Origin: Frankiales bacterium
Lineage (GTDB): Bacteria; Actinomycetota; Actinomycetes; Mycobacteriales; Jatrophihabitantaceae
Direction: 5' to 3'
Assembly (NCBI GenBank): GCA_025966315.1
Contig: JAOPUZ010000053.1
Span: 1 to 64,000, forward strand
DNA length: 64,000 bases
Each line of letters opens with the position of its first letter. The stretch's first letter is position 1. The position numbers and the translations under genes were made by a program. The notes under the pieces are model-generated. The model saw nothing but the letters and a program-made list of their open reading frames with translations, was not told where the DNA came from and searched no databases. Shown piece by piece: positions 1-64,000 of this stretch.

Positions 1-183
1 ATCACATCCTGGCGAGACCACGGACACACAACGACCGCCAACCTCTGTTTACTTTGCCCTCAACACCACCGCATGATCGACACCGAAGGCTGGACCATCC
101 AGATGAACGACGGCATCCCCCACTTCAGCCCACCACCCTGGCGAGACCCCCAACAAAAACCCATCCGCAACCACGCCCACTAA
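1..183 (+). CDS. DUF222/HNH endonuclease family protein, C-terminal fragment
   Basis: The first 60 codons of the window are open in frame 1 and end at TAA 181-183. The peptide reads SWRDHG, TTTANL, then CPQHHRMI and GWTI, and ends PPWRDPQQKPIRNHAH. This is the usual C-terminus of actinobacterial 13E12-like proteins, which have an N-terminal DUF222 domain and a C-terminal HNH nuclease domain. The CPQHHR segment is the end of the HNH motif. The N-terminus lies outside the window. A second member of the family is at 22042-23667. Members are often repeated in a genome and their biological role is unknown. The family call is firm; DNA cleavage is inferred from the motif only. Confidence 0.85.
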   Translation: MTSWRDHGHTTTANLCLLCPQHHRMIDTEGWTIQMNDGIPHFSPPPWRDPQQKPIRNHAH

Positions 184-483
184 TGGCCTGTTGACAAAGC
201 TGGCCGGCCAATGGTCCACCATCTGCGCACCGTGGCCGTCGCCATCGGCTACTTGAGCCGGAAGGGATCGAGTAGCGGGCGTTGGCGGCCGAATTGCCGC
301 CGCACGAGGCGATACACGAGGCGATCTACGAGGCGATACGCGAGGCGATACGAAGTGATATACGTTCTTGCGGCGATGGAGCGGGCGGGGCCCGCCGCAG
401 CGGCCGGCCGGGTTGCGGCCCGGATCCGGATCGCCCGCGGACGCGCGCCGTGGCCGTTGGCGCCTCGTGCAGTTTCGCCCGGC
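184..483. other. Gene-free stretch with a 12-bp tandem repeat
   Basis: About 300 bases lie between the end of the DUF222/HNH fragment and the stop of the minus-strand gene at 484. Open frames exist on the plus strand (for example 282-596, with a repeated HEAI motif), but they show no recognisable family and run into the opposing gene. I see only the short tandem repeat at 304-363. Confidence 0.5.
304..363. repeat. 12-bp tandem repeat, five units
   Basis: Units of the form acgaggcgatac start at 304, 316, 328, 340 and 352. The first four are nearly identical and the last is degenerate (gaagtgatatac). It lies in a gene-free stretch. It is not a CRISPR because there are no spacers. Confidence 0.8.
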
Positions 484-1242
484 TCAGCTGGCGGCTACCT
501 CAGCTGGGGCGTTGTACCCAGCCAGCAACGCGTGTCGCACCGCCAGCCGCAACGGGCCCAGCGCGGCTGACCGCTCGGCCATCCCGGCGGCGGTGACCTC
601 GCCGGTGTCGTCCGCGTCGATCACCCGAAGGACCGCGGCCATTCGCTCGGCCTGCGCGAGCAAGCGCACCGCGCGGGGTGGATGGCTGGCGGGCAGGTGC
701 AGCCGTTCACCGGCCCGGCGCGCGTCGGACAGCGCGGGCGCCACGTCGGCCAGCCAGCTCGGTGCGTCCCGGCGAGCGAACAGCGACGCCGTCTCGCGGA
801 TCGCCTCGGCCAGTTCGTACTCCGCGTCGCTCAGGCTGACCGGCGCGCTGGGCTGGGAATCGATGTCGCCGCGCTGCCAGATAAGGGGCCGCCCCGCACT
901 GCTGGGCGTTTCCGGACCGAGCGTGACGGTAACGCCGAACATCAGCCCGAAGACCGCCTCACCGGCCGCCAGCGCCGCGCTGCGGAATTCGGGGGGACCG
1001 GCCAGCCCACGGACATCGCCAGGCACCGGCAGCGCCAGCAGCAGCACCTCGCTGCCGGCCTGCTTCCAGGACGTGAGGCTGGCCCCGACCGGGTGTGCCT
1101 CGTGGCCGACGTAACCCGGCCCAGCCAGCTGCCGCCGATTGGTCGCGACCGCATCCAGCACAGCATCGAAGGCCACCGAACCCTGCAACCAGGCAGAGCC
1201 CCAGGCGGCCAGCTGAGCACACTGTCGCTGCGACACGAGCAT
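484..1242 (-). CDS. Conserved hypothetical protein (252 aa)
   Basis: The gene encodes a 252-residue soluble protein that begins MLVSQRQCAQLAAWGSAWLQ. It has no signal peptide or membrane segment. It is rich in Ala and Leu and has several Trp-containing motifs in its N-terminal half. I do not recognise a named domain. Codon use matches its neighbours, and the frame is closed on the opposite strand by weaker overlapping frames only. It is divergent from the DUF3097 gene, 48 bp away, so the two may share a promoter region. No function is proposed. Confidence 0.6.
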   Translation of the reverse strand: MLVSQRQCAQLAAWGSAWLQGSVAFDAVLDAVATNRRQLAGPGYVGHEAHPVGASLTSWKQAGSEVLLLALPVPGDVRGLAGPPEFRSAALAAGEAVFGLMFGVTVTLGPETPSSAGRPLIWQRGDIDSQPSAPVSLSDAEYELAEAIRETASLFARRDAPSWLADVAPALSDARRAGERLHLPASHPPRAVRLLAQAERMAAVLRVIDADDTGEVTAAGMAERSAALGPLRLAVRHALLAGYNAPAEVAAS

Positions 1243-1290
1243 TGAGATTACCTACCGCGGTTAAGCCGCAGAGCCGCTTAGGGTGATCCG

Positions 1291-2130
1291 GTGCGCTATC
1301 CGGATGACGTGCTAGGAGCAGGCGGGCTGCCGCCGCGCCGGAGGGCGGTACGCGAAGTGCCGGCCGAGCTGGATCTGGTCGTCGAGACGGCGGACGGACG
1401 ATTCTGTGGGGCGGTGGTGTCCACCGGCCGCACGGTGCTGGCCGGTGAGCCCCGCGACATCGTCACACTGGTCGACCGGCATGACCGGGAACGGGTTTTC
1501 CCGCTGTTACCCGCAGCATTCCTGCTCGAGGGCGAGCTGATCACGCTGACCCGGCCGGTGCGCGCTGCGGCCAGCCCGGTCAGCCGCCGGACCGCGTCCG
1601 GATCAGTGGCCGTCGCCGGGGTGCGGGCGCAAGTCGCCAAGGCCAGCCGCATCTGGGTCGAAGGCGTGCATGATGCCGCCCTGATCGAACGGATCTGGGG
1701 CGAGGATCTGCGCATCGAAGGCATCGTCGTCGAGCCCCTCGGCGGTATCGACGACCTGGCGGGGGCCGTGCGGGACTTCGGCCCGTCACCGGTTCGCCGA
1801 CTCGGGGTGCTCGTCGACCATTTGGTGCCGGGATCGAAAGAGTCACGCATCGCGGCCACCGTGACGTCACCGCACGTGCTGATCAACGGCCACCCCTACG
1901 TCGACGTCTGGCAGGCCGTCCGTCCAGCCGCGCTCGGCATCGACGCGTGGCCGGTCGTGCCGAAAGGCCAGCCGTGGAAGGAAGGCATTGTGGCTGCGCT
2001 CGGGGGCACGGATCCGCGTGAGATGTGGCGCCGGGTGCTGGCCTCGGTCGACGGGTACGCCGACGTCGAGGTCCCGCTGCTGCGCGCGGTCGAGGAGCTG
2101 ATCGACTTCGTCACCGTCGGCCACTCCTGA
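1291..2130 (+). CDS. DUF3097 family protein
   Basis: This 279-residue protein starts at GTG 1291 and matches the actinobacterial DUF3097 family. The N-terminal REVPAELDLVVE and FCGAVV stretch and the central SRIWVEGVHDAALIERIWG and VEPLGGIDDL segments are typical. The central part resembles a Toprim-like fold seen in nucleic-acid enzymes, but no activity is established for the family. Length is normal. The gene is convergent with the CPBP protease gene (18 bp between stops). Confidence 0.85.
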   Translation: MRYPDDVLGAGGLPPRRRAVREVPAELDLVVETADGRFCGAVVSTGRTVLAGEPRDIVTLVDRHDRERVFPLLPAAFLLEGELITLTRPVRAAASPVSRRTASGSVAVAGVRAQVAKASRIWVEGVHDAALIERIWGEDLRIEGIVVEPLGGIDDLAGAVRDFGPSPVRRLGVLVDHLVPGSKESRIAATVTSPHVLINGHPYVDVWQAVRPAALGIDAWPVVPKGQPWKEGIVAALGGTDPREMWRRVLASVDGYADVEVPLLRAVEELIDFVTVGHS

Positions 2131-2148
2131 CCCGCGGTCGACAAACCG

Positions 2149-2949
2149 TCAGATCCAGCTCACCCGGCCATGCAATGCCGCGTAGCCGACGAAGCTCACG
2201 ATGTCGATCACAGAATGTGCGATCACCAGCGGCCAGATCCGGCGAGTTCGGGTGAACCACCAGCCGAAGATGCCGCCCATGATCAGGTTCCCGAAAAATC
2301 CGCCGAGGCCCTGGTATGTGTGGTACGACCCGCGGATAACCGCACTCAACAGGATTGCCGGCCAGACGCCCCAGTTGCGCTGGCGTAGCCGGGTCAGCAG
2401 GAAGGCAATCATCACGAACTCTTCGAGGACGCCGTTCTGGATGGCCTGCAACACCAGGACCGGGTAGCGGTACCAGACGTCGGCAATACCCGAGGCGTTT
2501 AACTCGGCGTTGATGCCGAGGTGCCGGGCCAACGCGATCAGCCCGAGCCCGGGGATACCGATCAGGGCGGCAAATCCCAGTCCCTGCAGGCTTTCCAGCC
2601 GTAGCCGGGCGCGATCGAAACCAACCCCGAATCCGGGGCCACCGGGGGAGCGGGCCAGCAGCAGCAAGGCCAGCACGGCCGGCATCACGCCGGAGAGGAT
2701 GCCGGTCAGCTGGTAGGCCAGATCGACCCAGGCCCGCTGGCTCTCGGACGGATTGAGGGTGGCCACCGCATGACGGAAACCGCCGCGAGTCTGGATGTCG
2801 GCGTAATTGATCAGCGAGTTGATGGCCGAGATACCGAGCGAGACGCCGAGGACGGCGATGATCTCCCAGCCGGAACGATCAACCGGCTGCGCACCCGGTG
2901 GGTCAGGTACGGCGATGGAACTGGCCGCGATATCGGGCTGCGAGGTCAC
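2149..2949 (-). CDS. CPBP family intramembrane glutamic endopeptidase
   Basis: A 266-residue integral membrane protein with about seven or eight hydrophobic segments. The CPBP (Abi, CAAX-protease-like) signature is visible in order: the EE pair of EEFVMIAFLL, then the His of GSYHTYQG, and a last His in IAHSVIDI. These residues form the membrane-embedded glutamate-type active site in family members such as Rce1. Some bacterial members process prenylated or bacteriocin-like substrates; the substrate here is unknown. The start codon directly abuts the stop of the DUF4395 gene upstream, so the two are probably co-transcribed. Confidence 0.85.
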   Translation of the reverse strand: MTSQPDIAASSIAVPDPPGAQPVDRSGWEIIAVLGVSLGISAINSLINYADIQTRGGFRHAVATLNPSESQRAWVDLAYQLTGILSGVMPAVLALLLLARSPGGPGFGVGFDRARLRLESLQGLGFAALIGIPGLGLIALARHLGINAELNASGIADVWYRYPVLVLQAIQNGVLEEFVMIAFLLTRLRQRNWGVWPAILLSAVIRGSYHTYQGLGGFFGNLIMGGIFGWWFTRTRRIWPLVIAHSVIDIVSFVGYAALHGRVSWI

Positions 2950-3489
2950 CTATGCAGTTTGACGGTACCGCTGCGAAATGTCGTTGCAAGCTGCACAGGT
3001 TTCGGCCGGTATGACGCCCATTCTCATCAGATACCCAAACGCTATACAGCCGAGGCACACGGCAAAGATCGATTCCAGGCCTGCGGCGACCACCATGAGG
3101 GCCAGCAAGATCGTGGTCAGCAGGAACGAGCCGAAGGCGAACCAGGTCACCGCCGCTACCACCGTGACCACAGTGCCGACGGCCTGGGCGAAGCGCTTCG
3201 GCGGTCCCGGCACCAGTTTCGCCGACCCGAGCCGGGGCGCAATGACCCGGGTGGCCAGTTGCCCGAGCGGGCTCAGGGTCGGACCGCTGAGGACCCTGGC
3301 GATGAAGCCGAGCGCCAACGGCAGGGTCAACCAGTACCACCCGGTGGCCAGGGCGACGATCACGACCAGCAGGACGCCGGCCGCCACCGTCCGGGCGGCC
3401 TTCTCGTTGACCGGATTGGGGAACGTGAACAGTGTCGGCACATCCCCCGCAACGAGACCGTCGCGGGCGCTATTCCGGGATCTGTTCAC
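2950..3489 (-). CDS. DUF4395 domain-containing membrane protein
   Basis: A 179-residue protein with the DUF4395 pattern: FTFPNPVNEKAARTVA near the N-terminus, hydrophobic segments, and a C-terminal LEAIF-like region ending in a CxxC pair (ETCAACND). The cysteines suggest a redox or thiol role. In many actinobacteria this family occurs near thioredoxin-like or sulfur genes. It starts at GTG 3489, inside the second copy of a 16-bp duplication, and follows the decayed hydrolase downstream of mscR. The family call is firm; the function is unknown. Confidence 0.85.
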   Translation of the reverse strand: MNRSRNSARDGLVAGDVPTLFTFPNPVNEKAARTVAAGVLLVVIVALATGWYWLTLPLALGFIARVLSGPTLSPLGQLATRVIAPRLGSAKLVPGPPKRFAQAVGTVVTVVAAVTWFAFGSFLLTTILLALMVVAAGLESIFAVCLGCIAFGYLMRMGVIPAETCAACNDISQRYRQTA

Positions 3490-3515
3490 GCGCCTGAGCG
3501 TTCACGCGCCTGAGC
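3484..3515. repeat. 16-bp tandem duplication at a gene junction
   Basis: The sequence gttcacgcgcctgagc occurs twice back to back (3484-3499 and 3500-3515). On the minus strand each copy carries a GTGA overlap of stop and start. The duplication lies between the end of the hydrolase remnant and the start of the DUF4395 gene. Reading from the first GTG gives only a short frame, so the second copy supplies the DUF4395 start. Confidence 0.9.
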
Positions 3516-3866
3516 GCCCCTCGGTGAGGCCGGCCTGCTCATTGGCGATGGTCGTGTTTTCGCCGTGACCGGTATGCACAATGGTGTCGCCGGGCAGCCT
3601 GAACAGTTGCTCGCGGATCGAGGCCACGATGGCGTCGTGGTCGGAGTAGGACCGTGGATGGGGTCGTATCCGACGTCGGGATGCGATAGCCGCCAGTGCA
3701 CATCGTCGTCGGGGTGCAGCCAGATCGGTGCGTGGAATTTCGCCGCCAGATCGGGCGCGACGGTGATGTGGTCGTAGTGGGCGTGCGTGCTTTGTCGTCG
3801 ACCTCCCAGGTGCCGCCGTCCGGGCTGAACGTCCCGGACGTGAGGGCATGTTCAACATCGACCGGT
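3502..3866 (-). pseudogene. Decayed MBL-fold hydrolase of the mycothiol/formaldehyde pathway
   Basis: Three fragments of one metallo-beta-lactamase-fold hydrolase lie in three different reading frames. The first (about 3853-3793) reads ALTSGTFSPDGGTWEVDD, the normal N-terminus. The second (about 3788-3655) reads THAHYDHITVAPDLAAKF and APIWLHPDDDVHW, which holds the HxHxDH metal motif. The third (3651-3502) reads SYSDHDAIVASIREQLF and HTGHGENTT, the normal C-terminus. About 40 residues are missing after the first fragment and about 50 after the second, including the TPGH and GDTLF metal-binding parts. No in-frame ATG precedes the first fragment. Intact homologues of about 210 aa normally sit directly downstream of mscR. 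The gene cannot make an active enzyme as it stands. Confidence 0.85.
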
Positions 3867-3867
3867 A

Positions 3868-4953
3868 TCAGAACAGAACCACTGAACGCAGCACGTCGCC
3901 GGCCTGCATCTTGACGAAGGCCGCCTCGATCTCGTCCAGACCGACGGTCTCACTGACGAACGCGTCCAACGGCAGACGCCCTTGCAGGAAAAGGTCGATC
4001 AGCATCGGGAAGTCCCGGCTGGGCAGGCAGTCGCCGTACCAGGACGACTTCAGCGAACCGCCACGCCCGAACACCTCGGCCAGCGGAAGTTCGATCTTCA
4101 TGTCCGGAGTCGGGACACCAACCAGGACCACGGTGCCGGCCAGGTCCCGCGCGTAGAAGGCCTGCTTGTACGTCTCGGGACGGCCGACCGCTTCGACAAC
4201 GACGTCGGCACCGAAGCCGTTGGTGATCGTGCGGATGGTTTCGACCGGATCCACTTGGCCGGAGTTGACGGTGTGCGTGGCCCCGAGCTCGAGCGCCTTC
4301 GCCAGTTTGCGGTCGTCGAGATCCACCGCGATGATCTTGGCGGCACCGGCCAGTCGCGCACCGGCGATCGCCGCGGCACCGACGCCACCGCAGCCGATCA
4401 CCGCCACGGAATCGCCACGGCTCACGTTGCCCGTGTTCACGACCGCGCCGATGCCCGCCATCACGCCACAGCCGAGCAGTCCGGCTACCGCTGGGGGTGC
4501 AGCCGGGTCGACCTTGGTGCATTGGCCGGCGGCGACGAGGGTCTTCTCGGCGAAGGCACCGATACCCAGCGCCGGGCTGAGTTCGGTGCCGTCGACCAGC
4601 GTCATCTTCTGCTTGGCGTTGTGAGTGGCGAAACAGTACTGCGGCCGGCCCCGTAGACAGGCCCGGCATTGGCCGCAAACGGCCCGCCAGTTCAGGATCA
4701 CGAAGTCACCCGGCGCGACTTCGGTCACGCCTGGCCCGACGGCCTCGACGATGCCCGCCGCTTCATGGCCGAGCAGAAAAGGGAAATCGTCGTTGATGCC
4801 ACCTTCGCGATAATGCAGATCGGTGTGGCAGACCCCGCAGGCCTGGATCTGGATCACGGCCTCACCAGGCCCGGGATCCGGGATGACGATCGTGGTCAAT
4901 TCGACCGGGGCACCTACGCTGCGGGCGATTACGCCCTGCACCTGCTGACTCAT
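3868..4953 (-). CDS. mscR: S-(hydroxymethyl)mycothiol dehydrogenase (zinc alcohol dehydrogenase, class III type)
   Basis: The enzyme oxidises the formaldehyde-mycothiol adduct (and may reduce S-nitrosomycothiol) with NAD in the cytoplasm. The 361-residue protein has the catalytic zinc motif [14 protein letters not shown] near residue 39, [12 protein letters not shown], the structural zinc cluster [15 protein letters not shown], and the Rossmann motif [12 protein letters not shown]. The N-terminal [19 protein letters not shown] and the C-terminal [14 protein letters not shown] are characteristic of the mycothiol-linked branch. Length is normal. The gene usually forms a pair with an MBL-fold hydrolase; here that partner is broken (3502-3866). 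Its presence implies a mycothiol-making actinobacterium. Confidence 0.92.
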
Positions 4954-5103
4954 AACGTCACCGCCTCTTCGCGCAAGCGCTCATCGCTACCATTCGCTCT
5001 CGGTTGCCGTTCGAAACCAGCTCGTTCCTCGCGATCCTCAGTCATGGATACGTCTATACACGACCGTCGGTCAACGCTGGACGGGGTGGGTTGAACAGAA
5101 ATT

Positions 5104-5144
5104 CCGGGAGTCATCCGGCGCGATGAGCGCCGGATGACTCCCGG
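5104..5144 (-). terminator. Rho-independent-type hairpin downstream of gltA
   Basis: A perfect 18-bp inverted repeat (arms 5104-5121 and 5127-5144) with the loop gatga lies 24 bp beyond the gltA stop. There is no T tract, as is common in high-GC actinobacteria. It separates gltA from the mscR promoter region. Confidence 0.85.
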
Positions 5145-5168
5145 GATCGGTGGAACGGAGCGTGCAGG

Positions 5169-6476
5169 TCAGCGCTGGCTGGCCGGTACGTACGGGCGCT
5201 CGGTCGGCCCGGTGTACAGCTGACGCGGACGGCCGATCTTGGTCTGCGGGTCGTTGATCATCTCGTGCCACTGGGCAATCCAGCCCGGTAGCCGCCCGAT
5301 CGCGAACAGCACGGTGAACATCTTGGTCGGGAAGCCCATCGCGCGGTAAAGCAGGCCGGTGTAGAAATCGACGTTCGGGTACAGCTTGCGGCTGACGAAG
5401 TAGTCGTCGTTGAGTGCGTACCCCTCGAGCTCGATTGCGATGTCGAGCAGGTCATCGCGCTTGCCCATGGCCTGCAGCACCTCGTCGGCGGTCTTCTTGA
5501 TGATCGCCGCGCGCGGGTCGTAGTTCTTGTAGACCCGGTGCCCGAAGCCCATCAGCTTCACGCCCTGCTCTTTGTTCTTGACCCGCTCGACGAACGACTT
5601 GACGTCACCACCGTTGTCACGGATGCCCTCAAGCATCTCGAGCACCGCACTGTTGGCACCACCGTGCAGCGGGCCGAACAGGGCGTTGATGCCAGCCGAG
5701 ACCGAGGCGAACAGGTTGGCCTCGGACGAGCCGACGAGGCGGACGGTCGAAGTCGAGCAGTTCTGCTCGTGATCGGCGTGCAGGATGAACAGCAGGTCGA
5801 GCGCCTTGACCACCGCGGGGTCGGCCACGTACGGCTCGGCCGGGTTGCCGAACGTCATGCGCAGGAAGTTCTCGACCATGCCGAGCGAGTTGTCCGGGTA
5901 CAGCAGCGGCTGTCCGACCGACTTCTTATAGGCGTAGGCCGCGATGGTCGGCAGCTTGGCCAGCAGCCGGATGGTCGACAGGTCCACCTGCTCGTTGTTG
6001 AACGGGTCGAGCGAGTCCTGGTAGAACGTCGACAGCGCCGACACGGCACTGGACAGCACCGGCATCGGGTGCGCGTCGGCCGGGAAGCCGTCGAAGAACC
6101 GCTTGAGGTCCTCGTGCAGCATCGTGTGGTGCGTGATGCGGTCCTCGAAGGCCTTCAGTTCATCGGCGGACGGCAGGGAGCCGTAGATGAGCAGGTAAGA
6201 CACCTCGGAGAACGTGGAGTTCTGGGCGAGGTCCTCGATGGAGTAACCGCGGTAACGCAGGATGCCCGCGTCGCCGTCGATGTAGGTGATGGCCGAGGAA
6301 CACGCGGCGGTGTTCACGAAACCCGGGTCGTAGGTGACCAGTCCGGTCTTGGCCAGCAGCTTGCTGACGTCGGCAGCTGACGAACCTTCGGTGGCTGGCA
6401 GGATCGGCATCGGCAGGTCTTCGCCGGAGGCCGGGTGGAATACGGCGGTGGCAGCGCTCGTGGCGGTGTCCGTCAT
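5169..6476 (-). CDS. gltA: Citrate synthase
   Basis: Condenses acetyl-CoA and oxaloacetate to citrate, the entry step of the TCA cycle. The 435-residue length is that of the hexameric type II enzyme. The catalytic parts are present: LHADHEQNCST with the first His, GFGHRVYKNYDPRA with the second, and PNVDFYTGLLYRAMGFP with the Asp. The CoA-binding FGPLHGGANSAVLEML segment is intact. It starts at ATG 6476, preceded by a gagggag ribosome binding site. It is monocistronic, ends in a strong hairpin at 5104-5144, and is divergent from the DUF5709 gene. Confidence 0.96.
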   Translation of the reverse strand: MTDTATSAATAVFHPASGEDLPMPILPATEGSSAADVSKLLAKTGLVTYDPGFVNTAACSSAITYIDGDAGILRYRGYSIEDLAQNSTFSEVSYLLIYGSLPSADELKAFEDRITHHTMLHEDLKRFFDGFPADAHPMPVLSSAVSALSTFYQDSLDPFNNEQVDLSTIRLLAKLPTIAAYAYKKSVGQPLLYPDNSLGMVENFLRMTFGNPAEPYVADPAVVKALDLLFILHADHEQNCSTSTVRLVGSSEANLFASVSAGINALFGPLHGGANSAVLEMLEGIRDNGGDVKSFVERVKNKEQGVKLMGFGHRVYKNYDPRAAIIKKTADEVLQAMGKRDDLLDIAIELEGYALNDDYFVSRKLYPNVDFYTGLLYRAMGFPTKMFTVLFAIGRLPGWIAQWHEMINDPQTKIGRPRQLYTGPTERPYVPASQR

Positions 6477-6714
6477 CTGATGACTCCCTCGCTTTTGGTT
6501 ACCTAAACCCTACTTCCAGCGAGAGTCGACGTCGCCGGGAGATGGAGGTGACAAACGCCATGTCGACATGCGCCCGTAATCGTGATGAAACCGACCAGAC
6601 AGGTCGCGGTCGAGGGCGTCGACCACGCTCGATGGACCACCTTCCGGTTCGCTGTCGATCAGCTGAGTGGTAGGGGGCCTCGCACCAGGGCGTGCGTCGT
6701 GCTTGAGTTCTCGC

Positions 6715-7200
6715 ATGAGCGAGAACAATGATGAGCTATTCGGCGACACGGTGTACGAGGCCGGCGACGATGACGCTGAATACCTGGACCCGGCCGAGAC
6801 CCTTACCGGCGACGCGCTGACCGAGGAAGAGCAGGACGAGCCGCTGGACACCAGCTACTCGCCGCCGGACCATCGGCCCTCCGCGACCCGGTTCGGCACC
6901 ACCGCACTCGAGGCGGAATACGGCGAGTCGCTGGACCAGCGGTTGGCCGAAGAGGAGCCGGACGTCAGCTCTCTCGGTGACGACGACAGCGAAGCAGAAC
7001 CGCGGGCCGGTCGGCTGGTGGCCCCGGACGAGGGCACCCACGACGACGAGGAAAAGGACGAGATCGCGATCGACGTCGGCCGAGCCGGCGCCGCATCGTC
7101 TGCCGAAGAGGCCGCCGTGCACATCATCGACCCCGATCTCGATCCCGGCGCCGAGCACGAGGACACCATCGAGTCCGACTCGGTCGACGAACTGGACTAG
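6715..7200 (+). CDS. DUF5709 domain-containing acidic protein
   Basis: The 161-residue product is very acidic and probably largely disordered in its first part. The DUF5709 pattern is clear: LDPAETLTGDALTEEEQDEPLDTSYSPPD (read as two halves), then RFGTTALEAEYGESLDQRL, AEEEPDV, AGRLVAPDEG and ASSAEEAAVHI. I chose ATG 6715 (MSENNDEL) over a GTG at 6667 because the family begins with this short acidic lead. Members are common in actinobacteria and have no assigned role. A strong hairpin follows immediately. Confidence 0.85.
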   Translation: MSENNDELFGDTVYEAGDDDAEYLDPAETLTGDALTEEEQDEPLDTSYSPPDHRPSATRFGTTALEAEYGESLDQRLAEEEPDVSSLGDDDSEAEPRAGRLVAPDEGTHDDEEKDEIAIDVGRAGAASSAEEAAVHIIDPDLDPGAEHEDTIESDSVDELD

Positions 7201-7234
7201 CTGACCGTGCCGCGAGAGTTCGCGGCACGGTCAG
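7201..7234 (+). terminator. Hairpin terminator after DUF5709 gene
   Basis: A perfect 15-bp stem (7201-7215 and 7220-7234) with the loop gagt begins at the base after the stop codon. It lies between convergent genes and may act in both directions. Confidence 0.85.
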
Positions 7235-7263
7235 CGGGTTAGTGCCGCAGCACGGTCATCGGG

Positions 7264-7692
7264 TTAGTGCACAAACGCCTCGAGCAACGCGGCCAGCTGA
7301 GCCGCCGGGTCCGAGGTCACGCCGCCATGGATCGGGCCGGCCTGCACCACGGTGCTACGCGGGGCGGCCAGCCAGCCGAAGCGCTGGCTCAGGCTGGTCC
7401 GCCCGGCGTCACCAGCGTCCGCGTCGCCCGCGCAGATAGCGGCCATGCCCGCCAACGCCTGCCGCACCTCATCGGTGTCGGTCGTCGGGTCCAACGCCGC
7501 CACCCGGGCGTCGGATACCACCGCGGCCAGCTGCAGGAAGTCGGTTTGCTGGCAATAGATGACCACGCCGATGTTGATGAACTCCTCGCGATCGACGCGC
7601 GGCACACACCGGAGCACGACGTACTGGAAGCCGACCGGCTCGCCTCGGTCGGCAATGCTGGTCGGCCGGCTGCCCGGCGGCGGTGTACTCAC
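7264..7692 (-). CDS. DUF3037 domain-containing protein
   Basis: The 142-residue protein shows the DUF3037 signature FQYVVLRCVPRVDREEFINIGVVIYC near residue 22, followed by a Leu-rich second half with the typical LSQRFGWLAAPRSTVVQAGPIH (read in two parts). Its GTG start overlaps the stop of the HipA-like kinase gene by the GTGA pattern, so the pair is translationally coupled. The two families are commonly adjacent in bacteria. No biochemical role is established for DUF3037. Confidence 0.85.
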   Translation of the reverse strand: MSTPPPGSRPTSIADRGEPVGFQYVVLRCVPRVDREEFINIGVVIYCQQTDFLQLAAVVSDARVAALDPTTDTDEVRQALAGMAAICAGDADAGDAGRTSLSQRFGWLAAPRSTVVQAGPIHGGVTSDPAAQLAALLEAFVH

Positions 7693-8474
7693 CGGGTCGA
7701 CTCAACCGACTCGGACGGCACCGGCAGCCACCGGTCGGCCGCGGCCAGCCGGGCGAGCAGATAGTCCTGGTACGCCTGCCGGACGCCGTCCGGGCCGTCC
7801 CGTCCCGGCACCGGCTCCAGCCACTCCTCTGGAACCTCGGCCAGCACCGTGCTCAGCAGCTCGGACGTGATCAGCGGCGCCAGTTCCGCGTGCGCTGCCG
7901 GTACGCCCGACCGGTGCGAGGTGAACAGGTGATCGTCGGCGTCATAGGGCTGCTGGGCGAACCGTTCGGGATGATCGGCCCCGTTCGGCCAACCGTGGTG
8001 GAAGTACAGCGACGCACCGTGGTCGATCAGCCAGAGTTGCTTGTGCCAGATCAGCACGTTCGGATTGCGCCAGCTGCGATCGACGTTCGCGGTGAAGGCA
8101 TCCAGCCACAGGATTCGCGCCGCCTCGGCGGGGTCGAGGCGATGACTGGCCGTCCAGCCGAAGGACCCGGGCAGAAAGTCGATGCCGAGGTTGAGCCCGA
8201 CGCTCTTGGTCAGCAGCTCCTGCACCTCTTCGTCGGCCTCGTAGCGACCGATGATCGGATCCAGCCAGACCGCCCGCAGCTCGGGGACCCGCAGCGTGAG
8301 GCGCCGGGCGAGCTCGCCCACGATTACCTCGGCGACCAGCACCTTCAAGCCCTGGCCGGCACCGCGAAACTTGCAGACGTAGGTGCCGAGATCGTCCGCC
8401 TCGATGATGCCCGGCAACGAGCCGCCCTCGCGCAACGGCGTGACGAACCGGGTGGCACGAACCTCGGCGATCAC
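7689..8474 (-). CDS. HipA-like kinase family protein
   Basis: A 261-residue protein of the short HipA-like kinase family. It has GSLPGIIEADDLGTYVCKFR (a glycine-rich region with a Lys in the nucleotide-binding position), WLDAFTANVDRSWRNPN (catalytic-loop-like Asp and Asn), and LWLIDHGASLYFHHGW (metal-binding DHG in place of DFG). These parts resemble the kinase core of the persistence toxin HipA, but the protein is much shorter and no HipB-like antitoxin is nearby. The partner is instead the coupled DUF3037 gene. It starts 30 bp after coxG, so it may be read from the Mo-hydroxylase operon. Confidence 0.8.
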   Translation of the reverse strand: MIAEVRATRFVTPLREGGSLPGIIEADDLGTYVCKFRGAGQGLKVLVAEVIVGELARRLTLRVPELRAVWLDPIIGRYEADEEVQELLTKSVGLNLGIDFLPGSFGWTASHRLDPAEAARILWLDAFTANVDRSWRNPNVLIWHKQLWLIDHGASLYFHHGWPNGADHPERFAQQPYDADDHLFTSHRSGVPAAHAELAPLITSELLSTVLAEVPEEWLEPVPGRDGPDGVRQAYQDYLLARLAAADRWLPVPSESVESTR

Positions 8475-8504
8475 CTCGCGAGGGTACCGACCAGCGACAA
8501 CCCT

Positions 8505-9248
8505 CTAGCGGCGGCGCAACCGCCGGACGAGTACGAAGATGACGATGCCCAGCGGAACCGCCAGCAACGGCAGCAGCCGCTTGGCCACCGCGGGACCGGC
8601 CGAGCCGAGCAGATCGATCGGTTCGACCTCGGCCGGCGGAGTGACCACGCGCGGCTTGCTGACCGTCGGGGACGGCACCGTTGCGGGCGACTGGGCGGCC
8701 GCCGGGCCGGCGGTCACGCTGGCGCCCTCGGCGCTGGCCGCCACGCCATCGCTGGATGCATCCGGAACCGCGGCGAGCGACGGGGCCGCTTCGGGCTCCT
8801 CGTCAGCGCCGAGCTTGCCGGCCAGGCAATCGGCGAACTGGCCGATCAGCTTGTTGCCGACGTCCACCATCACGCCGCGACCGAACTGGGCCGGCTTGCC
8901 GGTGATGTTGAGGTCGGTGAGCACGTTCACCGAGGTCGTGTTGGCGCTCTCGGCGATCAACGACGCGGTCACCTTGGCCGCAGCGGTGCCATTGCCCCGG
9001 GAGTCCTTGCCCTGCGCGTCCAGCACGACGCGGTGGGTGGCTTCGTCCTTTTCGACCCAGCTGGCTTTGCCCTTGTACGTCAGACCGATCGGGCCGAGCC
9101 GGACCTTGACCGAGCCGGTGAAGTCATCGCCTTCGACGGTATCGAGCGCGGCACCGGGCATGCAGGGTGCGATCCGCTCGATGTCGAGGAGAACCTTCCA
9201 GGCCTGATCGATGTCGACGGGGACGGTGAAAGTGTGCTCGAGCTGCAC
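8505..9248 (-). CDS. CoxG-like SRPBCC protein with C-terminal membrane anchor
   Basis: Residues 1-150 form an SRPBCC domain of the CoxG (CO dehydrogenase subunit G) type: MQLEHTFTVPVDIDQAW, DIERIAPCMPGA, GSVKVRLGPI, and QFGRGVMVDVGNKLIGQFA. A Pro/Ala-rich linker follows, and the C-terminus is a hydrophobic anchor ending VRRLRRR. In carboxydotrophs CoxG is thought to recruit the hydroxylase to the membrane, and the anchor fits that role. It is the last gene of the Mo-hydroxylase group, 46 bp after the FAD subunit. Confidence 0.88.
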   Translation of the reverse strand: MQLEHTFTVPVDIDQAWKVLLDIERIAPCMPGAALDTVEGDDFTGSVKVRLGPIGLTYKGKASWVEKDEATHRVVLDAQGKDSRGNGTAAAKVTASLIAESANTTSVNVLTDLNITGKPAQFGRGVMVDVGNKLIGQFADCLAGKLGADEEPEAAPSLAAVPDASSDGVAASAEGASVTAGPAAAQSPATVPSPTVSKPRVVTPPAEVEPIDLLGSAGPAVAKRLLPLLAVPLGIVIFVLVRRLRRR

Positions 9249-9294
9249 GGCATCTCCTCAGAGGACGTCAATCGGCGGCGGGCCAGCACCCGGC

Positions 9295-10152
9295 TCAGAT
9301 ACCTGCGGCGGCGAGAACGGCTCGCCTGGTCAGGACCTGAGCCAGATGGTTGCGATAGTCAGCGTGCCCGGCGAGATCGTTCGGCGCGTGAGTCCCCTCA
9401 GTTACCGATCGACTCGCACTGGCCACCGTAGCAGCGGAGGCCGCCGCCCCCGAAAGTTCATCTTCGACCAGTGATGCACGCAACGGGGTGGTGCCCATAT
9501 TGGTCAGCCCGACCCGGGCCTCGGCAATCGATCCGTTGGAGCGTCGCACCGCCGCGGCCACGCCCACGATCGACCAGGCCTGGGCAACCCGGTCGAACTT
9601 CTCATAGTGAGTGGACCAGCCGGCACCGAGCTTCGGGATCCGGATCGCGGTCAGGATCTCGCCCGGGCGCAGCGCCGTCGTCAGGTAGTCGAGGAAGAAT
9701 TCACTCGCGGGGATCACCCGCGGGCCGCCCGGACCGGTGGCGTGCAGTTGGGCGTCGAGGGTGAGCGCGATCGTGGGCAGGTCACCCGCCGGGTCGGCAT
9801 GGGACAGCGAGCCGCCGAACGTGCCGAGATGGCGGACCTGGCGATCACCGACGGTGGCGGTGGCCTGGGCCAGCAAGGGTGCGTGCTGTCGTACCAGCTC
9901 GGACTTCAACACCTCGTCGTGGGTGGTCATCGAGCCGATCACGATGGCGTCGCCGTCCTCGCGAATCCCACGCAATTCGGCCAGCCCGCCCAAGTCGACC
10001 AAGAGCTCCGGGTACGACAAGCGCAGGCGCAATACAGGCAGTAGCGATTGGCCGCCGGCCAGCACCTTGGCGTCCTCGCCGCCATCCTGCAACACCCGCA
10101 CGGCGGCGTCGAGGTTAGCGGGGCGTTCGTACTCGAACGATGCGGGAATCAC
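9295..10152 (-). CDS. Molybdenum hydroxylase FAD-binding subunit (CoxM/XdhB type)
   Basis: The 285-residue medium subunit passes electrons from the 2Fe-2S subunit to FAD. It begins IPASFEYERPANLDAAVRVL and has the FAD-binding motifs AGGQSLLPVLRLR and TVGDRQVRHLGTFGGSLSHADPAGD (read in parts). It starts at GTG 10152, which overlaps the large-subunit stop (GTGA), so translation is coupled. Length is normal for the family. Confidence 0.93.
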   Translation of the reverse strand: MIPASFEYERPANLDAAVRVLQDGGEDAKVLAGGQSLLPVLRLRLSYPELLVDLGGLAELRGIREDGDAIVIGSMTTHDEVLKSELVRQHAPLLAQATATVGDRQVRHLGTFGGSLSHADPAGDLPTIALTLDAQLHATGPGGPRVIPASEFFLDYLTTALRPGEILTAIRIPKLGAGWSTHYEKFDRVAQAWSIVGVAAAVRRSNGSIAEARVGLTNMGTTPLRASLVEDELSGAAASAATVASASRSVTEGTHAPNDLAGHADYRNHLAQVLTRRAVLAAAGI

Positions 10153-12623
10153 AGCTGCTCTCCTTCGCCGGAACCGTCCGAACTGGCCGTGCTCGCACCG
10201 CCGTAGGCGACGGTCCCTTCGGCGGAGCGGTCGGCCGTAGCCGCACCACCGACGCCCTCAGCCACGGCGCGCCAGATGCGCTCCGGGGTACACGGCATCT
10301 GCACGTCCTGCACTCCCCATGGCTTCAGGGCGTCGACCACCGCATTGACCACGGCCGGGGTGGACGCGATCGTGCCCGCCTCGCCGACGCCTTTGACGCC
10401 CAGCGGATTGGTGGTGGACGGACTGACCGTCCGACCGGTCAAGAAGGACGGCAGATCCGAGGCGGAGGGCAGCAGGTAGTCGACGAACGTACCGGTGGTC
10501 AGGTTGCCGTCGGCGTCGTAGACCGCCTCTTCGTAGAGGGCCTGGGCGATGCCCTGGGCCAGCCCGCCGTGGATCTGGCCGTCGGCGATAAGGGGATTGA
10601 TGACCTCACCGATGTCGTCCACGCAGGCGTACTTGCGGATGGTGGCCCGGCCGGTCTCGGTGTCGACGTCGATGGCGCACAGGTGGGTACCGTGCGGGAA
10701 CGAGAAATTCTCCGGATCGAAGGTGGCATCCGAATCCAGGCTCGGCTCCATCCCGTCGGGCAGATCGTGCGCCGCGAAGGCTGCAAACGCGATCTCTTGG
10801 ATGGTCTTGCCGGACCCGGGGGAGCCCTTGACGCTGAATGAGCCGCCGGCGAATTCCAGGTCGTCCGGGTTGGCCTCCAGCATGTGCGCCGCGATGGCGC
10901 GAGCCTTCTCGACCACCTTGTCGGCAGCCTTGACCACGGCAATGCCACCGACCACCAGCGATCGGGACCCGTAGGTGTCCAAGCCCTTCGGCGAGGACTG
11001 AGTATCACCGTGGATCACTTCGATGTCGTCGAAGGGCACGCCGAGCTGGTCGGCCACGATCTGGCTCCAGGCCGTTTCGTGTCCCTGACCGTGCGCGCTC
11101 GCCCCGGTGACCACCTCGACCTTGCCCGTGGCCAACACCCGGATCGAGGCGTTTTCCCAACCGCCGGCGCCGTAATCGAGTGAGCCGAGCACTCGGGACG
11201 GGGCAAGCCCGCACATCTCGGTAAAGGTCGAGATCCCGAGCCCCAGTTGAACCGGATCCCGTCGGGCCCGGCGCTCAGCCTGCTCGCGGCGGAGTTCGTC
11301 CCAGCCGATGAGCTCGAGCGCCTTGGCCGTGGCCGCCTCGTAGTTACCGCTGTCGTAGGTGAGTCCGCAGACGGTGGTGAACGGAAACTCCTCGTGCTTG
11401 ATCCAGTTCTTGCGGCGCAACTCCATCGGGTCCATGTCCAGCTCACCGGCGAGGGCGTCCATGATCCGTTCGATGGCGAAGGTGGCCTCGGGTCGGCCGG
11501 CCCCGCGATAGGCGTCCGTCGGCGTCTTGTTGGTGAACACGCCCTCACAGACGAACCGGTAGCCGGCGAACTTGTAGATGCTGTTGTACATGAAGGCGCC
11601 GAGTACGGGTATGCCAGGAGAAACCAGCCGCAGGTAGGCACCCATGTCGGCGAACAAATGGACGTCCAGCCCGGTGACGGTGCCATCGCGCTTGGCCGTG
11701 ATCGTGATGTCCTGGATCTGGTCGCGTCCGTGGTGGGCGCTCATCAACGACTCCGAGCGGGACTCGGTGTACTTGACCGGCTTGCCGAGCTTGCGGGCCA
11801 CCAGGGTGCAGATCACCTCTTCGGGCGTGACTTGCAGCTTGCCGCCGAAGCCGCCGCCGACGTCCGGTGCGATCACCCGGACCTTGTGCTCGGGGATGTT
11901 CAAGGTCAGCGCCAGCATGGTGCGCAGGATGTGCGGCACCTGCGTGGCGGACCACATCGTCACGCCTTCGCCGTTGGGGGAGACGACGGTGGAGCGCGGT
12001 TCCATGAACGACGGGATGAGGCGCTGCTGGATGAACCGGCGCCGCACGGTGACCTCAGCGTCGCGCAGGGTGTCCTCGATCGGCGCGCCGGTGCCGGCCG
12101 CGCCGGATTCGAAAGTCCAGGTGAAGGACCGGTTCGAGCTTGTGTGACCGTGCACGAGGGTGGTGTCGGCGACCAGCGCCGCCTCCATGTCGAGGACGAC
12201 AGGCAGCGGGGCGTAGTCGATGTCGATGGCCTCCAGCGCGTCCTGCGCCAGGTACTTGTCGCGGGCGACGACCACGGCCACCGCCTCGCCGACATGGTTC
12301 ACCTGCGTCACGGCCAGGCTCGGGTGGCCCGGGTTCACCATCTCGGGCGTGACCGGCCAGGCGCACGGGATGCTGCCCTGCGTCTCGGCGAAATCCTGGC
12401 CGGTGAACACGGCAACCACGCCCGGTCGCTGCTTGGCGGCGCTGACGTCGATCGAGGTGATGGTGGCGTGCGCCATCGGGCTGCGCAGGATGGCCAGGTG
12501 CAGCATGCCGGGCAGCGTTATGTTGTCGGTCCAGGTGGTGCGACCGATCAGCAGGTGTGCGTCTTCCTTACGCAGCCGGGACTGGCCGATCTCGGCGGCC
12601 GGCCGGTTCTCGACCGCGGTCAT
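10149..12623 (-). CDS. Molybdenum hydroxylase large (Mo-cofactor) subunit, form II CoxL-like
   Basis: The 824-residue subunit binds the molybdopterin cofactor and carries the active site. I chose ATG 12623 (MTAVENRP) because the longer frame to 12722 only reads through the upstream gene. Family motifs include GQSRLRKEDAHLLIGR, GGGFGGKL, GQGHETAWSQIVADQLGVP and GVKGVGEAGTIASTPAVVNA. The active-site loop reads AYRGAGR, the form II signature. True aerobic CO dehydrogenases (form I) have AYRCSFR with the Cys ligand of copper. The substrate is therefore unlikely to be CO and may be an aldehyde or N-heterocycle. Start and stop overlap the neighbouring subunit genes. Confidence 0.92.
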   Translation of the reverse strand: MTAVENRPAAEIGQSRLRKEDAHLLIGRTTWTDNITLPGMLHLAILRSPMAHATITSIDVSAAKQRPGVVAVFTGQDFAETQGSIPCAWPVTPEMVNPGHPSLAVTQVNHVGEAVAVVVARDKYLAQDALEAIDIDYAPLPVVLDMEAALVADTTLVHGHTSSNRSFTWTFESGAAGTGAPIEDTLRDAEVTVRRRFIQQRLIPSFMEPRSTVVSPNGEGVTMWSATQVPHILRTMLALTLNIPEHKVRVIAPDVGGGFGGKLQVTPEEVICTLVARKLGKPVKYTESRSESLMSAHHGRDQIQDITITAKRDGTVTGLDVHLFADMGAYLRLVSPGIPVLGAFMYNSIYKFAGYRFVCEGVFTNKTPTDAYRGAGRPEATFAIERIMDALAGELDMDPMELRRKNWIKHEEFPFTTVCGLTYDSGNYEAATAKALELIGWDELRREQAERRARRDPVQLGLGISTFTEMCGLAPSRVLGSLDYGAGGWENASIRVLATGKVEVVTGASAHGQGHETAWSQIVADQLGVPFDDIEVIHGDTQSSPKGLDTYGSRSLVVGGIAVVKAADKVVEKARAIAAHMLEANPDDLEFAGGSFSVKGSPGSGKTIQEIAFAAFAAHDLPDGMEPSLDSDATFDPENFSFPHGTHLCAIDVDTETGRATIRKYACVDDIGEVINPLIADGQIHGGLAQGIAQALYEEAVYDADGNLTTGTFVDYLLPSASDLPSFLTGRTVSPSTTNPLGVKGVGEAGTIASTPAVVNAVVDALKPWGVQDVQMPCTPERIWRAVAEGVGGAATADRSAEGTVAYGGASTASSDGSGEGEQL

Positions 12624-13129
12624 GACGTCACGCCGGTCGTTGCGCCGGTCGATGCGCTGGACGCACGGCCTTCGGAGGCGGCGGCCTGCACCGCCCGCAC
12701 GATGTTCTGATACCCCGTGCATCGGCAGAGATTGCCCTCGATGCCTTCGCGGATCTCGTCCTCGCTTGGGTCAGCGTTCTCGCTCAGCAGATCGCAGGCC
12801 GCCAGCACCATCCCGGGCGTGCAGAACCCGCATTGCAGCGCGTGGTTGTCGTGAAAGGCCTGCTGGACGGGATGCAGCGTGCCGTCCTCGGCGGCCAAGC
12901 CCTCGATCGTGGTAATCGTCCGGTCGGTGACCTGGACGGCCAGCACCGAGCAGCTCTTGACGCTGCGGCCGTCCAACAGCACCGTGCATGCGCCACAGTT
13001 GCTCGTATCGCAGCCCACGACCGTGCCGACCTTGCCTAGGCGTTCTCGCAAGTAGTGCACGAGCAGCAGCCGCGGCTCGACCTCGTCCTGATAGCTCACG
13101 CCGTCGACGGTCACGCTGACCCGTGTCAT
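12620..13129 (-). CDS. Molybdenum hydroxylase 2Fe-2S subunit (CoxS type)
   Basis: The 169-residue small subunit carries both iron-sulfur clusters: [15 protein letters not shown] (ferredoxin-like) and CGFCTPGMV with CRCTGYQNI (helical domain). The C-terminal 20 residues are a Ser/Ala/Thr-rich extension. It is first in the S-L-M-G set. It starts at ATG 13129, and the last four bases overlap the large-subunit start. Confidence 0.95.
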
Positions 13130-13292
13130 GAATCCTCCTGCAGGGTTACGTCTTCCGCACGCTCACCGTTCGAGCGCGAGTGTTGTCCATCACAGACAAG
13201 CCTTAAAACTCGACGCGCGCAAGCGGAAGATCACATCCGCGGGAAAGACAAATATTCGCCGGGAGATGGACGCAGATGGACGCAGCTGGACG
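13130..13292 (-). promoter_or_regulatory. Probable promoter region of the hydroxylase structural genes
   Basis: This is the only real gap (163 bp) in the cluster, between the XdhC stop and the 2Fe-2S subunit start. It holds two small inverted repeats: ttgtc/gacaa (13183-13199) and gcgga/tccgc (13223-13240). Next to the XdhC stop is a 10-bp direct repeat (gatggacgca at 13265 and 13275). A promoter here is inferred from spacing; no clear -10/-35 pair can be named. Confidence 0.4.
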
Positions 13293-14414
13293 TCAGGTGG
13301 TGGCGGGCACCGGGATCTCCCGGTGGATCGGACCGGCTCCACGGCGCAGCGGTACGCCCGAACCGCCCCAGCGCAGCGAGATGATCTCGGCGGCAACCGA
13401 CACGGCCGTCTCTTCCGGGGTACGGGCACCGATGTCCAACCCGATCGGGGCGTGCAGCCTGGCCAGGTCGTTGTCGTCCAGGCCGAGTTCGCGAAGCCGT
13501 TCGATCCGGTCGTCGACCGTACGGCGAGAGCCCATCGCGCCGACGTAGCCGATCGGCAATCGCAGGGCGAGCTCCAACAACGGCACGTCGAACTTGGGAT
13601 CGTGAGTGAGCACGCAGACCACCGTCCGGTCATCCACCTCGGTGCTGGCCAGATAACGGTGCGGCCATTCGACGATGACTTCGTCGGCGTCCGGGAACCG
13701 CTTGCGGGTGGCGAACACCGGGCGGGCGTCGCACACCGTGACCCGATATCCCAGGAATGAGCCCATTCGGGCGACGGCGGCGGCGAAGTCGATCGCACCG
13801 AAGACGATCATTCTTGGCCGCGGTGCGTAGGAGGCGACGAAGATGCCGATCTCGTCCACCCGCCGTTCGCCGTCGTGGCCGTAGCGGATGACGCCGGTGC
13901 GGCCTTGGCTGAGGTAGCCGCGGCTGTCGTCGCGAACCGCGTCGTTCAGGCGATCGTTGCCGAGCGAGCCCGAAGTCGAATCGGCCCGGATGATCATCCG
14001 ACGGCCGCGCAGATCGTCGCCGGCGTCGACCACGGTGGCCACGGCCACCGGTCGGCCCGCCGCGATGTCCTCGGCGATCTCGCCCAGTTCGGGGAAGGAT
14101 TCGCGGTTGATCCGCTCGACGAAGATGTCGATGATGCCGCCGCAGGTCAAGCCGACCGCAAACGCGTCATCGTCACTCACGCCGTAGCGCTGCAACACCG
14201 GCACGCCGCTCTCGATGACGGCCGTGCCCAGTTCGTACACCGCGCCTTCCACACAACCACCCGAGACACTGCCGACCGCGGTCCCGTCCCGGCCCACGAG
14301 CATGGAGGCTCCGGGTTGCCGGGGCGCTGAGCTCCAGGTACCGACCACGGTGCCCATGGCGACCGTCTCGCCGGCCTGCCACCAGTCGACCAGTTGTTCC
14401 AACACGTCACGCAT
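13293..14414 (-). CDS. XdhC/CoxI family Mo-cofactor maturation protein
   Basis: The 373-residue protein belongs to the XdhC family, which inserts or sulfurates the molybdenum cofactor of hydroxylases. The N-terminal XdhC/CoxI domain has GTWSSAPRQPGASMLV, GSVSGGCVEGAVYE and GLTCGGIIDIFVE. The C-terminal Rossmann-like domain has FGAIDFAAAVARMGSFLGY, VCVLTHDPKFDVPLL and YVGAMGSRRTVDDR. It overlaps the VWA gene stop by 8 bp. Context makes it the dedicated maturation factor of the adjacent hydroxylase. Confidence 0.92.
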   Translation of the reverse strand: MRDVLEQLVDWWQAGETVAMGTVVGTWSSAPRQPGASMLVGRDGTAVGSVSGGCVEGAVYELGTAVIESGVPVLQRYGVSDDDAFAVGLTCGGIIDIFVERINRESFPELGEIAEDIAAGRPVAVATVVDAGDDLRGRRMIIRADSTSGSLGNDRLNDAVRDDSRGYLSQGRTGVIRYGHDGERRVDEIGIFVASYAPRPRMIVFGAIDFAAAVARMGSFLGYRVTVCDARPVFATRKRFPDADEVIVEWPHRYLASTEVDDRTVVCVLTHDPKFDVPLLELALRLPIGYVGAMGSRRTVDDRIERLRELGLDDNDLARLHAPIGLDIGARTPEETAVSVAAEIISLRWGGSGVPLRRGAGPIHREIPVPATT

Positions 14415-15555
14415 CTGCGATCACCCTCACCAGTTCTTCTAATGACTTGAAACTATGCCCGGCCACCAATTCATCCACGTACGGCAAAGCGGCGACCATA
14501 CCGGCCGTCAACGGGGCAAAACCATCCTTGCCCTTGTGCGGGTTGACCCAGATGAATTTATGAGCCAAGCGGGCCAGCCGGGCCAGCTGTTGGGATAATT
14601 CCGTCGTCTCACCGCGTTCCCAGCCGTCCGAGCAGAGCACCACCACCGCACCGCGAGCGACGCCGCGCTGTCCCCAGCGGTCCAGAAATGCGCGCAGCGT
14701 GTCACCGAGCCGGGTGCCGCCACTCCAGTCCGGCACCGCACTGCCGGCGGCGGTGAGGGCCCGGTCGGGATCCCGAATCCGCAACTCGCGGGTGATCCGG
14801 GTCAGTCGGGTGCCGAGGGTGAAGACCTCGGTACGCGCCGGCGTGGCTCGGGTCGCGGCATGGGCGAAGCGGAGCAACAGGTCCGCGTAGGACGACATCG
14901 ACCCGCTGACGTCGATCAGCAGCACCAGGCGACGGGGCGTGGTCCGCCGCCTCCGGCGCAGCAGGGTATCCGGCTCGCCGCCCGATCGCAGCATCCGGCG
15001 AACTGATCGAGAACGGTCGATGGCACCTCGGGACGCAGGGCCGTACCGGCGCGACCGGCGTCCGGACGTGCGCGGGGCAAGCAGGGCGAACAGGCGGCGC
15101 AATTGCTCACGCTCCAGCGGCGTCAAAGTGACGACGTCCTTGCTGCGCAGCACCTCGTGCCGGCTGGCCTGCACGGTGAAGTCGGGCTGGTCTTCCTCTT
15201 CCTCACCAGCCGCCACATCCGCGTCGTCCCGGTCCAGGGCGGAATTGCGCGGCAACGCGGGGGACTGGGTGACCGGCACCTGGTGGGCCTGATGGCCACC
15301 GAAGTACAGCGCGAAGCCGGTGTCGTAGCGCTCGAGGTCCTCGGGGTCCGAGCACAACGTCATCCGGCCGGCCCAGTAGACGTCATCGGGCTGGGTGATG
15401 TCGAGTTCGCTCAGAGCGGTGAGCATCGCGTGCACCCGGTCCTGGCTGGCCGGGACGCCCGCATGACGCAGGGTGCGAGCAAAGCCCAGCATGACCTGGA
15501 CGGCGTCCCGGCGTTCGCCTTCGGGCAGGTTGACCGGCGTGTAGTTGAACTGCAC
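14407..15555 (-). CDS. VWA domain-containing protein (CoxE family)
   Basis: A 382-residue CoxE-like protein. The C-terminal VWA domain has the MIDAS motif LLIDVSGSMSSYADLLLRF and the later GGTRLGDTLRAF segment. CoxE works with the MoxR-type ATPase CoxD in assembling the active site of molybdenum hydroxylases. I chose GTG 15555, two bases after the ATPase stop, because family members start near QFNYTPVNLPEGERR; the longer frame to 15696 only runs into the ATPase gene. It is tightly coupled on both sides. Confidence 0.88.
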   Translation of the reverse strand: MQFNYTPVNLPEGERRDAVQVMLGFARTLRHAGVPASQDRVHAMLTALSELDITQPDDVYWAGRMTLCSDPEDLERYDTGFALYFGGHQAHQVPVTQSPALPRNSALDRDDADVAAGEEEEDQPDFTVQASRHEVLRSKDVVTLTPLEREQLRRLFALLAPRTSGRRSRRYGPASRGAIDRSRSVRRMLRSGGEPDTLLRRRRRTTPRRLVLLIDVSGSMSSYADLLLRFAHAATRATPARTEVFTLGTRLTRITRELRIRDPDRALTAAGSAVPDWSGGTRLGDTLRAFLDRWGQRGVARGAVVVLCSDGWERGETTELSQQLARLARLAHKFIWVNPHKGKDGFAPLTAGMVAALPYVDELVAGHSFKSLEELVRVIADA

Positions 15556-15557
15556 GC

Positions 15558-16454
15558 CTAGCTCGCCAGCTCGGCCAGCACCGTGTTCTTGATCCGGATC
15601 GCGTCCTCCTGATACTTCAGCACGGCGCCCAGCGTGGCCGCCGCGCGCTCCGGATCGAGCTCGCGCGCGCCGAGCAGGTGCAGGGCCTGGGCCCAATCCA
15701 GCGATTCGGCCACGCCGGGGGGTTTGAGCAGGTCCGCGTCCCGCATCCGGGCCACCGCCGATGCGACGTCGCGGGCGAGCTTGTCGGTGATGTCAGGCAG
15801 CCGGGTCCGCAGGATCTGGACCTCACGCTCGAACTCCGGGTGCGCAACCCAGTGGTACAGGCAGCGCCGCTTCAGGGCGTCATGCACCTCGCGCGTCCGG
15901 TTCGAGGTCAGCACCACCAGGGGTGGATGTTCGGCCCGGATGGTGCCGACTTCGGGGATCGTCACCGCGTTGTCGGCCAGTACCTCGAGCAGGAACGCCT
16001 CGAACTCGTCGTCGGCCCGGTCGATCTCGTCGATCAGCAACACCGAGTTCGGTTCCTCGATGGCTTGCAGGATCGGCCGGCTGATCAGGAACCGCCGGTC
16101 GTACAGCGACTTCTCCAGCTCGTCGGCATTGCTCGCACCCGCGGTTTCGGCTGCTCGCAAATGCAGCACCTGCCGCGGGAAATCCCAGTCGTAGAGCGCC
16201 TGCGAGGCGTCGATGCCCTCGTAGCACTGCAACCGGATGAGCTTGCCGCCGGTGATGCGGGACAGCGCCAGCGCCAGGCTGGTCTTGCCCACACCGGCGT
16301 CGCCCTCCAGGAACAAGGGGCGGTGCATGCGCAGCGCGAGAAAGGCCGCGGTGCTGAGTCCGGCATCCGGTAGATAGCCGGTCGTTTCCAGTGCCGCAGC
16401 TACGTCAGCCGGGCTGGCGAGGTCGAATTCTTCGACCGAAGAGTCGGGAGACAT
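15558..16454 (-). CDS. MoxR-type AAA ATPase (CoxD-like)
   Basis: The 298-residue AAA+ ATPase has Walker A (FLEGDAGVGKTSLAL), Walker B (VLLIDEIDRADDEFEAFLLE), the NRTREVHDALKRRC sensor region and an arginine finger. It is thought to remodel the hydroxylase or its cofactor together with CoxE. ATG 16454 (MSPDSSVEEF) is the start; the frame open up to 17012 lies over the divergent acyltransferase gene and is not coding. It is the first gene of the D-E-XdhC-S-L-M-G series. Confidence 0.9.
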   Translation of the reverse strand: MSPDSSVEEFDLASPADVAAALETTGYLPDAGLSTAAFLALRMHRPLFLEGDAGVGKTSLALALSRITGGKLIRLQCYEGIDASQALYDWDFPRQVLHLRAAETAGASNADELEKSLYDRRFLISRPILQAIEEPNSVLLIDEIDRADDEFEAFLLEVLADNAVTIPEVGTIRAEHPPLVVLTSNRTREVHDALKRRCLYHWVAHPEFEREVQILRTRLPDITDKLARDVASAVARMRDADLLKPPGVAESLDWAQALHLLGARELDPERAAATLGAVLKYQEDAIRIKNTVLAELAS

Positions 16455-16535
16455 GCTCACAGCATGGCCTGTCGACACCCGGACGCGCCACGCGCCGTGC
16501 CTGACATCGCACTCGGACCCCGTACCGTTTGCCCC

Positions 16536-17294
16536 ATGGAACCCGTATACACCTCCGTGATCACCTTCGCGCGTGGCGTGTTCGCGTTGCAGGGATTGCG
16601 CTTCACCGTGAACGGCGCCGAGAACCTGCCCTCGACCGGTGGCGCCGTGATGGCCATCAACCACACGGGCTATATGGATTTCACCTACGCCGGCTACGCG
16701 GCCCGGCGGGCCGGCCGGTTGGTCCGGTTCATGGCCAAGGACGAAGTGTTCCGGCACCGCATCTCCGGCCCGCTGATGCGCGGAATGCATCACATCCCGG
16801 TCGATCGTGACGCCGGCGCCGGTTCGTTCCGGGCCGCCGTGCGCGCGCTCAAGGACGGCGAGATCGTGGGCGTCTTCCCCGAGGCCACCATCTCGCGATC
16901 GTTCGAGCTCAAGACGTTCAAGAGCGGCACGGTCCGGATGGCGGCCTCGGCCGGCGTGCCCGTCGTGCCGACCATCATCTGGGGTTCGCAGCGCGTCTGG
17001 ACGAAAGACCACCCGAAGCGGTTGGGCCGGACAGGCATCCCAATCGTGGTGAGCATGGGCGAACCGCTCAGCGTGACGCGCAAGGACGATGCCGATGCCG
17101 TCACCGAGCTGATGCGGGAACGGATGACCGCGCTGTTGCTCGCGGCGCAGCAGGCGTACCCGGCGCTGTCCGGGGCTGAGCTGAAGTTCCAGCCCGCCCG
17201 CCTCGGTGGCACCGCACCCACTCCGGAGATCGCCGAGAAGTTGGACGCTGAGGAGGCCGCCGCCCGGCGTTCAGCCCGTTCAGCCGAGCAGTAG
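16536..17294 (+). CDS. Lysophospholipid acyltransferase (PlsC-like)
   Basis: A 252-residue membrane-associated acyltransferase of the 1-acyl-glycerol-3-phosphate acyltransferase family. The catalytic HxxxxD box is NHTGYMD; the other blocks are FMAKDEVFRH, IPVDRDAG, GVFPEATIS and VPVVPTIIWGS. ATG 16536 (MEPVYTSV) fits the family N-terminus; another ATG in frame at 16464 would add 24 residues. Role: acylation in phospholipid or glycolipid synthesis. The 3' end overlaps the next, convergent gene by 15 bp. Confidence 0.9.
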   Translation: MEPVYTSVITFARGVFALQGLRFTVNGAENLPSTGGAVMAINHTGYMDFTYAGYAARRAGRLVRFMAKDEVFRHRISGPLMRGMHHIPVDRDAGAGSFRAAVRALKDGEIVGVFPEATISRSFELKTFKSGTVRMAASAGVPVVPTIIWGSQRVWTKDHPKRLGRTGIPIVVSMGEPLSVTRKDDADAVTELMRERMTALLLAAQQAYPALSGAELKFQPARLGGTAPTPEIAEKLDAEEAAARRSARSAEQ

Positions 17295-17696
17295 CCGGGT
17301 CAACGCCGCGCGGGTAGCCTCGCTCTGCTCGCCCAGGGCACTCAGTTCGGCTGCGAGCGCAGCAACCCATTCGGTGATCGAAACCGGCGCGCGGCTGATA
17401 ACCACATTCCGAACCGTCCGAGCGATGAACGCATCGGTACGCCCGGAACCACGCTGCTGCAGGATCAGTGACTTGTCACCGGTCGAGATCGTGATGCCTA
17501 CCGGCCGGCCGGGCCGACCGTGCATCCGGTCGCCCATGCTTCGTTCGTAGGACACCTCGACCAGCTCAGCGGGCAGCACATCGGCCAACGTGCCGGTCAG
17601 CACCCGCGTCAGCGACGCGACGTCCGCGTGCGCGGACAGCGCCTCGGTGATGCGGCCCAGCGGGGGCACGTCATCGGCCGGCACCAGCTCGTTCAT
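17280..17696 (-). CDS. Hypothetical protein next to the YbjQ pair
   Basis: A 138-residue protein beginning MNELVPADDVPPLGRI (a TTG two codons upstream is possible). It has a mixed alpha/beta pattern with VEVSYERSMGDRMHGRPGR and GITISTGDKSLILQ, and a helical C-terminal third with VVISRAPVSITEWVAAL. No domain is recognised. It follows the second YbjQ-like gene by 57 bp on the same strand and probably belongs to that operon. Its last 15 bp overlap the acyltransferase 3' end. Confidence 0.65.
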   Translation of the reverse strand: MNELVPADDVPPLGRITEALSAHADVASLTRVLTGTLADVLPAELVEVSYERSMGDRMHGRPGRPVGITISTGDKSLILQQRGSGRTDAFIARTVRNVVISRAPVSITEWVAALAAELSALGEQSEATRAALTRLLLG

Positions 17697-17753
17697 CGAC
17701 AACTCCAGCTCGGTCCGTCGCCCTCGTCAACGGCTGGGTCGAACGGGCTCGCC

Positions 17754-18638
17754 TCAGTCGGTTAACGGCAGCACCAGGGTAGGCGTTGCGATCTCGTGGT
17801 CCTCGCGAATGGGTCGCACGGCGGTCCCGATCGCGAAGAATTCGGTGGTGTGGCCACCCCACCGATGCGGCAGGGACAGCATCTGTACGCCGACGATGCC
17901 CTCGGCCTGCAGCTGCTCGGCTTCGGCCTGCATCCGGCTCATGGCGAGTTCGCGGGCGTCGTACAGCGCTTCGGTGAACTGCGGGATCTCGACGTTCTGC
18001 CCGACATTGCCCAATGACTGCAGGAACTTCTGGTGAGCGATGTGATAGACGCACGAGCCCATCGTCATGCCGAGTGGCGCGTACCCGGCCTGCAGCAGCG
18101 TCCAGAAATCCTGCCCGGACAGGTCGGAGGTGAACGGTTGTCGCTTGTTGTTTCGCCAGGTGAAGCCGTCCGGAGTGCGGGCATGCGCTTCGTCGGCCTT
18201 GACCGCCGTTCCCACGGCGATGAATTCGGCCAGATCGGAGCCGAACTCCTTGAACTCGATGTCGAGCCGGACGCCCACGATGCCATCGGCACCGAGCTCG
18301 TCGGCTTCGGCTTCCATCCTGGTCATGGCCAGTTCGCGGGCGTGGTACATCGCCTGTGACAGCGTCTCGAGTTCCATGTTCTTACTCCATCGACCGATCT
18401 GCAGGCCGACGTGATAAATGCTCGAACCCAGCACCAGACCGAGCGGGCGGAAACCGGCCTCGCGCACCAACAGGAATTCGTTCACGCTGAGATCTGAGGT
18501 GAACAAGCTGGTCGGCTGGCCGGGACGCATGGAGGCCAGCCGCCGCATCGCATCTTCCGGAATCATGGCCGCGGTCTTGTCGGCACTCAGTGTGTTGTCG
18601 CTGTCCATCGTGAGCCCATCTTTCTGCTGGTCGTTCAT
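17754..18638 (-). CDS. Tandem YbjQ-like heavy-metal-binding domain protein (294 aa)
   Basis: Two YbjQ/DUF74-like modules are fused. Module 1 (about 40-165) has REAGFRPLGLVLGSS, a helix with YHARELAMTRMEAEADELG, then ADGIVGVRLD and FIAVGTAV. Module 2 (about 180-285) has LQAGYAPLGMTMGSC, YDARELAMSRMQAEAEQLQ, AEGIVGVQM and FFAIGTAV. Single YbjQ proteins are about 105 aa and form ring-like oligomers; metal binding is suggested but not proven. ATG 18638 overlaps the upstream gene stop (ATGA). The long open frame continuing to 19523 is the shadow of that gene. Confidence 0.88.
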   Translation of the reverse strand: MNDQQKDGLTMDSDNTLSADKTAAMIPEDAMRRLASMRPGQPTSLFTSDLSVNEFLLVREAGFRPLGLVLGSSIYHVGLQIGRWSKNMELETLSQAMYHARELAMTRMEAEADELGADGIVGVRLDIEFKEFGSDLAEFIAVGTAVKADEAHARTPDGFTWRNNKRQPFTSDLSGQDFWTLLQAGYAPLGMTMGSCVYHIAHQKFLQSLGNVGQNVEIPQFTEALYDARELAMSRMQAEAEQLQAEGIVGVQMLSLPHRWGGHTTEFFAIGTAVRPIREDHEIATPTLVLPLTD

Positions 18639-19531
18639 CCTCGAACCTTCGAACTGCGCACCGGAAGCACCGTCAACGTGCCGGTCGGTGGTGCCGTACC
18701 CCGATGGAAGCGGGCCAGGGCCGTGCCGGTGATGCTCGCCTCGGCCACGTGATCGCGGTGACCCTCGCTGATTTCGAGCTCCGACACATGCATGCTGATG
18801 TTCGACACGACGCCGCCGTCGGCCCCGGATCGCGCGATCTTCTCGCGTAGCCGCTCGCGAGCGGCCGCCCGAATCTGCTGGACGAGGTCGGTGTAGCCAC
18901 TGACCTCGACGTTGCTGTAGTTGGACAGCAGCGAGCCCGCCTGCCGCTGAGTGCGGTAGTCGTCGTGCCGGATGGCAACCTCGAGGCCGATCTGAAGGGC
19001 AACCGGGACCCAACCGGCCATCAGCAGCTTGGTGACGTCGGTGCCGGGCAGTTCGGTCGTGAACGGGGTATCCAGATGCGTCGTGGACCGCGCCCGGACT
19101 GCGGTACCCAGCGCCACGAACTCGCGGTTGTTGCTGCCCAGGTGCTCGGCCGTCAGGCGGATGCCGACCACGCCGTCCGCACCCATCGATTTCGCTTCGG
19201 TGAGCATGCGCCCCAGAGCGGTGTCCCAGCCGTAGTTGAGGGCTCGGACGTAGGGGCCGAAGCCGGAGTAGGTCGCGGTGGAGAACACCACACCGGAGTA
19301 ACGCCCGGCCGAGTACCCCATGCCGCCGTAGCCGCAGCCCCCGTAGAACCCACGCCACCCGATTTGCTGGACGATGCAACCCATCACCTCGCCGACCGGA
19401 TCGAATCCGGCGGACGCCAGGCTGACCACGGCCGGCGCGGACAGCAGCGAGGTACGCAATGGCGACGCCTGGAAGCGCGCCATGCGATCCGCCGCGGCCG
19501 GTGGCAAGCCGCGTCCGTCCCACGCTGTCAT
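18635..19531 (-). CDS. Tandem YbjQ-like heavy-metal-binding domain protein (298 aa)
   Basis: A second double-module YbjQ-like protein. Module 1 has ASAGFDPVGEVMGC, a Gly/Tyr-rich insert (FYGGCGYGGMGYSAGRYSG), then LTEAKSMGADGVVGIRL and FVALGTAVRAR. Module 2 has LMAGWVPVALQIGL, AARERLREKIARSGADGGV and ASITGTALARF. I chose ATG 19531 (MTAWDGRGLPP) because the 32 codons upstream are of low quality. It is the first gene of an operon with the 294-aa relative (4-bp overlap) and probably the 138-aa protein. Confidence 0.87.
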   Translation of the reverse strand: MTAWDGRGLPPAAADRMARFQASPLRTSLLSAPAVVSLASAGFDPVGEVMGCIVQQIGWRGFYGGCGYGGMGYSAGRYSGVVFSTATYSGFGPYVRALNYGWDTALGRMLTEAKSMGADGVVGIRLTAEHLGSNNREFVALGTAVRARSTTHLDTPFTTELPGTDVTKLLMAGWVPVALQIGLEVAIRHDDYRTQRQAGSLLSNYSNVEVSGYTDLVQQIRAAARERLREKIARSGADGGVVSNISMHVSELEISEGHRDHVAEASITGTALARFHRGTAPPTGTLTVLPVRSSKVRG

Positions 19532-19811
19532 GGCACTCCGCTCAGTTCGTTGCCGGGCTTGTTGTCCGGTTTGTCGTCGGGTTTCGTCGTCGGATTTTCC
19601 TCCGGCCCCTCTATCGGAGTGTGTCACCGCGGGCCCACGAATGCTCGCGATCAGGACGCTTACTCGCCGAAAACTCAGGAATGCGCCGCTGATCGTCGTA
19701 GCCGATTCCGGGTGTGCCCGAATAGATTCGGACAGGGGTCGACAATGGTCTCAGCGCAAGCGCGGCCAGCCAACTGGACGATCATTCGGGATATGGACTG
19801 AGGGGGTGGCC

Positions 19812-19943
19812 ATGCGTCACTACGACATGCGATTCGGGTCGGCGCGCTGCGGGGCGGCGCGGTTCGGCTCGGTGCGCTGCGGGGCGGCGCAGTTCGGCTC
19901 GCTGCGCTGCGGGCCGAACGGTCGGACGAGGCAAGTCCCGTGA
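19812..19943 (+). CDS. Short Cys-repeat peptide coupled to the molybdoenzyme gene
   Basis: A 43-codon frame begins at ATG 19812 after a strong ribosome binding site (aggggg, 6 bp upstream). The peptide starts MRHYDMR and then has three near-copies of a ten-residue unit (FGSARCGAAR, FGSVRCGAAQ, FGSLRCG), with one Cys per unit. Its TGA stop (19941-19943) overlaps the GTG start of the next gene at 19940, so ribosomes ending here could restart there. This is the layout of cysteine-responsive leader ORFs described in mycobacteria, but that function here is inference. It could also be a chance frame in a repeat. Confidence 0.5.
   Translation: MRHYDMRFGSARCGAARFGSVRCGAAQFGSLRCGPNGRTRQVP
19833..19922. 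repeat. 30-bp tandem repeat, three units
   Basis: Units start at 19833, 19863 and 19893 with ttcgg(g/c)tcg as the common head and cgctgcgg as the common core; the third unit is diverged at its end. They lie in the short Cys-repeat ORF and keep its frame. Confidence 0.85.
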
Positions 19944-20551
19944 CCGGGCCCACGCGCGGGTTCTTCGGCCGCAGTCATCCGAAGCGAGACGAGCGATTGC
20001 CACCCGGGCAATACAACGTCGGCGCCGATTGGCCGGTGTTGACGGCTGAGGTGACGCCCCGATTCGACCCCGAGCAATGGACGATGACGGTCGACGGGCT
20101 GGTGGACAATCCGCAATCGTGGAGTTGGTACGACGCGCATGCGCTGCCGCAGTCGGAATATCGGGGCGACATCCACTGTGTTACTTCGTGGTCGAAATTT
20201 GATACCACTTTCGGCGGCGTCAGCGTGGACGTGCTCCTCGATTCAGCTTCGCCGAAGCCGACGGCCAGCCATGTGTTGGCCACCTCGACCACGGGTTACA
20301 CCACGAACCTTCCGCTGGAACATGTACGTGGCAACAAGGCCTGGATCGTCTGGAGTTTCGACGGCAAGCCGCTGCCGCGCGAGCACGGCGGCCCGGTGCG
20401 ATTGCTCGTGCCGCACCTGTACTTCTGGAAGAGCGCCAAGTGGGTCAACCAGCTGACGTTGCTCGACCATGATGAACAAGGGTTCTGGGAGCGCAACGGC
20501 TATCACGACCTCGGCGATCCGTGGTTGGAGCAGCGCTATCAAGGAGACTGA
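19940..20551 (+). CDS. Sulfite oxidase-like molybdopterin oxidoreductase
   Basis: A 203-residue SUOX-fold protein of the sulfite-oxidase-like family. It has GQYNVGADWPVLTAE, the molybdenum-ligand Cys region IHCVTSWSKFDTTF, GYTTNLPLEH and GPVRLLVPHLYFWKSAKWV. No twin-arginine or other signal is present, so it is cytoplasmic, unlike E. coli MsrP/YedY. It starts at GTG 19940 inside the stop codon of the short Cys-repeat ORF, and a flavin reductase gene follows. The natural substrate is unknown; the pair with a reductase suggests a reducing role. Confidence 0.9.
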   Translation: MTGPTRGFFGRSHPKRDERLPPGQYNVGADWPVLTAEVTPRFDPEQWTMTVDGLVDNPQSWSWYDAHALPQSEYRGDIHCVTSWSKFDTTFGGVSVDVLLDSASPKPTASHVLATSTTGYTTNLPLEHVRGNKAWIVWSFDGKPLPREHGGPVRLLVPHLYFWKSAKWVNQLTLLDHDEQGFWERNGYHDLGDPWLEQRYQGD

Positions 20552-21296
20552 TGCCGGCTCGGGCATCGCGGGATCTGGCATCGCGGGATCTGGCATCGCG
20601 GCGGTTCCGGTTGGCGGTTGGCGACAGGCCACGGTGCAGGGGTTGTCGCGGCCCACGCCGAACGGGGTCGCCATCCGGTTGGACGTGCCCGACCGCGTCG
20701 AGCACCTTCCGGGCCAGCACTATCTGGTCCGGCTCACCGCACCCGACGGATATACCGCGCAACGGTCCTACTCGGTTGCGTCCGCGCCGAGCGACCCCCT
20801 GATCGAACTCTTCGTGGAGCGTCTGGACGACGGCGAGGTGTCGGGCTATCTCGCGGACGTACTCGCGGTCGGCGACCAGCTGGAAGTGCGCGGCCCGATC
20901 GGCGGCTGGTTCGTGTGGCACGGCGACTCGAACGCGGTGTGCATCGGCGGCGGGACCGGAGTCGTACCGCTGGTCGCCATCCTGCGGCACGCCGCCGCGA
21001 TCGGTCGCGCCGAACGCATCCGGCTCGCGGTGTCCGCGCGCACGCTGGCCGAATTACCTTATGCGGACGAGCTGATCGCTGCCGGCTCCCTTGTGGCCCT
21101 GACCCGCGAAGCCACCGCCGATGGTCGAGCGGCGGCCCGACTCACCGCCGACGAATTCAGCGGATTGATCGAAGTTGACGCCACCTTCTTTGTGTGCGGT
21201 TCGGCAGGCTTCGCCGAATCCGCTAGTTCGACGCTGGTCGAGATGGGCGTACCCAGCACCGCGATCAGGGTCGAACGATTTGGTCCGAGCGGCTGA
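20469..21296 (+). CDS. FAD/NAD(P)-binding oxidoreductase (ferredoxin-reductase-like), start uncertain
   Basis: The reductase domain begins near 20605 (VPVGGWRQATVQGLSRPTPNG in parts) and has the FAD motif RSYSVASAPS, the NAD motif GGGTGVVPLVAILRH and FVCGSAGFAES. It lacks a 2Fe-2S domain. It probably supplies electrons to the molybdoenzyme upstream. The best start signal, AGGAG then ATG 20551 overlapping the upstream TGA, is in frame 1, whereas the domain is in frame 3. In the domain's own frame the only starts are ATG 20469/20472, deep in the upstream gene, or GTG 20634, inside the domain. A one- or two-base frameshift between 20551 and about 20615, or a sequencing error, is likely. Confidence 0.75.
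   Translation: MMNKGSGSATAITTSAIRGWSSAIKETDAGSGIAGSGIAGSGIAAVPVGGWRQATVQGLSRPTPNGVAIRLDVPDRVEHLPGQHYLVRLTAPDGYTAQRSYSVASAPSDPLIELFVERLDDGEVSGYLADVLAVGDQLEVRGPIGGWFVWHGDSNAVCIGGGTGVVPLVAILRHAAAIGRAERIRLAVSARTLAELPYADELIAAGSLVALTREATADGRAAARLTADEFSGLIEVDATFFVCGSAGFAESASSTLVEMGVPSTAIRVERFGPSG
20556..20600. repeat. 15-bp tandem repeat, three units
   Basis: Units ggctcgggcatcgcg, then ggatctggcatcgcg twice, lie directly after ATG 20551. In the reductase frame they encode GSGIA three times. Copy-number change would not shift the frame. Confidence 0.9.
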
Positions 21297-21367
21297 GCGG
21301 TTTTCGTTACGACCCACCTTGCTCCATTGGGCGGATATGACGCACTAAGTAGGCCTAGCCTGCCTGG

Positions 21368-21727
21368 GTGATTGAAATCGGCAGCCGGAAACGAAGCCAG
21401 CCTGCGCCTCCGTTCGCGGTGTTCGAATCGCTGGCGACGCCGAACCGCGACCCGTCTCGACCTTGGCTGGTTCTATTGGACGACGAGCGGCCACCCAAGG
21501 TCATTCACTCGGATTTTCCCTCGACGCTCGTCTGGTCATCGTTGTGGAATAAGCGTCCCGACGCGACCATAGAATCCACACTGCCCGACGGGGCGCAGAG
21601 TGGCACCGATCTGCGGTGGACCCTGCGAGTCGATGATCCACCGCCGGGGGACGCGATGATCGGCCATATGCGCAAACGGCTCAACCAATTGATCAACGCG
21701 AACTTGCGATACACGTTCGGTCAGTAA
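21368..21727 (+). CDS. Small SRPBCC-like protein
   Basis: A 119-residue protein from GTG 21368. The pattern FAVFESLATPNRDPSRPWL, a middle VWSSLWNKRPDATIE, GTDLRWTLRVDDPPP and a C-terminal helix MRKRLNQLINANLRYTFGQ resembles a START/SRPBCC ligand-binding domain. Length is short for that fold, yet start and stop look natural. It is 71 bp after the flavin reductase on the same strand. No specific ligand can be named. Confidence 0.65.
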   Translation: MIEIGSRKRSQPAPPFAVFESLATPNRDPSRPWLVLLDDERPPKVIHSDFPSTLVWSSLWNKRPDATIESTLPDGAQSGTDLRWTLRVDDPPPGDAMIGHMRKRLNQLINANLRYTFGQ

Positions 21728-22041
21728 GGCGGTCAGTAAGGCCTTGATTCGTTGTAACGCATTCATGCGGCTCGCTTAATAAATAGCTGGCTCGCGGCGA
21801 CTAGCTCGGCGGTCCGGTGGGTGGCTGGAAGGTTCGTCGCTGCGTGACGGGTTGACCGGTTGACGGGTCGACGCATGGGCGGTCGACGGATCACCGGACG
21901 CCGGGTTGTGGGTTGACGAGCGGGGTTCGCGTGCCGGGGTTCGCGTGCCGGGGTTCGCGTGCCGGGGGTTCGCGTGCGGGGGTTCGCGTGCGGGGGTTCG
22001 CTTGCCGGGTTCGCTGGTGGTGGTTGACGAGACGGGGTTTG
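21728..22041. other. Gene-free stretch with minisatellite
   Basis: This 314-bp gap separates two convergent genes. It holds short dispersed copies of ggttgacg and the 14-bp tandem array at 21921-22015. Open frames across it are products of the repeat and show no family signature. Confidence 0.6.
21921..22015. repeat. 14-15-bp minisatellite, six and a half units
   Basis: Units of cggggttcgcgtgc start at 21921, 21935, 21949 and 21963 (15 bp). Variants gggggttcgcgtgc follow at 21978 and 21992 (the last with cttgc), and a partial unit at 22006. The units are contiguous with no spacers. The array ends 27 bp from the stop of the DUF222/HNH gene. Confidence 0.9.
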
Positions 22042-23667
22042 TCAGTCCGGGTTGGGTGGTGGTGGCTCGTGGGGGTCGGGTCCCCAGCGGGTGGGTGGTC
22101 GGCTGGTGCGGTGGTGGCCGTGGGGGCTGGTCCAGTGGGTGGTGCCGTCGGGGTCGAGTTTTACAGTCCAGCCGGCCTGGTGTTTGGCGCGGTGATGTCG
22201 TCGACAGAGGGGGTGCAGGTTGCTGGCGTGGGTGCGGCCGTGGGGCCAGGGCACGCAATGATCGAGGTCGCAGGCCACGGCTCGGTGGTTGCAGCCGGGA
22301 AAGCTGCAGACGGGGTTACGGGTGGTGACATGATCACGGACCGCGGCGGGCGGGCGGTAGGTGCACCGTCCGACCTCGATGAGGGTGCCGAGTGGGTCGG
22401 TGACGAGACGGCGCCAGGTGCCGGTGGGGTCGTCGGCCAGTTCGCGGGCGTAGTCGGCGGTGATCGGGCCGTAGCCTTGCAGCTCGGCGGGGTCGTTGTC
22501 CTGTCCGAGCAGGGTCGACAGGTTCACGATCACGTTGACTGCCGGCCGGCGGCGTTGCTCGCGCGGTAACCGACCCACTCCGTCAGCAGCGCGCAATTCA
22601 GCGGCACGCCCAGCAGCATCTTGGCCGCAGCCGGCACGTACTACGACATCCTGGCCAGAACCATTGCGTCCCGTGCCGTCGTGAGCGGGGCGGTCGTGGG
22701 CGGCGCGGTGGTGAGCTTGGTCGTCCTGAGAAGGGATGGTGTGGCCGGGGATGGTGGGGTCGGGGATGGTGGGGTCGGCTGTGGCGTGGGTGGTGGGGTT
22801 GTGGTCGCTGGCGAGGATGGTGGCGGTGAGGGTGTCGGCGCGGAGTTGGTCCAGGGTCCGTGACTCGGTGGGGTCGCTGCGCTGGAGCAGTCGGGCGGTG
22901 TCGCTGAGCCGGGCGTGCACAGCCTGGGCGTCGGCGGCCGGGAGCAGCGCCCACAGCTGGGCCATACCGTCCTCGCCGGGACTGAGACGGACCTGCCGAT
23001 CGGCGCGGGCCGTCCGCCGGCGGTGCTCAGCACTCGCGGGGTCCAGCCGGAGCACCGCCCGGCGCAGCGACCGTTTCAGTTCTGAGAGGCTCTGTTCCCC
23101 CGCTCGCGGCAACACCGCGGCTTCCAACGCAGCAGCAAGCTCATCGGGCAGCTGATAGGAAGATTCCACAATCGCGCGGGCCTGTAATGCACTAACCCGC
23201 CCGCCCAGCAACGCCGCCAACACCCCGGGCAACCGGGTCGTCAACGCCGTGGCCTGAGCCAGCTGCGCTCCCGCGGTCACGGGCGCCAGCCCCAACACCA
23301 CCGCGACCTCGTCACGGCTCCACTGACCCTCACTCATATCAGCGGCTGCGGCCCCGGCCAGCAGCTGCTGACCGACACCGTCCCACCAGGCCGCGGCCCG
23401 AGCCCACGCCGCCACCGCATCAAGCGCCTCACCCAGCGACAACCGGGTTGGATCCAGCCGGGCCAACCGGGCGATCCAATCGACCCCGGGCTCGAACCCT
23501 GGCGTCCGCAACACAGCCAACGACTCGCCCGCGACCTCAGCGCCCCACAAACCCCCCGCGTCCGGGGGCAGCTCGTCCGCCGGGGCGCACTCATCAAGCG
23601 GCCCGACCGGCACATCCCACCAGTCCATACCACCACAGCCAGCCCCGAGACCCGACGAATCGATCAT
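22042..23667 (-). CDS. DUF222 and HNH endonuclease domain protein (13E12-like)
   Basis: A 541-residue member of the 13E12 family. The N-terminal DUF222 region (about 60-290) includes EALDAVAAWARAAAWWDG and SALQARAIVESSYQLPDELA (in parts). A low-complexity His/Pro/Asp insert (about 290-350) contains TIPDPTIPGHTIP. The C-terminal HNH domain has CSFPGCNHRAVACDLDHC, VPWPHGRTHASNLHPLC and RRHHRAKHQAGW. Length is typical. These proteins spread as multicopy families in actinobacteria; nuclease action is predicted from the intact HNH residues only. A minisatellite lies just past the stop. Confidence 0.9.
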   Translation of the reverse strand: MIDSSGLGAGCGGMDWWDVPVGPLDECAPADELPPDAGGLWGAEVAGESLAVLRTPGFEPGVDWIARLARLDPTRLSLGEALDAVAAWARAAAWWDGVGQQLLAGAAAADMSEGQWSRDEVAVVLGLAPVTAGAQLAQATALTTRLPGVLAALLGGRVSALQARAIVESSYQLPDELAAALEAAVLPRAGEQSLSELKRSLRRAVLRLDPASAEHRRRTARADRQVRLSPGEDGMAQLWALLPAADAQAVHARLSDTARLLQRSDPTESRTLDQLRADTLTATILASDHNPTTHATADPTIPDPTIPGHTIPSQDDQAHHRAAHDRPAHDGTGRNGSGQDVVVRAGCGQDAAGRAAELRAADGVGRLPREQRRRPAVNVIVNLSTLLGQDNDPAELQGYGPITADYARELADDPTGTWRRLVTDPLGTLIEVGRCTYRPPAAVRDHVTTRNPVCSFPGCNHRAVACDLDHCVPWPHGRTHASNLHPLCRRHHRAKHQAGWTVKLDPDGTTHWTSPHGHHRTSRPPTRWGPDPHEPPPPNPD

Positions 23668-23892
23668 GACTCCATCCTAGATTCACCCTCTGACAAAAGG
23701 GCATTCACGAGCTAATACGTGGTCCGACCGGGCTGGCCAACGTTCGCAGGTCGACCCCTCGTCGCGGCCCCACAGTCCGAAGTCGAGGACGACGTTCATA
23801 CCCAGCCGAAGCAGGTCGAGCGCAAGTGAGATCAACCTGCCTCGACGACGTCACGTGGACAGCCACATCAGGGGCTGGCTGCGCGACACGCG

Positions 23893-25300
23893 TCAAAGTT
23901 CGTCGGGCTTGTGATAGCCGAAGAAGCTGCGCTTCCTGATTAATTCCGCCACCTCGACGGGCACCATTTTCGCCCAGCTGTCGTCGCCCTCCGCGATTCG
24001 CCGCAGGACGTCACGGCTCATGATCGGCAGGTAATCCGGCGTGAAATTGTCGAGTTCGACGAAGCTGCCGCGCCGGGCCAGATAGTCGAACAATGGCTGC
24101 AAATCCGGATCAACCGAGATGTTGGCTAGGGTTACGACTGCATCGTCACGCAGCATCGGATACACGAACAGTTTGAGATCATTCTTGAACAGCCGACCGA
24201 AGCTTTCCAGGATGCCGCCTGGCAATTGAGCGTGATTCGCCTCCGTAAACAGGTCGAGCAGGCTGGGAACCCCCATGACCATCCCGATCCTCCCGTCCGT
24301 GCGCCAGGCCAGGTAAGCGGCCAGTCGGTGGTACTCGACATAGTCCGAAATCAGCACAGTCATGCCACAGGCGGCCAGCAAGTCCGCGCGGGCCAGGAAA
24401 TCCCGACGATCGACATCGGACCCCCCAGCGAGCAGGTTCGCCATCGTCAATTCAGTGAGCACCAATGCGTCCCGGTCGGCAACGGCCGGGTCGGCATCGA
24501 ATTTCGCTCGGGCACACTCCAGCATGTTTATGTTGACGACGGTCGGCGGCCGGAAACTGCCTCGCTCGACCAGGATCGCCTTCTTTCGCAGCACTTCGCT
24601 CGGCTGCAACACCTCGCGGTCCGGACCGAACATCGCCGCCCCGCTCAAGCCGACCTGTACTAGCTTCAAGGCCATCAACCGGTTGTCAACCGACCGGAAT
24701 TCAATACCCTTCAGCTGGATCATGTCGATTTCGATCCGGCCGGTGGTGAGTCGATCCAGCAGACTTTCGATGATCTGGTCCGGTTCGTGGTGCTGAAAGA
24801 ATGCTGCATGCAGCAGGTTTACGCCGACGACCCCGAGTGCTTCTTGTTGCAGTGAGGCTTCGGTATCGAGCATTCGGACGTGCAGAATAAATCTGGCTGG
24901 GTTCGTCGTGGACATGGGATTGAAACTTGACGCCCATCCAGCCGTGGCATTCATTGCCACCTCGATAACTTCGAGCAACGACGGTGTCGGCGAAGGCAAA
25001 GAAAGCGTTGGAATCGCCGCGCTCCTCGTTCAGCCGATCAAGATTCAATTGGTATTCCAGGTCCAACATGGCCTGCAGCCGACCCATGGACACGTACCGG
25101 CCCGATTTTCCGTACACCGCGTCGCTGACGGCCATGTCGTAGGCCGAAATTGATTTGGCCACCGTGCCGGCCGCGCCGCCGGCCCGGAAAAACCAGCGCG
25201 CCACCTCCTGGCCAGCGCCAATTTCGGCGATGGTGCCGTACCACCGTGGGTCTAGGTTGATTCGCAACGCTTTCTGCAGGGTGTCGGTGGCGGCTTCCAT
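23893..25300 (-). pseudogene. Frameshifted conserved protein of an uncharacterised family
   Basis: The N-terminal part (25300 down to about 24892) starts MEAATDTLQKALRINLDPRW and has GTIAEIGAGQEVARWFF and DAVYGKSGRYVS. The rest (about 24888 to 23893) continues in another frame with LHVRMLDTEASLQQEALG, RLMALKLVQVGLSGAAMF and GGILESFGRLFKNDLKLF. I recognise this as one widespread family of about 470 aa whose automatic labels are unreliable, so no function is given. Removing one T from the TTT run at 24889-24891 restores a continuous frame (SQI then ILHVRM). The rest of the gene looks intact, so a recent mutation or a sequencing error is likely. Confidence 0.82.
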
Positions 25301-25399
25301 GGCAGGTCCTCCCGGGCGGAAATGGTGATCCTGGCCGCGACACGATAGCGCCATCGTGCGTCGACCGCCGAATACTCCGAAGATGCCTTGCCGTGTATA

Positions 25400-25409
25400 T
25401 GCCTAGGCA
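25400..25409. promoter_or_regulatory. Candidate ArsR operator
   Basis: The perfect palindrome tgcctaggca is flanked by AT-rich half-sites (tatat and gtatat) and lies 14 bp before the ArsR-family start. ArsR proteins usually bind such palindromes over their own promoter. The site is inferred by position and symmetry. Confidence 0.45.
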
Positions 25410-25423
25410 CGTATATTAGCGGT

Positions 25424-25810
25424 ATGCCGCAGCTGGTCTGGTCTGCCTTGCTCGATCCGCACCGCCGACGCGTTCTCGAACTGCTGCGGCAGAACCCGAT
25501 GCCGGTGGGGGAGTTGGTGACCGCCTTACAACTCAGCCAACCCGCGACGTCGAAGCACCTGCGAGTACTCCGCGAGGCTGGCTTGGTTCGGGTCGTCCAC
25601 TCAGCGCAACGGCGCATCTACCAGCTCGAACCGGCGCCGTTCGCCGAACTCGACGCCTGGCTCGCCCCGTACCGAATGCTGTGGAATGACCGGCTCGATG
25701 CACTCGGCCAGCACCTCGAAAGCCAGCACCTCGAAACCCAGCACCTCGAAACCCAGCACCTCGAATCCCAGGCACGCAACAGCAGGACATCGCGAAAGGT
25801 TGAGACATGA
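25424..25810 (+). CDS. ArsR family winged-helix transcriptional regulator
   Basis: A 128-residue regulator starting at ATG 25424 (MPQLVWSALLDPHRRRVLELL). The helix-turn-helix is MPVGELVTALQLSQPATSKHL with the wing RVVHSAQRRIYQLEP. No metal-binding Cys motif (CxC) is present, so it belongs to the branch that is usually paired with SRPBCC/AHSA1 proteins. The C-terminus carries four HLESQ/HLETQ pentads from a DNA tandem repeat. Its last four bases overlap the SRPBCC gene start, so the two form an operon; autoregulation through 25400-25409 is likely. Confidence 0.9.
   Translation: MPQLVWSALLDPHRRRVLELLRQNPMPVGELVTALQLSQPATSKHLRVLREAGLVRVVHSAQRRIYQLEPAPFAELDAWLAPYRMLWNDRLDALGQHLESQHLETQHLETQHLESQARNSRTSRKVET
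25712..25771. repeat. 15-bp tandem repeat, four units
   Basis: Units of cacctcgaaacccag start at 25712, 25727, 25742 and 25757 with one or two changes. They encode HLESQ, HLETQ, HLETQ and HLESQ near the end of the ArsR-family protein and keep its frame. Confidence 0.9.
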
Positions 25811-26325
25811 ACCTCGGAACCTACCTAGAATTCGACGGCCGTCCAGCGATCCAGTTCGAACGCGAATACCCTTATCCGACCGAACGAGTCTGGTCCGCGA
25901 TCACCGAGCCGTCCGAGCTGCTCAGCTGGTTCCCGTCCTCAGTGGCCATCGAGCTCAAGGTCGGCGGCAGCATCCAATTCAGTGACGACCCCAACTTGGA
26001 ATCCATGACCGGCACCGTGCTGGCCTGCGAGCCACCGGTGCACCTGGCCTACACCTGGGGTGGCGACCAGCTGCACTTCCAGCTCGCGTCGCTGCCCGAC
26101 GACGGCTGCCGCTTGACCCTCACGAATGTGCTGAGCGCGCAGGACACCGCCGCGCGCAATGCCGCCGGCTGGAGTGTTTGCCTGGCCGAGCTGGACAAAC
26201 ACCTGTCCGGGATGGCCTCCGCTGGGCCGCACAGCGATGACGCCGAGCCGTTCCAGCCCTACTACGACGCCTACCTCGCTGCCGGCGTCCCCACCGGCGC
26301 GCCGATACCGGCTAATACGGACTGA
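25807..26325 (+). CDS. SRPBCC family protein (AHSA1-like)
   Basis: A 172-residue AHSA1/Aha1-C-like SRPBCC protein. Typical parts are REYPYPTERVWSAITEPSEL near the N-terminus, WFPSSVAIELKVGG, GTVLACEPPVHLAYTWGG and a C-terminal helical segment AAGWSVCLAELDKHLSG. Start ATG 25807 overlaps the ArsR stop (ATGA). ArsR-SRPBCC pairs are common, but the ligand and role are mostly unknown. It is convergent with the diguanylate cyclase gene. Confidence 0.88.
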   Translation: MNLGTYLEFDGRPAIQFEREYPYPTERVWSAITEPSELLSWFPSSVAIELKVGGSIQFSDDPNLESMTGTVLACEPPVHLAYTWGGDQLHFQLASLPDDGCRLTLTNVLSAQDTAARNAAGWSVCLAELDKHLSGMASAGPHSDDAEPFQPYYDAYLAAGVPTGAPIPANTD

Positions 26326-26350
26326 CCGGCGCCCGCCCCGATTCGGTCAG
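26322..26350. terminator. Small inverted repeat spanning two convergent stops
   Basis: Arms ctgaccg (26322-26328) and cggtcag (26344-26350) enclose a 15-base loop and include both stop codons. The stem is short, so termination is only suggested. Confidence 0.4.
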
Positions 26351-27420
26351 CCTGGGAAGACCGTGTCCAGCGCGCTGCGCTGGTCGGCGTGATCGCGATT
26401 CCGGCCGCCGGCCTTCGCCGCGTACAGCGCACGGTCGGCGGCGGCCAGCGTGTCAACCGGCGACCGGTCGCCGACACAGCAGGCCACGCCCGCTGAGAAC
26501 GTGATCTGCGGACGCAAGAGCGCCCAGGAACTGTGCAGTCGCTCCAGCATGGAGATCGCCTGGCGTTCTGAGGTCGCCGGCAGCAGCAAGGCAAACTCCT
26601 CGCCGCCATAGCGCGCGGCGTAGTCGTTGAAGCGCAGGCAGCTTCGGAGTACAGCGCCGAAATCGGCCAGCACCCGGTCGCCCGCCGCGTGACCGAAAGT
26701 GTCGTTGAGGTTCTTGAAGAAATCCAGGTCGCAAATCACCAGCGCATCACCCGGCCGAACGGTGGCCAGCCGCAGATCAAGGTCGCGGCGATTGGCGAGG
26801 TTGGTCAGCGCGTCCACGTGCGCGGCCCGGCGCAATTCATCAGTCATCCGTGCCTGTTGCGCGACCAGCCCAGCCAGCAGTTCGGCCAGCACCAGCCAGA
26901 TCGCGACCGCGATGACCAACCGGGCGGCGAGTGGGCTGGCCCAACCACCCCAGGCGGCTATCCAGGCCGCCACGGCGACGGGCGCGAGCCGCACACTGGT
27001 GCCGCGCGGCTGGCTCAATCCGACGTACGCGAACGAGAGCATGAACAAGCCGGTGTATGAGGACCCGAGCCCACCGGCAAAGACGCCAAGCGCCGCCAAG
27101 GCGCCCCACATCAGCATCGGAAAGATGAGCGAGCTGCTTCGGGGCATTCGCGACCAGGGCACCAACAAGCTGATCAGCAGCAATGCGGTTATGACCGCTG
27201 TTATTACCCCCAGCACTTGCCAGGTGTGCCGGTCGGTGGTCAGCAACGGCAAGGTGGTTATGGTGACCACGCCGGTCACGAACAACAGCAGGCGGCCAGC
27301 CGCATAGGGCTCCCAACCCTCGCCCGTCCAACCGGCAAAACGACGAAGGGCAAGCCGAACCCGACCGGAGTCCGTCTCGCGGCGAGACCGCCGTTTGTCA
27401 TATTTGGTGCGGTTGCTCAC
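26347..27420 (-). CDS. Membrane diguanylate cyclase (GGDEF domain)
   Basis: A 357-residue protein from GTG 27420. Residues 30-195 hold about six membrane segments without a recognised sensor domain. The GGDEF domain (about 200-350) has DALTNLANRRDLDLRL, VICDLDFFKNLNDTFGHAAGD and the active site YGGEEFALLLP, so cyclic-di-GMP synthesis is expected. Metal and substrate residues appear intact. The gene is monocistronic and convergent with the SRPBCC gene. A second c-di-GMP protein with GGDEF and EAL domains is at 50443-53124. Confidence 0.9.
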   Translation of the reverse strand: MSNRTKYDKRRSRRETDSGRVRLALRRFAGWTGEGWEPYAAGRLLLFVTGVVTITTLPLLTTDRHTWQVLGVITAVITALLLISLLVPWSRMPRSSSLIFPMLMWGALAALGVFAGGLGSSYTGLFMLSFAYVGLSQPRGTSVRLAPVAVAAWIAAWGGWASPLAARLVIAVAIWLVLAELLAGLVAQQARMTDELRRAAHVDALTNLANRRDLDLRLATVRPGDALVICDLDFFKNLNDTFGHAAGDRVLADFGAVLRSCLRFNDYAARYGGEEFALLLPATSERQAISMLERLHSSWALLRPQITFSAGVACCVGDRSPVDTLAAADRALYAAKAGGRNRDHADQRSALDTVFPG

Positions 27421-27657
27421 GCTAATATGATCGGCACTTTCCGGGACGGGTTGAGTGATCGACCGAGCCGCGGTTTCGAAGATCGTCGTACGGGTGGAAT
27501 GGCGGCAGTACGCACCGCCACCGACCGGACACCGTAAGTTCGTTCACACCGCTGCCGACCTACGAAATCAGACCGAAACAGTGATGTACAACTCTGCATT
27601 CGTTAGTCATGCTGCCTGCAGACGATTTTTTCGTTTCCTCGACCCCGGAGGTTCTTG

Positions 27658-29241
27658 ATGGCATTTGCGGCGCCGGTTTCAGCAGGGACAGACTACCTAC
27701 CGATCGAGGCCGCCGAAGAGAAGGCCAAGCTTCAGAAGCATTTCGGCCGGGCCGACATCTTCTTCTTCCTGGTCTGTACCTTGTTCGGCGTCGACGGGCT
27801 GGGCACCTTCGCCACCCAGGGCGGGGCCGGCTTCACGTGGTTGCTGCTGTGCATCCTGCTGTTCGCGATTCCGTCCGCCATGATCCTTTCGGAACTCGGC
27901 GCGGCCTACACCGACGAAGGCGGCCCGTACGTCTGGGTGCGAATGGCCTTCGGGCATCTCGTGGGGGCATTGAACAACTTCTTCTACTGGGTCACCAACC
28001 CGGTATGGATGGGCGGCACTCTGGTCGGTACGGCCGTCGGCGCGCTCATCGTGTTCTTCAACAGCGGCAACGATTACTCCACCACCACGCTGTACTTCAT
28101 CGGGATCCCGTTCATCTGGCTCGGCGTGCTGTTTGCCATCCTGTCCTTCCGAATCGGTAAGTGGATCGCCACCATCGGCGCGTACGCCCGGTTCCTACTG
28201 CTCGGCTTCTTCAGCGTGGTGATCGTCGTCTACGGGGTAAAGCACGGCTTTAAAGGCATCGGGGCGAAGGGCTTCAAACCGACCTTCTCCAGCTTCGTGG
28301 CGTTGGTGCCACTGACCCTGTTCAGCCTGGTCGGTTTCGAACTGCCGAGCGCGGCCGGAGAAGAGATGGAGGACGCGGCCAAGGACGTCCCCGCCGGGAT
28401 CGCCAAATCCGTCATCGCCACCGCATTGCTGTACGGCCTGCCGGTGCTGGGCATCCTGCTCGTGCTGCCGACGGGACAGGCGACCGGTTTGGCCGGCTTC
28501 CCCGACGCGCTGAAGCAATCCATGACAGTCTTCGGCGGCAGCGTCACCACGAACAGTGACGGCACCGTCACATCGCACCTCAGCGGACTCGGCTCCGGAC
28601 TGGGTTGGGTGATGGCCATCCTGGTGACGATCGTGGCGTTCACCTCGGGCCTGACCTGGATCATGGGCTCGGACCGCACCCTGGCCGTGTCGTGCTACGA
28701 CGGGGCGGGGCCACGCGCGTTGGGCAAGTTCTCGGCCCGATTCGGTACGCCACTGCGGGTGAACGTGCTGTCCGGCGTGGTGTCCACCGGCGTCTTCGTG
28801 GCCGCCACCCAGATCACCGGCGGTGACGCCGCCAAGTTCTTTACGGTCGCACTCAACCTGGCCATCTCTACCACGCTGATCTCTTATCTCGGCATTTTCC
28901 CCGCGGCCTGGGTGCTGCGCCGCCGTCGGCCGGCCGATCCGCGACCGTACCGCAGTCCGGCGATTGCTTTCGCCACGATCATCTCCACCGTGGCCATCCT
29001 GTTCTGCACCGTGGAGATTCTGTTTCCCGGCATTGGTGATTCGTGGTTCAGCGAGGACTACCGTCCGGCGGACTGGACCGGCGGCGAGCGGTGGACCTAC
29101 CTGTTCACCGAAGCGGTTCCGCTGGTCTTGTTCACGATCATCGGGGTGTCGTTCTGGGCCTTGGGCCGGCGCCATCGCCGTCGCGTCGGCGACCTACCGC
29201 CGCACGGCGTAACCGTGTCCGCGCAGGAGACGGTCGGCTAA
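27658..29241 (+). CDS. APC family amino acid permease
   Basis: A 527-residue transporter with about 12 to 14 membrane segments. The N-terminal ADIFFFLVCTLFGVDGLGTF, ELGAAYTDEGGPYVWVRMAFG and FSLVGFELPSAAGEEMEDA fit the APC superfamily, close to glutamate/GABA-antiporter-like permeases. ATG 27658 has a GGAGG site 6 bp upstream; a TTG one codon earlier is also in frame. The substrate is not predictable. It is monocistronic with a hairpin after its stop. Confidence 0.9.
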   Translation: MAFAAPVSAGTDYLPIEAAEEKAKLQKHFGRADIFFFLVCTLFGVDGLGTFATQGGAGFTWLLLCILLFAIPSAMILSELGAAYTDEGGPYVWVRMAFGHLVGALNNFFYWVTNPVWMGGTLVGTAVGALIVFFNSGNDYSTTTLYFIGIPFIWLGVLFAILSFRIGKWIATIGAYARFLLLGFFSVVIVVYGVKHGFKGIGAKGFKPTFSSFVALVPLTLFSLVGFELPSAAGEEMEDAAKDVPAGIAKSVIATALLYGLPVLGILLVLPTGQATGLAGFPDALKQSMTVFGGSVTTNSDGTVTSHLSGLGSGLGWVMAILVTIVAFTSGLTWIMGSDRTLAVSCYDGAGPRALGKFSARFGTPLRVNVLSGVVSTGVFVAATQITGGDAAKFFTVALNLAISTTLISYLGIFPAAWVLRRRRPADPRPYRSPAIAFATIISTVAILFCTVEILFPGIGDSWFSEDYRPADWTGGERWTYLFTEAVPLVLFTIIGVSFWALGRRHRRRVGDLPPHGVTVSAQETVG

Positions 29242-29261
29242 GCCGCCCGCCTGCGGGCGGC
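29242..29261 (+). terminator. GC-rich hairpin after the permease gene
   Basis: Arms gccgcccgc (29242-29250) and gcgggcggc (29253-29261) start right after the stop codon. The real loop is probably larger than the two central bases. No T tract follows. Confidence 0.6.
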
Positions 29262-29373
29262 GGCGCGTCGAGCAATTGCAGCCAGCGGTTCGTGAGGTCG
29301 TACCCGCATCATCTGGCCGGACGGGCGAAGAGAAGAATGAAGGCCTTCCGCTACGTCTAGCTAGGAGCAGGGC

Positions 29374-30210
29374 ATGGCAGCAAAAACCTGGTTCATCACC
29401 GGTGCGTCCCGTGGCTTTGGCCGCGAATGGTCGATCGCCGCGCTCGAGCGGGGTGACCGTGTCGCCGCGACCGCACGGGACACGTCCACGCTGGACGATC
29501 TGGTGCAGCGCTTCGGAGATCGGCTGTTGCCGTTGAAGCTCGACGTCACCGACCGGGACGCCGATTTCGCCGCGGTCAAGCAAGCGCACGATCATTTCGG
29601 ACGGCTCGACATCGTCGTCAACAATGCCGGCTACGGACAGTTCGGGCTGATGGAAGAGATCAGCGAGGCCGAGGCCCGCGATCAAATGGAGACCAACCTG
29701 TTCGGCGCGCTCTGGATCACCCAGGCCGCGTTGCCCTTCCTGCGCGAGCAGCGGTCCGGGCACATCCTGCAGGTGTCATCCATCGGCGGCATCAGCGCAT
29801 TCCCGATGGTCGGCATGTACCACGCTTCCAAATGGGCCCTGGAAGGATTCAGTCAGACGCTCGCCCAGGAAGTTGCCAGCTTCGGCATCAAGGTGACGCT
29901 CATCGAGCCCGGCGGATTCTCCACCGACTGGGGTGGCGCGTCAGCCAAGCACGCCACCGCGCTGCCCGACTACGACGAGTACCGGGCGCTGGCGCAGAAG
30001 GAGCGGGCTACCCGGACGGCCGTCCCGGGCGATCCCACGGCATCGTCTGCGGCGGTCCTACAAATCGTCGACAGCGAGAACCCGCCGCTACGGGTGTTCT
30101 TCGGTGACGGCCCGCTGGCGATTGCCACCAAGGACTATGAGTCCCGGCTGGCCACTTGGCGCGAGTGGGAACCGGTGTCCATCGCCGCCGGCGGTGGCAA
30201 GCAGCGCTAA
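29374..30210 (+). CDS. SDR family NAD(P)-dependent oxidoreductase
   Basis: A 278-residue classical short-chain dehydrogenase. It has the cofactor motif TGASRGFGR, LDVTDRDAD, NNAGYGQFG, the catalytic Ser (QVSSIGG) and YHASK with Tyr and Lys, and PGGFSTDW. It begins at ATG 29374 with aggag 8 bp upstream. The substrate is unknown. It stands alone and ends in a strong bidirectional hairpin. Confidence 0.92.
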   Translation: MAAKTWFITGASRGFGREWSIAALERGDRVAATARDTSTLDDLVQRFGDRLLPLKLDVTDRDADFAAVKQAHDHFGRLDIVVNNAGYGQFGLMEEISEAEARDQMETNLFGALWITQAALPFLREQRSGHILQVSSIGGISAFPMVGMYHASKWALEGFSQTLAQEVASFGIKVTLIEPGGFSTDWGGASAKHATALPDYDEYRALAQKERATRTAVPGDPTASSAAVLQIVDSENPPLRVFFGDGPLAIATKDYESRLATWREWEPVSIAAGGGKQR

Positions 30211-30229
30211 ATTCGTCCACATCGCCGCC

Positions 30230-30277
30230 GAAAGTCCTACTGTCACGTCCCTATAGGGCCGTGACAGTAGGACTTTC
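30230..30277. terminator. Bidirectional terminator hairpin between SDR and MarR genes
   Basis: A perfect 18-bp stem (30230-30247 and 30260-30277) lies between two convergent genes. The 12-base loop itself contains the palindrome ccctataggg. On either strand the stem begins gaaagtcc and ends in ggactttc, so one side gives a short T-rich tail. Confidence 0.88.
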
Positions 30278-30297
30278 CGGTTCGTGCCGGGACCAGG

Positions 30298-30777
30298 TCA
30301 CTCAGCGAGGCGGCGCAGGATCCGGCCCAGCACCACTTGATCCGTAGCCGACAATTGACCGAAGAACCGATCCGCTTCGGTGGCCCGGGCCGCCCGGACG
30401 GCGTCTCCGGTTTTGCGCCCCAGTTCGGTGAGCTGGACGACGACCGCGCGCCGGTCATGCGGGTCCGGCGTACGGGCGACGAAGCCGCGCTCCTGCAACG
30501 CATCTACTACCTCGGTGGCCGAGCGTGGCGCGATCCGCAAGTGATCGGACAGGTCGCTGAGCCGCATCGGCCCGTGCCGCATGAGCACCGCGAAGGCCCG
30601 CGCGTGGGACGGCGACACATCCCAGGGCGCCAGGGCTTGCATGGACAGCGACCGCAATCGACGGGCGACTCCGAGAAACGCTTCGGACAGGCTCTCGTCC
30701 CGCTCTGCTACGGCGTTTTCCGACGGGGGTCGATGAGCGGCGTTCCCGTCCGAGGTGGTGGTCCGATCCGCGGCCAT
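30298..30777 (-). CDS. MarR family transcriptional regulator
   Basis: A 159-residue winged-helix repressor of the MarR family. The HTH is MRLSDLSDHLRIAPRSATEVV, followed by the wing ERGFVARTPDPHDRRAVVVQLT (in parts) with the conserved DxRxxxV. I chose ATG 30777 (MAADRTTTSD) because an upstream start at 30858 would place the likely operator (30818-30830) inside the gene. It is divergent from an ABC exporter gene, which it probably controls together with itself. Confidence 0.88.
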   Translation of the reverse strand: MAADRTTTSDGNAAHRPPSENAVAERDESLSEAFLGVARRLRSLSMQALAPWDVSPSHARAFAVLMRHGPMRLSDLSDHLRIAPRSATEVVDALQERGFVARTPDPHDRRAVVVQLTELGRKTGDAVRAARATEADRFFGQLSATDQVVLGRILRRLAE

Positions 30778-30817
30778 GCGGAATAGGTTATCAGCAAGTG
30801 CTGTTGTACCCTCATGA

Positions 30818-30830
30818 TGAGGTAACCTCA
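30818..30830. promoter_or_regulatory. Candidate MarR operator
   Basis: The sequence tgaggtaacctca is a perfect 6-bp inverted repeat around one base and lies between the divergent MarR and ABC genes. A half-like copy, aggttatc, is at 30785. Position and symmetry fit a MarR binding site. Confidence 0.55.
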
Positions 30831-30935
30831 GCATATGCGACGGCCTGCACGCATGCATCAGCGAATCGGCCCGCTACCTCAGCACGACATCGTCCCCCGC
30901 ACAGAATGGGGTGAGTCCCTCTGACTACCACTGAC

Positions 30936-32756
30936 TTGAAACACGAAATCAAACGCGAACTAAGAACCGGCTCGGGCGAGCGTCCGGAACGCTCCCGGGG
31001 CACCGTCAGTGCCGCCGACAAGGCAAAGGCCCGCGAGGTATCGCTACGCCGGGTGGGTGCGCTCTTCACCGCACACCGCTGGCCACTCATCGTTGTGGTC
31101 GCGATCATCGTTGCGTCCTCGATCGTCTCGATGGCGTCACCGTTCCTGTTGCGCGCCGTCATCGACAAGGCCCTGCCCGAACAGAACGTCGGCCTGCTCG
31201 TCTGGCTGGTCGCCGGTATGGTCGCAGTCGCGGCGATCACGTCCGCATTCGGCGTGGTGCAGACCTGGATCAGCACCAAAGTGGGCCAGCAGGTCATGCA
31301 CCGACTGCGCTCGGACGTATTCACCCACCTGCAGCGCCAATCCATTGCGTTCTTCACGCGGACTCGAACCGGCGAGGTCCAATCCCGGATCACCAACGAC
31401 ATCGGTGGCATGCAGTCGGTCGTCACGTCGACGGCCACCTCCATCGCGTCGAATCTGACGACCGTGGTCGCGACCGCGGTCGCCATGGCCGCGCTGTCCT
31501 GGCGGCTGTCGCTGATCTCGCTGGTGGTCATGCCGCCCGCGGTCTACCTGACCCGCAAGGTGGCCCAGATGCGTCGCGAGATCACCGCCGCCCGGCAACG
31601 GGAATTGGCCGACCTCAACGTGACGATCGAAGAAGGTCTGTCGATCAGCGGTATCCAGCTCAGCAAGACCATGGGCACCGCGCCGGCATTGATCGCCCGC
31701 TTCGTCGAATCCTCGAAACGGCTCATCGATCTGGAACTACGTTCGGACCTGGCCGGTCGCTGGCGGATGGCCAGCATGAACGTCATCTTCGCGGCCATCC
31801 CGGCCGTCATCTATTTGAGCGCGGGCCTGCCGGCTACCTCTGGCCGGATGACTATCGGCACGCTAGTCGCGTTCACCGCCCTGCAGAGTGGCTTGTTCCG
31901 GCCACTGATGGGGCTGCTGAACGTGGGTGTCTCGCTCACCAGCTCGCTCGCACTGTTCGCCCGCATCTTCGAGTATCTCGACCTTCGGGTTGAGGTGGAC
32001 GATCCCACGACACCGATCGACATCGAACCGTCTGAGGTTGCCGGCCGGGTACGACTCGAGAACGTCACCTTCCACTACGACGACGCGGGCCGGCCGGCAG
32101 TCGATGCGGTCAGCCTCGACATACCGGCGGGCAGCACGCTGGCTCTGGTCGGCGAGACGGGTTCGGGCAAGAGCACGATTGCCGCGCTGGTGGCCCGGCT
32201 GTACGACCCGAGTTCGGGACGGGTCACCATTGACGGCATCGACGTGCGGCAACTGCGGCTGGCCGACCTGGCCTCGGTAGTGGGCGTGGTCAGCCAGGAG
32301 ACGTACCTGCTGCACACCACGGTTCGGCAGAACCTGCGCTACGCCAAACCGAGCGCCACCGATGACGAGATCGAGCAGGCCGCCCGGGCCGCCCAGATTC
32401 ACGATCTGATCAGCGGGCTGCCCGACGGCTACGACACCATGGTCGGATCGCGTGGTTATCGCTTCTCCGGCGGGGAGAAGCAACGCATCGCGATCGCCCG
32501 GACGTTGCTCCGCAATCCCAAGGTGCTGGTCCTGGACGAGGCAACGAGCGCGCTGGACACCGAGACCGAACGGGCCGTCCAACAGGCCTTCGACACGCTG
32601 TCCCGCGGCCGCACCACGATCACCATCGCGCACCGGCTGTCCACCGTTCGCGATGCCGACCAGATAGTGGTGCTCGATCACGGCCGGATCATCGAGTCCG
32701 GAACCCATCACAGCCTGGTCCAGGACAACGGCCGCTACGCCGCGCTGGCGGCCTGA
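30936..32756 (+). CDS. ABC transporter, fused permease and ATPase (exporter type)
   Basis: A 606-residue half-transporter. Six membrane segments span about 45-330 and the ATPase domain about 365-600. Motifs: Walker A GETGSGKST, signature FSGGEKQRIAIA, Walker B VLVLDEATSALD and the H-loop AHRL. It would act as a homodimer (MsbA/LmrA-like) to export lipids or drugs. The only start in frame before the first helix is TTG 30936 (or CTG 30921), without a clear ribosome binding site, so the N-terminus is uncertain. The divergent MarR gene suggests induction by a toxic substrate. Confidence 0.9.
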   Translation: MKHEIKRELRTGSGERPERSRGTVSAADKAKAREVSLRRVGALFTAHRWPLIVVVAIIVASSIVSMASPFLLRAVIDKALPEQNVGLLVWLVAGMVAVAAITSAFGVVQTWISTKVGQQVMHRLRSDVFTHLQRQSIAFFTRTRTGEVQSRITNDIGGMQSVVTSTATSIASNLTTVVATAVAMAALSWRLSLISLVVMPPAVYLTRKVAQMRREITAARQRELADLNVTIEEGLSISGIQLSKTMGTAPALIARFVESSKRLIDLELRSDLAGRWRMASMNVIFAAIPAVIYLSAGLPATSGRMTIGTLVAFTALQSGLFRPLMGLLNVGVSLTSSLALFARIFEYLDLRVEVDDPTTPIDIEPSEVAGRVRLENVTFHYDDAGRPAVDAVSLDIPAGSTLALVGETGSGKSTIAALVARLYDPSSGRVTIDGIDVRQLRLADLASVVGVVSQETYLLHTTVRQNLRYAKPSATDDEIEQAARAAQIHDLISGLPDGYDTMVGSRGYRFSGGEKQRIAIARTLLRNPKVLVLDEATSALDTETERAVQQAFDTLSRGRTTITIAHRLSTVRDADQIVVLDHGRIIESGTHHSLVQDNGRYAALAA

Positions 32757-32773
32757 CCGCCGCGAATTTGGAC

Positions 32774-32874
32774 CAGCGATCAGCCGCCAGCGATCAGCGA
32801 TCAGCCGCCAGCGATCAGCCCCCAGCGATCAGCCCCCAGCGATCAGCTGCCAGCTGCCAGCTGCCAGCTGCCAG
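32774..32874. repeat. Compound minisatellite between convergent transporter genes
   Basis: Five or more copies of a cagcgatcagc core with variable ends (cgc or ccc) cover 32774-32846. They change into four exact 7-bp units, ctgccag, at 32847-32874. It ends 3 bp before the MFS stop codon. The ctgccag part can form hairpins and may help termination. Confidence 0.85.
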
Positions 32875-32877
32875 CGG

Positions 32878-34134
32878 TCATAGCACCGGCGAAACCGCCA
32901 GGCCCGCAGCCTCGATCGGGACGGCGGGGGCGTCCGCCAGCCTGGCCAGCGTCCGGGTCGACTTTGGCAGCAACCCGAGCGCGCAGGCCAGTGAGCCCAG
33001 CAGCCCGCCGCCAACCAGCACCGTCACCTCGCCGACCACCTGAGCGACCGGTCCGGCCAGCAGATATCCCAGTGGCAGCAGGGCCAGCGAGCCCATCCAA
33101 TCCCAGGCCGACACCCGGGACAGCAGCTGCGGCGGGATGCGCTGGGCCAGCGCGGTCTCCCACCACACGCCGAATAGTCCGATGCCGAGGCCGGCCACCG
33201 CCAGAGCGGGATACAGCAGTAACTGCGGCGGCCCGGCGCCGTACAGCGCAATCGCGGCCGGCCAGGGGCTGCACACGATCATCCCGGTCAACATCGGGCG
33301 ACGCGGTCGCCAGCGCAGCCCGATCAGCGCACCAGAAATTGTGCCCACACCCCAGGCGGCATTGGCGAAACCGAACACCGCTTCGGTGCCGTAAACCTGC
33401 TTGGCCACCGTCGCGCCGAGGACCAGGAACGGGGCCAGCGACAGCAGCAAGGCCGCCGAGAAGGCCAGGATCGTGCCCAGCACCCAAGTCCGTTCGCGGA
33501 CCGCTGTCCAGCCCTGCCGCAGTTCGAAGAGCACGCTGCCGCCCTCGATGTGGACACCCCGGGACCGGCTGCGGACCCGCATCAACATCGCCGCGGACAC
33601 CGCGAACGTCAGCGCGTCCAGGCCGAATGCGAACGCACCGCCCACACCCAGCACAAGCGCGGTGGCCAGTGCCGGTGAGGCGAAGGCCGCCAGTTCGCGA
33701 CTCACGCCACCCAGCGCCTGGGCGGACTGGATGTCAGCCTCGGGGACGGTCTGCGGGACCAAACCGGTATAGGCCGGTTGGAAGAAGGCCTGCGCCATAC
33801 CGAAGAAGACGCCGACAATGACCATCATCCAGACCCGAACGGTGCCGGTGGCGATCAGCACGGCCAGTGCGCCGTGCAACAGGGCGCGGATGACGTCCGT
33901 CACCACCATCACGCGTTGTCGGGGCAGCCGGTCGGCCAGCACGCCACCGAAGAGCAGGAACAGCACCAGCGGAATGGAGTACGCCGCCAGCACCAAGCCG
34001 ACATCCCCGGCGTCCCCGGTCAGTCGGGTCACGTACAGGCCGATAGCCACGATGATCAGCGCGTCGCCGATCATGCTCGCCGACTGGCTCAACCAGAGCA
34101 GCCGGAAGTCGCGGAACCGCAGTACGGACAACAC
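32878..34134 (-). CDS. MFS transporter (EntS/Tet(V)-like)
   Basis: A 418-residue major-facilitator protein with about 12 membrane segments. It begins MLSVLRFRDFRLLWLSQSAS, typical for the EntS/DHA3 branch. The loop 2-3 motif is GGVLADRLPRQRVMVV. Members export siderophores, macrolides or tetracyclines; the substrate here is unknown. Its stop adjoins the minisatellite, and it is convergent with the ABC exporter gene. Confidence 0.9.
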   Translation of the reverse strand: MLSVLRFRDFRLLWLSQSASMIGDALIIVAIGLYVTRLTGDAGDVGLVLAAYSIPLVLFLLFGGVLADRLPRQRVMVVTDVIRALLHGALAVLIATGTVRVWMMVIVGVFFGMAQAFFQPAYTGLVPQTVPEADIQSAQALGGVSRELAAFASPALATALVLGVGGAFAFGLDALTFAVSAAMLMRVRSRSRGVHIEGGSVLFELRQGWTAVRERTWVLGTILAFSAALLLSLAPFLVLGATVAKQVYGTEAVFGFANAAWGVGTISGALIGLRWRPRRPMLTGMIVCSPWPAAIALYGAGPPQLLLYPALAVAGLGIGLFGVWWETALAQRIPPQLLSRVSAWDWMGSLALLPLGYLLAGPVAQVVGEVTVLVGGGLLGSLACALGLLPKSTRTLARLADAPAVPIEAAGLAVSPVL

Positions 34135-34181
34135 CCCTAGACGGTAAGGGATCTGTCACGCAAATTCTGCCCGGCCCGGAG

Positions 34182-34951
34182 TCAGGCCGATTCGCGCGCG
34201 TCCCCGGCATCGTCCCGGTCGGCGGCCAACAGCGCGCGGCTCATGTGCCGGTATCGCGCCGCCGGCGACATGCCCATGAAATGCAGGGCATGAGGTGAGC
34301 GCACCGACGGCCGGTCGCGGTAAGACAGCGCGGTGCTGTTGAAAAGCTCGGTGTCGTCGTCCCGACCCTCCAGGCACGGTTGGTTCCAGCCCGGCGGCAG
34401 CCAACTGGTGCCGTCGACGTAGCGACCACCACGACCGGGACGGGCCCAGCGATAGCGCTCGTCGCCGCGGTTCCAGCCGAGCGCGGCCAGCACCGCGCCC
34501 TGATCGACCCACGGGCCGGGCTGTGGACCAGCAGCCAGCACCGCGTCCAAGAAATCGATGGCTTCCGGCCTCGCCCGCATGAACCACACCCCCGTGTTGG
34601 GGTTGACTCGATGTTCGTGGGGCACCTGCTCCAGCACCAGACCTTGAAAGCTGTCCGGGTGTACCTGCTCGGCGATGTCCTCGTCATCGCGCATGAGCAG
34701 TACGTCGGCGTCCAGCCACAGCACGGACGGATAGTCGCTCAGGGCTTGCCGCAGAAGGGCGATCTTCGTCCACTTCGCGCGTTGGGCGTCGACATCGGCA
34801 GCTTCGCCATCGTCGCTCAGGTTCTCCACGTGCAGCGCGTACCCCAGCGCTGGGCGTAGCGGGCGAAGGTGGGCAGGGCCAGATCGTGCAGGACCGCGCG
34901 CATGCTCGGTCCAGCAGCGGTGATCAGTACGCCTACCGGGTCGGCATCCAT
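34182..34951 (-). pseudogene. Frameshifted glycosyltransferase-like protein
   Basis: The N-terminal part from ATG 34951 (MDADPVGVLITAAGPSM, then FARYAQRWG) is in one frame. The rest (YALHVENLSDDGEA, RAKWTKIALLRQAL, VLWLDADVLLM with the DxD motif, and FMGMSPAARYRHMS) is in another. The combined product of about 256 aa resembles GMA12/MNN10-like or nucleotide-sugar glycosyltransferases. Adding one C to the CCCC run at 34842-34845 restores the frame at RWG-YALHV. The rest of the coding sequence is intact, so the change is recent or a sequencing error. Confidence 0.8.
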
Positions 34952-35101
34952 CGACCGAGCAGACCGGTCGCAGGTTAACGGACGGCCACGTGAACAGGCC
35001 GGAATCAAGAAATCGACGAGAACGGGCCGCGGCGCCCCGTCCGGATGGGTGCCGATGACCTCAACGGCCGAACCGCCCGGCCAGCTGCGTTGCCGTCGGC
35101 C

Positions 35102-36115
35102 TCAGGTCGAACGGCCCACCGTAGCGGTGTCCCGTCCGAAGAGCGGATAGCGGTATTCACGTTTGATGGAGTGCAGCACGACGTCCAGCTGGACGTCGCG
35201 CACACCGTGGATCAGGCCGAGGGTATGGCTCACGAACTCGTACAGCGCCGCGGTGTCCCGAAAGACGGCATCGACGACCAGGTCGCTGTAACCCGTGGTG
35301 GCCGCCACGTACCGCACCGCCGTCAGCGAAGCCACCTGCAGCGCGATCGCTTCGAGCGCGGCCAGATCCACCCGCAGCTGCAGCATGGCCTCAAAGGTGA
35401 AGCCGAGGGCCGCGGGATCGACCATCGCCACGAAGGTCAACTGGTTGGCCGCGGTCAGCACGCCGATGCGCCGCGCCACCGCCGTCTCGCTCAGACCCAA
35501 AGCGTGCGACAGGTCGGCGTAACTTCGCCGCCCGTCTTGGCCCAATTCGGCCATCAGCCTGATGTCCATGGGGTCAGGCCGATGGAACTCCTCGACCGGC
35601 GGTTCCGCCGACGCGGCCAGTTCGGAAGCGACCCCGAGCAGCGGGCCACTCCACTGGTCGCGGGTCTTGAAGCGCTTGAGGACGACGGCCGTCTCACTGG
35701 CCCGGATCCATCCGGAAGCCGGCAGCTCGTACATCAGCACCTGGCTCAGATGGCGATTGTCGCCGGCGATCAGCTCACACATCACGTCACTACGCCCGGT
35801 CAGCAACGATACGTAACGCACGTCGGGACGCTCGGCCAGCATGGCCGCCAGCGCCGGGGCCGCGCCGGGCTGCGTCTGGAAGTACAGGAACACCGGTTGG
35901 CCGAAGCCGCAGCGCAGCGCGTCCGGCGCACCGACGATGATCAGGGCCCCGGAGTCCCGCAACCGTTGCACCCGGCGCAACACCGTCGTCTCCGACACGC
36001 CGATCACACCGGCCAGCTGGGACCCCGAAGCCCGCGGTGCGGACTGCAGCGCGGCCACGATCCGGCGGTCCACCTCGTCCAGCCGTGGTGCCGGCCGAGA
36101 CGCCGGATCGTTCAC
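35102..36115 (-). CDS. Lrp/AsnC family regulator with two AsnC modules
   Basis: A 337-residue protein with two successive AsnC-type units. Unit 1: HTH at about 12-60 (VDRRIVAALQSAPRASGSQL) and a ligand domain with VSLLTGRSDVMCELI. Unit 2: HTH at about 182-230 (RLMAELGQDGRRSYADLSHAL) and a domain with VAATTGYSDLVVDAVF. Single Lrp proteins are about 150 aa; this is a tandem form common in actinobacteria. Its GTG start overlaps the stop of the amidohydrolase gene, so it probably senses a related amino acid or ureido compound. Confidence 0.88.
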   Translation of the reverse strand: MNDPASRPAPRLDEVDRRIVAALQSAPRASGSQLAGVIGVSETTVLRRVQRLRDSGALIIVGAPDALRCGFGQPVFLYFQTQPGAAPALAAMLAERPDVRYVSLLTGRSDVMCELIAGDNRHLSQVLMYELPASGWIRASETAVVLKRFKTRDQWSGPLLGVASELAASAEPPVEEFHRPDPMDIRLMAELGQDGRRSYADLSHALGLSETAVARRIGVLTAANQLTFVAMVDPAALGFTFEAMLQLRVDLAALEAIALQVASLTAVRYVAATTGYSDLVVDAVFRDTAALYEFVSHTLGLIHGVRDVQLDVVLHSIKREYRYPLFGRDTATVGRST

Positions 36116-37389
36116 GCACCGTCCCGCGAGGCCAGCGTCACCAGGGTCCGCAGCAGGACGTTCGCCCCGTTGCCGACGTCGGCGAAGTCGGAATCCTCGG
36201 CCGGGGAATGGCTGCGGCCACCCTTGCTCGGCACGAAAACCATCCCGGTCGGAGCCAGCCGGGCCAGGTTCTGCGAATCATGGCCAGCCCCGGAGGGCAG
36301 CGGCAGATGGCTCAGCCCCAATGCGTCGGCCGCGTCCCGGATGACGCTTTGCACGGACGCGGCCAGCGGAACCGGCGGCACGATCTCAGCCGGCTGCCAC
36401 CGGACGGCGACGCCGAACGAAACGGCAGTGGCCTCAGCCGCGGCGGCCAACTGCCGGCTCAGTTCGACCAGCCGAGCCAGGTCGGGATGGCGGAAATCCA
36501 GGGTGACCACCGCCCGTTCGACCACGACGTTGGCACCACCCGGCTCAACCCGGATCACGCCGCAGGTCGCGACCGCACCGCCACCGATCTCAGCGGCGAT
36601 GCCTGGCAACTGGGTCAGAAAGTCGGCCGCAGCCAACAGCGCGTCCTGGCGTTCGGTCATCGGGGTAGTACCGGCGTGATCGGCCCGGCCCAGGAATTCG
36701 ACGCTGCCACCACCGAGCCCGACGATGGCCGTGACCACCCCGATGTCGGTGCCGGTGCGATCGAGGTTCGGGCCTTGTTCGATGTGTAGTTCGACGAAGG
36801 CGTGCAGCGTGCCCGGCGCCAGCTCCGTCGAGGTCGGCAGGCCTACCGCCCAGCCCTGCTCCGACCAGTTCTGCAGGGCGGTGATCAAGGACCGGCCGTC
36901 CCGCGTGGTCAACTGGTCGAGCTGTTCCGGCCGATAGTTCCGGACCAGACCGCCGGATCCGAGCAGGTGGCCGTACGTCCCTTCCTCGTCGGAGAAGACC
37001 ACGGCCGATACCGGGCGAACGAGGGGGAGATCGAGTTCGCTGAGCCGTCTTAGGCACTCCAGCGCGGCCAGCGCACCCAACGCGCCGTCCAGCCGACCGC
37101 CGTTGGGCACGGTGTCCAGATGTGAACCCGTCCACACCGCCGGCCCGCAGGGCGATCCGGGGCCGGCCGGCCGGGTGATGAACATGTTGGCCAACCCGTC
37201 CGTCCGGACCAGCAGACCGGCGTCCTGGCAGCGTTGCCGAAACCAGGTCCGGGACTGGGCGTCGGCCTCGGAGTAAGCGGCCCGCGAGATGCCACCGGAC
37301 TCGGTGCGGCCGATCTGCGCCAGGTCGTCCAGGTCGGCACGCAACCGGTCGGCGTTGACGGTCAGGGGCGTTGGGTCAACCGTAGACAT
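36112..37389 (-). CDS. M20 family Zn-dependent hydrolase (allantoate/carbamoyl amino acid amidohydrolase type)
   Basis: A 425-residue hydantoinase/carbamoylase-family amidase. ATG 37389 (MSTVDPTPLTVNADRL) is the start. Metal-binding parts: GSHLDTVPNGGRLDG, VVFSDEEGTYG, HIEQGPNLDRTG and SGAGHDSQNLARL, with the lid region GRADHAGTTPMTERQDAL. It would remove a carbamoyl group from an N-carbamoyl amino acid, ureidopropionate or allantoate. It precedes and overlaps the tandem Lrp gene and is divergent from a dipeptidase gene. A dihydropyrimidinase at the window end could supply its substrate type. Confidence 0.88.
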   Translation of the reverse strand: MSTVDPTPLTVNADRLRADLDDLAQIGRTESGGISRAAYSEADAQSRTWFRQRCQDAGLLVRTDGLANMFITRPAGPGSPCGPAVWTGSHLDTVPNGGRLDGALGALAALECLRRLSELDLPLVRPVSAVVFSDEEGTYGHLLGSGGLVRNYRPEQLDQLTTRDGRSLITALQNWSEQGWAVGLPTSTELAPGTLHAFVELHIEQGPNLDRTGTDIGVVTAIVGLGGGSVEFLGRADHAGTTPMTERQDALLAAADFLTQLPGIAAEIGGGAVATCGVIRVEPGGANVVVERAVVTLDFRHPDLARLVELSRQLAAAAEATAVSFGVAVRWQPAEIVPPVPLAASVQSVIRDAADALGLSHLPLPSGAGHDSQNLARLAPTGMVFVPSKGGRSHSPAEDSDFADVGNGANVLLRTLVTLASRDGA

Positions 37390-37506
37390 CCACGCACTCT
37401 TGCAGCTATCCCGCGTGGCGGCAACGCTGGGCAACGGATACGCGCTCTACGAAGGCACTTCGCGCACGAAACACGCCAGAAACGAAAACCGATCACCCTG
37501 TTTGCC

Positions 37507-38739
37507 ATGGGTGATTCCACGCCGGCCGAGGCCACGCCGCAATTTCGCAAGACCCGCTACGACGGGTACCGCTCGTACTCCTACCTACGCCCCGGCGAGG
37601 ATTATGAGGAATTCGAGCTGGCCGCTGAGATCGGTCGGGTCCCGCGGTACGACCTCGGGTTGGACGCCGGACAGGACGAACGAACTCGGCGGCTGATCGA
37701 TGACAACATCATCATCAGCCTGCACGACCATCCGCAGGTCCTGCCGCAGGACCTGGCCGTGCTGCACGATTACATCCGCACCGGGCGGGAACACACCGGC
37801 TTCGAAGGCCTGTCGCACTCCGGCCTGACTGCGGTGTTCGACAACATGATGGACGGCATGGCCTGCGTGACCAGCAAGTTCGGCTGGAAGTTCGACGACA
37901 TCGTCTACGACCTGGGTATGCGCCAGTCCGATCTCGCGCACCAGGACTATGCCCGAATCGCCTATGGCGTAAGCGATATCTACGACGCCAAGCAGAACGG
38001 CCAGGTCGCCGTCGTGCTGTGCCTGGAGGCCGCCACCCCGGTCGAGAACGAGGTCGATCGGGTCGACATCCTCTACGGCTTGGGTGTTCGACAGATGGGC
38101 ATCGCGTATTCCGAGTCCAACACGCTGGGATCCGGGCTCAAGGAGAGTGGCGACGGTGGCCTGACCGTGTTCGGCCGGCGGTGCGTGGAACGGATGAATT
38201 CACTCGGCATCGCGATCGACGTCTCGCACTCGGGTGATCAGACGAGCCTGGACACTTTCGCCCATTCCAGCAAGCCGGTGCTCATCACACACGCCGGTGC
38301 CCGGGCGGTATGGCCGACGTCGCGGATGAAACCCGACTCGGTGTTGCGGGCCTGCGCCGAGAGCGGGGGAGTCATCGGCATCGAGGCAGCGCCGCACACC
38401 TCACTGTCACCCGACCATCCCAGCCACTCGCTGGAATCGGTGATGGACCATTTCACCTATTGTGTCGAGCTGATGGGCATCGAGCACGTCGCGTTCGGTC
38501 CGGATACGTTGTACGGCGATCACGTCGGACTGCACAACGCCTTCGCCCAGCAGCTCGGCATCAAATCGATCCAGAGTGGTCCGGAGTTCCCCCGGGTCGA
38601 GTACGTGGCCGGGTTGGAGAATCCGACCGAGAACTTCTACAACATCGTCGGCTGGTTGGTGAAACACGGTTACCGCGACGAGGACATCGTTGCGGTAACC
38701 GGGGCCAACATCATGCGGGTGCTCGAGCAGATCTGGTGA
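37507..38739 (+). CDS. M19 family dipeptidase (renal dipeptidase-like)
   Basis: A 410-residue M19 peptidase of the amidohydrolase fold. Metal-binding parts are NIIISLHDHPQVLP, the middle VVLCLEAATPVENE, SLGIAIDVSHSGDQTS and ITHAGARAVWPTSR. I chose ATG 37507 (MGDSTPAEATPQFRK), as the upstream open frame lies in the promoter region and over the divergent gene. Length is close to the family norm with an N-terminal lead. It may cleave dipeptides or related amides; its setting with an amidohydrolase suggests nitrogen scavenging. Confidence 0.88.
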   Translation: MGDSTPAEATPQFRKTRYDGYRSYSYLRPGEDYEEFELAAEIGRVPRYDLGLDAGQDERTRRLIDDNIIISLHDHPQVLPQDLAVLHDYIRTGREHTGFEGLSHSGLTAVFDNMMDGMACVTSKFGWKFDDIVYDLGMRQSDLAHQDYARIAYGVSDIYDAKQNGQVAVVLCLEAATPVENEVDRVDILYGLGVRQMGIAYSESNTLGSGLKESGDGGLTVFGRRCVERMNSLGIAIDVSHSGDQTSLDTFAHSSKPVLITHAGARAVWPTSRMKPDSVLRACAESGGVIGIEAAPHTSLSPDHPSHSLESVMDHFTYCVELMGIEHVAFGPDTLYGDHVGLHNAFAQQLGIKSIQSGPEFPRVEYVAGLENPTENFYNIVGWLVKHGYRDEDIVAVTGANIMRVLEQIW

Positions 38740-38742
38740 GCC

Positions 38743-39681
38743 TCAGCGTGGCCAGCGGACCCGAGCCGGGTACCCACCGCCGGCGACGACCCGATCACAC
38801 CACGAGTCGAGCAGGGCGAAGAGCCGGCCGGCGTCCTCGCCCAGCGCGCTCACCACGCGTGTCTCCATGATGTCGGTCGCCGTCTCGATCTGCTCGCGCA
38901 AATCCCGTCCGGCGGTGGTCAGTTCGTCGCCCTCGAGCAAGCCACGACTACGCAGTCGGTCGCAGGCCTGGTCGAGTTCATCGTCCGTCCAGCCCCGCGA
39001 GCGAACCCAGGACCGAAGCGGCTGTCCGCGCCAAGGATCGGTGAGCAGCCCCACTTCAGTCGCGTCCAGGTCAGCACCGATCCAGGCCGCGATGTGACTG
39101 TCGCCGCGATGTTCACGCACCAGGTCGGCCGCCCTCCAGAATCGACCCATCGGGTCATCGGGCACTCCCAGCGAGAGCAGGCCGGAGAACAGCGCGCGAC
39201 CCTCGCCGGGTGCGGCGGTGGCCATTCGCAACAGGACCTCGGTCGCCCAGAGCAAGTCAGCGGGATCGGCGGGATCGGCGGGATCGGCGGGATCGGCTGA
39301 GTGCGCACCCAGCAACCGGGTCAGCGACTCCGTGGCGCCCCGTTGCCGGGCCGCCAGTACGGCAGGCTGATCGGCACGCGTCCAACCCTCGGCCACCGCC
39401 GCCACCACGATCTCGCGCTTGAATACGCCGAACGCCGAGGCGACCAGGTGCCCGCTGACGTTCGGTCCCAGGCAAGCTCCACGGCTGGTGAAGTACGCCA
39501 CCATGTCCGGGTATTCGATCCGGCCGTCCGGGGACCGCCGCGACGACCCTTCGAAGCCGAGTTCGGCCAGCGCGCTGTGCACCTCGGGCGCGAAATAGGC
39601 ATTACCCGCGATGGGTTCGATGACGTCCCAGATTCGACGGGCCGTCAACGACGGCGAAGACTGCGCGTTCAGTGTCGGCAT
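38743..39681 (-). CDS. SCO6745 family protein
   Basis: A 312-residue actinobacterial protein of the SCO6745 (SalK-like) family. Typical parts are ARRIWDVIEPIAGNAYFAPE near the start, YFTSRGACLGPNVSG, AFGVFKREIVVAAVAEGW, and a C-terminal helical region with GLLEGDELTTAGRDLREQI that resembles a winged helix. The start may be ATG 39681 (MPTLNAQ) or 39693. The middle holds four DPA units from a 9-bp DNA repeat. The role is unknown. It is convergent with the dipeptidase gene (3 bp between stops). Confidence 0.82.
   Translation of the reverse strand: MPTLNAQSSPSLTARRIWDVIEPIAGNAYFAPEVHSALAELGFEGSSRRSPDGRIEYPDMVAYFTSRGACLGPNVSGHLVASAFGVFKREIVVAAVAEGWTRADQPAVLAARQRGATESLTRLLGAHSADPADPADPADPADLLWATEVLLRMATAAPGEGRALFSGLLSLGVPDDPMGRFWRAADLVREHRGDSHIAAWIGADLDATEVGLLTDPWRGQPLRSWVRSRGWTDDELDQACDRLRSRGLLEGDELTTAGRDLREQIETATDIMETRVVSALGEDAGRLFALLDSWCDRVVAGGGYPARVRWPR
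39262..39297. repeat. 9-bp tandem repeat, four units
   Basis: Four exact copies of gggatcggc lie inside the SCO6745-family gene and encode ADP repeats (DPADPADPADP). The frame is kept. Confidence 0.92.
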
Positions 39682-39785
39682 ACGGGATTCCATTCCTGGC
39701 TGCGATCCGAGGACATCAAAGGACGTCGACACCTTACGACCAAGCGAGCTCCGCAGTCAGCAAAAAGGGCATAGACATTGAAAAT

Positions 39786-40577
39786 TCAGACGTCGGGAAG
39801 CACCCGTCCGTTGTTGTCCTTGGCTTCGTCGTTGCCCCACCGGCTCAGGTAGTAAGCCGACACCCAGACCCCGGTGCCGATGTCCGGATCGGTTTTCATC
39901 CAGAAGTGATTGAAGTTTGGCCCGACCTTGGTCACCCGTCCGCGATGCTTTCCGAAAACATAGTTGGTTCCTTTTTTCAGCGTGCCGGTCGCGTGAAGGT
40001 CGGTCAGCGACGGGAACACCGGAGCATCGGCGAAGGTGTCGACGAAGAACTTGACCGGCACGCCGCCACCGTGGCCCACCTCAGCGGCGGCCACCACATG
40101 GCCGTCCGGGGTGGCATTGGTCGACACCATGATGATCGGATTGTCCGGATCCATGTTGATCGGCCCCCGACCCTGGATCAGCGGATTGACGATGTTGCCG
40201 TTGTCCGCATTCGAGCCGCCGCCGGGAACGAACAGCTGTTCGTGATGCAGGTGCGGGTAGTCGACGCCGACACTGCCCATGGTTCCCACCCAATCGCCTC
40301 GCCGGACCTGGGTGTTCACGGCAATTCGATTGGACATGTGCATATAGGTCGTAAACCAACCGTTGCCGTGGTTGATCTCGATGCCGCCGGGGTCGAAATG
40401 CTCATGCACGAGGCCCGCGGCGGACGCGAGGATGTCGCTTCCGATCTTCATTCCTTCGCGGTACATATCGACTTTTTTGTCGTCAGGATTGTGCCCACGG
40501 TAAGTCTGCAGATGAATTGTCGTGCCCTTGGGAAAGGGCAGCAGAAACGCAGGACGGTGGGGGAGAGGATCGGCCAT
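39786..40577 (-). CDS. M23-like peptidase-fold protein without signal peptide
   Basis: A 263-residue protein from ATG 40577 (MADPLPHRPAFLLPF). The first 150 residues match the M23/LytM pattern: GHNPDDKKVDMYREG (possible His and Asp ligands), GNGWFTTYMHMSN, VRRGDWVGTMGSVGVD and the HxH motif HLHHEQ. The C-terminal 110 residues are SH3-like in pattern (KKGTNYVFGKHRGRV, HFWMKTDPDIGTGVWVSAYY). No signal peptide or membrane anchor is visible, which is unusual for a cell-wall hydrolase. It might be released by lysis or another route. Confidence 0.72.
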   Translation of the reverse strand: MADPLPHRPAFLLPFPKGTTIHLQTYRGHNPDDKKVDMYREGMKIGSDILASAAGLVHEHFDPGGIEINHGNGWFTTYMHMSNRIAVNTQVRRGDWVGTMGSVGVDYPHLHHEQLFVPGGGSNADNGNIVNPLIQGRGPINMDPDNPIIMVSTNATPDGHVVAAAEVGHGGGVPVKFFVDTFADAPVFPSLTDLHATGTLKKGTNYVFGKHRGRVTKVGPNFNHFWMKTDPDIGTGVWVSAYYLSRWGNDEAKDNNGRVLPDV

Positions 40578-40732
40578 GGCAGTGCTCCTTGCGGGCTGTT
40601 TTGAATCAGGAGACGGCGCGATCAATCTTGGGACACGGAATAACTATGGTATCCAGTCGGTTGGCGCGAGCGGAAGTAGTCCCAATCGGGGCAATACGAG
40701 TGAACACCTTCGAACACTGAGGAGCAGCCAGC

Positions 40733-41419
40733 GTGAAGATCGGAATCATCGGCGCCGGATTCATCGGCGGAAGCCTGACCCGCACCTTGACCGCCCTGGG
40801 CCACGAGGTCCGGGTTTCGAACTCCCGAGCGCCCGAGACTCTGGCCGAGCTCGCGGCCGAGACCGGCGCGACGGCCGTCTGGGCGGCCGACGCCGCGGAC
40901 AACGCGGATCTGGTCATCGTCAGCATTCCGCAGAAGAACGTCCCCGATCTCGCGCCGGGCATCGTGTCCGAGGCCAAGCCGGATGCGCCGGTGATCGAGA
41001 CGAACAACTACTACCCACAGCAGCGGGATGGCTACATCGCCGACATTGAGAATGGCATGCCTGAGAGCGTCTGGGTCGCCAAGACGATGGGGCTGCCGAC
41101 CGACACGGTGTTCAAGGTCTTCAACGGCATCTACTGGAAGCACCTGCTCGAGCGGGGAGTGCCGGCCGGTACCGAGGGCCGGATGGCGCTGCCGATCGCC
41201 GGTACCGACGGCCCGCAGAAGGAACTGGTGTTCGAGCTGATCGAGCAACTCGGCTTCGACGCCGTGGACGGCGGCACCCTCGAAGAGTCGTGGCGTCAGC
41301 AGCCGGGCACGCCCGCTTACGGCAAGCGGTTCGGCGGCGAAGAGACCAAGAAGGCCCTGACTGAGTCCTCACCGGAGCGGACCGACGACTTCAAGGCACT
41401 ACCAGAGCAAAAGGCCTGA
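40733..41419 (+). CDS. NADPH-dependent F420 reductase-like / NAD(P)-binding protein
   Basis: A 228-residue Rossmann protein from GTG 40733 with aggag 8 bp upstream. The N-terminal KIGIIGAGFIGGSLTRTL and VRVSNSRAPETL are typical of the F420-dependent NADP reductase (Fno)-like family, and DLVIVSIPQKNV follows. It may move hydride between NADPH and F420 or reduce another small molecule; F420 binding cannot be confirmed by eye. It is monocistronic. Confidence 0.82.
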   Translation: MKIGIIGAGFIGGSLTRTLTALGHEVRVSNSRAPETLAELAAETGATAVWAADAADNADLVIVSIPQKNVPDLAPGIVSEAKPDAPVIETNNYYPQQRDGYIADIENGMPESVWVAKTMGLPTDTVFKVFNGIYWKHLLERGVPAGTEGRMALPIAGTDGPQKELVFELIEQLGFDAVDGGTLEESWRQQPGTPAYGKRFGGEETKKALTESSPERTDDFKALPEQKA

Positions 41420-41450
41420 ACGACCCAGGGCTGAGCCAGACCCCGATCGC

Positions 41451-43994
41451 TCAAGCCAGTGGTCCCACGTCGACGAGGCGGACGATTGCTTCGCCCGCCT
41501 CGTCGCTGGCGTCCAGGTCGATTTCGGCGCTGATGCCCCAATCGTGGTCGTCAGCTGGATCGTCGAAGACCTGGCGGACGAACCAGCGGTCCGCCCGCTT
41601 GTCGATGTGCAGCAGCGCCGGGTTGCGAGCATCGGCATCGATGCCGATCCGGTCGTATTCCTCGCGGTAATCCTCGATGGCGTCCTGCCAGGCATCGGCG
41701 TCCCAGCCAGCTGATGCATCGAGCGCGCCCAGCTCATCCCAGCGGCTTCGCGCCGCCAACTCGACCCGGCGGAACATCGCGTTGCGCACCAGCACGGTGA
41801 AGGCACGAACGTTGCCGGTGAGCGTTCGGGCCGACGGCGGCAGCACGTCAGCCGAGCCGTCATCGCCGGCGGCGGTGAGCTGCTCCCATTCGTCGAGCAA
41901 GCTGGAGTCGATCTGACGGACGAGTTCACCCAGCCAGGCGGTGACGTCCTCGACCGCTTCCGTGCGCGCGGCCGCCGGTACCGAGGAACGCATCGCGCGA
42001 TAAGCATCGGTGAGGTAGCGCAGTACCGTCCCCTCGGAGCGCGTCAGCCCGTAGAAAGACACGAACTCGGTGAAGGTCATCGCCCGTTCCCACAAATCGC
42101 GGACCACTGACTTCGGGGACAACTCGGCGTCGATCAGCCACGGATGGGTCTGGCAGTACACGGCGAACGCGCCGTTGAGCAGCTCGCCCAGCGGTTGCGG
42201 ATAACGCACCTCGTCGAGCAGTTCCATCCGCTCGTCGTAGTCCAGCCCCTCGGCCTTCATCGCGGCCACCGCCTCGCCGCGCGCCTTGTACTGCTGCGCC
42301 GACAGCACCTGACGCGGATCGTCCAGCGTCGACTCGAGCACCGACAGCACGTCCAGGGCAAAGGTGTCCGACTCCGGATCGAGCAGTTCGATGGCGGCCA
42401 GGGCGAAAGTCGACAACGGTTGGTTGAGCGCGAAGTTGTCCGGCACGTCGACGGTCAGCCGCACGCTCCGGCCGTCCGGCTCCGGCCCAGGCAGCCGCTC
42501 CAGAACCCCGGCCCGAAGCAACGAGCGGTAGTCCCGCAGCGCGGTCCGCAGATGGCGTCGCTGCGCCGTTTCGGACTCGTGGTTGTCACTGAGCAGACGT
42601 TGCATCGCCAGCACCGGGTCGCCGGGACGGGCAACGACGTTGAGCAGCATCGAATGCGATACCGCGAACTGTGACGTCAGCGGTTCCGGTTCGGCCGCCA
42701 TCAACCGGTCGTGGGTGGCCTTGGACCATGACACGAATCCTTCGGGCGCCTTCTTACGTACGACCTTGCGCCGTTTGGCCTCATTGTCACCGGCTTTGGC
42801 CAGCAACTTCAGATTCTCTACCTCGTGCTCGGGTGCCTGCACCACGACGGTGCCGGCGGTATCGAAGCCGGCCCGCCCGGCCCGGCCGGCAATCTGGTGA
42901 AATTCCCGAGCCTGCAACTGCCGGGTACGGGTTCCGTCGTACTTGGACAGCGCCGCGAAGACGACGGTACGAATTGGGACGTTGATGCCGACGCCCAGGG
43001 TGTCCGTCCCGCAGATGACCTTGAGCAGGCCGGCCTGGGCCAGTTGTTCGACCAGCCGGCGGTACTTGGGAAGCATGCCGGCGTGGTGCACACCGATGCC
43101 GTGCCGGACCAAGCGGGACAGCACCCTGCCGAACCCGGAACGGAACGTGAAGTCGCCGATGGCCACGGCGATCTCGTCGCGTTCGGCTCGGGTCGCGACG
43201 TTGATGCTGGTCAGCGCCTGGGCTTGTTCGAGCGCGGCCGCCTGGGTGAAGTGCACGATGTAGATCGGCGCCTGCCCGGTACTGAGCAGATCGGTGATCG
43301 TCTCCTGCAGGGGTGTGGTCGCGTAGTAATGATGCAGCGGCACCGGCCGGTCGGCCGAGGTGATCACCGCGGTGTCGCGTCCGGTACGACGGGTCAGATC
43401 GTCCTGGAAGAAACTCACATCACCCAAGGTGGCCGACATCAACAGGAACTGCGCATCGGTGAGCTCCAGCAACGGGATCTGCCAGGCCCAGCCGCGATCA
43501 GAATCGGCGTAGTAGTGGAATTCATCCATCACCACCAGGGCAAAGTCGGTGGCCCGCCCCTGCCGCAGGGCCACGTTGGCCAGCACTTCGGCCGTGCAGC
43601 AGATGATTGGCGCCCCGGGGTTGACCGCCGCGTCGCCGGTCATCATGCCGACTCGTTCAGAGCCGAAGACGTCGCACAAGGCGAAGAACTTCTCGCTGAC
43701 CAGCGCTTTGATCGGCGCCGTGTAGACGCTTCGGCGCCCGGCGGCCAGCGCGGCGAAATGCGCGCCGCTGGCCACCAGCGACTTTCCGGACCCGGTCGGC
43801 GTGGACAGGATCACGTTGGCACCGGACACCAGTTCGATCAGCGCTTCGGCCTGCGCGGGATAGGGCGTCAGACCGCGCTCGGTCGCCCACGAGACGAAGG
43901 CCTCGTAGACGCTGTCCGGGTCGTTCGGGATTCCCGCGTCGATTAGCGCCGCAAGTTCCGTCGACTCGACCCGCTCGGTCGACTCGGTACTCAT
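41451..43994 (-). CDS. DEAD/DEAH-box helicase of the Ski2-like HelY group (DUF3516)
   Basis: An 847-residue SF2 helicase. Motifs in order: Q-like TPYPAQAEAL, Walker A STPTGSGKS, motif II MDEFHYY, motif III MSATLGDVSF, motif IV-V VHHAGMLPKYRRLVEQL and GTDTLGVGINVPIRTV, motif VI FHQIAGRAGRAGFD. The C-terminal 400 residues form the DUF3516 region. In actinobacteria these enzymes are thought to act in RNA turnover, but this is not proven. Length is normal. Confidence 0.93.
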   Translation of the reverse strand: MSTESTERVESTELAALIDAGIPNDPDSVYEAFVSWATERGLTPYPAQAEALIELVSGANVILSTPTGSGKSLVASGAHFAALAAGRRSVYTAPIKALVSEKFFALCDVFGSERVGMMTGDAAVNPGAPIICCTAEVLANVALRQGRATDFALVVMDEFHYYADSDRGWAWQIPLLELTDAQFLLMSATLGDVSFFQDDLTRRTGRDTAVITSADRPVPLHHYYATTPLQETITDLLSTGQAPIYIVHFTQAAALEQAQALTSINVATRAERDEIAVAIGDFTFRSGFGRVLSRLVRHGIGVHHAGMLPKYRRLVEQLAQAGLLKVICGTDTLGVGINVPIRTVVFAALSKYDGTRTRQLQAREFHQIAGRAGRAGFDTAGTVVVQAPEHEVENLKLLAKAGDNEAKRRKVVRKKAPEGFVSWSKATHDRLMAAEPEPLTSQFAVSHSMLLNVVARPGDPVLAMQRLLSDNHESETAQRRHLRTALRDYRSLLRAGVLERLPGPEPDGRSVRLTVDVPDNFALNQPLSTFALAAIELLDPESDTFALDVLSVLESTLDDPRQVLSAQQYKARGEAVAAMKAEGLDYDERMELLDEVRYPQPLGELLNGAFAVYCQTHPWLIDAELSPKSVVRDLWERAMTFTEFVSFYGLTRSEGTVLRYLTDAYRAMRSSVPAAARTEAVEDVTAWLGELVRQIDSSLLDEWEQLTAAGDDGSADVLPPSARTLTGNVRAFTVLVRNAMFRRVELAARSRWDELGALDASAGWDADAWQDAIEDYREEYDRIGIDADARNPALLHIDKRADRWFVRQVFDDPADDHDWGISAEIDLDASDEAGEAIVRLVDVGPLA

Positions 43995-44043
43995 ACCTCG
44001 ACTTTAGGTGCCCGCGGGGGCCGACCGCCGCCGCGCGATTCCG

Positions 44044-45288
44044 CTAGCGGATTAATCGGACGCTGCTGGCATCGAGATCGGAGATGCTGTTGACGCCGAT
44101 GAGCTGCATGGTGCGGACCATTTCGGACCGCAGGATCTGCAGCACCCGCTCGACGCCGGCCTGCCCGCCGGCCATCAGGCCGTACAGGTACGAGCGCCCG
44201 ATCAAGCAGGCCGTCGCGCCTAGGGCAACCGCGGCGATCACGTCGGCCCCACTCATGATGCCGCCGTCCAGGAACACCTCGGCCCGGCCGCCGATCTGGT
44301 CGAGGACAGCCGCGAGTTCGTCCAGCGGAGCGCCGCCACGATCGAGTTGCCGCCCGCCGTGATTGGAGATGACGACCCCGTCGGCCCCGAGCTCGACTAC
44401 TGTTCGCGCGTCCTCGGCGGTCTGCACTCCCTTGACCAGCAAGGGGCCGGACCACACACCCCGCAACCACTCGAGGTCGGCAAACGTAGCCGCCGGGTCG
44501 AAGACATTGTCGATCATGTCCGCCACCGTGCCGTTGGTGCTGGTCAGCGAGGCGAAGGTCAGCGGCTCGGTGGTGAGCAGATTCAGCCACCAGTGCGGAT
44601 AACGGGCCATGTCGGCCAACGTCCGTACGGTCAGGGCCGGGGGAATGGTCAGACCGTTTCGGACGTCACGCAGCCGGGCGCCGCCAACCGGCGTGTCGAC
44701 GGTCAGCATCAGGGTGCGGAAACCGGAATTGCGGACGCGCGCGATGAGTTCTTTGCTGGCCGCGCGGTCGCGCCACAGGTAGAGCTGGAACCAGAGATCC
44801 TGCGATGGGACGGCCGCGGCCAGGTCCTCGGGCGAGGTCGTCCCCATTGTCGACAGCGTGTACGGCAATCCGGCCGCCAGCGCGGCCCGGCCGACCGCCG
44901 GCTCACCCTGATAGTTCATCATCCGGGTGAAACCGGTGGGCCCGAGGGCCAGCGGCAAGCTCGCCGGCCGGCCGAGAATCTCGGTGTTCATGTCGACGGC
45001 CGACACATCGCGAAGCACCCGCGCCCGGAACTCCACCCGGGCGAAGGCCGCCCGCGAGCGCGCCAGGCTGACCTCGTCACCGGCGGCACCGTCGGTGTAG
45101 TCAAAGACCGCTCGCGGCGTACGTCGGCGCGCCAGTTCGCGGATATCGGCCACCGTGCTGGCCCGGGCCAAGCGGCCGGCGGTGCCGAACGACGGCGGCT
45201 GCAACTGCAGCAATGGCCGCAGCTCCGACCAGCGCGGGCGCCGACGAGCCACCGCCGCCACGGGCGGTGCTGGGCGTATCTGGGTCAC
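44044..45288 (-). CDS. FMN-dependent alpha-hydroxy acid oxidase/dehydrogenase
   Basis: A 414-residue member of the lactate oxidase/LldD/mandelate dehydrogenase family. It has ADIRELARRRTPRAVFDYTDG, LPLALGPTGFTRMM, STMGTTSPEDLA, LYLWRDRAASKEL, the lysine in LLVKGVQTAEDA and the catalytic SNHGGRQLD followed by DGGIMSGADVIAA. It oxidises L-2-hydroxy acids such as lactate. GTG 45288 has an AGGAGG site upstream. Whether it uses oxygen or the respiratory chain cannot be told from the sequence. Confidence 0.92.
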   Translation of the reverse strand: MTQIRPAPPVAAVARRRPRWSELRPLLQLQPPSFGTAGRLARASTVADIRELARRRTPRAVFDYTDGAAGDEVSLARSRAAFARVEFRARVLRDVSAVDMNTEILGRPASLPLALGPTGFTRMMNYQGEPAVGRAALAAGLPYTLSTMGTTSPEDLAAAVPSQDLWFQLYLWRDRAASKELIARVRNSGFRTLMLTVDTPVGGARLRDVRNGLTIPPALTVRTLADMARYPHWWLNLLTTEPLTFASLTSTNGTVADMIDNVFDPAATFADLEWLRGVWSGPLLVKGVQTAEDARTVVELGADGVVISNHGGRQLDRGGAPLDELAAVLDQIGGRAEVFLDGGIMSGADVIAAVALGATACLIGRSYLYGLMAGGQAGVERVLQILRSEMVRTMQLIGVNSISDLDASSVRLIR

Positions 45289-45367
45289 GGATTCCTCCTG
45301 GACTCCGGCGGCCGCCGGATTGCCGCCGGCCGGTGCCAAGCCACGGTAGTTGGACCATTATGGCGGT

Positions 45368-45727
45368 ATGGATTCAGCCGCCGTCCGTACCCGGCTCATG
45401 GCCGGACGGCTCGCCGCGGCGCACCGGATCGCGACCCTGACCCGGGACTTCGATGCCATGGTAGCGGCGTCCAGAGATGCCAACGCCGACGACGAACACG
45501 ATCCCGAGGGCGCGACTATCGCCTTCGAACGGGCCCAGGTGAGCGCACTGATCGAGCAGGCACAACGCCAGTTGCTGGACTTCGATACCGCGTTGGATCG
45601 GCTGGACCGCGATGACTACGGGATCTGCGAGCGGTGTGGCGCGGCGATCAGCGACGCCCGGTTGGCGGCCCGGCCGGCGTCGCGCTTTTGTATTGACTGT
45701 GCGTCGCGGGCGGGCCGCTCTCAGTGA
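45368..45727 (+). CDS. TraR/DksA-type zinc finger protein
   Basis: A 119-residue protein with a coiled-coil first half and a C-terminal zinc finger (YGICERCGAAISDARL, then RFCIDCAS; C-X2-C-X17-C-X2-C). The layout matches TraR/DksA-like proteins that reach into the RNA polymerase secondary channel. The DKSA tip acidic residues are not obvious, so direct transcription control is only possible. ATG 45368 is the start. The a/b hydrolase gene follows by 19 bp. Confidence 0.88.
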   Translation: MDSAAVRTRLMAGRLAAAHRIATLTRDFDAMVAASRDANADDEHDPEGATIAFERAQVSALIEQAQRQLLDFDTALDRLDRDDYGICERCGAAISDARLAARPASRFCIDCASRAGRSQ

Positions 45728-45746
45728 TGTCAGGCATGATGCGAAC

Positions 45747-46637
45747 GTGATCCCTTTGCCCACGGCGTCGCCGGTAGTGACTCGTGGTGCGCATTTCTAC
45801 CTGTCCCACGAATTGTCCTACCAGGACGCCGGACCGGCGAACGGGCCGATTGTCCTGCTGCTGCACGGCATGGCGTCGGACAGCACCACCTGGCACCGGG
45901 CCATCCTGGATCTCGCCGGCCGCGGCTTCCGGGTGCTGGCGCCGGATCTGCTGGGCCATGGCCGCTCCGCCAAACCCGTCGATACCTACGAGCTGCTGGA
46001 TTTTTCGGCCAGTATGTACTCACTGCTCAGTGCCGTCACCGACATTGCGGTCGAGCCCGGTCGGCGGGTGGTCGTGGTCGGCCATTCGTTCGGCGGCGCG
46101 GTCGCAATGCAACTCGCCCACAGGCATCCGGAGCTCATTTCGCACCTGGTACTGGTATCCGCAGGCGGTTTGGGGCAGAAGGTGCACCCGCTACTCCGCG
46201 CGGCGACGCTGCCCGGCGCACAGTCCGTCGTGCGGTTGCTCGCCAACCGCCGTACCGCGGCGATGTACCGGCACCCGCGCCTGCATCGCTCGTTGCGGTT
46301 GAGTCCGGACGCGGTGTTGAGCCTGAGCCGGGCCGGGCGCGGGCTGTCCAGTCCGGAATCACGCTCGGCCTTCTTCCAAACCCTGCGGATGGCGATCGCG
46401 CCGACCGGTCAACGCGGATCGATGCTCGAACTCGAAGACGTCTCGCTGACGCTGCCGACCCTGATCATCTGGTCCGCCGACGACCGGGTGGTGCCAGTCG
46501 CCCATGCCCACGACACGCACGCGCACCTGAGCCGGAGCACTTTGCGAATCTTTCCCGGCTCGACCCATCAACCGCATCACCACTCGTCACGCCGCTTCGT
46601 CGACGCTCTCACCAGCTTTCTCACCGACGAGCGGTAG
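45747..46637 (+). CDS. Alpha/beta hydrolase
   Basis: A 296-residue alpha/beta-fold hydrolase from GTG 45747. It has the oxyanion HGMASDSTTWH, PDLLGHGRSAKP, the nucleophile elbow GHSFGGAVAMQL, the acid in IIWSADDRVVPV and a late His in GSTHQPHHH. The substrate is unknown. It starts 19 bp after the zinc-finger gene, so a small operon is likely. It is convergent with the enoyl-CoA hydratase gene. Confidence 0.9.
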   Translation: MIPLPTASPVVTRGAHFYLSHELSYQDAGPANGPIVLLLHGMASDSTTWHRAILDLAGRGFRVLAPDLLGHGRSAKPVDTYELLDFSASMYSLLSAVTDIAVEPGRRVVVVGHSFGGAVAMQLAHRHPELISHLVLVSAGGLGQKVHPLLRAATLPGAQSVVRLLANRRTAAMYRHPRLHRSLRLSPDAVLSLSRAGRGLSSPESRSAFFQTLRMAIAPTGQRGSMLELEDVSLTLPTLIIWSADDRVVPVAHAHDTHAHLSRSTLRIFPGSTHQPHHHSSRRFVDALTSFLTDER

Positions 46638-46638
46638 C

Positions 46639-47394
46639 TCAACGGAAACCGGCGATGCGCCCGTCCGTATCGGTGATCGGGTAATCCGAGCCGGCCTCGA
46701 ACTGCAGCCCTTCGGCTAGCGGAAGTTGTTCGGCCGCGCGGTAAAGGTCCTTGTACGCCAGCAGGGATTGGTAACTGTTGGCCGACACCGTGGTCACGAA
46801 AGTCTCGACCGCGGCGGCCAGCTCGGCCCGCGGTACGGCCTCGGCAGCCAATCCCCACTGGGCGGCCTGCGCCCCGGTGAAGGTGCTGGCGGTGTAGGAC
46901 AGCTGACGGGCGCGAGCCATTCCGACCAGCCGCGGCAGCCGCTGGCTCATACCCCAGGTCGGTCGCAGTCCCCATTTGGCGTGGGTATCGCCGAACACCG
47001 CTTCGTCGGCGGCGATGATCACGTCACAAGCCAGCGCCAGCTCGAGCGCGCCGGTGAAGCAAAACCCGTTGACCTGGGCCACTACTACGGCTCGGGCCGC
47101 CTGGATCCTGCTGATGACGGCCCGGCCGGGGATATCGAGCAGGTCACCGATCTTCCCGCCGACCAGCTCCAGGTTGCCCAGCGCCTTGAGGTCGACTCCC
47201 GCGCTGAACGCCCGGCCTTGTCCGGTGAGCACGATCACGCGAACGTCGTCATGGCCACCGATCTCGTCGAAGGCGGCGGCCAGTTCGGTCAGCATCGACA
47301 GCGTGATCGCGTTCATCGCTTCGGGCCGGTTGAGCGTGATGGTGGCCAGCGGCGCGGCGACGTCGAGTTGAATTGCGGTGTAGGTAGCAGGCAT
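46639..47394 (-). CDS. Enoyl-CoA hydratase/isomerase family protein
   Basis: A 251-residue crotonase-fold protein. It has TITLNRPEAMNAITLSM, VLTGQGRAFSAGVDLKAL (first oxyanion segment), NGFCFTGALELALACDVIIA (second) and EAVFGDTHAKWGLRPTWG. One Glu of the hydratase pair appears replaced near GALELAL, so it may be a hydratase or isomerase of another acyl-CoA. It is monocistronic. Confidence 0.9.
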   Translation of the reverse strand: MPATYTAIQLDVAAPLATITLNRPEAMNAITLSMLTELAAAFDEIGGHDDVRVIVLTGQGRAFSAGVDLKALGNLELVGGKIGDLLDIPGRAVISRIQAARAVVVAQVNGFCFTGALELALACDVIIAADEAVFGDTHAKWGLRPTWGMSQRLPRLVGMARARQLSYTASTFTGAQAAQWGLAAEAVPRAELAAAVETFVTTVSANSYQSLLAYKDLYRAAEQLPLAEGLQFEAGSDYPITDTDGRIAGFR

Positions 47395-47484
47395 GCGGTC
47401 AGCGTCGCATCTGGATCCAGATCATGAAAGTTACGCTCGGGTAGCCGTACCGAAATCTGAGCGCTGTGTATACGCTGCCTGACC

Positions 47485-48453
47485 ATGTGGGCTTATGCGG
47501 TCAGCGCTCCGCGCCAATTGAAAAAGGTCGAAATCCCGACGTTGGAGGCCAGCGATCTGGCCGATGGGCAGGTATTGATCCGCATGCTTGCCGGCGGAAT
47601 CTGCGGTAGTGATTTCTTTTCTTTCGAAGGCCACGGCGCGGCCAAATTGGCTGATCACGGTGGCGTCGATGCCCGCGCCGGGCACCCCTCGCACGAGGCG
47701 GTCGGTGAGGTGCTGGCCTCGCGGAATCCGAAGTTCGAGGCTGGTGCCCGCGTCGTCGGCTGGGCTTCGGAGCTGAACGGACTGGCCGAACGGGTCATCT
47801 CGCTGGGCTCGGATCTGGCCATCGACTCGTCGAACTTGCCCCCGGCGGTGTCGGTCATGCTGCAACCGCTGGCCTGTGTGTTGTACGCGGTCGACCAGAT
47901 TCCGGACGTAGCCGGCGCCGATGTGGCGGTAATTGGCCAGGGACCTATCGGCATTCTTTTCAGCCATGTTCTTAAAAGCCGCGGCGCCCGAAAAGTAACC
48001 GGCATTGACCTGGTCAATCGGCAGGACGTGGCCCCTCATTTCGGCGTGGACGAGCCGTTGCACATTTCCAGTGAGCGCTGGGCGGCGCAGTTGAGCAATG
48101 CCGAGCGGCCACAGATCGTGGTCGAAGCGGTCGGCCACCAGGCCACCACCCTGGGCGACGCGATTCGCGCGGTCGCCCCGCTGGGGCAGATCTACTACTT
48201 CGGCATCCCGACCGTGACGCCGTTCCCTTTCGAGATGTTGCCGTTCCTGGCCAAGAACCTGACACTGCGGTCCGGATTGACGCTCAACCGCTCGCACTAC
48301 CTGGACCTGGCCGGCCAGTACCTGGCCGCAAACCCGGGCCTGGCCGATGTCTACGTGACGAACACCTTCGACATCGCCGACGTCCAGAAGGCGCTCGAAA
48401 CTGCCTCCGTACCGGCCCAGGGCCAGCTCAAGGTCACGCTGAACTTCGGCTGA
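47485..48453 (+). CDS. Medium-chain alcohol dehydrogenase family protein
   Basis: A 322-residue MDR protein. The catalytic zinc region is ICGSDFFSFEGHG with HPSHEAVGEVL, and the cofactor motif is VAVIGQGPIGILFSHVLKS. The four-Cys structural zinc loop is absent, as in sorbitol-dehydrogenase-like and threonine-dehydrogenase-like branches. The substrate is unknown. It is divergent from the enoyl-CoA hydratase gene. Confidence 0.87.
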   Translation: MWAYAVSAPRQLKKVEIPTLEASDLADGQVLIRMLAGGICGSDFFSFEGHGAAKLADHGGVDARAGHPSHEAVGEVLASRNPKFEAGARVVGWASELNGLAERVISLGSDLAIDSSNLPPAVSVMLQPLACVLYAVDQIPDVAGADVAVIGQGPIGILFSHVLKSRGARKVTGIDLVNRQDVAPHFGVDEPLHISSERWAAQLSNAERPQIVVEAVGHQATTLGDAIRAVAPLGQIYYFGIPTVTPFPFEMLPFLAKNLTLRSGLTLNRSHYLDLAGQYLAANPGLADVYVTNTFDIADVQKALETASVPAQGQLKVTLNFG

Positions 48454-48588
48454 TCGACCCGTAGGACTGAGCGCGGCACCCTGGGCGCGAACGCGCTGCG
48501 TACACGACCGATCACCCTAAGTGGTTTGGGTCACATTTTTTATGAACTTGTCGCGCGATGTTAAATCAGTGTGATCTTCTGTTGATGC

Positions 48589-48646
48589 GGGTCGGCATGT
48601 AGCACGCTTCACCAGGGGGGCCGACCCTCAGCCACGGAGGGCGACA
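48589..48646 (+). promoter_or_regulatory. Structured 5' leader before the subtilase gene, possible RNA switch
   Basis: Two hairpins that exclude each other can form. Stem 1 pairs gggtcggc (48589-48596) with gccgaccc (48620-48627). Stem 2 pairs ccctc (48625-48629) with gaggg (48637-48641), which holds the ribosome binding site of ATG 48647. The two share bases 48625-48627. Stem 1 would free the binding site and stem 2 would hide it. No known riboswitch class is recognised; the switch is inference from pairing. Confidence 0.4.
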
Positions 48647-50452
48647 ATGTCTGTACAGGATGAACACAGGAAGACTCGGCTCAATCGGCACCGGTCGCTA
48701 CGCGGTCTGGGGATCGCCGCAATCATGGCGCTCACGGTCAGCACCTGTCTCGGTATCGTCGGGCCCACGACCGCCGCCAACGCGGCCACCCCGAAACCAG
48801 CTCCGGTTCCAGCTTCCCTGGTCGGCGGCCTGCTGCAGACCGTCCAGGGCCTGACCGAGGGCGTCACCGGACTCGTCGACGACAGCCACTGGGGTGACGC
48901 CTCGGCCGACAAGGCCGCCAAGGGCAGTGACGGCAAGAACCATCCCGACGTCGACCCCGGCTCGCTTTACACCATCGAGAACGCCATCGGCGCGCGCAAC
49001 GTCTGGATGGCGAAGGACTCGAGTGGACGCCAGATCACCGGGCAGGGGGTCGGCGTGGCCCTTCTCGACTCGGGCACCGCACCGGTCGACGGCCTCAACG
49101 GAGCCGGAAAGCTGACCTACGGCCCGGATCTGTCCATCGAATCGAACGGCTCGCTCACCGATCAGGACACGTTCGGCCACGGCACCCACCTGGCCGGCAT
49201 CATCGGCGCGCGCGACGCCGCAACGCTGGACGCGAAATCCATCCCCAAGCTGTCGCCGTCGGTGCAACTGGGAGTCGCCCCCGACTCGAAACTGCTCTCG
49301 ATCAAACTCGCGACCAGCGACGGCAGCACCGATGTCAGCCAGATCGTGGCGGCCCTGAACTGGATCACCGAGCACCAGACCAGCGCGGACGGCACCCGCA
49401 TCCGGGTCGTCAACCTGTCGTTCGGTACCGATTCGCTCCAGCCGTACCAGGTCGACCCGGTTGCCGCCGCGGCCGAGAACGCCTGGCGCCACGGACTCGT
49501 CGTGGTCGTCTCCGGCGGGAACGAGGGTCCCACCGCCGGCCGGCTCACCGATCCAGCCATCGATCCGTACGTGCTCGCGGTCGGATCCTCCGACGGTGGC
49601 AACACGCCGACCGGCTGGAGCCACCCGACGGTGGCCTCGTACAGCAGCAGCGGCACCGCGTCCCGACACGTGGACCTGCTGGCGCCGGGTCGCTCAGTCG
49701 CATCGTTGCGAGCCCCCGGCTCGTTCGTGGATACCGAGCACCCTGAGGGCCTCGTGTCCGGTGACACCGCCGGTCGATTGTTTCGCGGCAGCGGCACCAG
49801 CCAGGCCGCGGCTGTCGTCTCGGGAGCGGCCGCGCTGCTGCTGCAGGCGTACCCGAACCTCACCCCCGATCAGATCAAAGCCGCATTGGTCAGCACCGCG
49901 ACACCGATGACGGCCAATCCGGTCAACGCCGGCTCCGGTCAGCTGAATGTGTCCGCCGCGATGACGAAGGCGGCCACGCTGGCCCGCGCCCAGACCGGCT
50001 TGCTCGGTTCCGTGCTCGGCACACTGGGCGGTTCGGCACCCAACACCACCCAGAGCTTCCCGATCGCCACCGGACAGGGCTCGATCGATGCCGCTCGCGG
50101 CGGTTACTCGCTGGTCGACGCCGACAACAACGTGCTGTCCGGCGAGGTGGACGTCCAGGGCAACCCGTGGCTGCCGGCCACTTGGTGGGCCGCGTCCTCA
50201 TCGCTGACGTCCTGGTCCGGCGGCCTGTGGCTGGGTCAGATCTGGACCGGCAACGGTTGGCAGCCGGCAGGCTCGGACGCCGCATCCGCCCGTTGGTCCT
50301 CCGCGCGCTGGTCCTCGGCCCGCTGGAGCGATGCCGGTTGGGACAGCGCCCGCTGGTCTTCGGCCCGCTGGTCCTCGGCCCGCTGGTCCTCGGCCCGCTG
50401 GAGCGACGCATCGTGGGACAGCGCCAGGTGGTCTGACGCCCGATGGAGCTGA
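48647..50452 (+). CDS. Secreted S8 family serine peptidase with SARW-pentad C-terminus
   Basis: A 601-residue subtilase. It has an N-terminal signal (GIAAIMALTVSTCLGIVG, cleavage probably after ANA). The triad is visible: Asp in VGVALLDSGTAP, His in FGHGTHLAGI, Ser in GSGTSQAAAVVSG, with the oxyanion Asn in VSGGNEGPTAG. The last 56 residues are 11 pentads of the SSARW type, with SDAGWD and SDASWD breaks. Such Trp-pentad tails occur on actinobacterial S8 proteins and have no known role. The stop overlaps the start of a GGDEF-EAL gene by 10 bp, so the two are coupled. Confidence 0.92.
   Translation: MSVQDEHRKTRLNRHRSLRGLGIAAIMALTVSTCLGIVGPTTAANAATPKPAPVPASLVGGLLQTVQGLTEGVTGLVDDSHWGDASADKAAKGSDGKNHPDVDPGSLYTIENAIGARNVWMAKDSSGRQITGQGVGVALLDSGTAPVDGLNGAGKLTYGPDLSIESNGSLTDQDTFGHGTHLAGIIGARDAATLDAKSIPKLSPSVQLGVAPDSKLLSIKLATSDGSTDVSQIVAALNWITEHQTSADGTRIRVVNLSFGTDSLQPYQVDPVAAAAENAWRHGLVVVVSGGNEGPTAGRLTDPAIDPYVLAVGSSDGGNTPTGWSHPTVASYSSSGTASRHVDLLAPGRSVASLRAPGSFVDTEHPEGLVSGDTAGRLFRGSGTSQAAAVVSGAAALLLQAYPNLTPDQIKAALVSTATPMTANPVNAGSGQLNVSAAMTKAATLARAQTGLLGSVLGTLGGSAPNTTQSFPIATGQGSIDAARGGYSLVDADNNVLSGEVDVQGNPWLPATWWAASSSLTSWSGGLWLGQIWTGNGWQPAGSDAASARWSSARWSSARWSDAGWDSARWSSARWSSARWSSARWSDASWDSARWSDARWS
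50281..50448. repeat. 15-bp coding tandem repeat (11 units)
   Basis: Related 15-bp units such as gcccgctggtcctcg follow each other through the 3' end of the subtilase gene. They encode the SSARW pentads. A longer period is visible: the order SSARW, SDA(G/S)W, DSARW occurs twice. Confidence 0.88.
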
Positions 50453-53124
50453 AACACGCCCGTCCACGGCGGCAGCTGACTGCCGGCCAGAAGACGGTAC
50501 TGCTCAGCTTGGCCTTGGCGCTGGCCGCCGCGGGCTTGACGCTGCAGGCCCCGTCCTATCCGTTGATCGCGCTGCCGGCTTCGCAGCCGGTGATCATGGT
50601 GGGGCTGGCGGCGCTCTTCCTGCTGGCTGAGCTCGTGTTGCTGAACGTCGAGTTCCGCCGGCATGCGTACTCGTTCACGCTGGCCGGCGTACCGCTCGCC
50701 CTCGGCATGATGCTCTTGCCGCCGCACGTCTTCGTGATCCTGCGGCTGGTCGGCAGTCTTGCCGCGTTCCTGATCCAGCGAATAAGCCCGGCCAAAGTGA
50801 CCTACAACCTGGCCGCCTATGGCTTCGAGGCCGCGCTGGCCGCGACCGCCGCCGGCTGGCTCGGCGGCTTCGACCCGCACTTGGACCTGGTCGGCGCGGC
50901 CATCGTCCTCGGGCTGCTGATCGTCGGCGACCAACTCATGACCCAGCTCGTACTGACCCTGATCCGCATGCACAACGGCGCGCTGAGCCGCCGCGAAACG
51001 TTCAGCCTGGTCGCCGAAGCGGCTGGGTTGAGTGTGGCCGCCAGCTCGTTCGCCATGGTGATCGTGTTGCTGTTGAGCGACGGCATCCTCGGCATCATGC
51101 TGATGGTCGTGCTGATCCTGGCGTCGGCGGCGATCTACCACGGCTATGCGGCAATGACCCGTCGGCACAAATCGCTGGCCCTGGTGCACGATTTCGTCAC
51201 TGGCGGGGTCGGCGCCGAGTCGGTCGAAGCACTGGGCGAGCAGCTGCTAACCCGGATCCGGGGGCTGCTGCGGGCCGCGCGGGCCGAGTTGGTGGTGTTC
51301 GACACCGGGATCGGCAACGGCTCGCCGCGGACCCGCGTGAACCGACCACATGGAACCGACACCGCGGACGGCGGCGAGGTCGCCACGCTCGTGCTGTCAA
51401 TCGGTGAAGACGAGATCCTGCAGGTGTCGCACGGCACCCTGGACCGCGCCGACTGGCTGACCAGCCGCGTGCTCAGCCAATCCGAATCGATCGTCGCGGG
51501 ACGTAACACCAAGGACCCCGGCCTGCGCCGGTGGCTGTCCGATCACGACTACCGCGACGCCATGATCGTGCCGCTGAGCATGTCGAGCCAGCTCACCGGA
51601 CTGCTGACCGTCTCCGATCGCCTCGGTGAAACCAGCACGTTCGTCGCTGACGATCTCAGCGTGCTGCAGACTCTGACCGGGCACCTGGCGATTGCGATCG
51701 GCACCGCCCGGCTGGTTCAACGACTGGGCTACGACGCCACCCACGACGCGCTCACCGGACTGGCCAACCGATCGTTCCTGGTCCATCGAATTCGCGAGAC
51801 GCTGGCCACGACGCAGGCGAAGGTCGGCGTGCTGCTGCTGGATCTGGACTCGTTCAAAGAGGTCAATGACGCGCTCGGTCATCATGTCGGCGACCAGCTG
51901 CTGCGGGTGGTGGCCGAGCGGCTCACCGCCAGCCTGCCCGACACGGCCACGGTAGCCCGGCTCGGCGGTGACGAATTCGCCGTGCTGATACCGGATATCA
52001 CGGCCGGGTTGGCCGGTGGGCGCGCAATCGCCGACCAGATCGCGTTGGCCTTGAGCCGGCCCGCCAACTTCGACGAAGCGGTCATCACGCCCGAAGCCAG
52101 CATCGGCGTGGCCATCGGCTCGGACGCCGACCGCACCGCTGACCTGTTGCGACAAGCTGATACCGCGATGTACGCGGCCAAAACCAGCGGCCAGCACGTC
52201 GCCGTCTACACCCCCGATCTCGATCGCGGCCGCGCAGAGCGGCTGGCGCTACTCGCTGACCTGCGCATCGCCCTGGACACCGCCCCGGAGCAGCTCGTCC
52301 TGCATTATCAGCCCAAAATCGAACTCAGTCGCGGGGACGTCACCGGGGTCGAGGCTCTGGTGCGCTGGCACCATCCGACCCTGGGCATCCTGGGGCCGGA
52401 CAGCTTCATCCCGCTCGCGGAATCCACCGGCCTCATCGAGCGGCTCACGCCGCACGTGCTGGACCAGGCGCTGACCGATTGTGCGCGCTGGCTGGCCAGC
52501 GGAAACGACATCAGCGTGGCGGTGAACGTGTCGGCGCGCAATCTCGATGATCCGGAACTGCCGAAGCGGGTACGGCAGGCCCTGATCCGGGCCGGTGTAC
52601 CGGCGCGGAACTTGATCCTGGAGATCACCGAAAGCAGCGTCATGGGCGACGCGCAGCACACCGAGCCGGTCCTGCATCAGCTTGCCGCACTGGGGATTTC
52701 GCTGTCGTTGGACGACTTCGGCACCGGGTATTCCAGCCTTTCCTATCTGCAGCGACTGCCCGTGCACGAGGTGAAAATCGATCGGTCGTTCGTCATCGGA
52801 CTGTCGGGGGAGAACCCCGAGAACTGCCGCGCGTTGATCCGCAGCATCACCGGTCTCGGCTCGAACCTCGGCCTGCGAATCGTGGCTGAGGGCATCGAGT
52901 ACCCCGAGCACCTGAGCGAACTGCGTGAACTGGGCTGCCACATCGGTCAGGGCTATCACATCAGCCGTCCGCTGCCGGCCGCCGACATCACGCAGTGGCT
53001 GGCCAGTCTGCGATCGAACCTGCAACCGAGACTGCAGCTGGTGGGACAGCTGCCGGTCTCGATCTCAGCCGCGCCGCCGGTGTCGATCAAGCCGCTGGCC
53101 GGTCCTGCTAGTCGGGGACGATGA
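50443..53124 (+). CDS. Membrane GGDEF-EAL protein (dual c-di-GMP cyclase/phosphodiesterase)
   Basis: An 893-residue protein. About six to eight membrane segments span 20-230, a GAF-like region about 245-420, GGDEF about 435-600 (DALTGLANRSFLVHRI, RLGGDEFAVLIPD) and EAL about 615-870 (GVEALVRWHHP, LDDFGTGYSSLSYLQ, VKIDRSFVIG). Active residues of both domains look intact, so it may make and break c-di-GMP. The RxxD inhibitory site before GGDEF is absent. ATG 50443 lies in the subtilase stop region. The 3' end overlaps the convergent dehydrogenase gene by 17 bp. Confidence 0.93.
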   Translation: MELKHARPRRQLTAGQKTVLLSLALALAAAGLTLQAPSYPLIALPASQPVIMVGLAALFLLAELVLLNVEFRRHAYSFTLAGVPLALGMMLLPPHVFVILRLVGSLAAFLIQRISPAKVTYNLAAYGFEAALAATAAGWLGGFDPHLDLVGAAIVLGLLIVGDQLMTQLVLTLIRMHNGALSRRETFSLVAEAAGLSVAASSFAMVIVLLLSDGILGIMLMVVLILASAAIYHGYAAMTRRHKSLALVHDFVTGGVGAESVEALGEQLLTRIRGLLRAARAELVVFDTGIGNGSPRTRVNRPHGTDTADGGEVATLVLSIGEDEILQVSHGTLDRADWLTSRVLSQSESIVAGRNTKDPGLRRWLSDHDYRDAMIVPLSMSSQLTGLLTVSDRLGETSTFVADDLSVLQTLTGHLAIAIGTARLVQRLGYDATHDALTGLANRSFLVHRIRETLATTQAKVGVLLLDLDSFKEVNDALGHHVGDQLLRVVAERLTASLPDTATVARLGGDEFAVLIPDITAGLAGGRAIADQIALALSRPANFDEAVITPEASIGVAIGSDADRTADLLRQADTAMYAAKTSGQHVAVYTPDLDRGRAERLALLADLRIALDTAPEQLVLHYQPKIELSRGDVTGVEALVRWHHPTLGILGPDSFIPLAESTGLIERLTPHVLDQALTDCARWLASGNDISVAVNVSARNLDDPELPKRVRQALIRAGVPARNLILEITESSVMGDAQHTEPVLHQLAALGISLSLDDFGTGYSSLSYLQRLPVHEVKIDRSFVIGLSGENPENCRALIRSITGLGSNLGLRIVAEGIEYPEHLSELRELGCHIGQGYHISRPLPAADITQWLASLRSNLQPRLQLVGQLPVSISAAPPVSIKPLAGPASRGR

Positions 53125-54157
53125 CTGCTCGTCCGGCAACGGTGCCCTCGGCCAGCCGGCGATAAGCCTCGGCTGCCTGGCTCAACGGGAAAGTCGTGAC
53201 GTGCGGGCGAATCAGGCCCCGCGCGGCGAGGTCGAGCACCTCGACCAGCTCCGGACGGCTGCCCCAGTAGGTGGTCTGGATCGACACCTCATGACGCATC
53301 GATCCGAACGACACCGGCAACGTCCCGCCGGCGATCCCGACGATGCTCAGATCCCCCAGCGAGCGGGCGACCGCTGCGGCGACGGCGAGGGTTGCGTCCG
53401 AACCGACGAAGTCGAGCACCACGTCGGCGCCGATCCCGTTCGTCTGTCGCATGATCGACCTGACGGTGTCCTCGTCCGCGGTCAGGGCCAGATCCGCACC
53501 GTTGTCCAGCGCTAGTTGCAACGCCTCAGGGCGGCGATCGACCACGATGATCCGGCTGGCCGTGGTCGCCTTGAGAATCTGAACGGCCAGGTGACCCAGG
53601 CCGCCGGCGCCGATGACGACCGCGGTGCTGCCGGGGGTCAATTTGGGCCAGGACCGGCGCACCGCGTGGAATGGAGTCAGCCCGGCATCGGTCAAGGGTG
53701 CCGCGGTCGCCGGTTCCAGCCCGGCCGGCAACGGCACCAGGTGCCGGGCCGCGGGGACGAGCATGAACTCGGCCATCCCACCGTCCAGGCCGAGGCCGCC
53801 GCCACCGCCACGCACCGGTGCGCCGGCCGGGTTCTCGCAGTAGGTTTCCACGCCGGCCCGGCAACGTGGGCAGGTCCCGCATCCCCAAGGCCCGTACACG
53901 GCGACGGCCTGGCCGAGTTCCAGGCTGGTGACACCATCACCCAGCTCGTGAACCCAGCCGGCGTTCTCGTGCCCGAGCGTGAAGGGCAGCCGCCACGGCA
54001 GCCGGCCGGCGTCGTAGTCGTGCATCAAATGCAGGTCCGAATGGCAGGCGCCCGCCCCGCCGACCCGGATCACCACCTCACCAGGCCCGGGACGGGGCTC
54101 ATCGAGCTGGACGAAATCGGGGTCCGACTTCCAGGCCGCCAGGCGCAATGCGTACAT
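53108..54157 (-). CDS. Zinc-dependent alcohol dehydrogenase (NAD(P))
   Basis: A 349-residue MDR enzyme with catalytic zinc (GACHSDLHLMHDYD, GHENAGWVHELG) and the structural cluster CGTCPRCRAGVETYC. The cofactor motif is VVIGAGGLGHLAVQIL. It resembles bacterial secondary or aryl alcohol dehydrogenases. The start MYALRLAAW is at ATG 54157. It is divergent from the LLM cluster across 162 bp and may share its regulation. Confidence 0.92.
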   Translation of the reverse strand: MYALRLAAWKSDPDFVQLDEPRPGPGEVVIRVGGAGACHSDLHLMHDYDAGRLPWRLPFTLGHENAGWVHELGDGVTSLELGQAVAVYGPWGCGTCPRCRAGVETYCENPAGAPVRGGGGGLGLDGGMAEFMLVPAARHLVPLPAGLEPATAAPLTDAGLTPFHAVRRSWPKLTPGSTAVVIGAGGLGHLAVQILKATTASRIIVVDRRPEALQLALDNGADLALTADEDTVRSIMRQTNGIGADVVLDFVGSDATLAVAAAVARSLGDLSIVGIAGGTLPVSFGSMRHEVSIQTTYWGSRPELVEVLDLAARGLIRPHVTTFPLSQAAEAYRRLAEGTVAGRAVIVPD

Positions 54158-54177
54158 GGTCGATACCCTCCTCGTCG

Positions 54178-54199
54178 CAGACAGTGTGACTCACGTCTG
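54178..54199. promoter_or_regulatory. Weak candidate operator between divergent dehydrogenase and LLM genes
   Basis: Arms cagac (54178-54182) and gtctg (54195-54199) flank a 12-base partly symmetric centre (agtgtgactcac). It lies 21 bp upstream of the dehydrogenase start. Regulation is inferred from place and symmetry only. Confidence 0.25.
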
Positions 54200-54319
54200 T
54201 AAAACAGCCGATCTAACATCGAAGCCGGACGCGGCCGTGTTCAAACAATCACGACCGGAATGACCGACAAGCACGCCCCGTTATGCACCGCAACCCTGAC
54301 TCGTGCGTGAGGAGGCTCC

Positions 54320-55504
54320 ATGATGCACCTCGCAGTGGCTCTGGACGGTGCGGGTTGGCACCCCGCGGCCTGGCGTAGCCCGGACGCCCGCCCGGCCGAG
54401 CTGCTCACCGCCAGCTACTGGACGGACCTGGTCGCGATCGCGCAATCAGGGCTGCTGGACTTCGTGACGATCGACGATTCGCTGACCATCCAGTCCGCCA
54501 GCCCACGGCGGCTGGACGACCGCACGGATCAGGTCCGTGGCCGGCTGGATGCGGTGCTGATCGCCGCCCGGGTTGCTCCCACCTCCCGTCACATCGGCCT
54601 CATGCCGACCGCGCTGACCACCCACACCGAGCCCTTCCACGTGTCCAAAGCCATCGCCACCCTCGACTTCGTCAGCACCGGGCGGGCCGGCGTGCAGGTA
54701 AGGGCGGGCGGCTCGGCGGCCGAGGCGGCGTTGTTCGGACGCCGCCCGAGCCTTGATCGCGAGGCCCCGGATTTCGACCCGGCGGCCGGCCAACAGCAGA
54801 CGATCGACCGGTTCGACGAGGCGGCCGACTACGTCGAAGTACTACGCCGGCTCTGGGACAGCTGGCAAGACGACGCGATCATCCGGGACCAGACCAGCGG
54901 CCGTTTCATCGATCGAAAACGCCTGCATTACATCGACTTCGAGGGGCGGTGGTTCTCGGTACGCGGGCCGTCCATCACGCCCCGGCCACCGCAGGGCCAG
55001 CCGATAGTGAGCGCATTGGCCCACGTCACGCCGGCCTACCGGCTGGCGGCGCGGCAGGCCGACGTGGTGTTCGTGACGCCGCGAACCGAGGACGACATCG
55101 CCGCCATCCTGTGCGAGATCCAGCACGAGACGGGTCAGCTCGCACGACCCGAGCCGCCGCTGGTGTTCGCTGATGTGCTGGTGTTCCTCGACCCGGACGG
55201 GCCGGCCGCCCAGTCCCGCAAAGCCCGGCTGGACGAACTCGATGGTCGTGAGCTGATGTCGGACAGCCGGATCTTCGCGGGAACCCCGGCCCAACTGGCC
55301 GACGAGTTGGTGCACCTGATCGAGTCGGGCTACGACGGGATCCGGCTGCGACCAGGCGCCCTGCCGCACGACCTGCACGCGATCAGCTCGCTGCTCGTCC
55401 CCGAGCTCCAGCGGCGCGGCGTGTTCCGCGAGCAGTACACCGCCGGCACCCTTCGCGGGCAGCTCGGCTTGGAACGTCCCGCCAATCGTTACCAAACCGC
55501 CTGA
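54320..55504 (+). CDS. LLM class flavin-dependent oxidoreductase (1)
   Basis: A 394-residue luciferase-like (bacterial-luciferase fold) protein. The first strand is MMHLAVALDGAGWHPAAW; SGLLDFVTIDDSL, STGRAGVQVRAGGSAAEA and a C-terminal AGTPAQLADELVHLIESGYDGI are typical. It fits the two-component monooxygenases that need FMNH2 from a separate reductase. ATG 54320 follows a GGAGG site; a second ATG is the next codon. It is the first of three LLM genes in one row; no flavin reductase of that type is beside them. Confidence 0.9.
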   Translation: MMHLAVALDGAGWHPAAWRSPDARPAELLTASYWTDLVAIAQSGLLDFVTIDDSLTIQSASPRRLDDRTDQVRGRLDAVLIAARVAPTSRHIGLMPTALTTHTEPFHVSKAIATLDFVSTGRAGVQVRAGGSAAEAALFGRRPSLDREAPDFDPAAGQQQTIDRFDEAADYVEVLRRLWDSWQDDAIIRDQTSGRFIDRKRLHYIDFEGRWFSVRGPSITPRPPQGQPIVSALAHVTPAYRLAARQADVVFVTPRTEDDIAAILCEIQHETGQLARPEPPLVFADVLVFLDPDGPAAQSRKARLDELDGRELMSDSRIFAGTPAQLADELVHLIESGYDGIRLRPGALPHDLHAISSLLVPELQRRGVFREQYTAGTLRGQLGLERPANRYQTA

Positions 55505-55522
55505 CCGAGCAGAAGGGTCACC

Positions 55523-56899
55523 ATGAGCGAGACCACGAAGCAGGTTCACCTCGCCGCGCATTTCCCGGGCGTCAACAACACCACGGTGTGGAGCGATCCG
55601 GCCTCCGGCAGCAACATCGAATTCAGCTCGTTCGCACATTTCGCCCGCACCGCCGAGCGCGCTAAATTCGACTTTCTCTTTCTGGCCGAAGGCCTTCGGC
55701 TACGTGAGCAGAACGACCAGATCTATGACCTGGATGTCGTCGGTCGGCCGGACACCTTCACCGTGCTGGCCGCGCTGGCCGCCGTGACGGACCGGCTTGG
55801 GCTCGCCGGCACCATCAACTCGACCTTCAACGAGCCGTACGAGGTGGCCCGCCAGTTCGCGAGCCTCGATCATCTGTCGGCCGGTCGCGCAGCCTGGAAC
55901 GTAGTTACGTCCTGGGATGCGTTCACGGGCGAGAATTTCCGCCGCGCCGGCTATCTCGCCCAGGATGACCGGTATTCCCGGGCCGAGACCTTCCTGCGCA
56001 CCGCGTTCGAGTTGTTCGACTCCTGGCGTGGCGACGAGATCGTGGCCGACCGGCAGAGCGGTACTTTCCTCAGCGATCCGACGGCCGGCGGCTTCCACCA
56101 CGACGACGCCCACTTTCAGATCTCCGGACGATTCAACGTGCCGCGCTCGCCGCAGGGGCGCCCGGTCATCTTTCAGGCCGGCGATTCCGAGGACGGCCGC
56201 GAGTTCGCGGCCTCGTCCGCTGATGCGATCTTCAGCCGGTACAGCCAGTACGACGAGGGCCGGGCGTTCTACTCCGACATCAAGGGGCGGCTGCACCGGT
56301 ACGGGCGCTCACCCGAGCAGTTGCTCATCCTGCCGGCCGCCACCTTCGTCCTCGGCGACAGCGAGGTCGACGCCCACGAGAAAGCCGACTGGATCCGGCA
56401 TCAGCAGGTCAGTGGCCAGACGGCGATCAAGTTCGCCGAGCAGCTCTGGAACCGGGACCTGTCCGGCTACGACCCGGACGGCCCGTTGCCCGACATCGAT
56501 CCGGACCTGGGCGAGAACACGATTGCCCGCGGCCGGGCCAGCGTCCGGATGTACCGGGACCCGCTCGCGATCTCGAAGCAATGGCGGGAACTGGCCTCGA
56601 CCAAGAACTTGTCGCTGCGTGAGGTCGTCATCGAGGTCACCGGGCGGCAGGCCTTCGTCGGCACGCCGGACAGCGTGGCCAGCACCATTAATCGTTACGT
56701 GCAGGACGACGTGAGCGACGGTTTCATCCTGGTCCCGCACCTCGTGCCCGGCGGGCTGGACGATTTCGCCGACCAGGTCGTGCCAATTCTGCAGGAGCGG
56801 GGCGTATTCCGCACCGAATACGAGGGCAGCACGCTGCGCGAGCACCTCGGATTGGGCAAGCTGGATGCCCACACGCCGTCAGCGATGGTTGCCTCGTAA
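55523..56899 (+). CDS. NtaA/SnaA/DszA family FMN-dependent monooxygenase
   Basis: A 458-residue monooxygenase of the nitrilotriacetate/pristinamycin/dibenzothiophene-sulfone group. Typical parts are HFPGVNNTTVWSDP, FDFLFLAEGLRLREQ, SAGRAAWNVVTSWDAFTGEN, GRPVIFQAGDSEDGREFAA and GTPDSVASTINRYVQ. It would oxidise a small N- or S-containing compound with FMNH2 and oxygen. It starts 18 bp after the first LLM gene, and its stop overlaps the next start by one base. Confidence 0.92.
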   Translation: MSETTKQVHLAAHFPGVNNTTVWSDPASGSNIEFSSFAHFARTAERAKFDFLFLAEGLRLREQNDQIYDLDVVGRPDTFTVLAALAAVTDRLGLAGTINSTFNEPYEVARQFASLDHLSAGRAAWNVVTSWDAFTGENFRRAGYLAQDDRYSRAETFLRTAFELFDSWRGDEIVADRQSGTFLSDPTAGGFHHDDAHFQISGRFNVPRSPQGRPVIFQAGDSEDGREFAASSADAIFSRYSQYDEGRAFYSDIKGRLHRYGRSPEQLLILPAATFVLGDSEVDAHEKADWIRHQQVSGQTAIKFAEQLWNRDLSGYDPDGPLPDIDPDLGENTIARGRASVRMYRDPLAISKQWRELASTKNLSLREVVIEVTGRQAFVGTPDSVASTINRYVQDDVSDGFILVPHLVPGGLDDFADQVVPILQERGVFRTEYEGSTLREHLGLGKLDAHTPSAMVAS

Positions 56900-58041
56900 T
56901 GGCTGTCGTTCCGCTCTCCGTCCTCGACCTCATCCCGGTGACCTCCGGTGCCACCAACGCCGATGCGATACGCAATACCATCGACCTGGCCCGGCACGCC
57001 GAACAGTTCGGCTACCAGCGGTACTGGTTCGCCGAGCATCACCTCAATCCAGGCGTGATCGGAGCGTCTCCCGCGGTCGCGATGGCCCTCGTTGCCGGGT
57101 CCACCAGTCACATTCGGCTCGGGTCGGCCGGTTTTCAACTCGGCCACCGAACGGCCTTGTCGGTGGTCGAGGAGGTCGGGTTGATCGACGCGCTCTACCC
57201 GGGCCGGATCGACTTCGGGCTGGGACGATCAGCCGGCCGTCCGCCCGTCGTCAGATCGGCCTCGGGCGATGCCGTCCCGGCAACCCCGACGTCCGACCGG
57301 CCGGCCGCCGGTAGCGCGCCCGACAACGGCCTGGTCATCCCGGACAGGGTCTCGCTGAAGAAACTGCTCGGCTCGCCGCGAGTAGCGCTGCAGAAGCACA
57401 TGCTGCTGCTGCCGGGGGCCGAATCGCAGCCGTACACCGAGCAGGTGGGCGACATCATCGCGCTGTTGAACGGCAATTACGAGTTCGACGGCGTCGCCGG
57501 TCAGGCCAGTCCGGGCCAGGGTGCCGACGTGCAGATCTGGATCCTGGGCAGCAGCGCCGGCGAGAGCGCGAACGTGGCCGGTGCCCACGCCTTGCGGTTC
57601 GCCGCCAATTACCACGTCGCCCCGGCCAGCATTCTGGAAGCGGTCGCGGCTTACCGCGCCGCATTCCGTCCGTCGGCCGAACTCAGCGCGCCCTACGTCA
57701 GCGTGTCGGCCGACGTGGTCGTAGCCGAGAACGACGACGCGGCCCGGCAACTTGCCGCCGGTTACGCCCCGTGGGTGCGCAGCATTCGCAACGCCGAAGG
57801 CGCGATCAAATACCCCACCCCGGCCGAGGCGGCTGAATTCTCGTGGACGGACGAGGATCGCGCGCTGGTGCGAGACCGGCTCGAGACCCAATTCGTGGGC
57901 TCACCCGAAACGGTTGCGGCCCGGCTGCACCAGCTGCAGGAGGCCACCCGCGCGGACGAACTGGTGATCACCACGATCACCCATGAGCACGCGGACCGGG
58001 TCCGTTCCTATCAATTGCTGGCCAAAGAATGGTTGGGTTGA
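56899..58041 (+). CDS. LLM class flavin-dependent oxidoreductase (3), MsnO8-like
   Basis: A 380-residue LLM protein of the single-domain luciferase-like branch. It has VPLSVLDLIPVTSGATNADA, FGYQRYWFAEHH, IRLGSAGFQLGHRTALSVVEE and RIDFGLGRSAG. A Pro/Ala-rich insert (about 118-140) is present. The C-terminal part has VGSPETVAARLHQLQE. It overlaps the upstream stop (TAATG), so the three LLM genes are one translational unit. Confidence 0.9.
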   Translation: MAVVPLSVLDLIPVTSGATNADAIRNTIDLARHAEQFGYQRYWFAEHHLNPGVIGASPAVAMALVAGSTSHIRLGSAGFQLGHRTALSVVEEVGLIDALYPGRIDFGLGRSAGRPPVVRSASGDAVPATPTSDRPAAGSAPDNGLVIPDRVSLKKLLGSPRVALQKHMLLLPGAESQPYTEQVGDIIALLNGNYEFDGVAGQASPGQGADVQIWILGSSAGESANVAGAHALRFAANYHVAPASILEAVAAYRAAFRPSAELSAPYVSVSADVVVAENDDAARQLAAGYAPWVRSIRNAEGAIKYPTPAEAAEFSWTDEDRALVRDRLETQFVGSPETVAARLHQLQEATRADELVITTITHEHADRVRSYQLLAKEWLG

Positions 58042-58056
58042 CCTACGCTGCAGTGC

Positions 58057-60492
58057 GTGACGAGTGCTTCGGAACCAACCGGCTCTCAGCCGGACCGGCC
58101 ACTCGACGGCCTCCGGATCCTGGACCTCAGCGCGACCGTCGGCGGTGCATTCTGTACCCGGCTGCTGGCCGACCTCGGCGCCGACGTCGTGATGGTCGAG
58201 ACCGCCACTCGGGACCTACCCGATTCCGGCGGCTGGCCGGAATTCCTGTTGGCCGGCAAGCGCAGCGTCATGTGGCCCGACGCCGCCGCCGCCCTGCCGC
58301 GACTGGCTGAGCGTGCCGACGCCGTCGTCACGACGTACCGCAACCGGCTGGTCGACGGGCACGGGAGCGACGCTGGGGTCGCCGGGCTGGCCGGCGTTCT
58401 TCGTTCCCGGCCGGAGCTGGTGACGGTTGAGCTGAGCCCGTTCGGGGCGAGCGGACCGTACCGGGACTGGCAGGCCACCGACATCACCCAGTGGGCCCTC
58501 GGCGGCTACATGTATTACGGCGGCACCTCGGACCGGCCACCGCTGCTCCTGCCGGAACAGCAGGCCGAGCTGCACGGCGGTATGCAGGCCGCGTTCGCCG
58601 TGCTGGCCGGGTTGCGGCACGTGCAACGCACCGGGGACGGCCAGCACGCCGAGGTGGCCAACCTGGAAGCGGTGCTCAGTGCGCACTGGCGGCTTTCGGT
58701 GATGTGGAGCCACACCGGCGAGGTGTGGAAGCGGCTGGCGCCCGAAGCGATCGACTACCTGACGTGCCTGGACGGTGAGGTGTTCATCCAGCGCAACGGG
58801 CGTTACGACGACACGTTCTTCGCCTTGATCGAGCGACCCGACCTGGCCGGCGATGCGCGGTGGTCCACCCCGGCCGCGGCTGCGGTCAACGGCGACGAGA
58901 TCTGGGCCGAGGTCCGAGCCTGGGCCGGCCGTAACACGGTCGCGGACGTTATCAAGCGGGCGCAGGACAGCCGGCTGGCCGCGTCCGCGGTGAGCACGCT
59001 GCCGGAATTCATCGCCAGTGAGCAGCTGGTCGCCCGCGAGGTGATCGTCAACCTGCACAGCACGGATGGCGTCATTCGCCGGTTGCCGGGGGCGCCCTAC
59101 CGGATGTCCGGTTCGGTGCTGGGGCCGTACTCCTGGGCGCCCCAGCCGGGTGCCGACAATCCGGCCGCCCTGGACGGCACGCTGTGGCCGCCCGGCCCTA
59201 CCCGGATGGAAACGGCCCGCGAGGCAACCGGGAGAGGTGCGTCGAAGGATCGGCCCGAGACCAGCGGCGCGCTCGCCGGCGTGCGGGTGCTCGAGCTCGG
59301 CGCGAACTGGGCCGGCCCGATGATGACCCGCTCGATGGCCGACCTCGGCGCCGACGTGGTGAAAGTCGAGGGCGCGCGCCGGCCGGCGACCCGGGTGATG
59401 CTTTACCCCGGCAACGAACCGGGAAAGTACTTCTACAACCGTTCCGGGTACTTCAACAAGATGAATCGCAACAAGCTCGGGGTATCGCTGGACATCACCA
59501 CCGAGCCCGGTCGGGAGGTGTTCCTGCAGCTGGCGGCCTGGGCCGATGTGTTCGTCGAGAACCAGAGCCCGCAGGTACTGCACCGATTGCGAATCACCTA
59601 CGACGACCTGCGGGCCGTCAATCCTCGATTGATCATGGTGTGCGTCAGCGGGTACGGGCTCACCGGACCGGCCGCGCTGCACGCGGCCTACGGAACGAAC
59701 ATCGAGGCGTCGGGTGGGCTGTCCTCGATGTTCGGCTACGAACCGGGAGAGAAGCTGCGCACCGGGAGCCTGTACGCCGACCCGCTGGCCGGCACGCTCG
59801 GCGCGATCGCGGTGCTCGCCGCGCTGCGGCAGCGGGACCGCACCGGCCAGGGGCAGCTGATCGACCTGGCCCTGCAAGAGACCATGCTGGCGTTCTTCGG
59901 CGCCGCGGTCACCGATGTACTGGCCGGGCGGCCGGCACGTTCGGCGCAGGGCAACCGGAGTTCCCGCTGGGCACCGCAGGGTTGCTACCCATGCCAGGGC
60001 GAGGACATGTGGGTCGTGTTGTCGGTCCGCGACGAAACCGAGTTTGCCGCGTTGTGCCAGGTCATCGGGCGAACCGATCTGGCCGCGCGCGCTGACCTGG
60101 CGACCACCGCCGGACGCCGGACGGCCCACGACGAACTGGACGCGGCCATCGCGGCCTGGACGGCTCGCCAGGATCACCGGGAGGCCGCCGAACTGCTGCA
60201 GGCGGTTGCCGTGCCCGCCGCCCCGGTGCTGAAGAACTGGGAGCTGCTGGCCGATCCGCACCTGTACGAACGGCAGTTCTACGTCCCCATCCCGCATCCG
60301 GATACCGGCGTCCTGCCGTACCCGAGCTTCCCCTGGAAATTCGGCGGGACGCCCGCTCAGGTCTACCGTCGGGCGCCCCGATTCGCCGAACACAACGACC
60401 ACGTCTTCCGCGACATTCTCGGCCTGTCGCTGGATCGAATCGACCAATTGGCGCGCGATGGCATCATCGACACCGTGCCGGTTACCGGCTGA
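58057..60492 (+). CDS. Fused double CaiB/BaiF class III CoA-transferase
   Basis: An 811-residue protein from GTG 58057 made of two class III CoA-transferase units. Unit 1 (about 15-390) has LDGLRILDLSATVGGAFC and LLADLGADVVMVE. Unit 2 (about 408-805) has LAGVRVLELGANWAGPM and MADLGADVVKVEG. Normal members are about 400 aa and work as interlocked dimers, so this fusion may be a covalent pseudo-dimer. By eye, the position of the catalytic Asp of formyl-CoA transferase is Glu in both units (NLEAVL, LQETML). It starts 15 bp after the LLM genes and probably activates a product of theirs. Confidence 0.9.
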   Translation: MTSASEPTGSQPDRPLDGLRILDLSATVGGAFCTRLLADLGADVVMVETATRDLPDSGGWPEFLLAGKRSVMWPDAAAALPRLAERADAVVTTYRNRLVDGHGSDAGVAGLAGVLRSRPELVTVELSPFGASGPYRDWQATDITQWALGGYMYYGGTSDRPPLLLPEQQAELHGGMQAAFAVLAGLRHVQRTGDGQHAEVANLEAVLSAHWRLSVMWSHTGEVWKRLAPEAIDYLTCLDGEVFIQRNGRYDDTFFALIERPDLAGDARWSTPAAAAVNGDEIWAEVRAWAGRNTVADVIKRAQDSRLAASAVSTLPEFIASEQLVAREVIVNLHSTDGVIRRLPGAPYRMSGSVLGPYSWAPQPGADNPAALDGTLWPPGPTRMETAREATGRGASKDRPETSGALAGVRVLELGANWAGPMMTRSMADLGADVVKVEGARRPATRVMLYPGNEPGKYFYNRSGYFNKMNRNKLGVSLDITTEPGREVFLQLAAWADVFVENQSPQVLHRLRITYDDLRAVNPRLIMVCVSGYGLTGPAALHAAYGTNIEASGGLSSMFGYEPGEKLRTGSLYADPLAGTLGAIAVLAALRQRDRTGQGQLIDLALQETMLAFFGAAVTDVLAGRPARSAQGNRSSRWAPQGCYPCQGEDMWVVLSVRDETEFAALCQVIGRTDLAARADLATTAGRRTAHDELDAAIAAWTARQDHREAAELLQAVAVPAAPVLKNWELLADPHLYERQFYVPIPHPDTGVLPYPSFPWKFGGTPAQVYRRAPRFAEHNDHVFRDILGLSLDRIDQLARDGIIDTVPVTG

Positions 60493-60524
60493 CCCCCTAC
60501 TCACTTCACTAAGGACGCCAGCAG

Positions 60525-61499
60525 ATGAAGGCAGTGTTGTGCACGCGCTTCGGCGGGCCCGAATTTCTGGAGATCGGCGAAGTCGACGATCCGGTGCCCG
60601 GCCCGGATCAGGTGGTCATCGACGTCAAGGCCTGCGCCGTAAACGTCACTGATCTGCTCGTCATCCAGGACAAATACCAGTACCGCCAGCAGCTTCCCTT
60701 CATCCCGGGCGGCGAGGGCGCCGGCGTGGTTCGCGCTATCGGTCCGGGCGTCACCAACGTGGCAATCGGCGATCGCGTGCTCGGTGCCGGCCAGACCGGC
60801 GGCCTGGCCGAACAGAAACTGGTCGCGGCTCGCTCCGTGGTTGCCATCCCGGACGGCTTCGACTTCGTGTCCGCCTCGGGATTGACCTACGCCTACGGGA
60901 CCGCGCTGCACTCATTGCAGTTGCGCGCCAACATCCAGCCGGGGGAGTCGCTGCTGGTGTTGGCTGCGGCGGGCGGGGTCGGGCTGGCGACCATCGAGAT
61001 CGGCAAGCTTCTCGGCGCACGGGTGATCGCCGCCGCGTCTTCGGACGACAAGCTCAAGCTGTGTACCGAGCGAGGCGCCGATGAGGTCATCAACTACGAG
61101 ACCGAGGATCTGAAGGTTCGCGTCCGGGAATTGACCGGCGGCCGCGGGGCTGACGTGGTCATGGACCCGGTCGGCGGCAAGTACGCCGAGCCGGCCGTGC
61201 GAGCTACGGCCTGGGACGGGCGTTATCTGATCGTCGGGTTCGCGGCCGGCATTCCCAGCATTCCGCTCAACCTGCCGCTGCTGCGGGGCTGCAATCTCAT
61301 CGGCGTGTTTCTCGGCGAATTCGTGAACCAGCACCCGGATCAAGCCCGGGCCACCAACGCGCAGCTCTCGAACTGGTGGCACGACGGCACGCTGAAACCG
61401 CACGTCTGGAACACCTATCCGTTGGAACAGGCCGCAACCGCGTTGCAGCTGCTGGCCGATCGGCGAGTGGTCGGCAAGGCGGTAGTGACGCCGTCCTGA
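60525..61499 (+). CDS. Zinc-free NADPH:quinone oxidoreductase-like (MDR)
   Basis: A 324-residue MDR protein of the quinone-reductase branch, with no zinc ligands. It has VDDPVPGPDQVVIDVKAC, GGEGAGVVRAIGPGVT, YGTALHSLQLRANIQ, AAAGGVGLATIEIGKLLG and GRGADVVMDPVGGKY. It may reduce enoyl or quinone groups with NADPH. It is 32 bp after the CoA-transferase gene and completes the presumed operon. Confidence 0.9.
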   Translation: MKAVLCTRFGGPEFLEIGEVDDPVPGPDQVVIDVKACAVNVTDLLVIQDKYQYRQQLPFIPGGEGAGVVRAIGPGVTNVAIGDRVLGAGQTGGLAEQKLVAARSVVAIPDGFDFVSASGLTYAYGTALHSLQLRANIQPGESLLVLAAAGGVGLATIEIGKLLGARVIAAASSDDKLKLCTERGADEVINYETEDLKVRVRELTGGRGADVVMDPVGGKYAEPAVRATAWDGRYLIVGFAAGIPSIPLNLPLLRGCNLIGVFLGEFVNQHPDQARATNAQLSNWWHDGTLKPHVWNTYPLEQAATALQLLADRRVVGKAVVTPS

Positions 61500-61516
61500 C
61501 GTCCTGACGTCCTGAC
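61493..61516. repeat. 8-bp tandem repeat, three units
   Basis: Three exact copies of gtcctgac lie over the stop codon of the quinone-reductase-like gene (TGA 61497-61499) and continue into the gap. Confidence 0.9.
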
Positions 61517-61567
61517 CTTGGCCGTTACCGCGTTGGCGGGCGGCCCCGGACGTCTTGGCTGCGCCCG

Positions 61568-62599
61568 CTACGTCCTGGCCGCGCCGCGCGCGTTGACGAC
61601 CGGGATGACCTGCTCGCCATAGGCGGCCAACGTGGAGTCCTTGGCGTCGTGCTGCAGGTAGACCGCGAACTGATCGACGCCGAGCCCGCGGAGTTCTTCC
61701 AGGCGCTCGATGTGACGCGCGACCGGGCCGAGCAGGCAGAACCGCTCGATGACCTCGTCAGGCACGAAGTCGGTGTGGCTGCTGCCGGCCTTGCCGTGCG
61801 CGTTGTAGTCGTAGCCCTCGCGGCCGGCGATGTAGTCACTCAGGGCCTTGGGAACGTCCGCCCCCGCCGTTCCGTATCGGGCGACGATGTCGGCCACGTG
61901 ATTGCCGACCATGCCGCCGAACCACCGGCATTGCTCGATCGCGTGCCGGGCGCCGGCCGCGGACCCATCGGTCACATAGGCCGGCGCGGCAACGCAGATC
62001 TTCAGCGCGGCCGGATCCCGCCCGGCTTCGACGGCCGCGCGACGCACGGCCGCAATCGACCAGGCCGTGATGTCGGGATCCGCTAGTTGCAGGATGAATC
62101 CGTCCGCAACCTCCCCGGTCAACGCCAGCGCCTTCGGCCCGTACGCGGCAACCCAGATCGGCAACCGGGAAGCTGATCCCCACGGCAACCGCAACTCGTT
62201 GCCCCGGTGCACGACCGATTCCCCGTTGGCCAGCGGGCGGATGACGTTGATCGCGTCGCGCAATGTGGCCAGCGTGACTGGCTTGCCGTTGATCACCCGC
62301 ACCGCCGAATCGCCCCGGCCGATGCCACAGATCGTCCGGTTGCCGAACATGTCGTTGAGGGTCGCGAACAGCGACGCCGTGACGGTCCAGTCCCGGGTGG
62401 CCGGATTGGTCACCATCGGGCCGACCAGCACACGATGCGTCGCGGACAGGATCTGGCTGTAGATCACGAACGGTTCCTGCCACAGCAGGTGCGAATCGAA
62501 CGTCCACACATGACTGAAGCCGTACGTCTCGGCTTGCCGGGCGAGGTCGATAACCCGCCACGCGGGTGGGTCCGTCTGCAGGACCACTCCGAAATCCAC
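61568..62599 (-). CDS. TIGR03842 family LLM class F420-dependent oxidoreductase
   Basis: A 343-residue F420-dependent LLM protein from GTG 62599 (VDFGVVLQTDPPAWRVIDLA). It has TYGFSHVWTFDSHLLWQEPF, VGPMVTNPATRDWTVTASLFA, ICGIGRGDSAVRVI and VADGFILQLADPDIT. TIGR03842 members are regularly found beside dihydropyrimidinase genes, as here (one base apart), and are thought to act on pyrimidine-like or hydantoin-like compounds. The substrate is not known. Confidence 0.9.
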   Translation of the reverse strand: MDFGVVLQTDPPAWRVIDLARQAETYGFSHVWTFDSHLLWQEPFVIYSQILSATHRVLVGPMVTNPATRDWTVTASLFATLNDMFGNRTICGIGRGDSAVRVINGKPVTLATLRDAINVIRPLANGESVVHRGNELRLPWGSASRLPIWVAAYGPKALALTGEVADGFILQLADPDITAWSIAAVRRAAVEAGRDPAALKICVAAPAYVTDGSAAGARHAIEQCRWFGGMVGNHVADIVARYGTAGADVPKALSDYIAGREGYDYNAHGKAGSSHTDFVPDEVIERFCLLGPVARHIERLEELRGLGVDQFAVYLQHDAKDSTLAAYGEQVIPVVNARGAART

Positions 62600-62600
62600 G

Positions 62601-64000
62601 TCAGATCAGATTCTGCGAAAGACCTCGACGGACGAACCGACCGTCGCTCTTGGCACCGAGGTACTGGCCGGCGTCGACGATCACTTTGCCGCGCGACAGC
62701 ACGGTGTCGACGTGCCCATCGATTTCATAACCTTCCCAGGCCGAATAATCCATGTTCATGTGATGGGTCTTGCCCAGGCCGATGCTGGTGTGCCCGTTCG
62801 GGTCGTAAATGACGATGTCAGCGTCGGCACCAGCCGCGATGACGCCTTTCTTTCCGTACAGGCCGAACATCCGCGCGGGTGCGGCACACGCGACGTCGAC
62901 CCATTTCTGCAGGCTGATCCGGCCGTCGACCACGCCCTGATACAGCAAGTCCATTCGATGCTCGACCGATCCGATGCCGTTCGGGATCTTGGCGAAGTTG
63001 CCGATACCCAGCTCTTTCTGATCCTTCATGCAGAACGGGCAGTGATCGGTCGACACCGTCGTCACGTCACCGGTGCGGAGGTAGCGCCACAATTCGTCCT
63101 GATGACCTTCGGCCCGTGACCGCAGCGGTGTACTGCACACCCATTTCGCGCCTTCGAAACCTGGCGCTCCGAGATTTTCTTCCAACGACAGGTACAGGTA
63201 CTGCGGGCACGTCTCGCCGAATACGTTCTGGCCGGCGTTGCGGGCCTCGGCAATGCGCGCCAAGGCCTGCTTGGCTGACACGTGGACGATGTACAGCGGG
63301 GCACCGGCAATGTCGGCCAACATCACCGCCCGATGGGTTGCTTCCTGCTCGGTCTGCCACGGCCGGGTGGTTCCGTGGAAATAGGGGGCGGTGTCGCCGC
63401 GTTCGAGAGCCTGCTGCACCAGCACATCGATGGCCGAGCCATTCTCGGCGTGCATCATGATCAGGCTGCCGTTTCCGGCTGCTTTCTGCATTGCCTGCAG
63501 AATCTGCCCGTCAGAGCTGAGGAAAACGCCTGGGTAGGCCATGAACAGTTTGAAACTGGTGATGCCCTCATCTATGAGTTCATCCATGGCTTTAAGCGAA
63601 TCGGCGTTGACGTCGCCAATGATCTGATGAAAGGCGTAGTCCACCGCGCAATTGCCACTGGCTTTGTCGTGCCATGCGGCCAACTGGTCCTGCACACGCT
63701 GGCCGTGGGCTTGCACGACGAAATCCACGATCGTGGTCGTACCGCCCCACGCGGCGGCCCGGGTCCCGGTCTCGAAGGTGTCCGAGGCGAACGTGCCGCC
63801 GAACGGCATCTCCATATGGGTGTGGGCGTCGATCCCACCGGGAATGACGTACTTTCTGCTGGCGTCTATGACGATTCCGGCCGACCGGCGTACCTCGCTC
63901 AACGCGTTGGATCCGGGTGCAAGGACGGCCACGATCGTGTCGCCGTCGATCAGGACATCCTGCAGCGCGGAGCCCTCGGCCGACACAACCGTCCCACCGG
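62601..64000 (-). CDS. hydA: Dihydropyrimidinase/hydantoinase, 5' end outside window
   Basis: At least 466 residues of a cyclic-amidohydrolase-fold enzyme that opens dihydropyrimidines or hydantoins. The frame stays open to base 64000 (GTVVSAEG-like lead before residue MSAEGSA), so the start is beyond the window. Metal and active-site parts are present: IDAHTHMEMPFGG (HxH), ITSFKLFMAYPG (carboxylated Lys), LYIVHVSAKQAL (His) and VSTDHCPF (Asp). It is upstream of and one base from the TIGR03842 gene. With the M20 amidohydrolase at 36112 it could form a reductive pyrimidine or hydantoin degradation route. Confidence 0.93.
   Translation of the reverse strand, partial: GGTVVSAEGSALQDVLIDGDTIVAVLAPGSNALSEVRRSAGIVIDASRKYVIPGGIDAHTHMEMPFGGTFASDTFETGTRAAAWGGTTTIVDFVVQAHGQRVQDQLAAWHDKASGNCAVDYAFHQIIGDVNADSLKAMDELIDEGITSFKLFMAYPGVFLSSDGQILQAMQKAAGNGSLIMMHAENGSAIDVLVQQALERGDTAPYFHGTTRPWQTEQEATHRAVMLADIAGAPLYIVHVSAKQALARIAEARNAGQNVFGETCPQYLYLSLEENLGAPGFEGAKWVCSTPLRSRAEGHQDELWRYLRTGDVTTVSTDHCPFCMKDQKELGIGNFAKIPNGIGSVEHRMDLLYQGVVDGRISLQKWVDVACAAPARMFGLYGKKGVIAAGADADIVIYDPNGHTSIGLGKTHHMNMDYSAWEGYEIDGHVDTVLSRGKVIVDAGQYLGAKSDGRFVRRGLSQNLI

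Follow-up and report, generated by a model that had tools for sequence, protein, structure and literature searches.

The window, by which we mean the whole stretch of 64,000 nucleotides analysed here from a Frankiales bacterium (contig JAOPUZ010000053.1), carries on its forward strand a gene for a predicted secreted S8 subtilase with a tryptophan repeat tail, followed by a gene for a membrane sensor with a GAF-GGDEF-EAL output. The ATG of the sensor gene overlaps the stop codon of the subtilase gene by 10 bp (50443-50452), both genes lying on the + strand, and the gene downstream of the sensor (53108-54157) is convergent, so that the unit consists of two genes. The overlap and the anatomy of the two proteins are as described in the initial annotation, judging from the ORFs, the Pfam matches and the sequence, the start given there (48589) lying upstream of the gene. 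Rfam, searched over 46600-54300, returned nothing at gathering scores, hence no known riboswitch family there. The features of the locus are the following.

48636..48641, + strand: Shine-Dalgarno-like GGAGGG of the subtilase gene, 5 nt before the ATG (sequence reading)
48647..50452, + strand: secreted S8 subtilase with Trp-pentad tail, 601 aa, ATG start (ORF; Pfam PF00082, E 4.8e-39)
49040..49909, + strand: S8 catalytic domain, residues 132-421 (Pfam Peptidase_S8, E 4.8e-39)
50072..50284, + strand: conserved pre-tail linker (TGQGSIDAARGG...GEVDVQG.PW...), common to the Trp-tailed S8 family (alignments)
50285..50449, + strand: Trp-pentad tail of SARWS units, residues 547-601 (translation, unit counts)
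50426..50431, + strand: putative weak Shine-Dalgarno-like AGGTGG within the tail, 11 nt before the sensor ATG (sequence reading)
50443..53124, + strand: membrane sensor with GAF-GGDEF-EAL output, 893 aa (ORF; Pfam GGDEF and EAL)
50485..51171, + strand: MASE9-like multi-TM sensor domain, residues 15-243, the part common to all paired loci (28-row alignment, profile matches)
51421..51699, + strand: GAF-like domain, residues 327-419 (Pfam GAF models, E 2e-6 to 5e-5)
51736..52194, + strand: GGDEF domain, residues 432-584, RLGGDEF motif intact (Pfam E 9e-40; sequence)
52270..52971, + strand: EAL domain, residues 610-843, EAL and DDFGTG motifs intact (Pfam E 7e-71; sequence)

The subtilase and sensor of the window

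The subtilase presents, in order, a hydrophobic signal-like N-terminal segment, the Peptidase_S8 domain, which is its sole Pfam domain, the linker and the tail, in which a Trp recurs every five residues and SARWS accounts for eight of the units. It scores 134.8 bits against the Peptidase S8 family (PF00082) for a cut-off of 21.8, and alignment with 108 relatives shows the triad aligned, with Asp, His, the oxyanion Asn and Ser all in place. Assignment as a pentapeptide repeat protein (PF00805) was rejected, S8 being the only Pfam family found at E <=0.1. The T7SS mycosin model (TIGR03921) is the nearest NCBIfam subtilase model, but the match of 131.8 bits falls short of the cut-off of 278.75 and this identity was rejected also. 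Mycosins possess a C-terminal TM anchor, whereas the window subtilase has the Trp tail in its place. A plasmid search with the subtilase retrieved ordinary Bacillaceae S8 peptidases and nothing else, and the AlphaFold model computed from the one sequence has a mean pLDDT of 38.4, unusable for any conclusion on fold.

The partner is predicted to be a bifunctional GGDEF-EAL protein from its Pfam matches and its RLGGDEF, EALVRW and DDFGTG motifs. The signal-like N-terminus of the one protein and the multi-TM region and intact motifs of the other agree with the earlier proposal that the subtilase is exported and its partner a membrane protein with GGDEF and EAL domains. The multi-TM N-terminus of the window sensor has no match in Pfam, MASE9 included; the Pfam MASE9 model (PF20972) matches eight of the 28 aligned relatives at E <=0.01 (best 1.1e-6) and does not match the window copy, for which reason the domain is named MASE9-like only. 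K118 and N122 of the window sensor are invariant in the 28-row alignment of this domain. A PDB profile search with the membrane domain gave a chance match only (E 0.28), and the AlphaFold model of residues 1-426 from the one sequence (mean pLDDT 42.1) is unusable for a fold conclusion. A LapD-type receptor, described as an inactive HAMP-GGDEF-EAL protein with a LapD/MoxY periplasmic domain (PMC13090378), was rejected as an identity for the window sensor, where the motifs are intact and Pfam finds GAF, GGDEF and EAL only.

Elsewhere, the window genome encodes a second, distant MASE9-like GGDEF-EAL protein of ~690 aa with no Trp-tailed neighbour (G000:C23:42155-42787, L202), while in the window itself a separate ORF at 26347-27420 on the − strand has a GGDEF domain match (E 1e-14).

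Pairing of Trp-tailed subtilases with MASE9-like sensors in actinobacteria

In the first search 41 genomes were queried with the subtilase and the neighbourhoods of its homologues were read. Every close homologue has a tail of this kind and, L036 apart, a GGDEF-EAL partner. One genome from another family (G031) holds distant homologues with the same Trp spacing in other letters (TGSSW, YGSSW, SATSW, AARNW); where the contig extends far enough, they are followed by multi-TM proteins, some of which are not c-di-GMP enzymes, and on partners of this type Pfam finds histidine kinase and SpoIIE-phosphatase outputs and, weakly, MASE9 in the membrane region. When the tail region was made into a profile, matches came from 39 of the 393 genomes searched in the class and from 37 of 396 in the phylum, with the window genome in both counts. 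From a subset of the matches, picked by a long open frame and a low E-value, 60 regions (class) and 20 (phylum) were examined and their genes scored with S8-domain and membrane-domain profiles.

Seventy-two Trp-tailed S8 genes were found from the S8 side; seven with <700 bp of downstream DNA (L037, L045, L097, L099, L104, L122, L137) were excluded. Of the remaining 65, 58 adjoin a MASE9-like sensor gene, which lies downstream in the same orientation in 57 cases and is divergent in one, and in the phylum survey, where a sensor <=2.6 kb away was accepted so that tandem S8 genes count with a shared sensor, the figure is 25 of 27, several of the surveyed genomes being closely related so that the loci are not all independent. 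Finds from the sensor side or from contig scans (L142, L176, L177, L178, L183, L189, L194, L206, L208) stand outside the 58/65, and L245, at a contig end, outside the 25/27. No sensor adjoins nine of the Trp-tailed S8 genes (L036, L085, L098, L106, L110, L119, L121, L246, L250). For the controls, loci were drawn from relatives, some of them genomes with the pair: no MASE9-like ORF lay near S8 genes without a Trp tail at any of 20 loci with flanks of ~5 kb, nor at any of 20 with flanks of 1.5 kb, some genes being common to both control sets. Pairing at 58/65 and 25/27 against 0/20 is thus well supported as exceeding chance. The suggestion in the initial annotation that the gene pair be looked for in other actinobacteria therefore yields a conserved unit, and the same controls identify the Trp tail, then a possible wall or partner contact, as a defining part of it.

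The placement of the sensor varies: it may lie downstream with an overlap, downstream after a gap, upstream in tandem (L037) or divergently (L105, L142), the median distance from the S8 stop to the start of the sensor TM domain being 58 bp. Translational coupling and a fixed ratio of products, put forward earlier as the point of the arrangement, had been deduced from the overlap; the weak AGGTGG is the one Shine-Dalgarno-like site before the second ATG, and since gene order varies between loci we regard coupling as incidental. The window pair itself conforms to the definition of the cassette, a period-5 Trp-tailed S8 gene next to a MASE9-like sensor (S8 profile 1e-145, sensor profile 2e-79, the window being among the training rows of both).

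Of two contig scans, the first gave no relative and the second gave L142, a divergent pair from an uncultured Cellulomonas sp. The S8 profile excluded L143 and L144, from the second scan, as Trp-tailed S8 genes, and L139-L141, taken as tail matches, have neither an S8 nor a MASE9-like ORF and are chance matches. An origin of the orphan subtilase L110 and the orphan sensor L191 by the splitting of a duplicate of the L096 pair was considered and dropped: the S8 nearest to L110 is L098 and not L096, though the sensors are sisters.

Exchange of outputs among the sensors

Matches to the membrane-domain profile were found in 20 of 23 chosen genomes. Among 40 membrane-domain loci not earlier known to be paired, eight had a Trp-tailed S8 gene, each with its own word, L179 continued the tail of L045, broken by a contig end, and L193 had a small secreted-looking SHTWE-repeat protein; some 30 had no Trp-tailed neighbour in the surrounding DNA examined, and the MASE9-like domain can therefore serve without one. 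The outputs of 89 paired sensors, called by single-sequence probes and for some by Pfam, are GGDEF-EAL in 58, a HisKA-HATPase histidine kinase in 19, SpoIIE in three and no known enzyme in nine, one of these nine (L134) being cut by a contig end. In this last class the next genes, tested at L046, L123 and L178, have HisKA_3 and HATPase_c domains, and the nearby regulators tested (L044, L123) have receiver and LuxR-type domains, as response regulators do. A set of sensors of ~470 aa without a recognized enzyme shares a conserved C-terminus (L123, L124, L131, L176, L177, L178, L044, L046); the next gene, where tested, encodes a NarL-type kinase, and LuxR-type regulators lie nearby at some of these loci.

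A quick tree of 101 sensor membrane domains, with SH-aLRT support only and some long branches, requires at least nine changes of output against a mean of 30.0 when outputs are shuffled, and 13 changes between the paired and unpaired states. The histidine kinase, SpoIIE-phosphatase and separately encoded kinase outputs found with the same subtilase and membrane-domain pair speak against c-di-GMP as its essence, as first supposed. GGDEF or GSDEF is present in 54 of the 58 GGDEF-EAL partners and EAL in 50, some of the others being variant or cut by a contig end, while the S8 catalytic Asp, His, Asn and Ser are found in 107, 108, 108 and 109 of the 109 Trp-tailed rows respectively, the remainder being gaps. 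With catalytic residues intact on the protease and output sides, both halves look active.

The tail words

The longest run of units in a tail has a median of 13 (range 4-27), and non-canonical units also occur. Gly, Ala or Ser occupies position −3 to the Trp in 88%, with each tail weighted, while the other letters vary by locus to give locus-specific words such as SARWS, GWSWH and GANWY. Within tails the median pN/pS, at 0.68, is no more than moderately low; synonymous differences exceed non-synonymous ones in 57 of 76, while the ratio is at least 1, indicating no such constraint, in 19 of 76. At L183 the values are pN 0.011 and pS 0.514.

The words are often kept among orthologues, the majority word agreeing in 17 of the 47 orthologue-like pairs, compared with 26 of 4144 distant ones. 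Paralogue pairs within a genome have it in common in 0 of 80 cases, which is not different from the background of 0.6%. At L258 three S8-sensor pairs follow one another, with the words GWGWD, GWSWN and GWSWH, of which GWSWH and GWGWD are retained in a related array from a second genome (L260); L257, like L258 and L260, is an array of successive subtilase-sensor pairs in a common orientation, in which every pair has a tail word of its own. In two of the four cases of a sensor preceded by two S8 genes (L247, L253), both genes carry the same majority word. Word distance correlates with sensor-domain distance once S8 distance is removed (partial r 0.25, permutation p 0.001), and it tracks S8 distance with sensor distance removed as well (partial r 0.23), so that common ancestry explains part of the correlation.

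One repeat protein occurs without a protease. At L193 (5905-6279, − strand) a secreted-looking protein of 124 aa with four SHTWE repeats spaced ~13 residues apart is encoded directly upstream of an otherwise unpaired MASE9-like GGDEF-EAL sensor (3354-5855), and may be a protease-free ligand.

Discussion

The subtilase and the sensor form a two-gene unit that is very probably for signalling, and its earlier characterization as possibly undescribed agrees with the literature to the extent that searches of open-licence papers in PMC found neither an account of the pairing nor one of the SSARW tail, nor any use of the word MASE9. The parts are known families, and it is their combination that was not found in print in those papers. 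With slightly better than even confidence, we favour an outside-in signalling cassette in which the protease or its tail is the input to the cognate MASE9-like sensor. An exported, apparently catalytically intact subtilase carries tandem, locus-specific Trp pentapeptides at its C-terminus; the MASE9-like domain would recognize the protease or tail, or a fragment from the protease's own proteolysis, at the cell surface, and would then switch whichever output is fused to it. In the window this would be the GAF-GGDEF-EAL module setting c-di-GMP; at other loci the role would fall to a histidine kinase or SpoIIE phosphatase, or to a separately encoded HisKA_3 kinase and its LuxR-type regulator. That the membrane domain would receive the signal and the fused domain give it out is suggested mainly by the swapping of outputs while the pair stays. 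The signal would run inwards, with the tail as putative specificity element and with physical contact between the partners; proteolysis may be needed, and the ligand would be the protease, its tail or a fragment. Several observations weigh against this reading: the nine Trp-tailed S8 genes that lack a sensor next to them, the many MASE9-like sensors that lack a Trp-tailed neighbour, the moderate constraint within tails, the share of common ancestry in the word correlations and the background-level result for paralogues.

The main rival, in our view an unlikely one, runs in the opposite direction, the membrane protein reading cytoplasmic c-di-GMP or another state and switching the secreted protease in the manner of LapD and LapG. 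The unit is indeed like the LapD/LapG and DvhD/DvhG pairs in that the gene of a membrane protein with c-di-GMP domains adjoins that of an exported protease, and there is precedent in a periplasmic protease and the c-di-GMP receptor encoded with it, a Trp of the receptor docking into the protease (PMC13090378); retention of the S8 catalytic residues throughout would suit such control. LapD, however, has a periplasmic domain and a catalytically inactive GGDEF-EAL module (PMC13090378), whereas GGDEF/GSDEF is intact in 54 and EAL in 50 of the 58 partners here, and what the sensors conserve is the multi-TM domain, with no sign of a large extracytoplasmic domain. Often, moreover, the output consists of a histidine kinase or SpoIIE phosphatase, and these are effectors and not regulators of a protease. 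The present unit further departs from LapD/LapG in that its protease is a repeat-tailed subtilase, its membrane domain MASE9-like and its outputs variable.

Alternatively the subtilase might cut its own tail into diffusing Trp pentapeptides or longer multimers, read as an autocrine pheromone by the cognate MASE9-like sensor. We consider this doubtful, although the near-identical tandem words, locus-specific and differing in synonymous codons (L183), speak for it, as do the identical words of two S8 genes on one sensor at L247 and L253, the SHTWE protein of L193 before its otherwise unpaired sensor, and the analogy to the subtilisin-family Kex2 and repeat precursors (PMC2515848, PMC7329392). 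Set against these are the non-canonical units within tails and the fact that a structural repeat would look alike, while L193 is a single case whose repeats are not 5-spaced. The stricter proposal that every paralogous cassette in a cell has a different five-letter word, released by its own subtilase to its own MASE9-like receptor, is likewise improbable. Least of all do we credit a mere operon of convenience, with the Trp tail anchoring an exoprotease at the wall or membrane and the co-expressed sensor unrelated: the short intergenic distances (median 58 bp) would fit, and Trp-rich tails could partition to membrane or wall, but the link outlasts changes of gene order and swaps of output and is specific to Trp-tailed S8 genes, which makes this highly improbable.

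Several known systems resemble the favoured outside-in cassette in part. In the MASE-domain diguanylate cyclases a multi-TM MASE domain takes input from a partner protein, as the multi-TM domain of the sensor would here; DgcE, for example, takes input through its multi-TM MASE1 domain from RdcA/RdcB (PMC6510439). The RdcA partner is a GTPase, whereas here the partner is an exported protease and the domain is near MASE9. The cassette also recalls the two-component and co-component cassettes, in which an extracytoplasmic partner and a membrane sensor are found in an operon. To our knowledge, these have no catalytic protease with a locus-specific tail. A subtilisin-family protease, a tandem repeat peptide and a cognate membrane receptor are the elements of the likeness to Kex2 and alpha-factor. 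Kex2/alpha-factor and the Kex2-processed repeat proteins are fungal, and there the protease and the repeats are separate proteins.

For MASE-type membrane sensors, a cognate exported protease with a locus-specific repeat tail would provide a concrete and testable candidate input, applicable to a whole class of them, and the Trp-tailed subtilases, themselves a large family, would thereby have a function. Should the tail prove to be the signal, these genes would constitute a modular family of extracellular peptide signalling in actinobacteria, with words legible from the genome and receptors open to rewiring towards c-di-GMP, kinase or phosphatase outputs. If each subtilase does release its own tail, private peptide channels would feed interchangeable outputs (c-di-GMP, phosphorelay, SpoIIE).

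Two minor observations concern the tail sequences. In one subgroup (L040, L041, L083, L088, L251, L252) a conserved C-terminal segment, F.TAFWG.R......GE.SE, comes after the tail and may serve as an end cap. Two genomes from the genus of the window each have a short ORF made up of SARW repeats and standing by itself, at L047 (5169-5324, + strand) and L048 (5446-5613, − strand), with the common ending TTVDSVEL; a subtilase was not seen beside either, L048 being at a contig end, and each is possibly a micropeptide or a relic of a tail.
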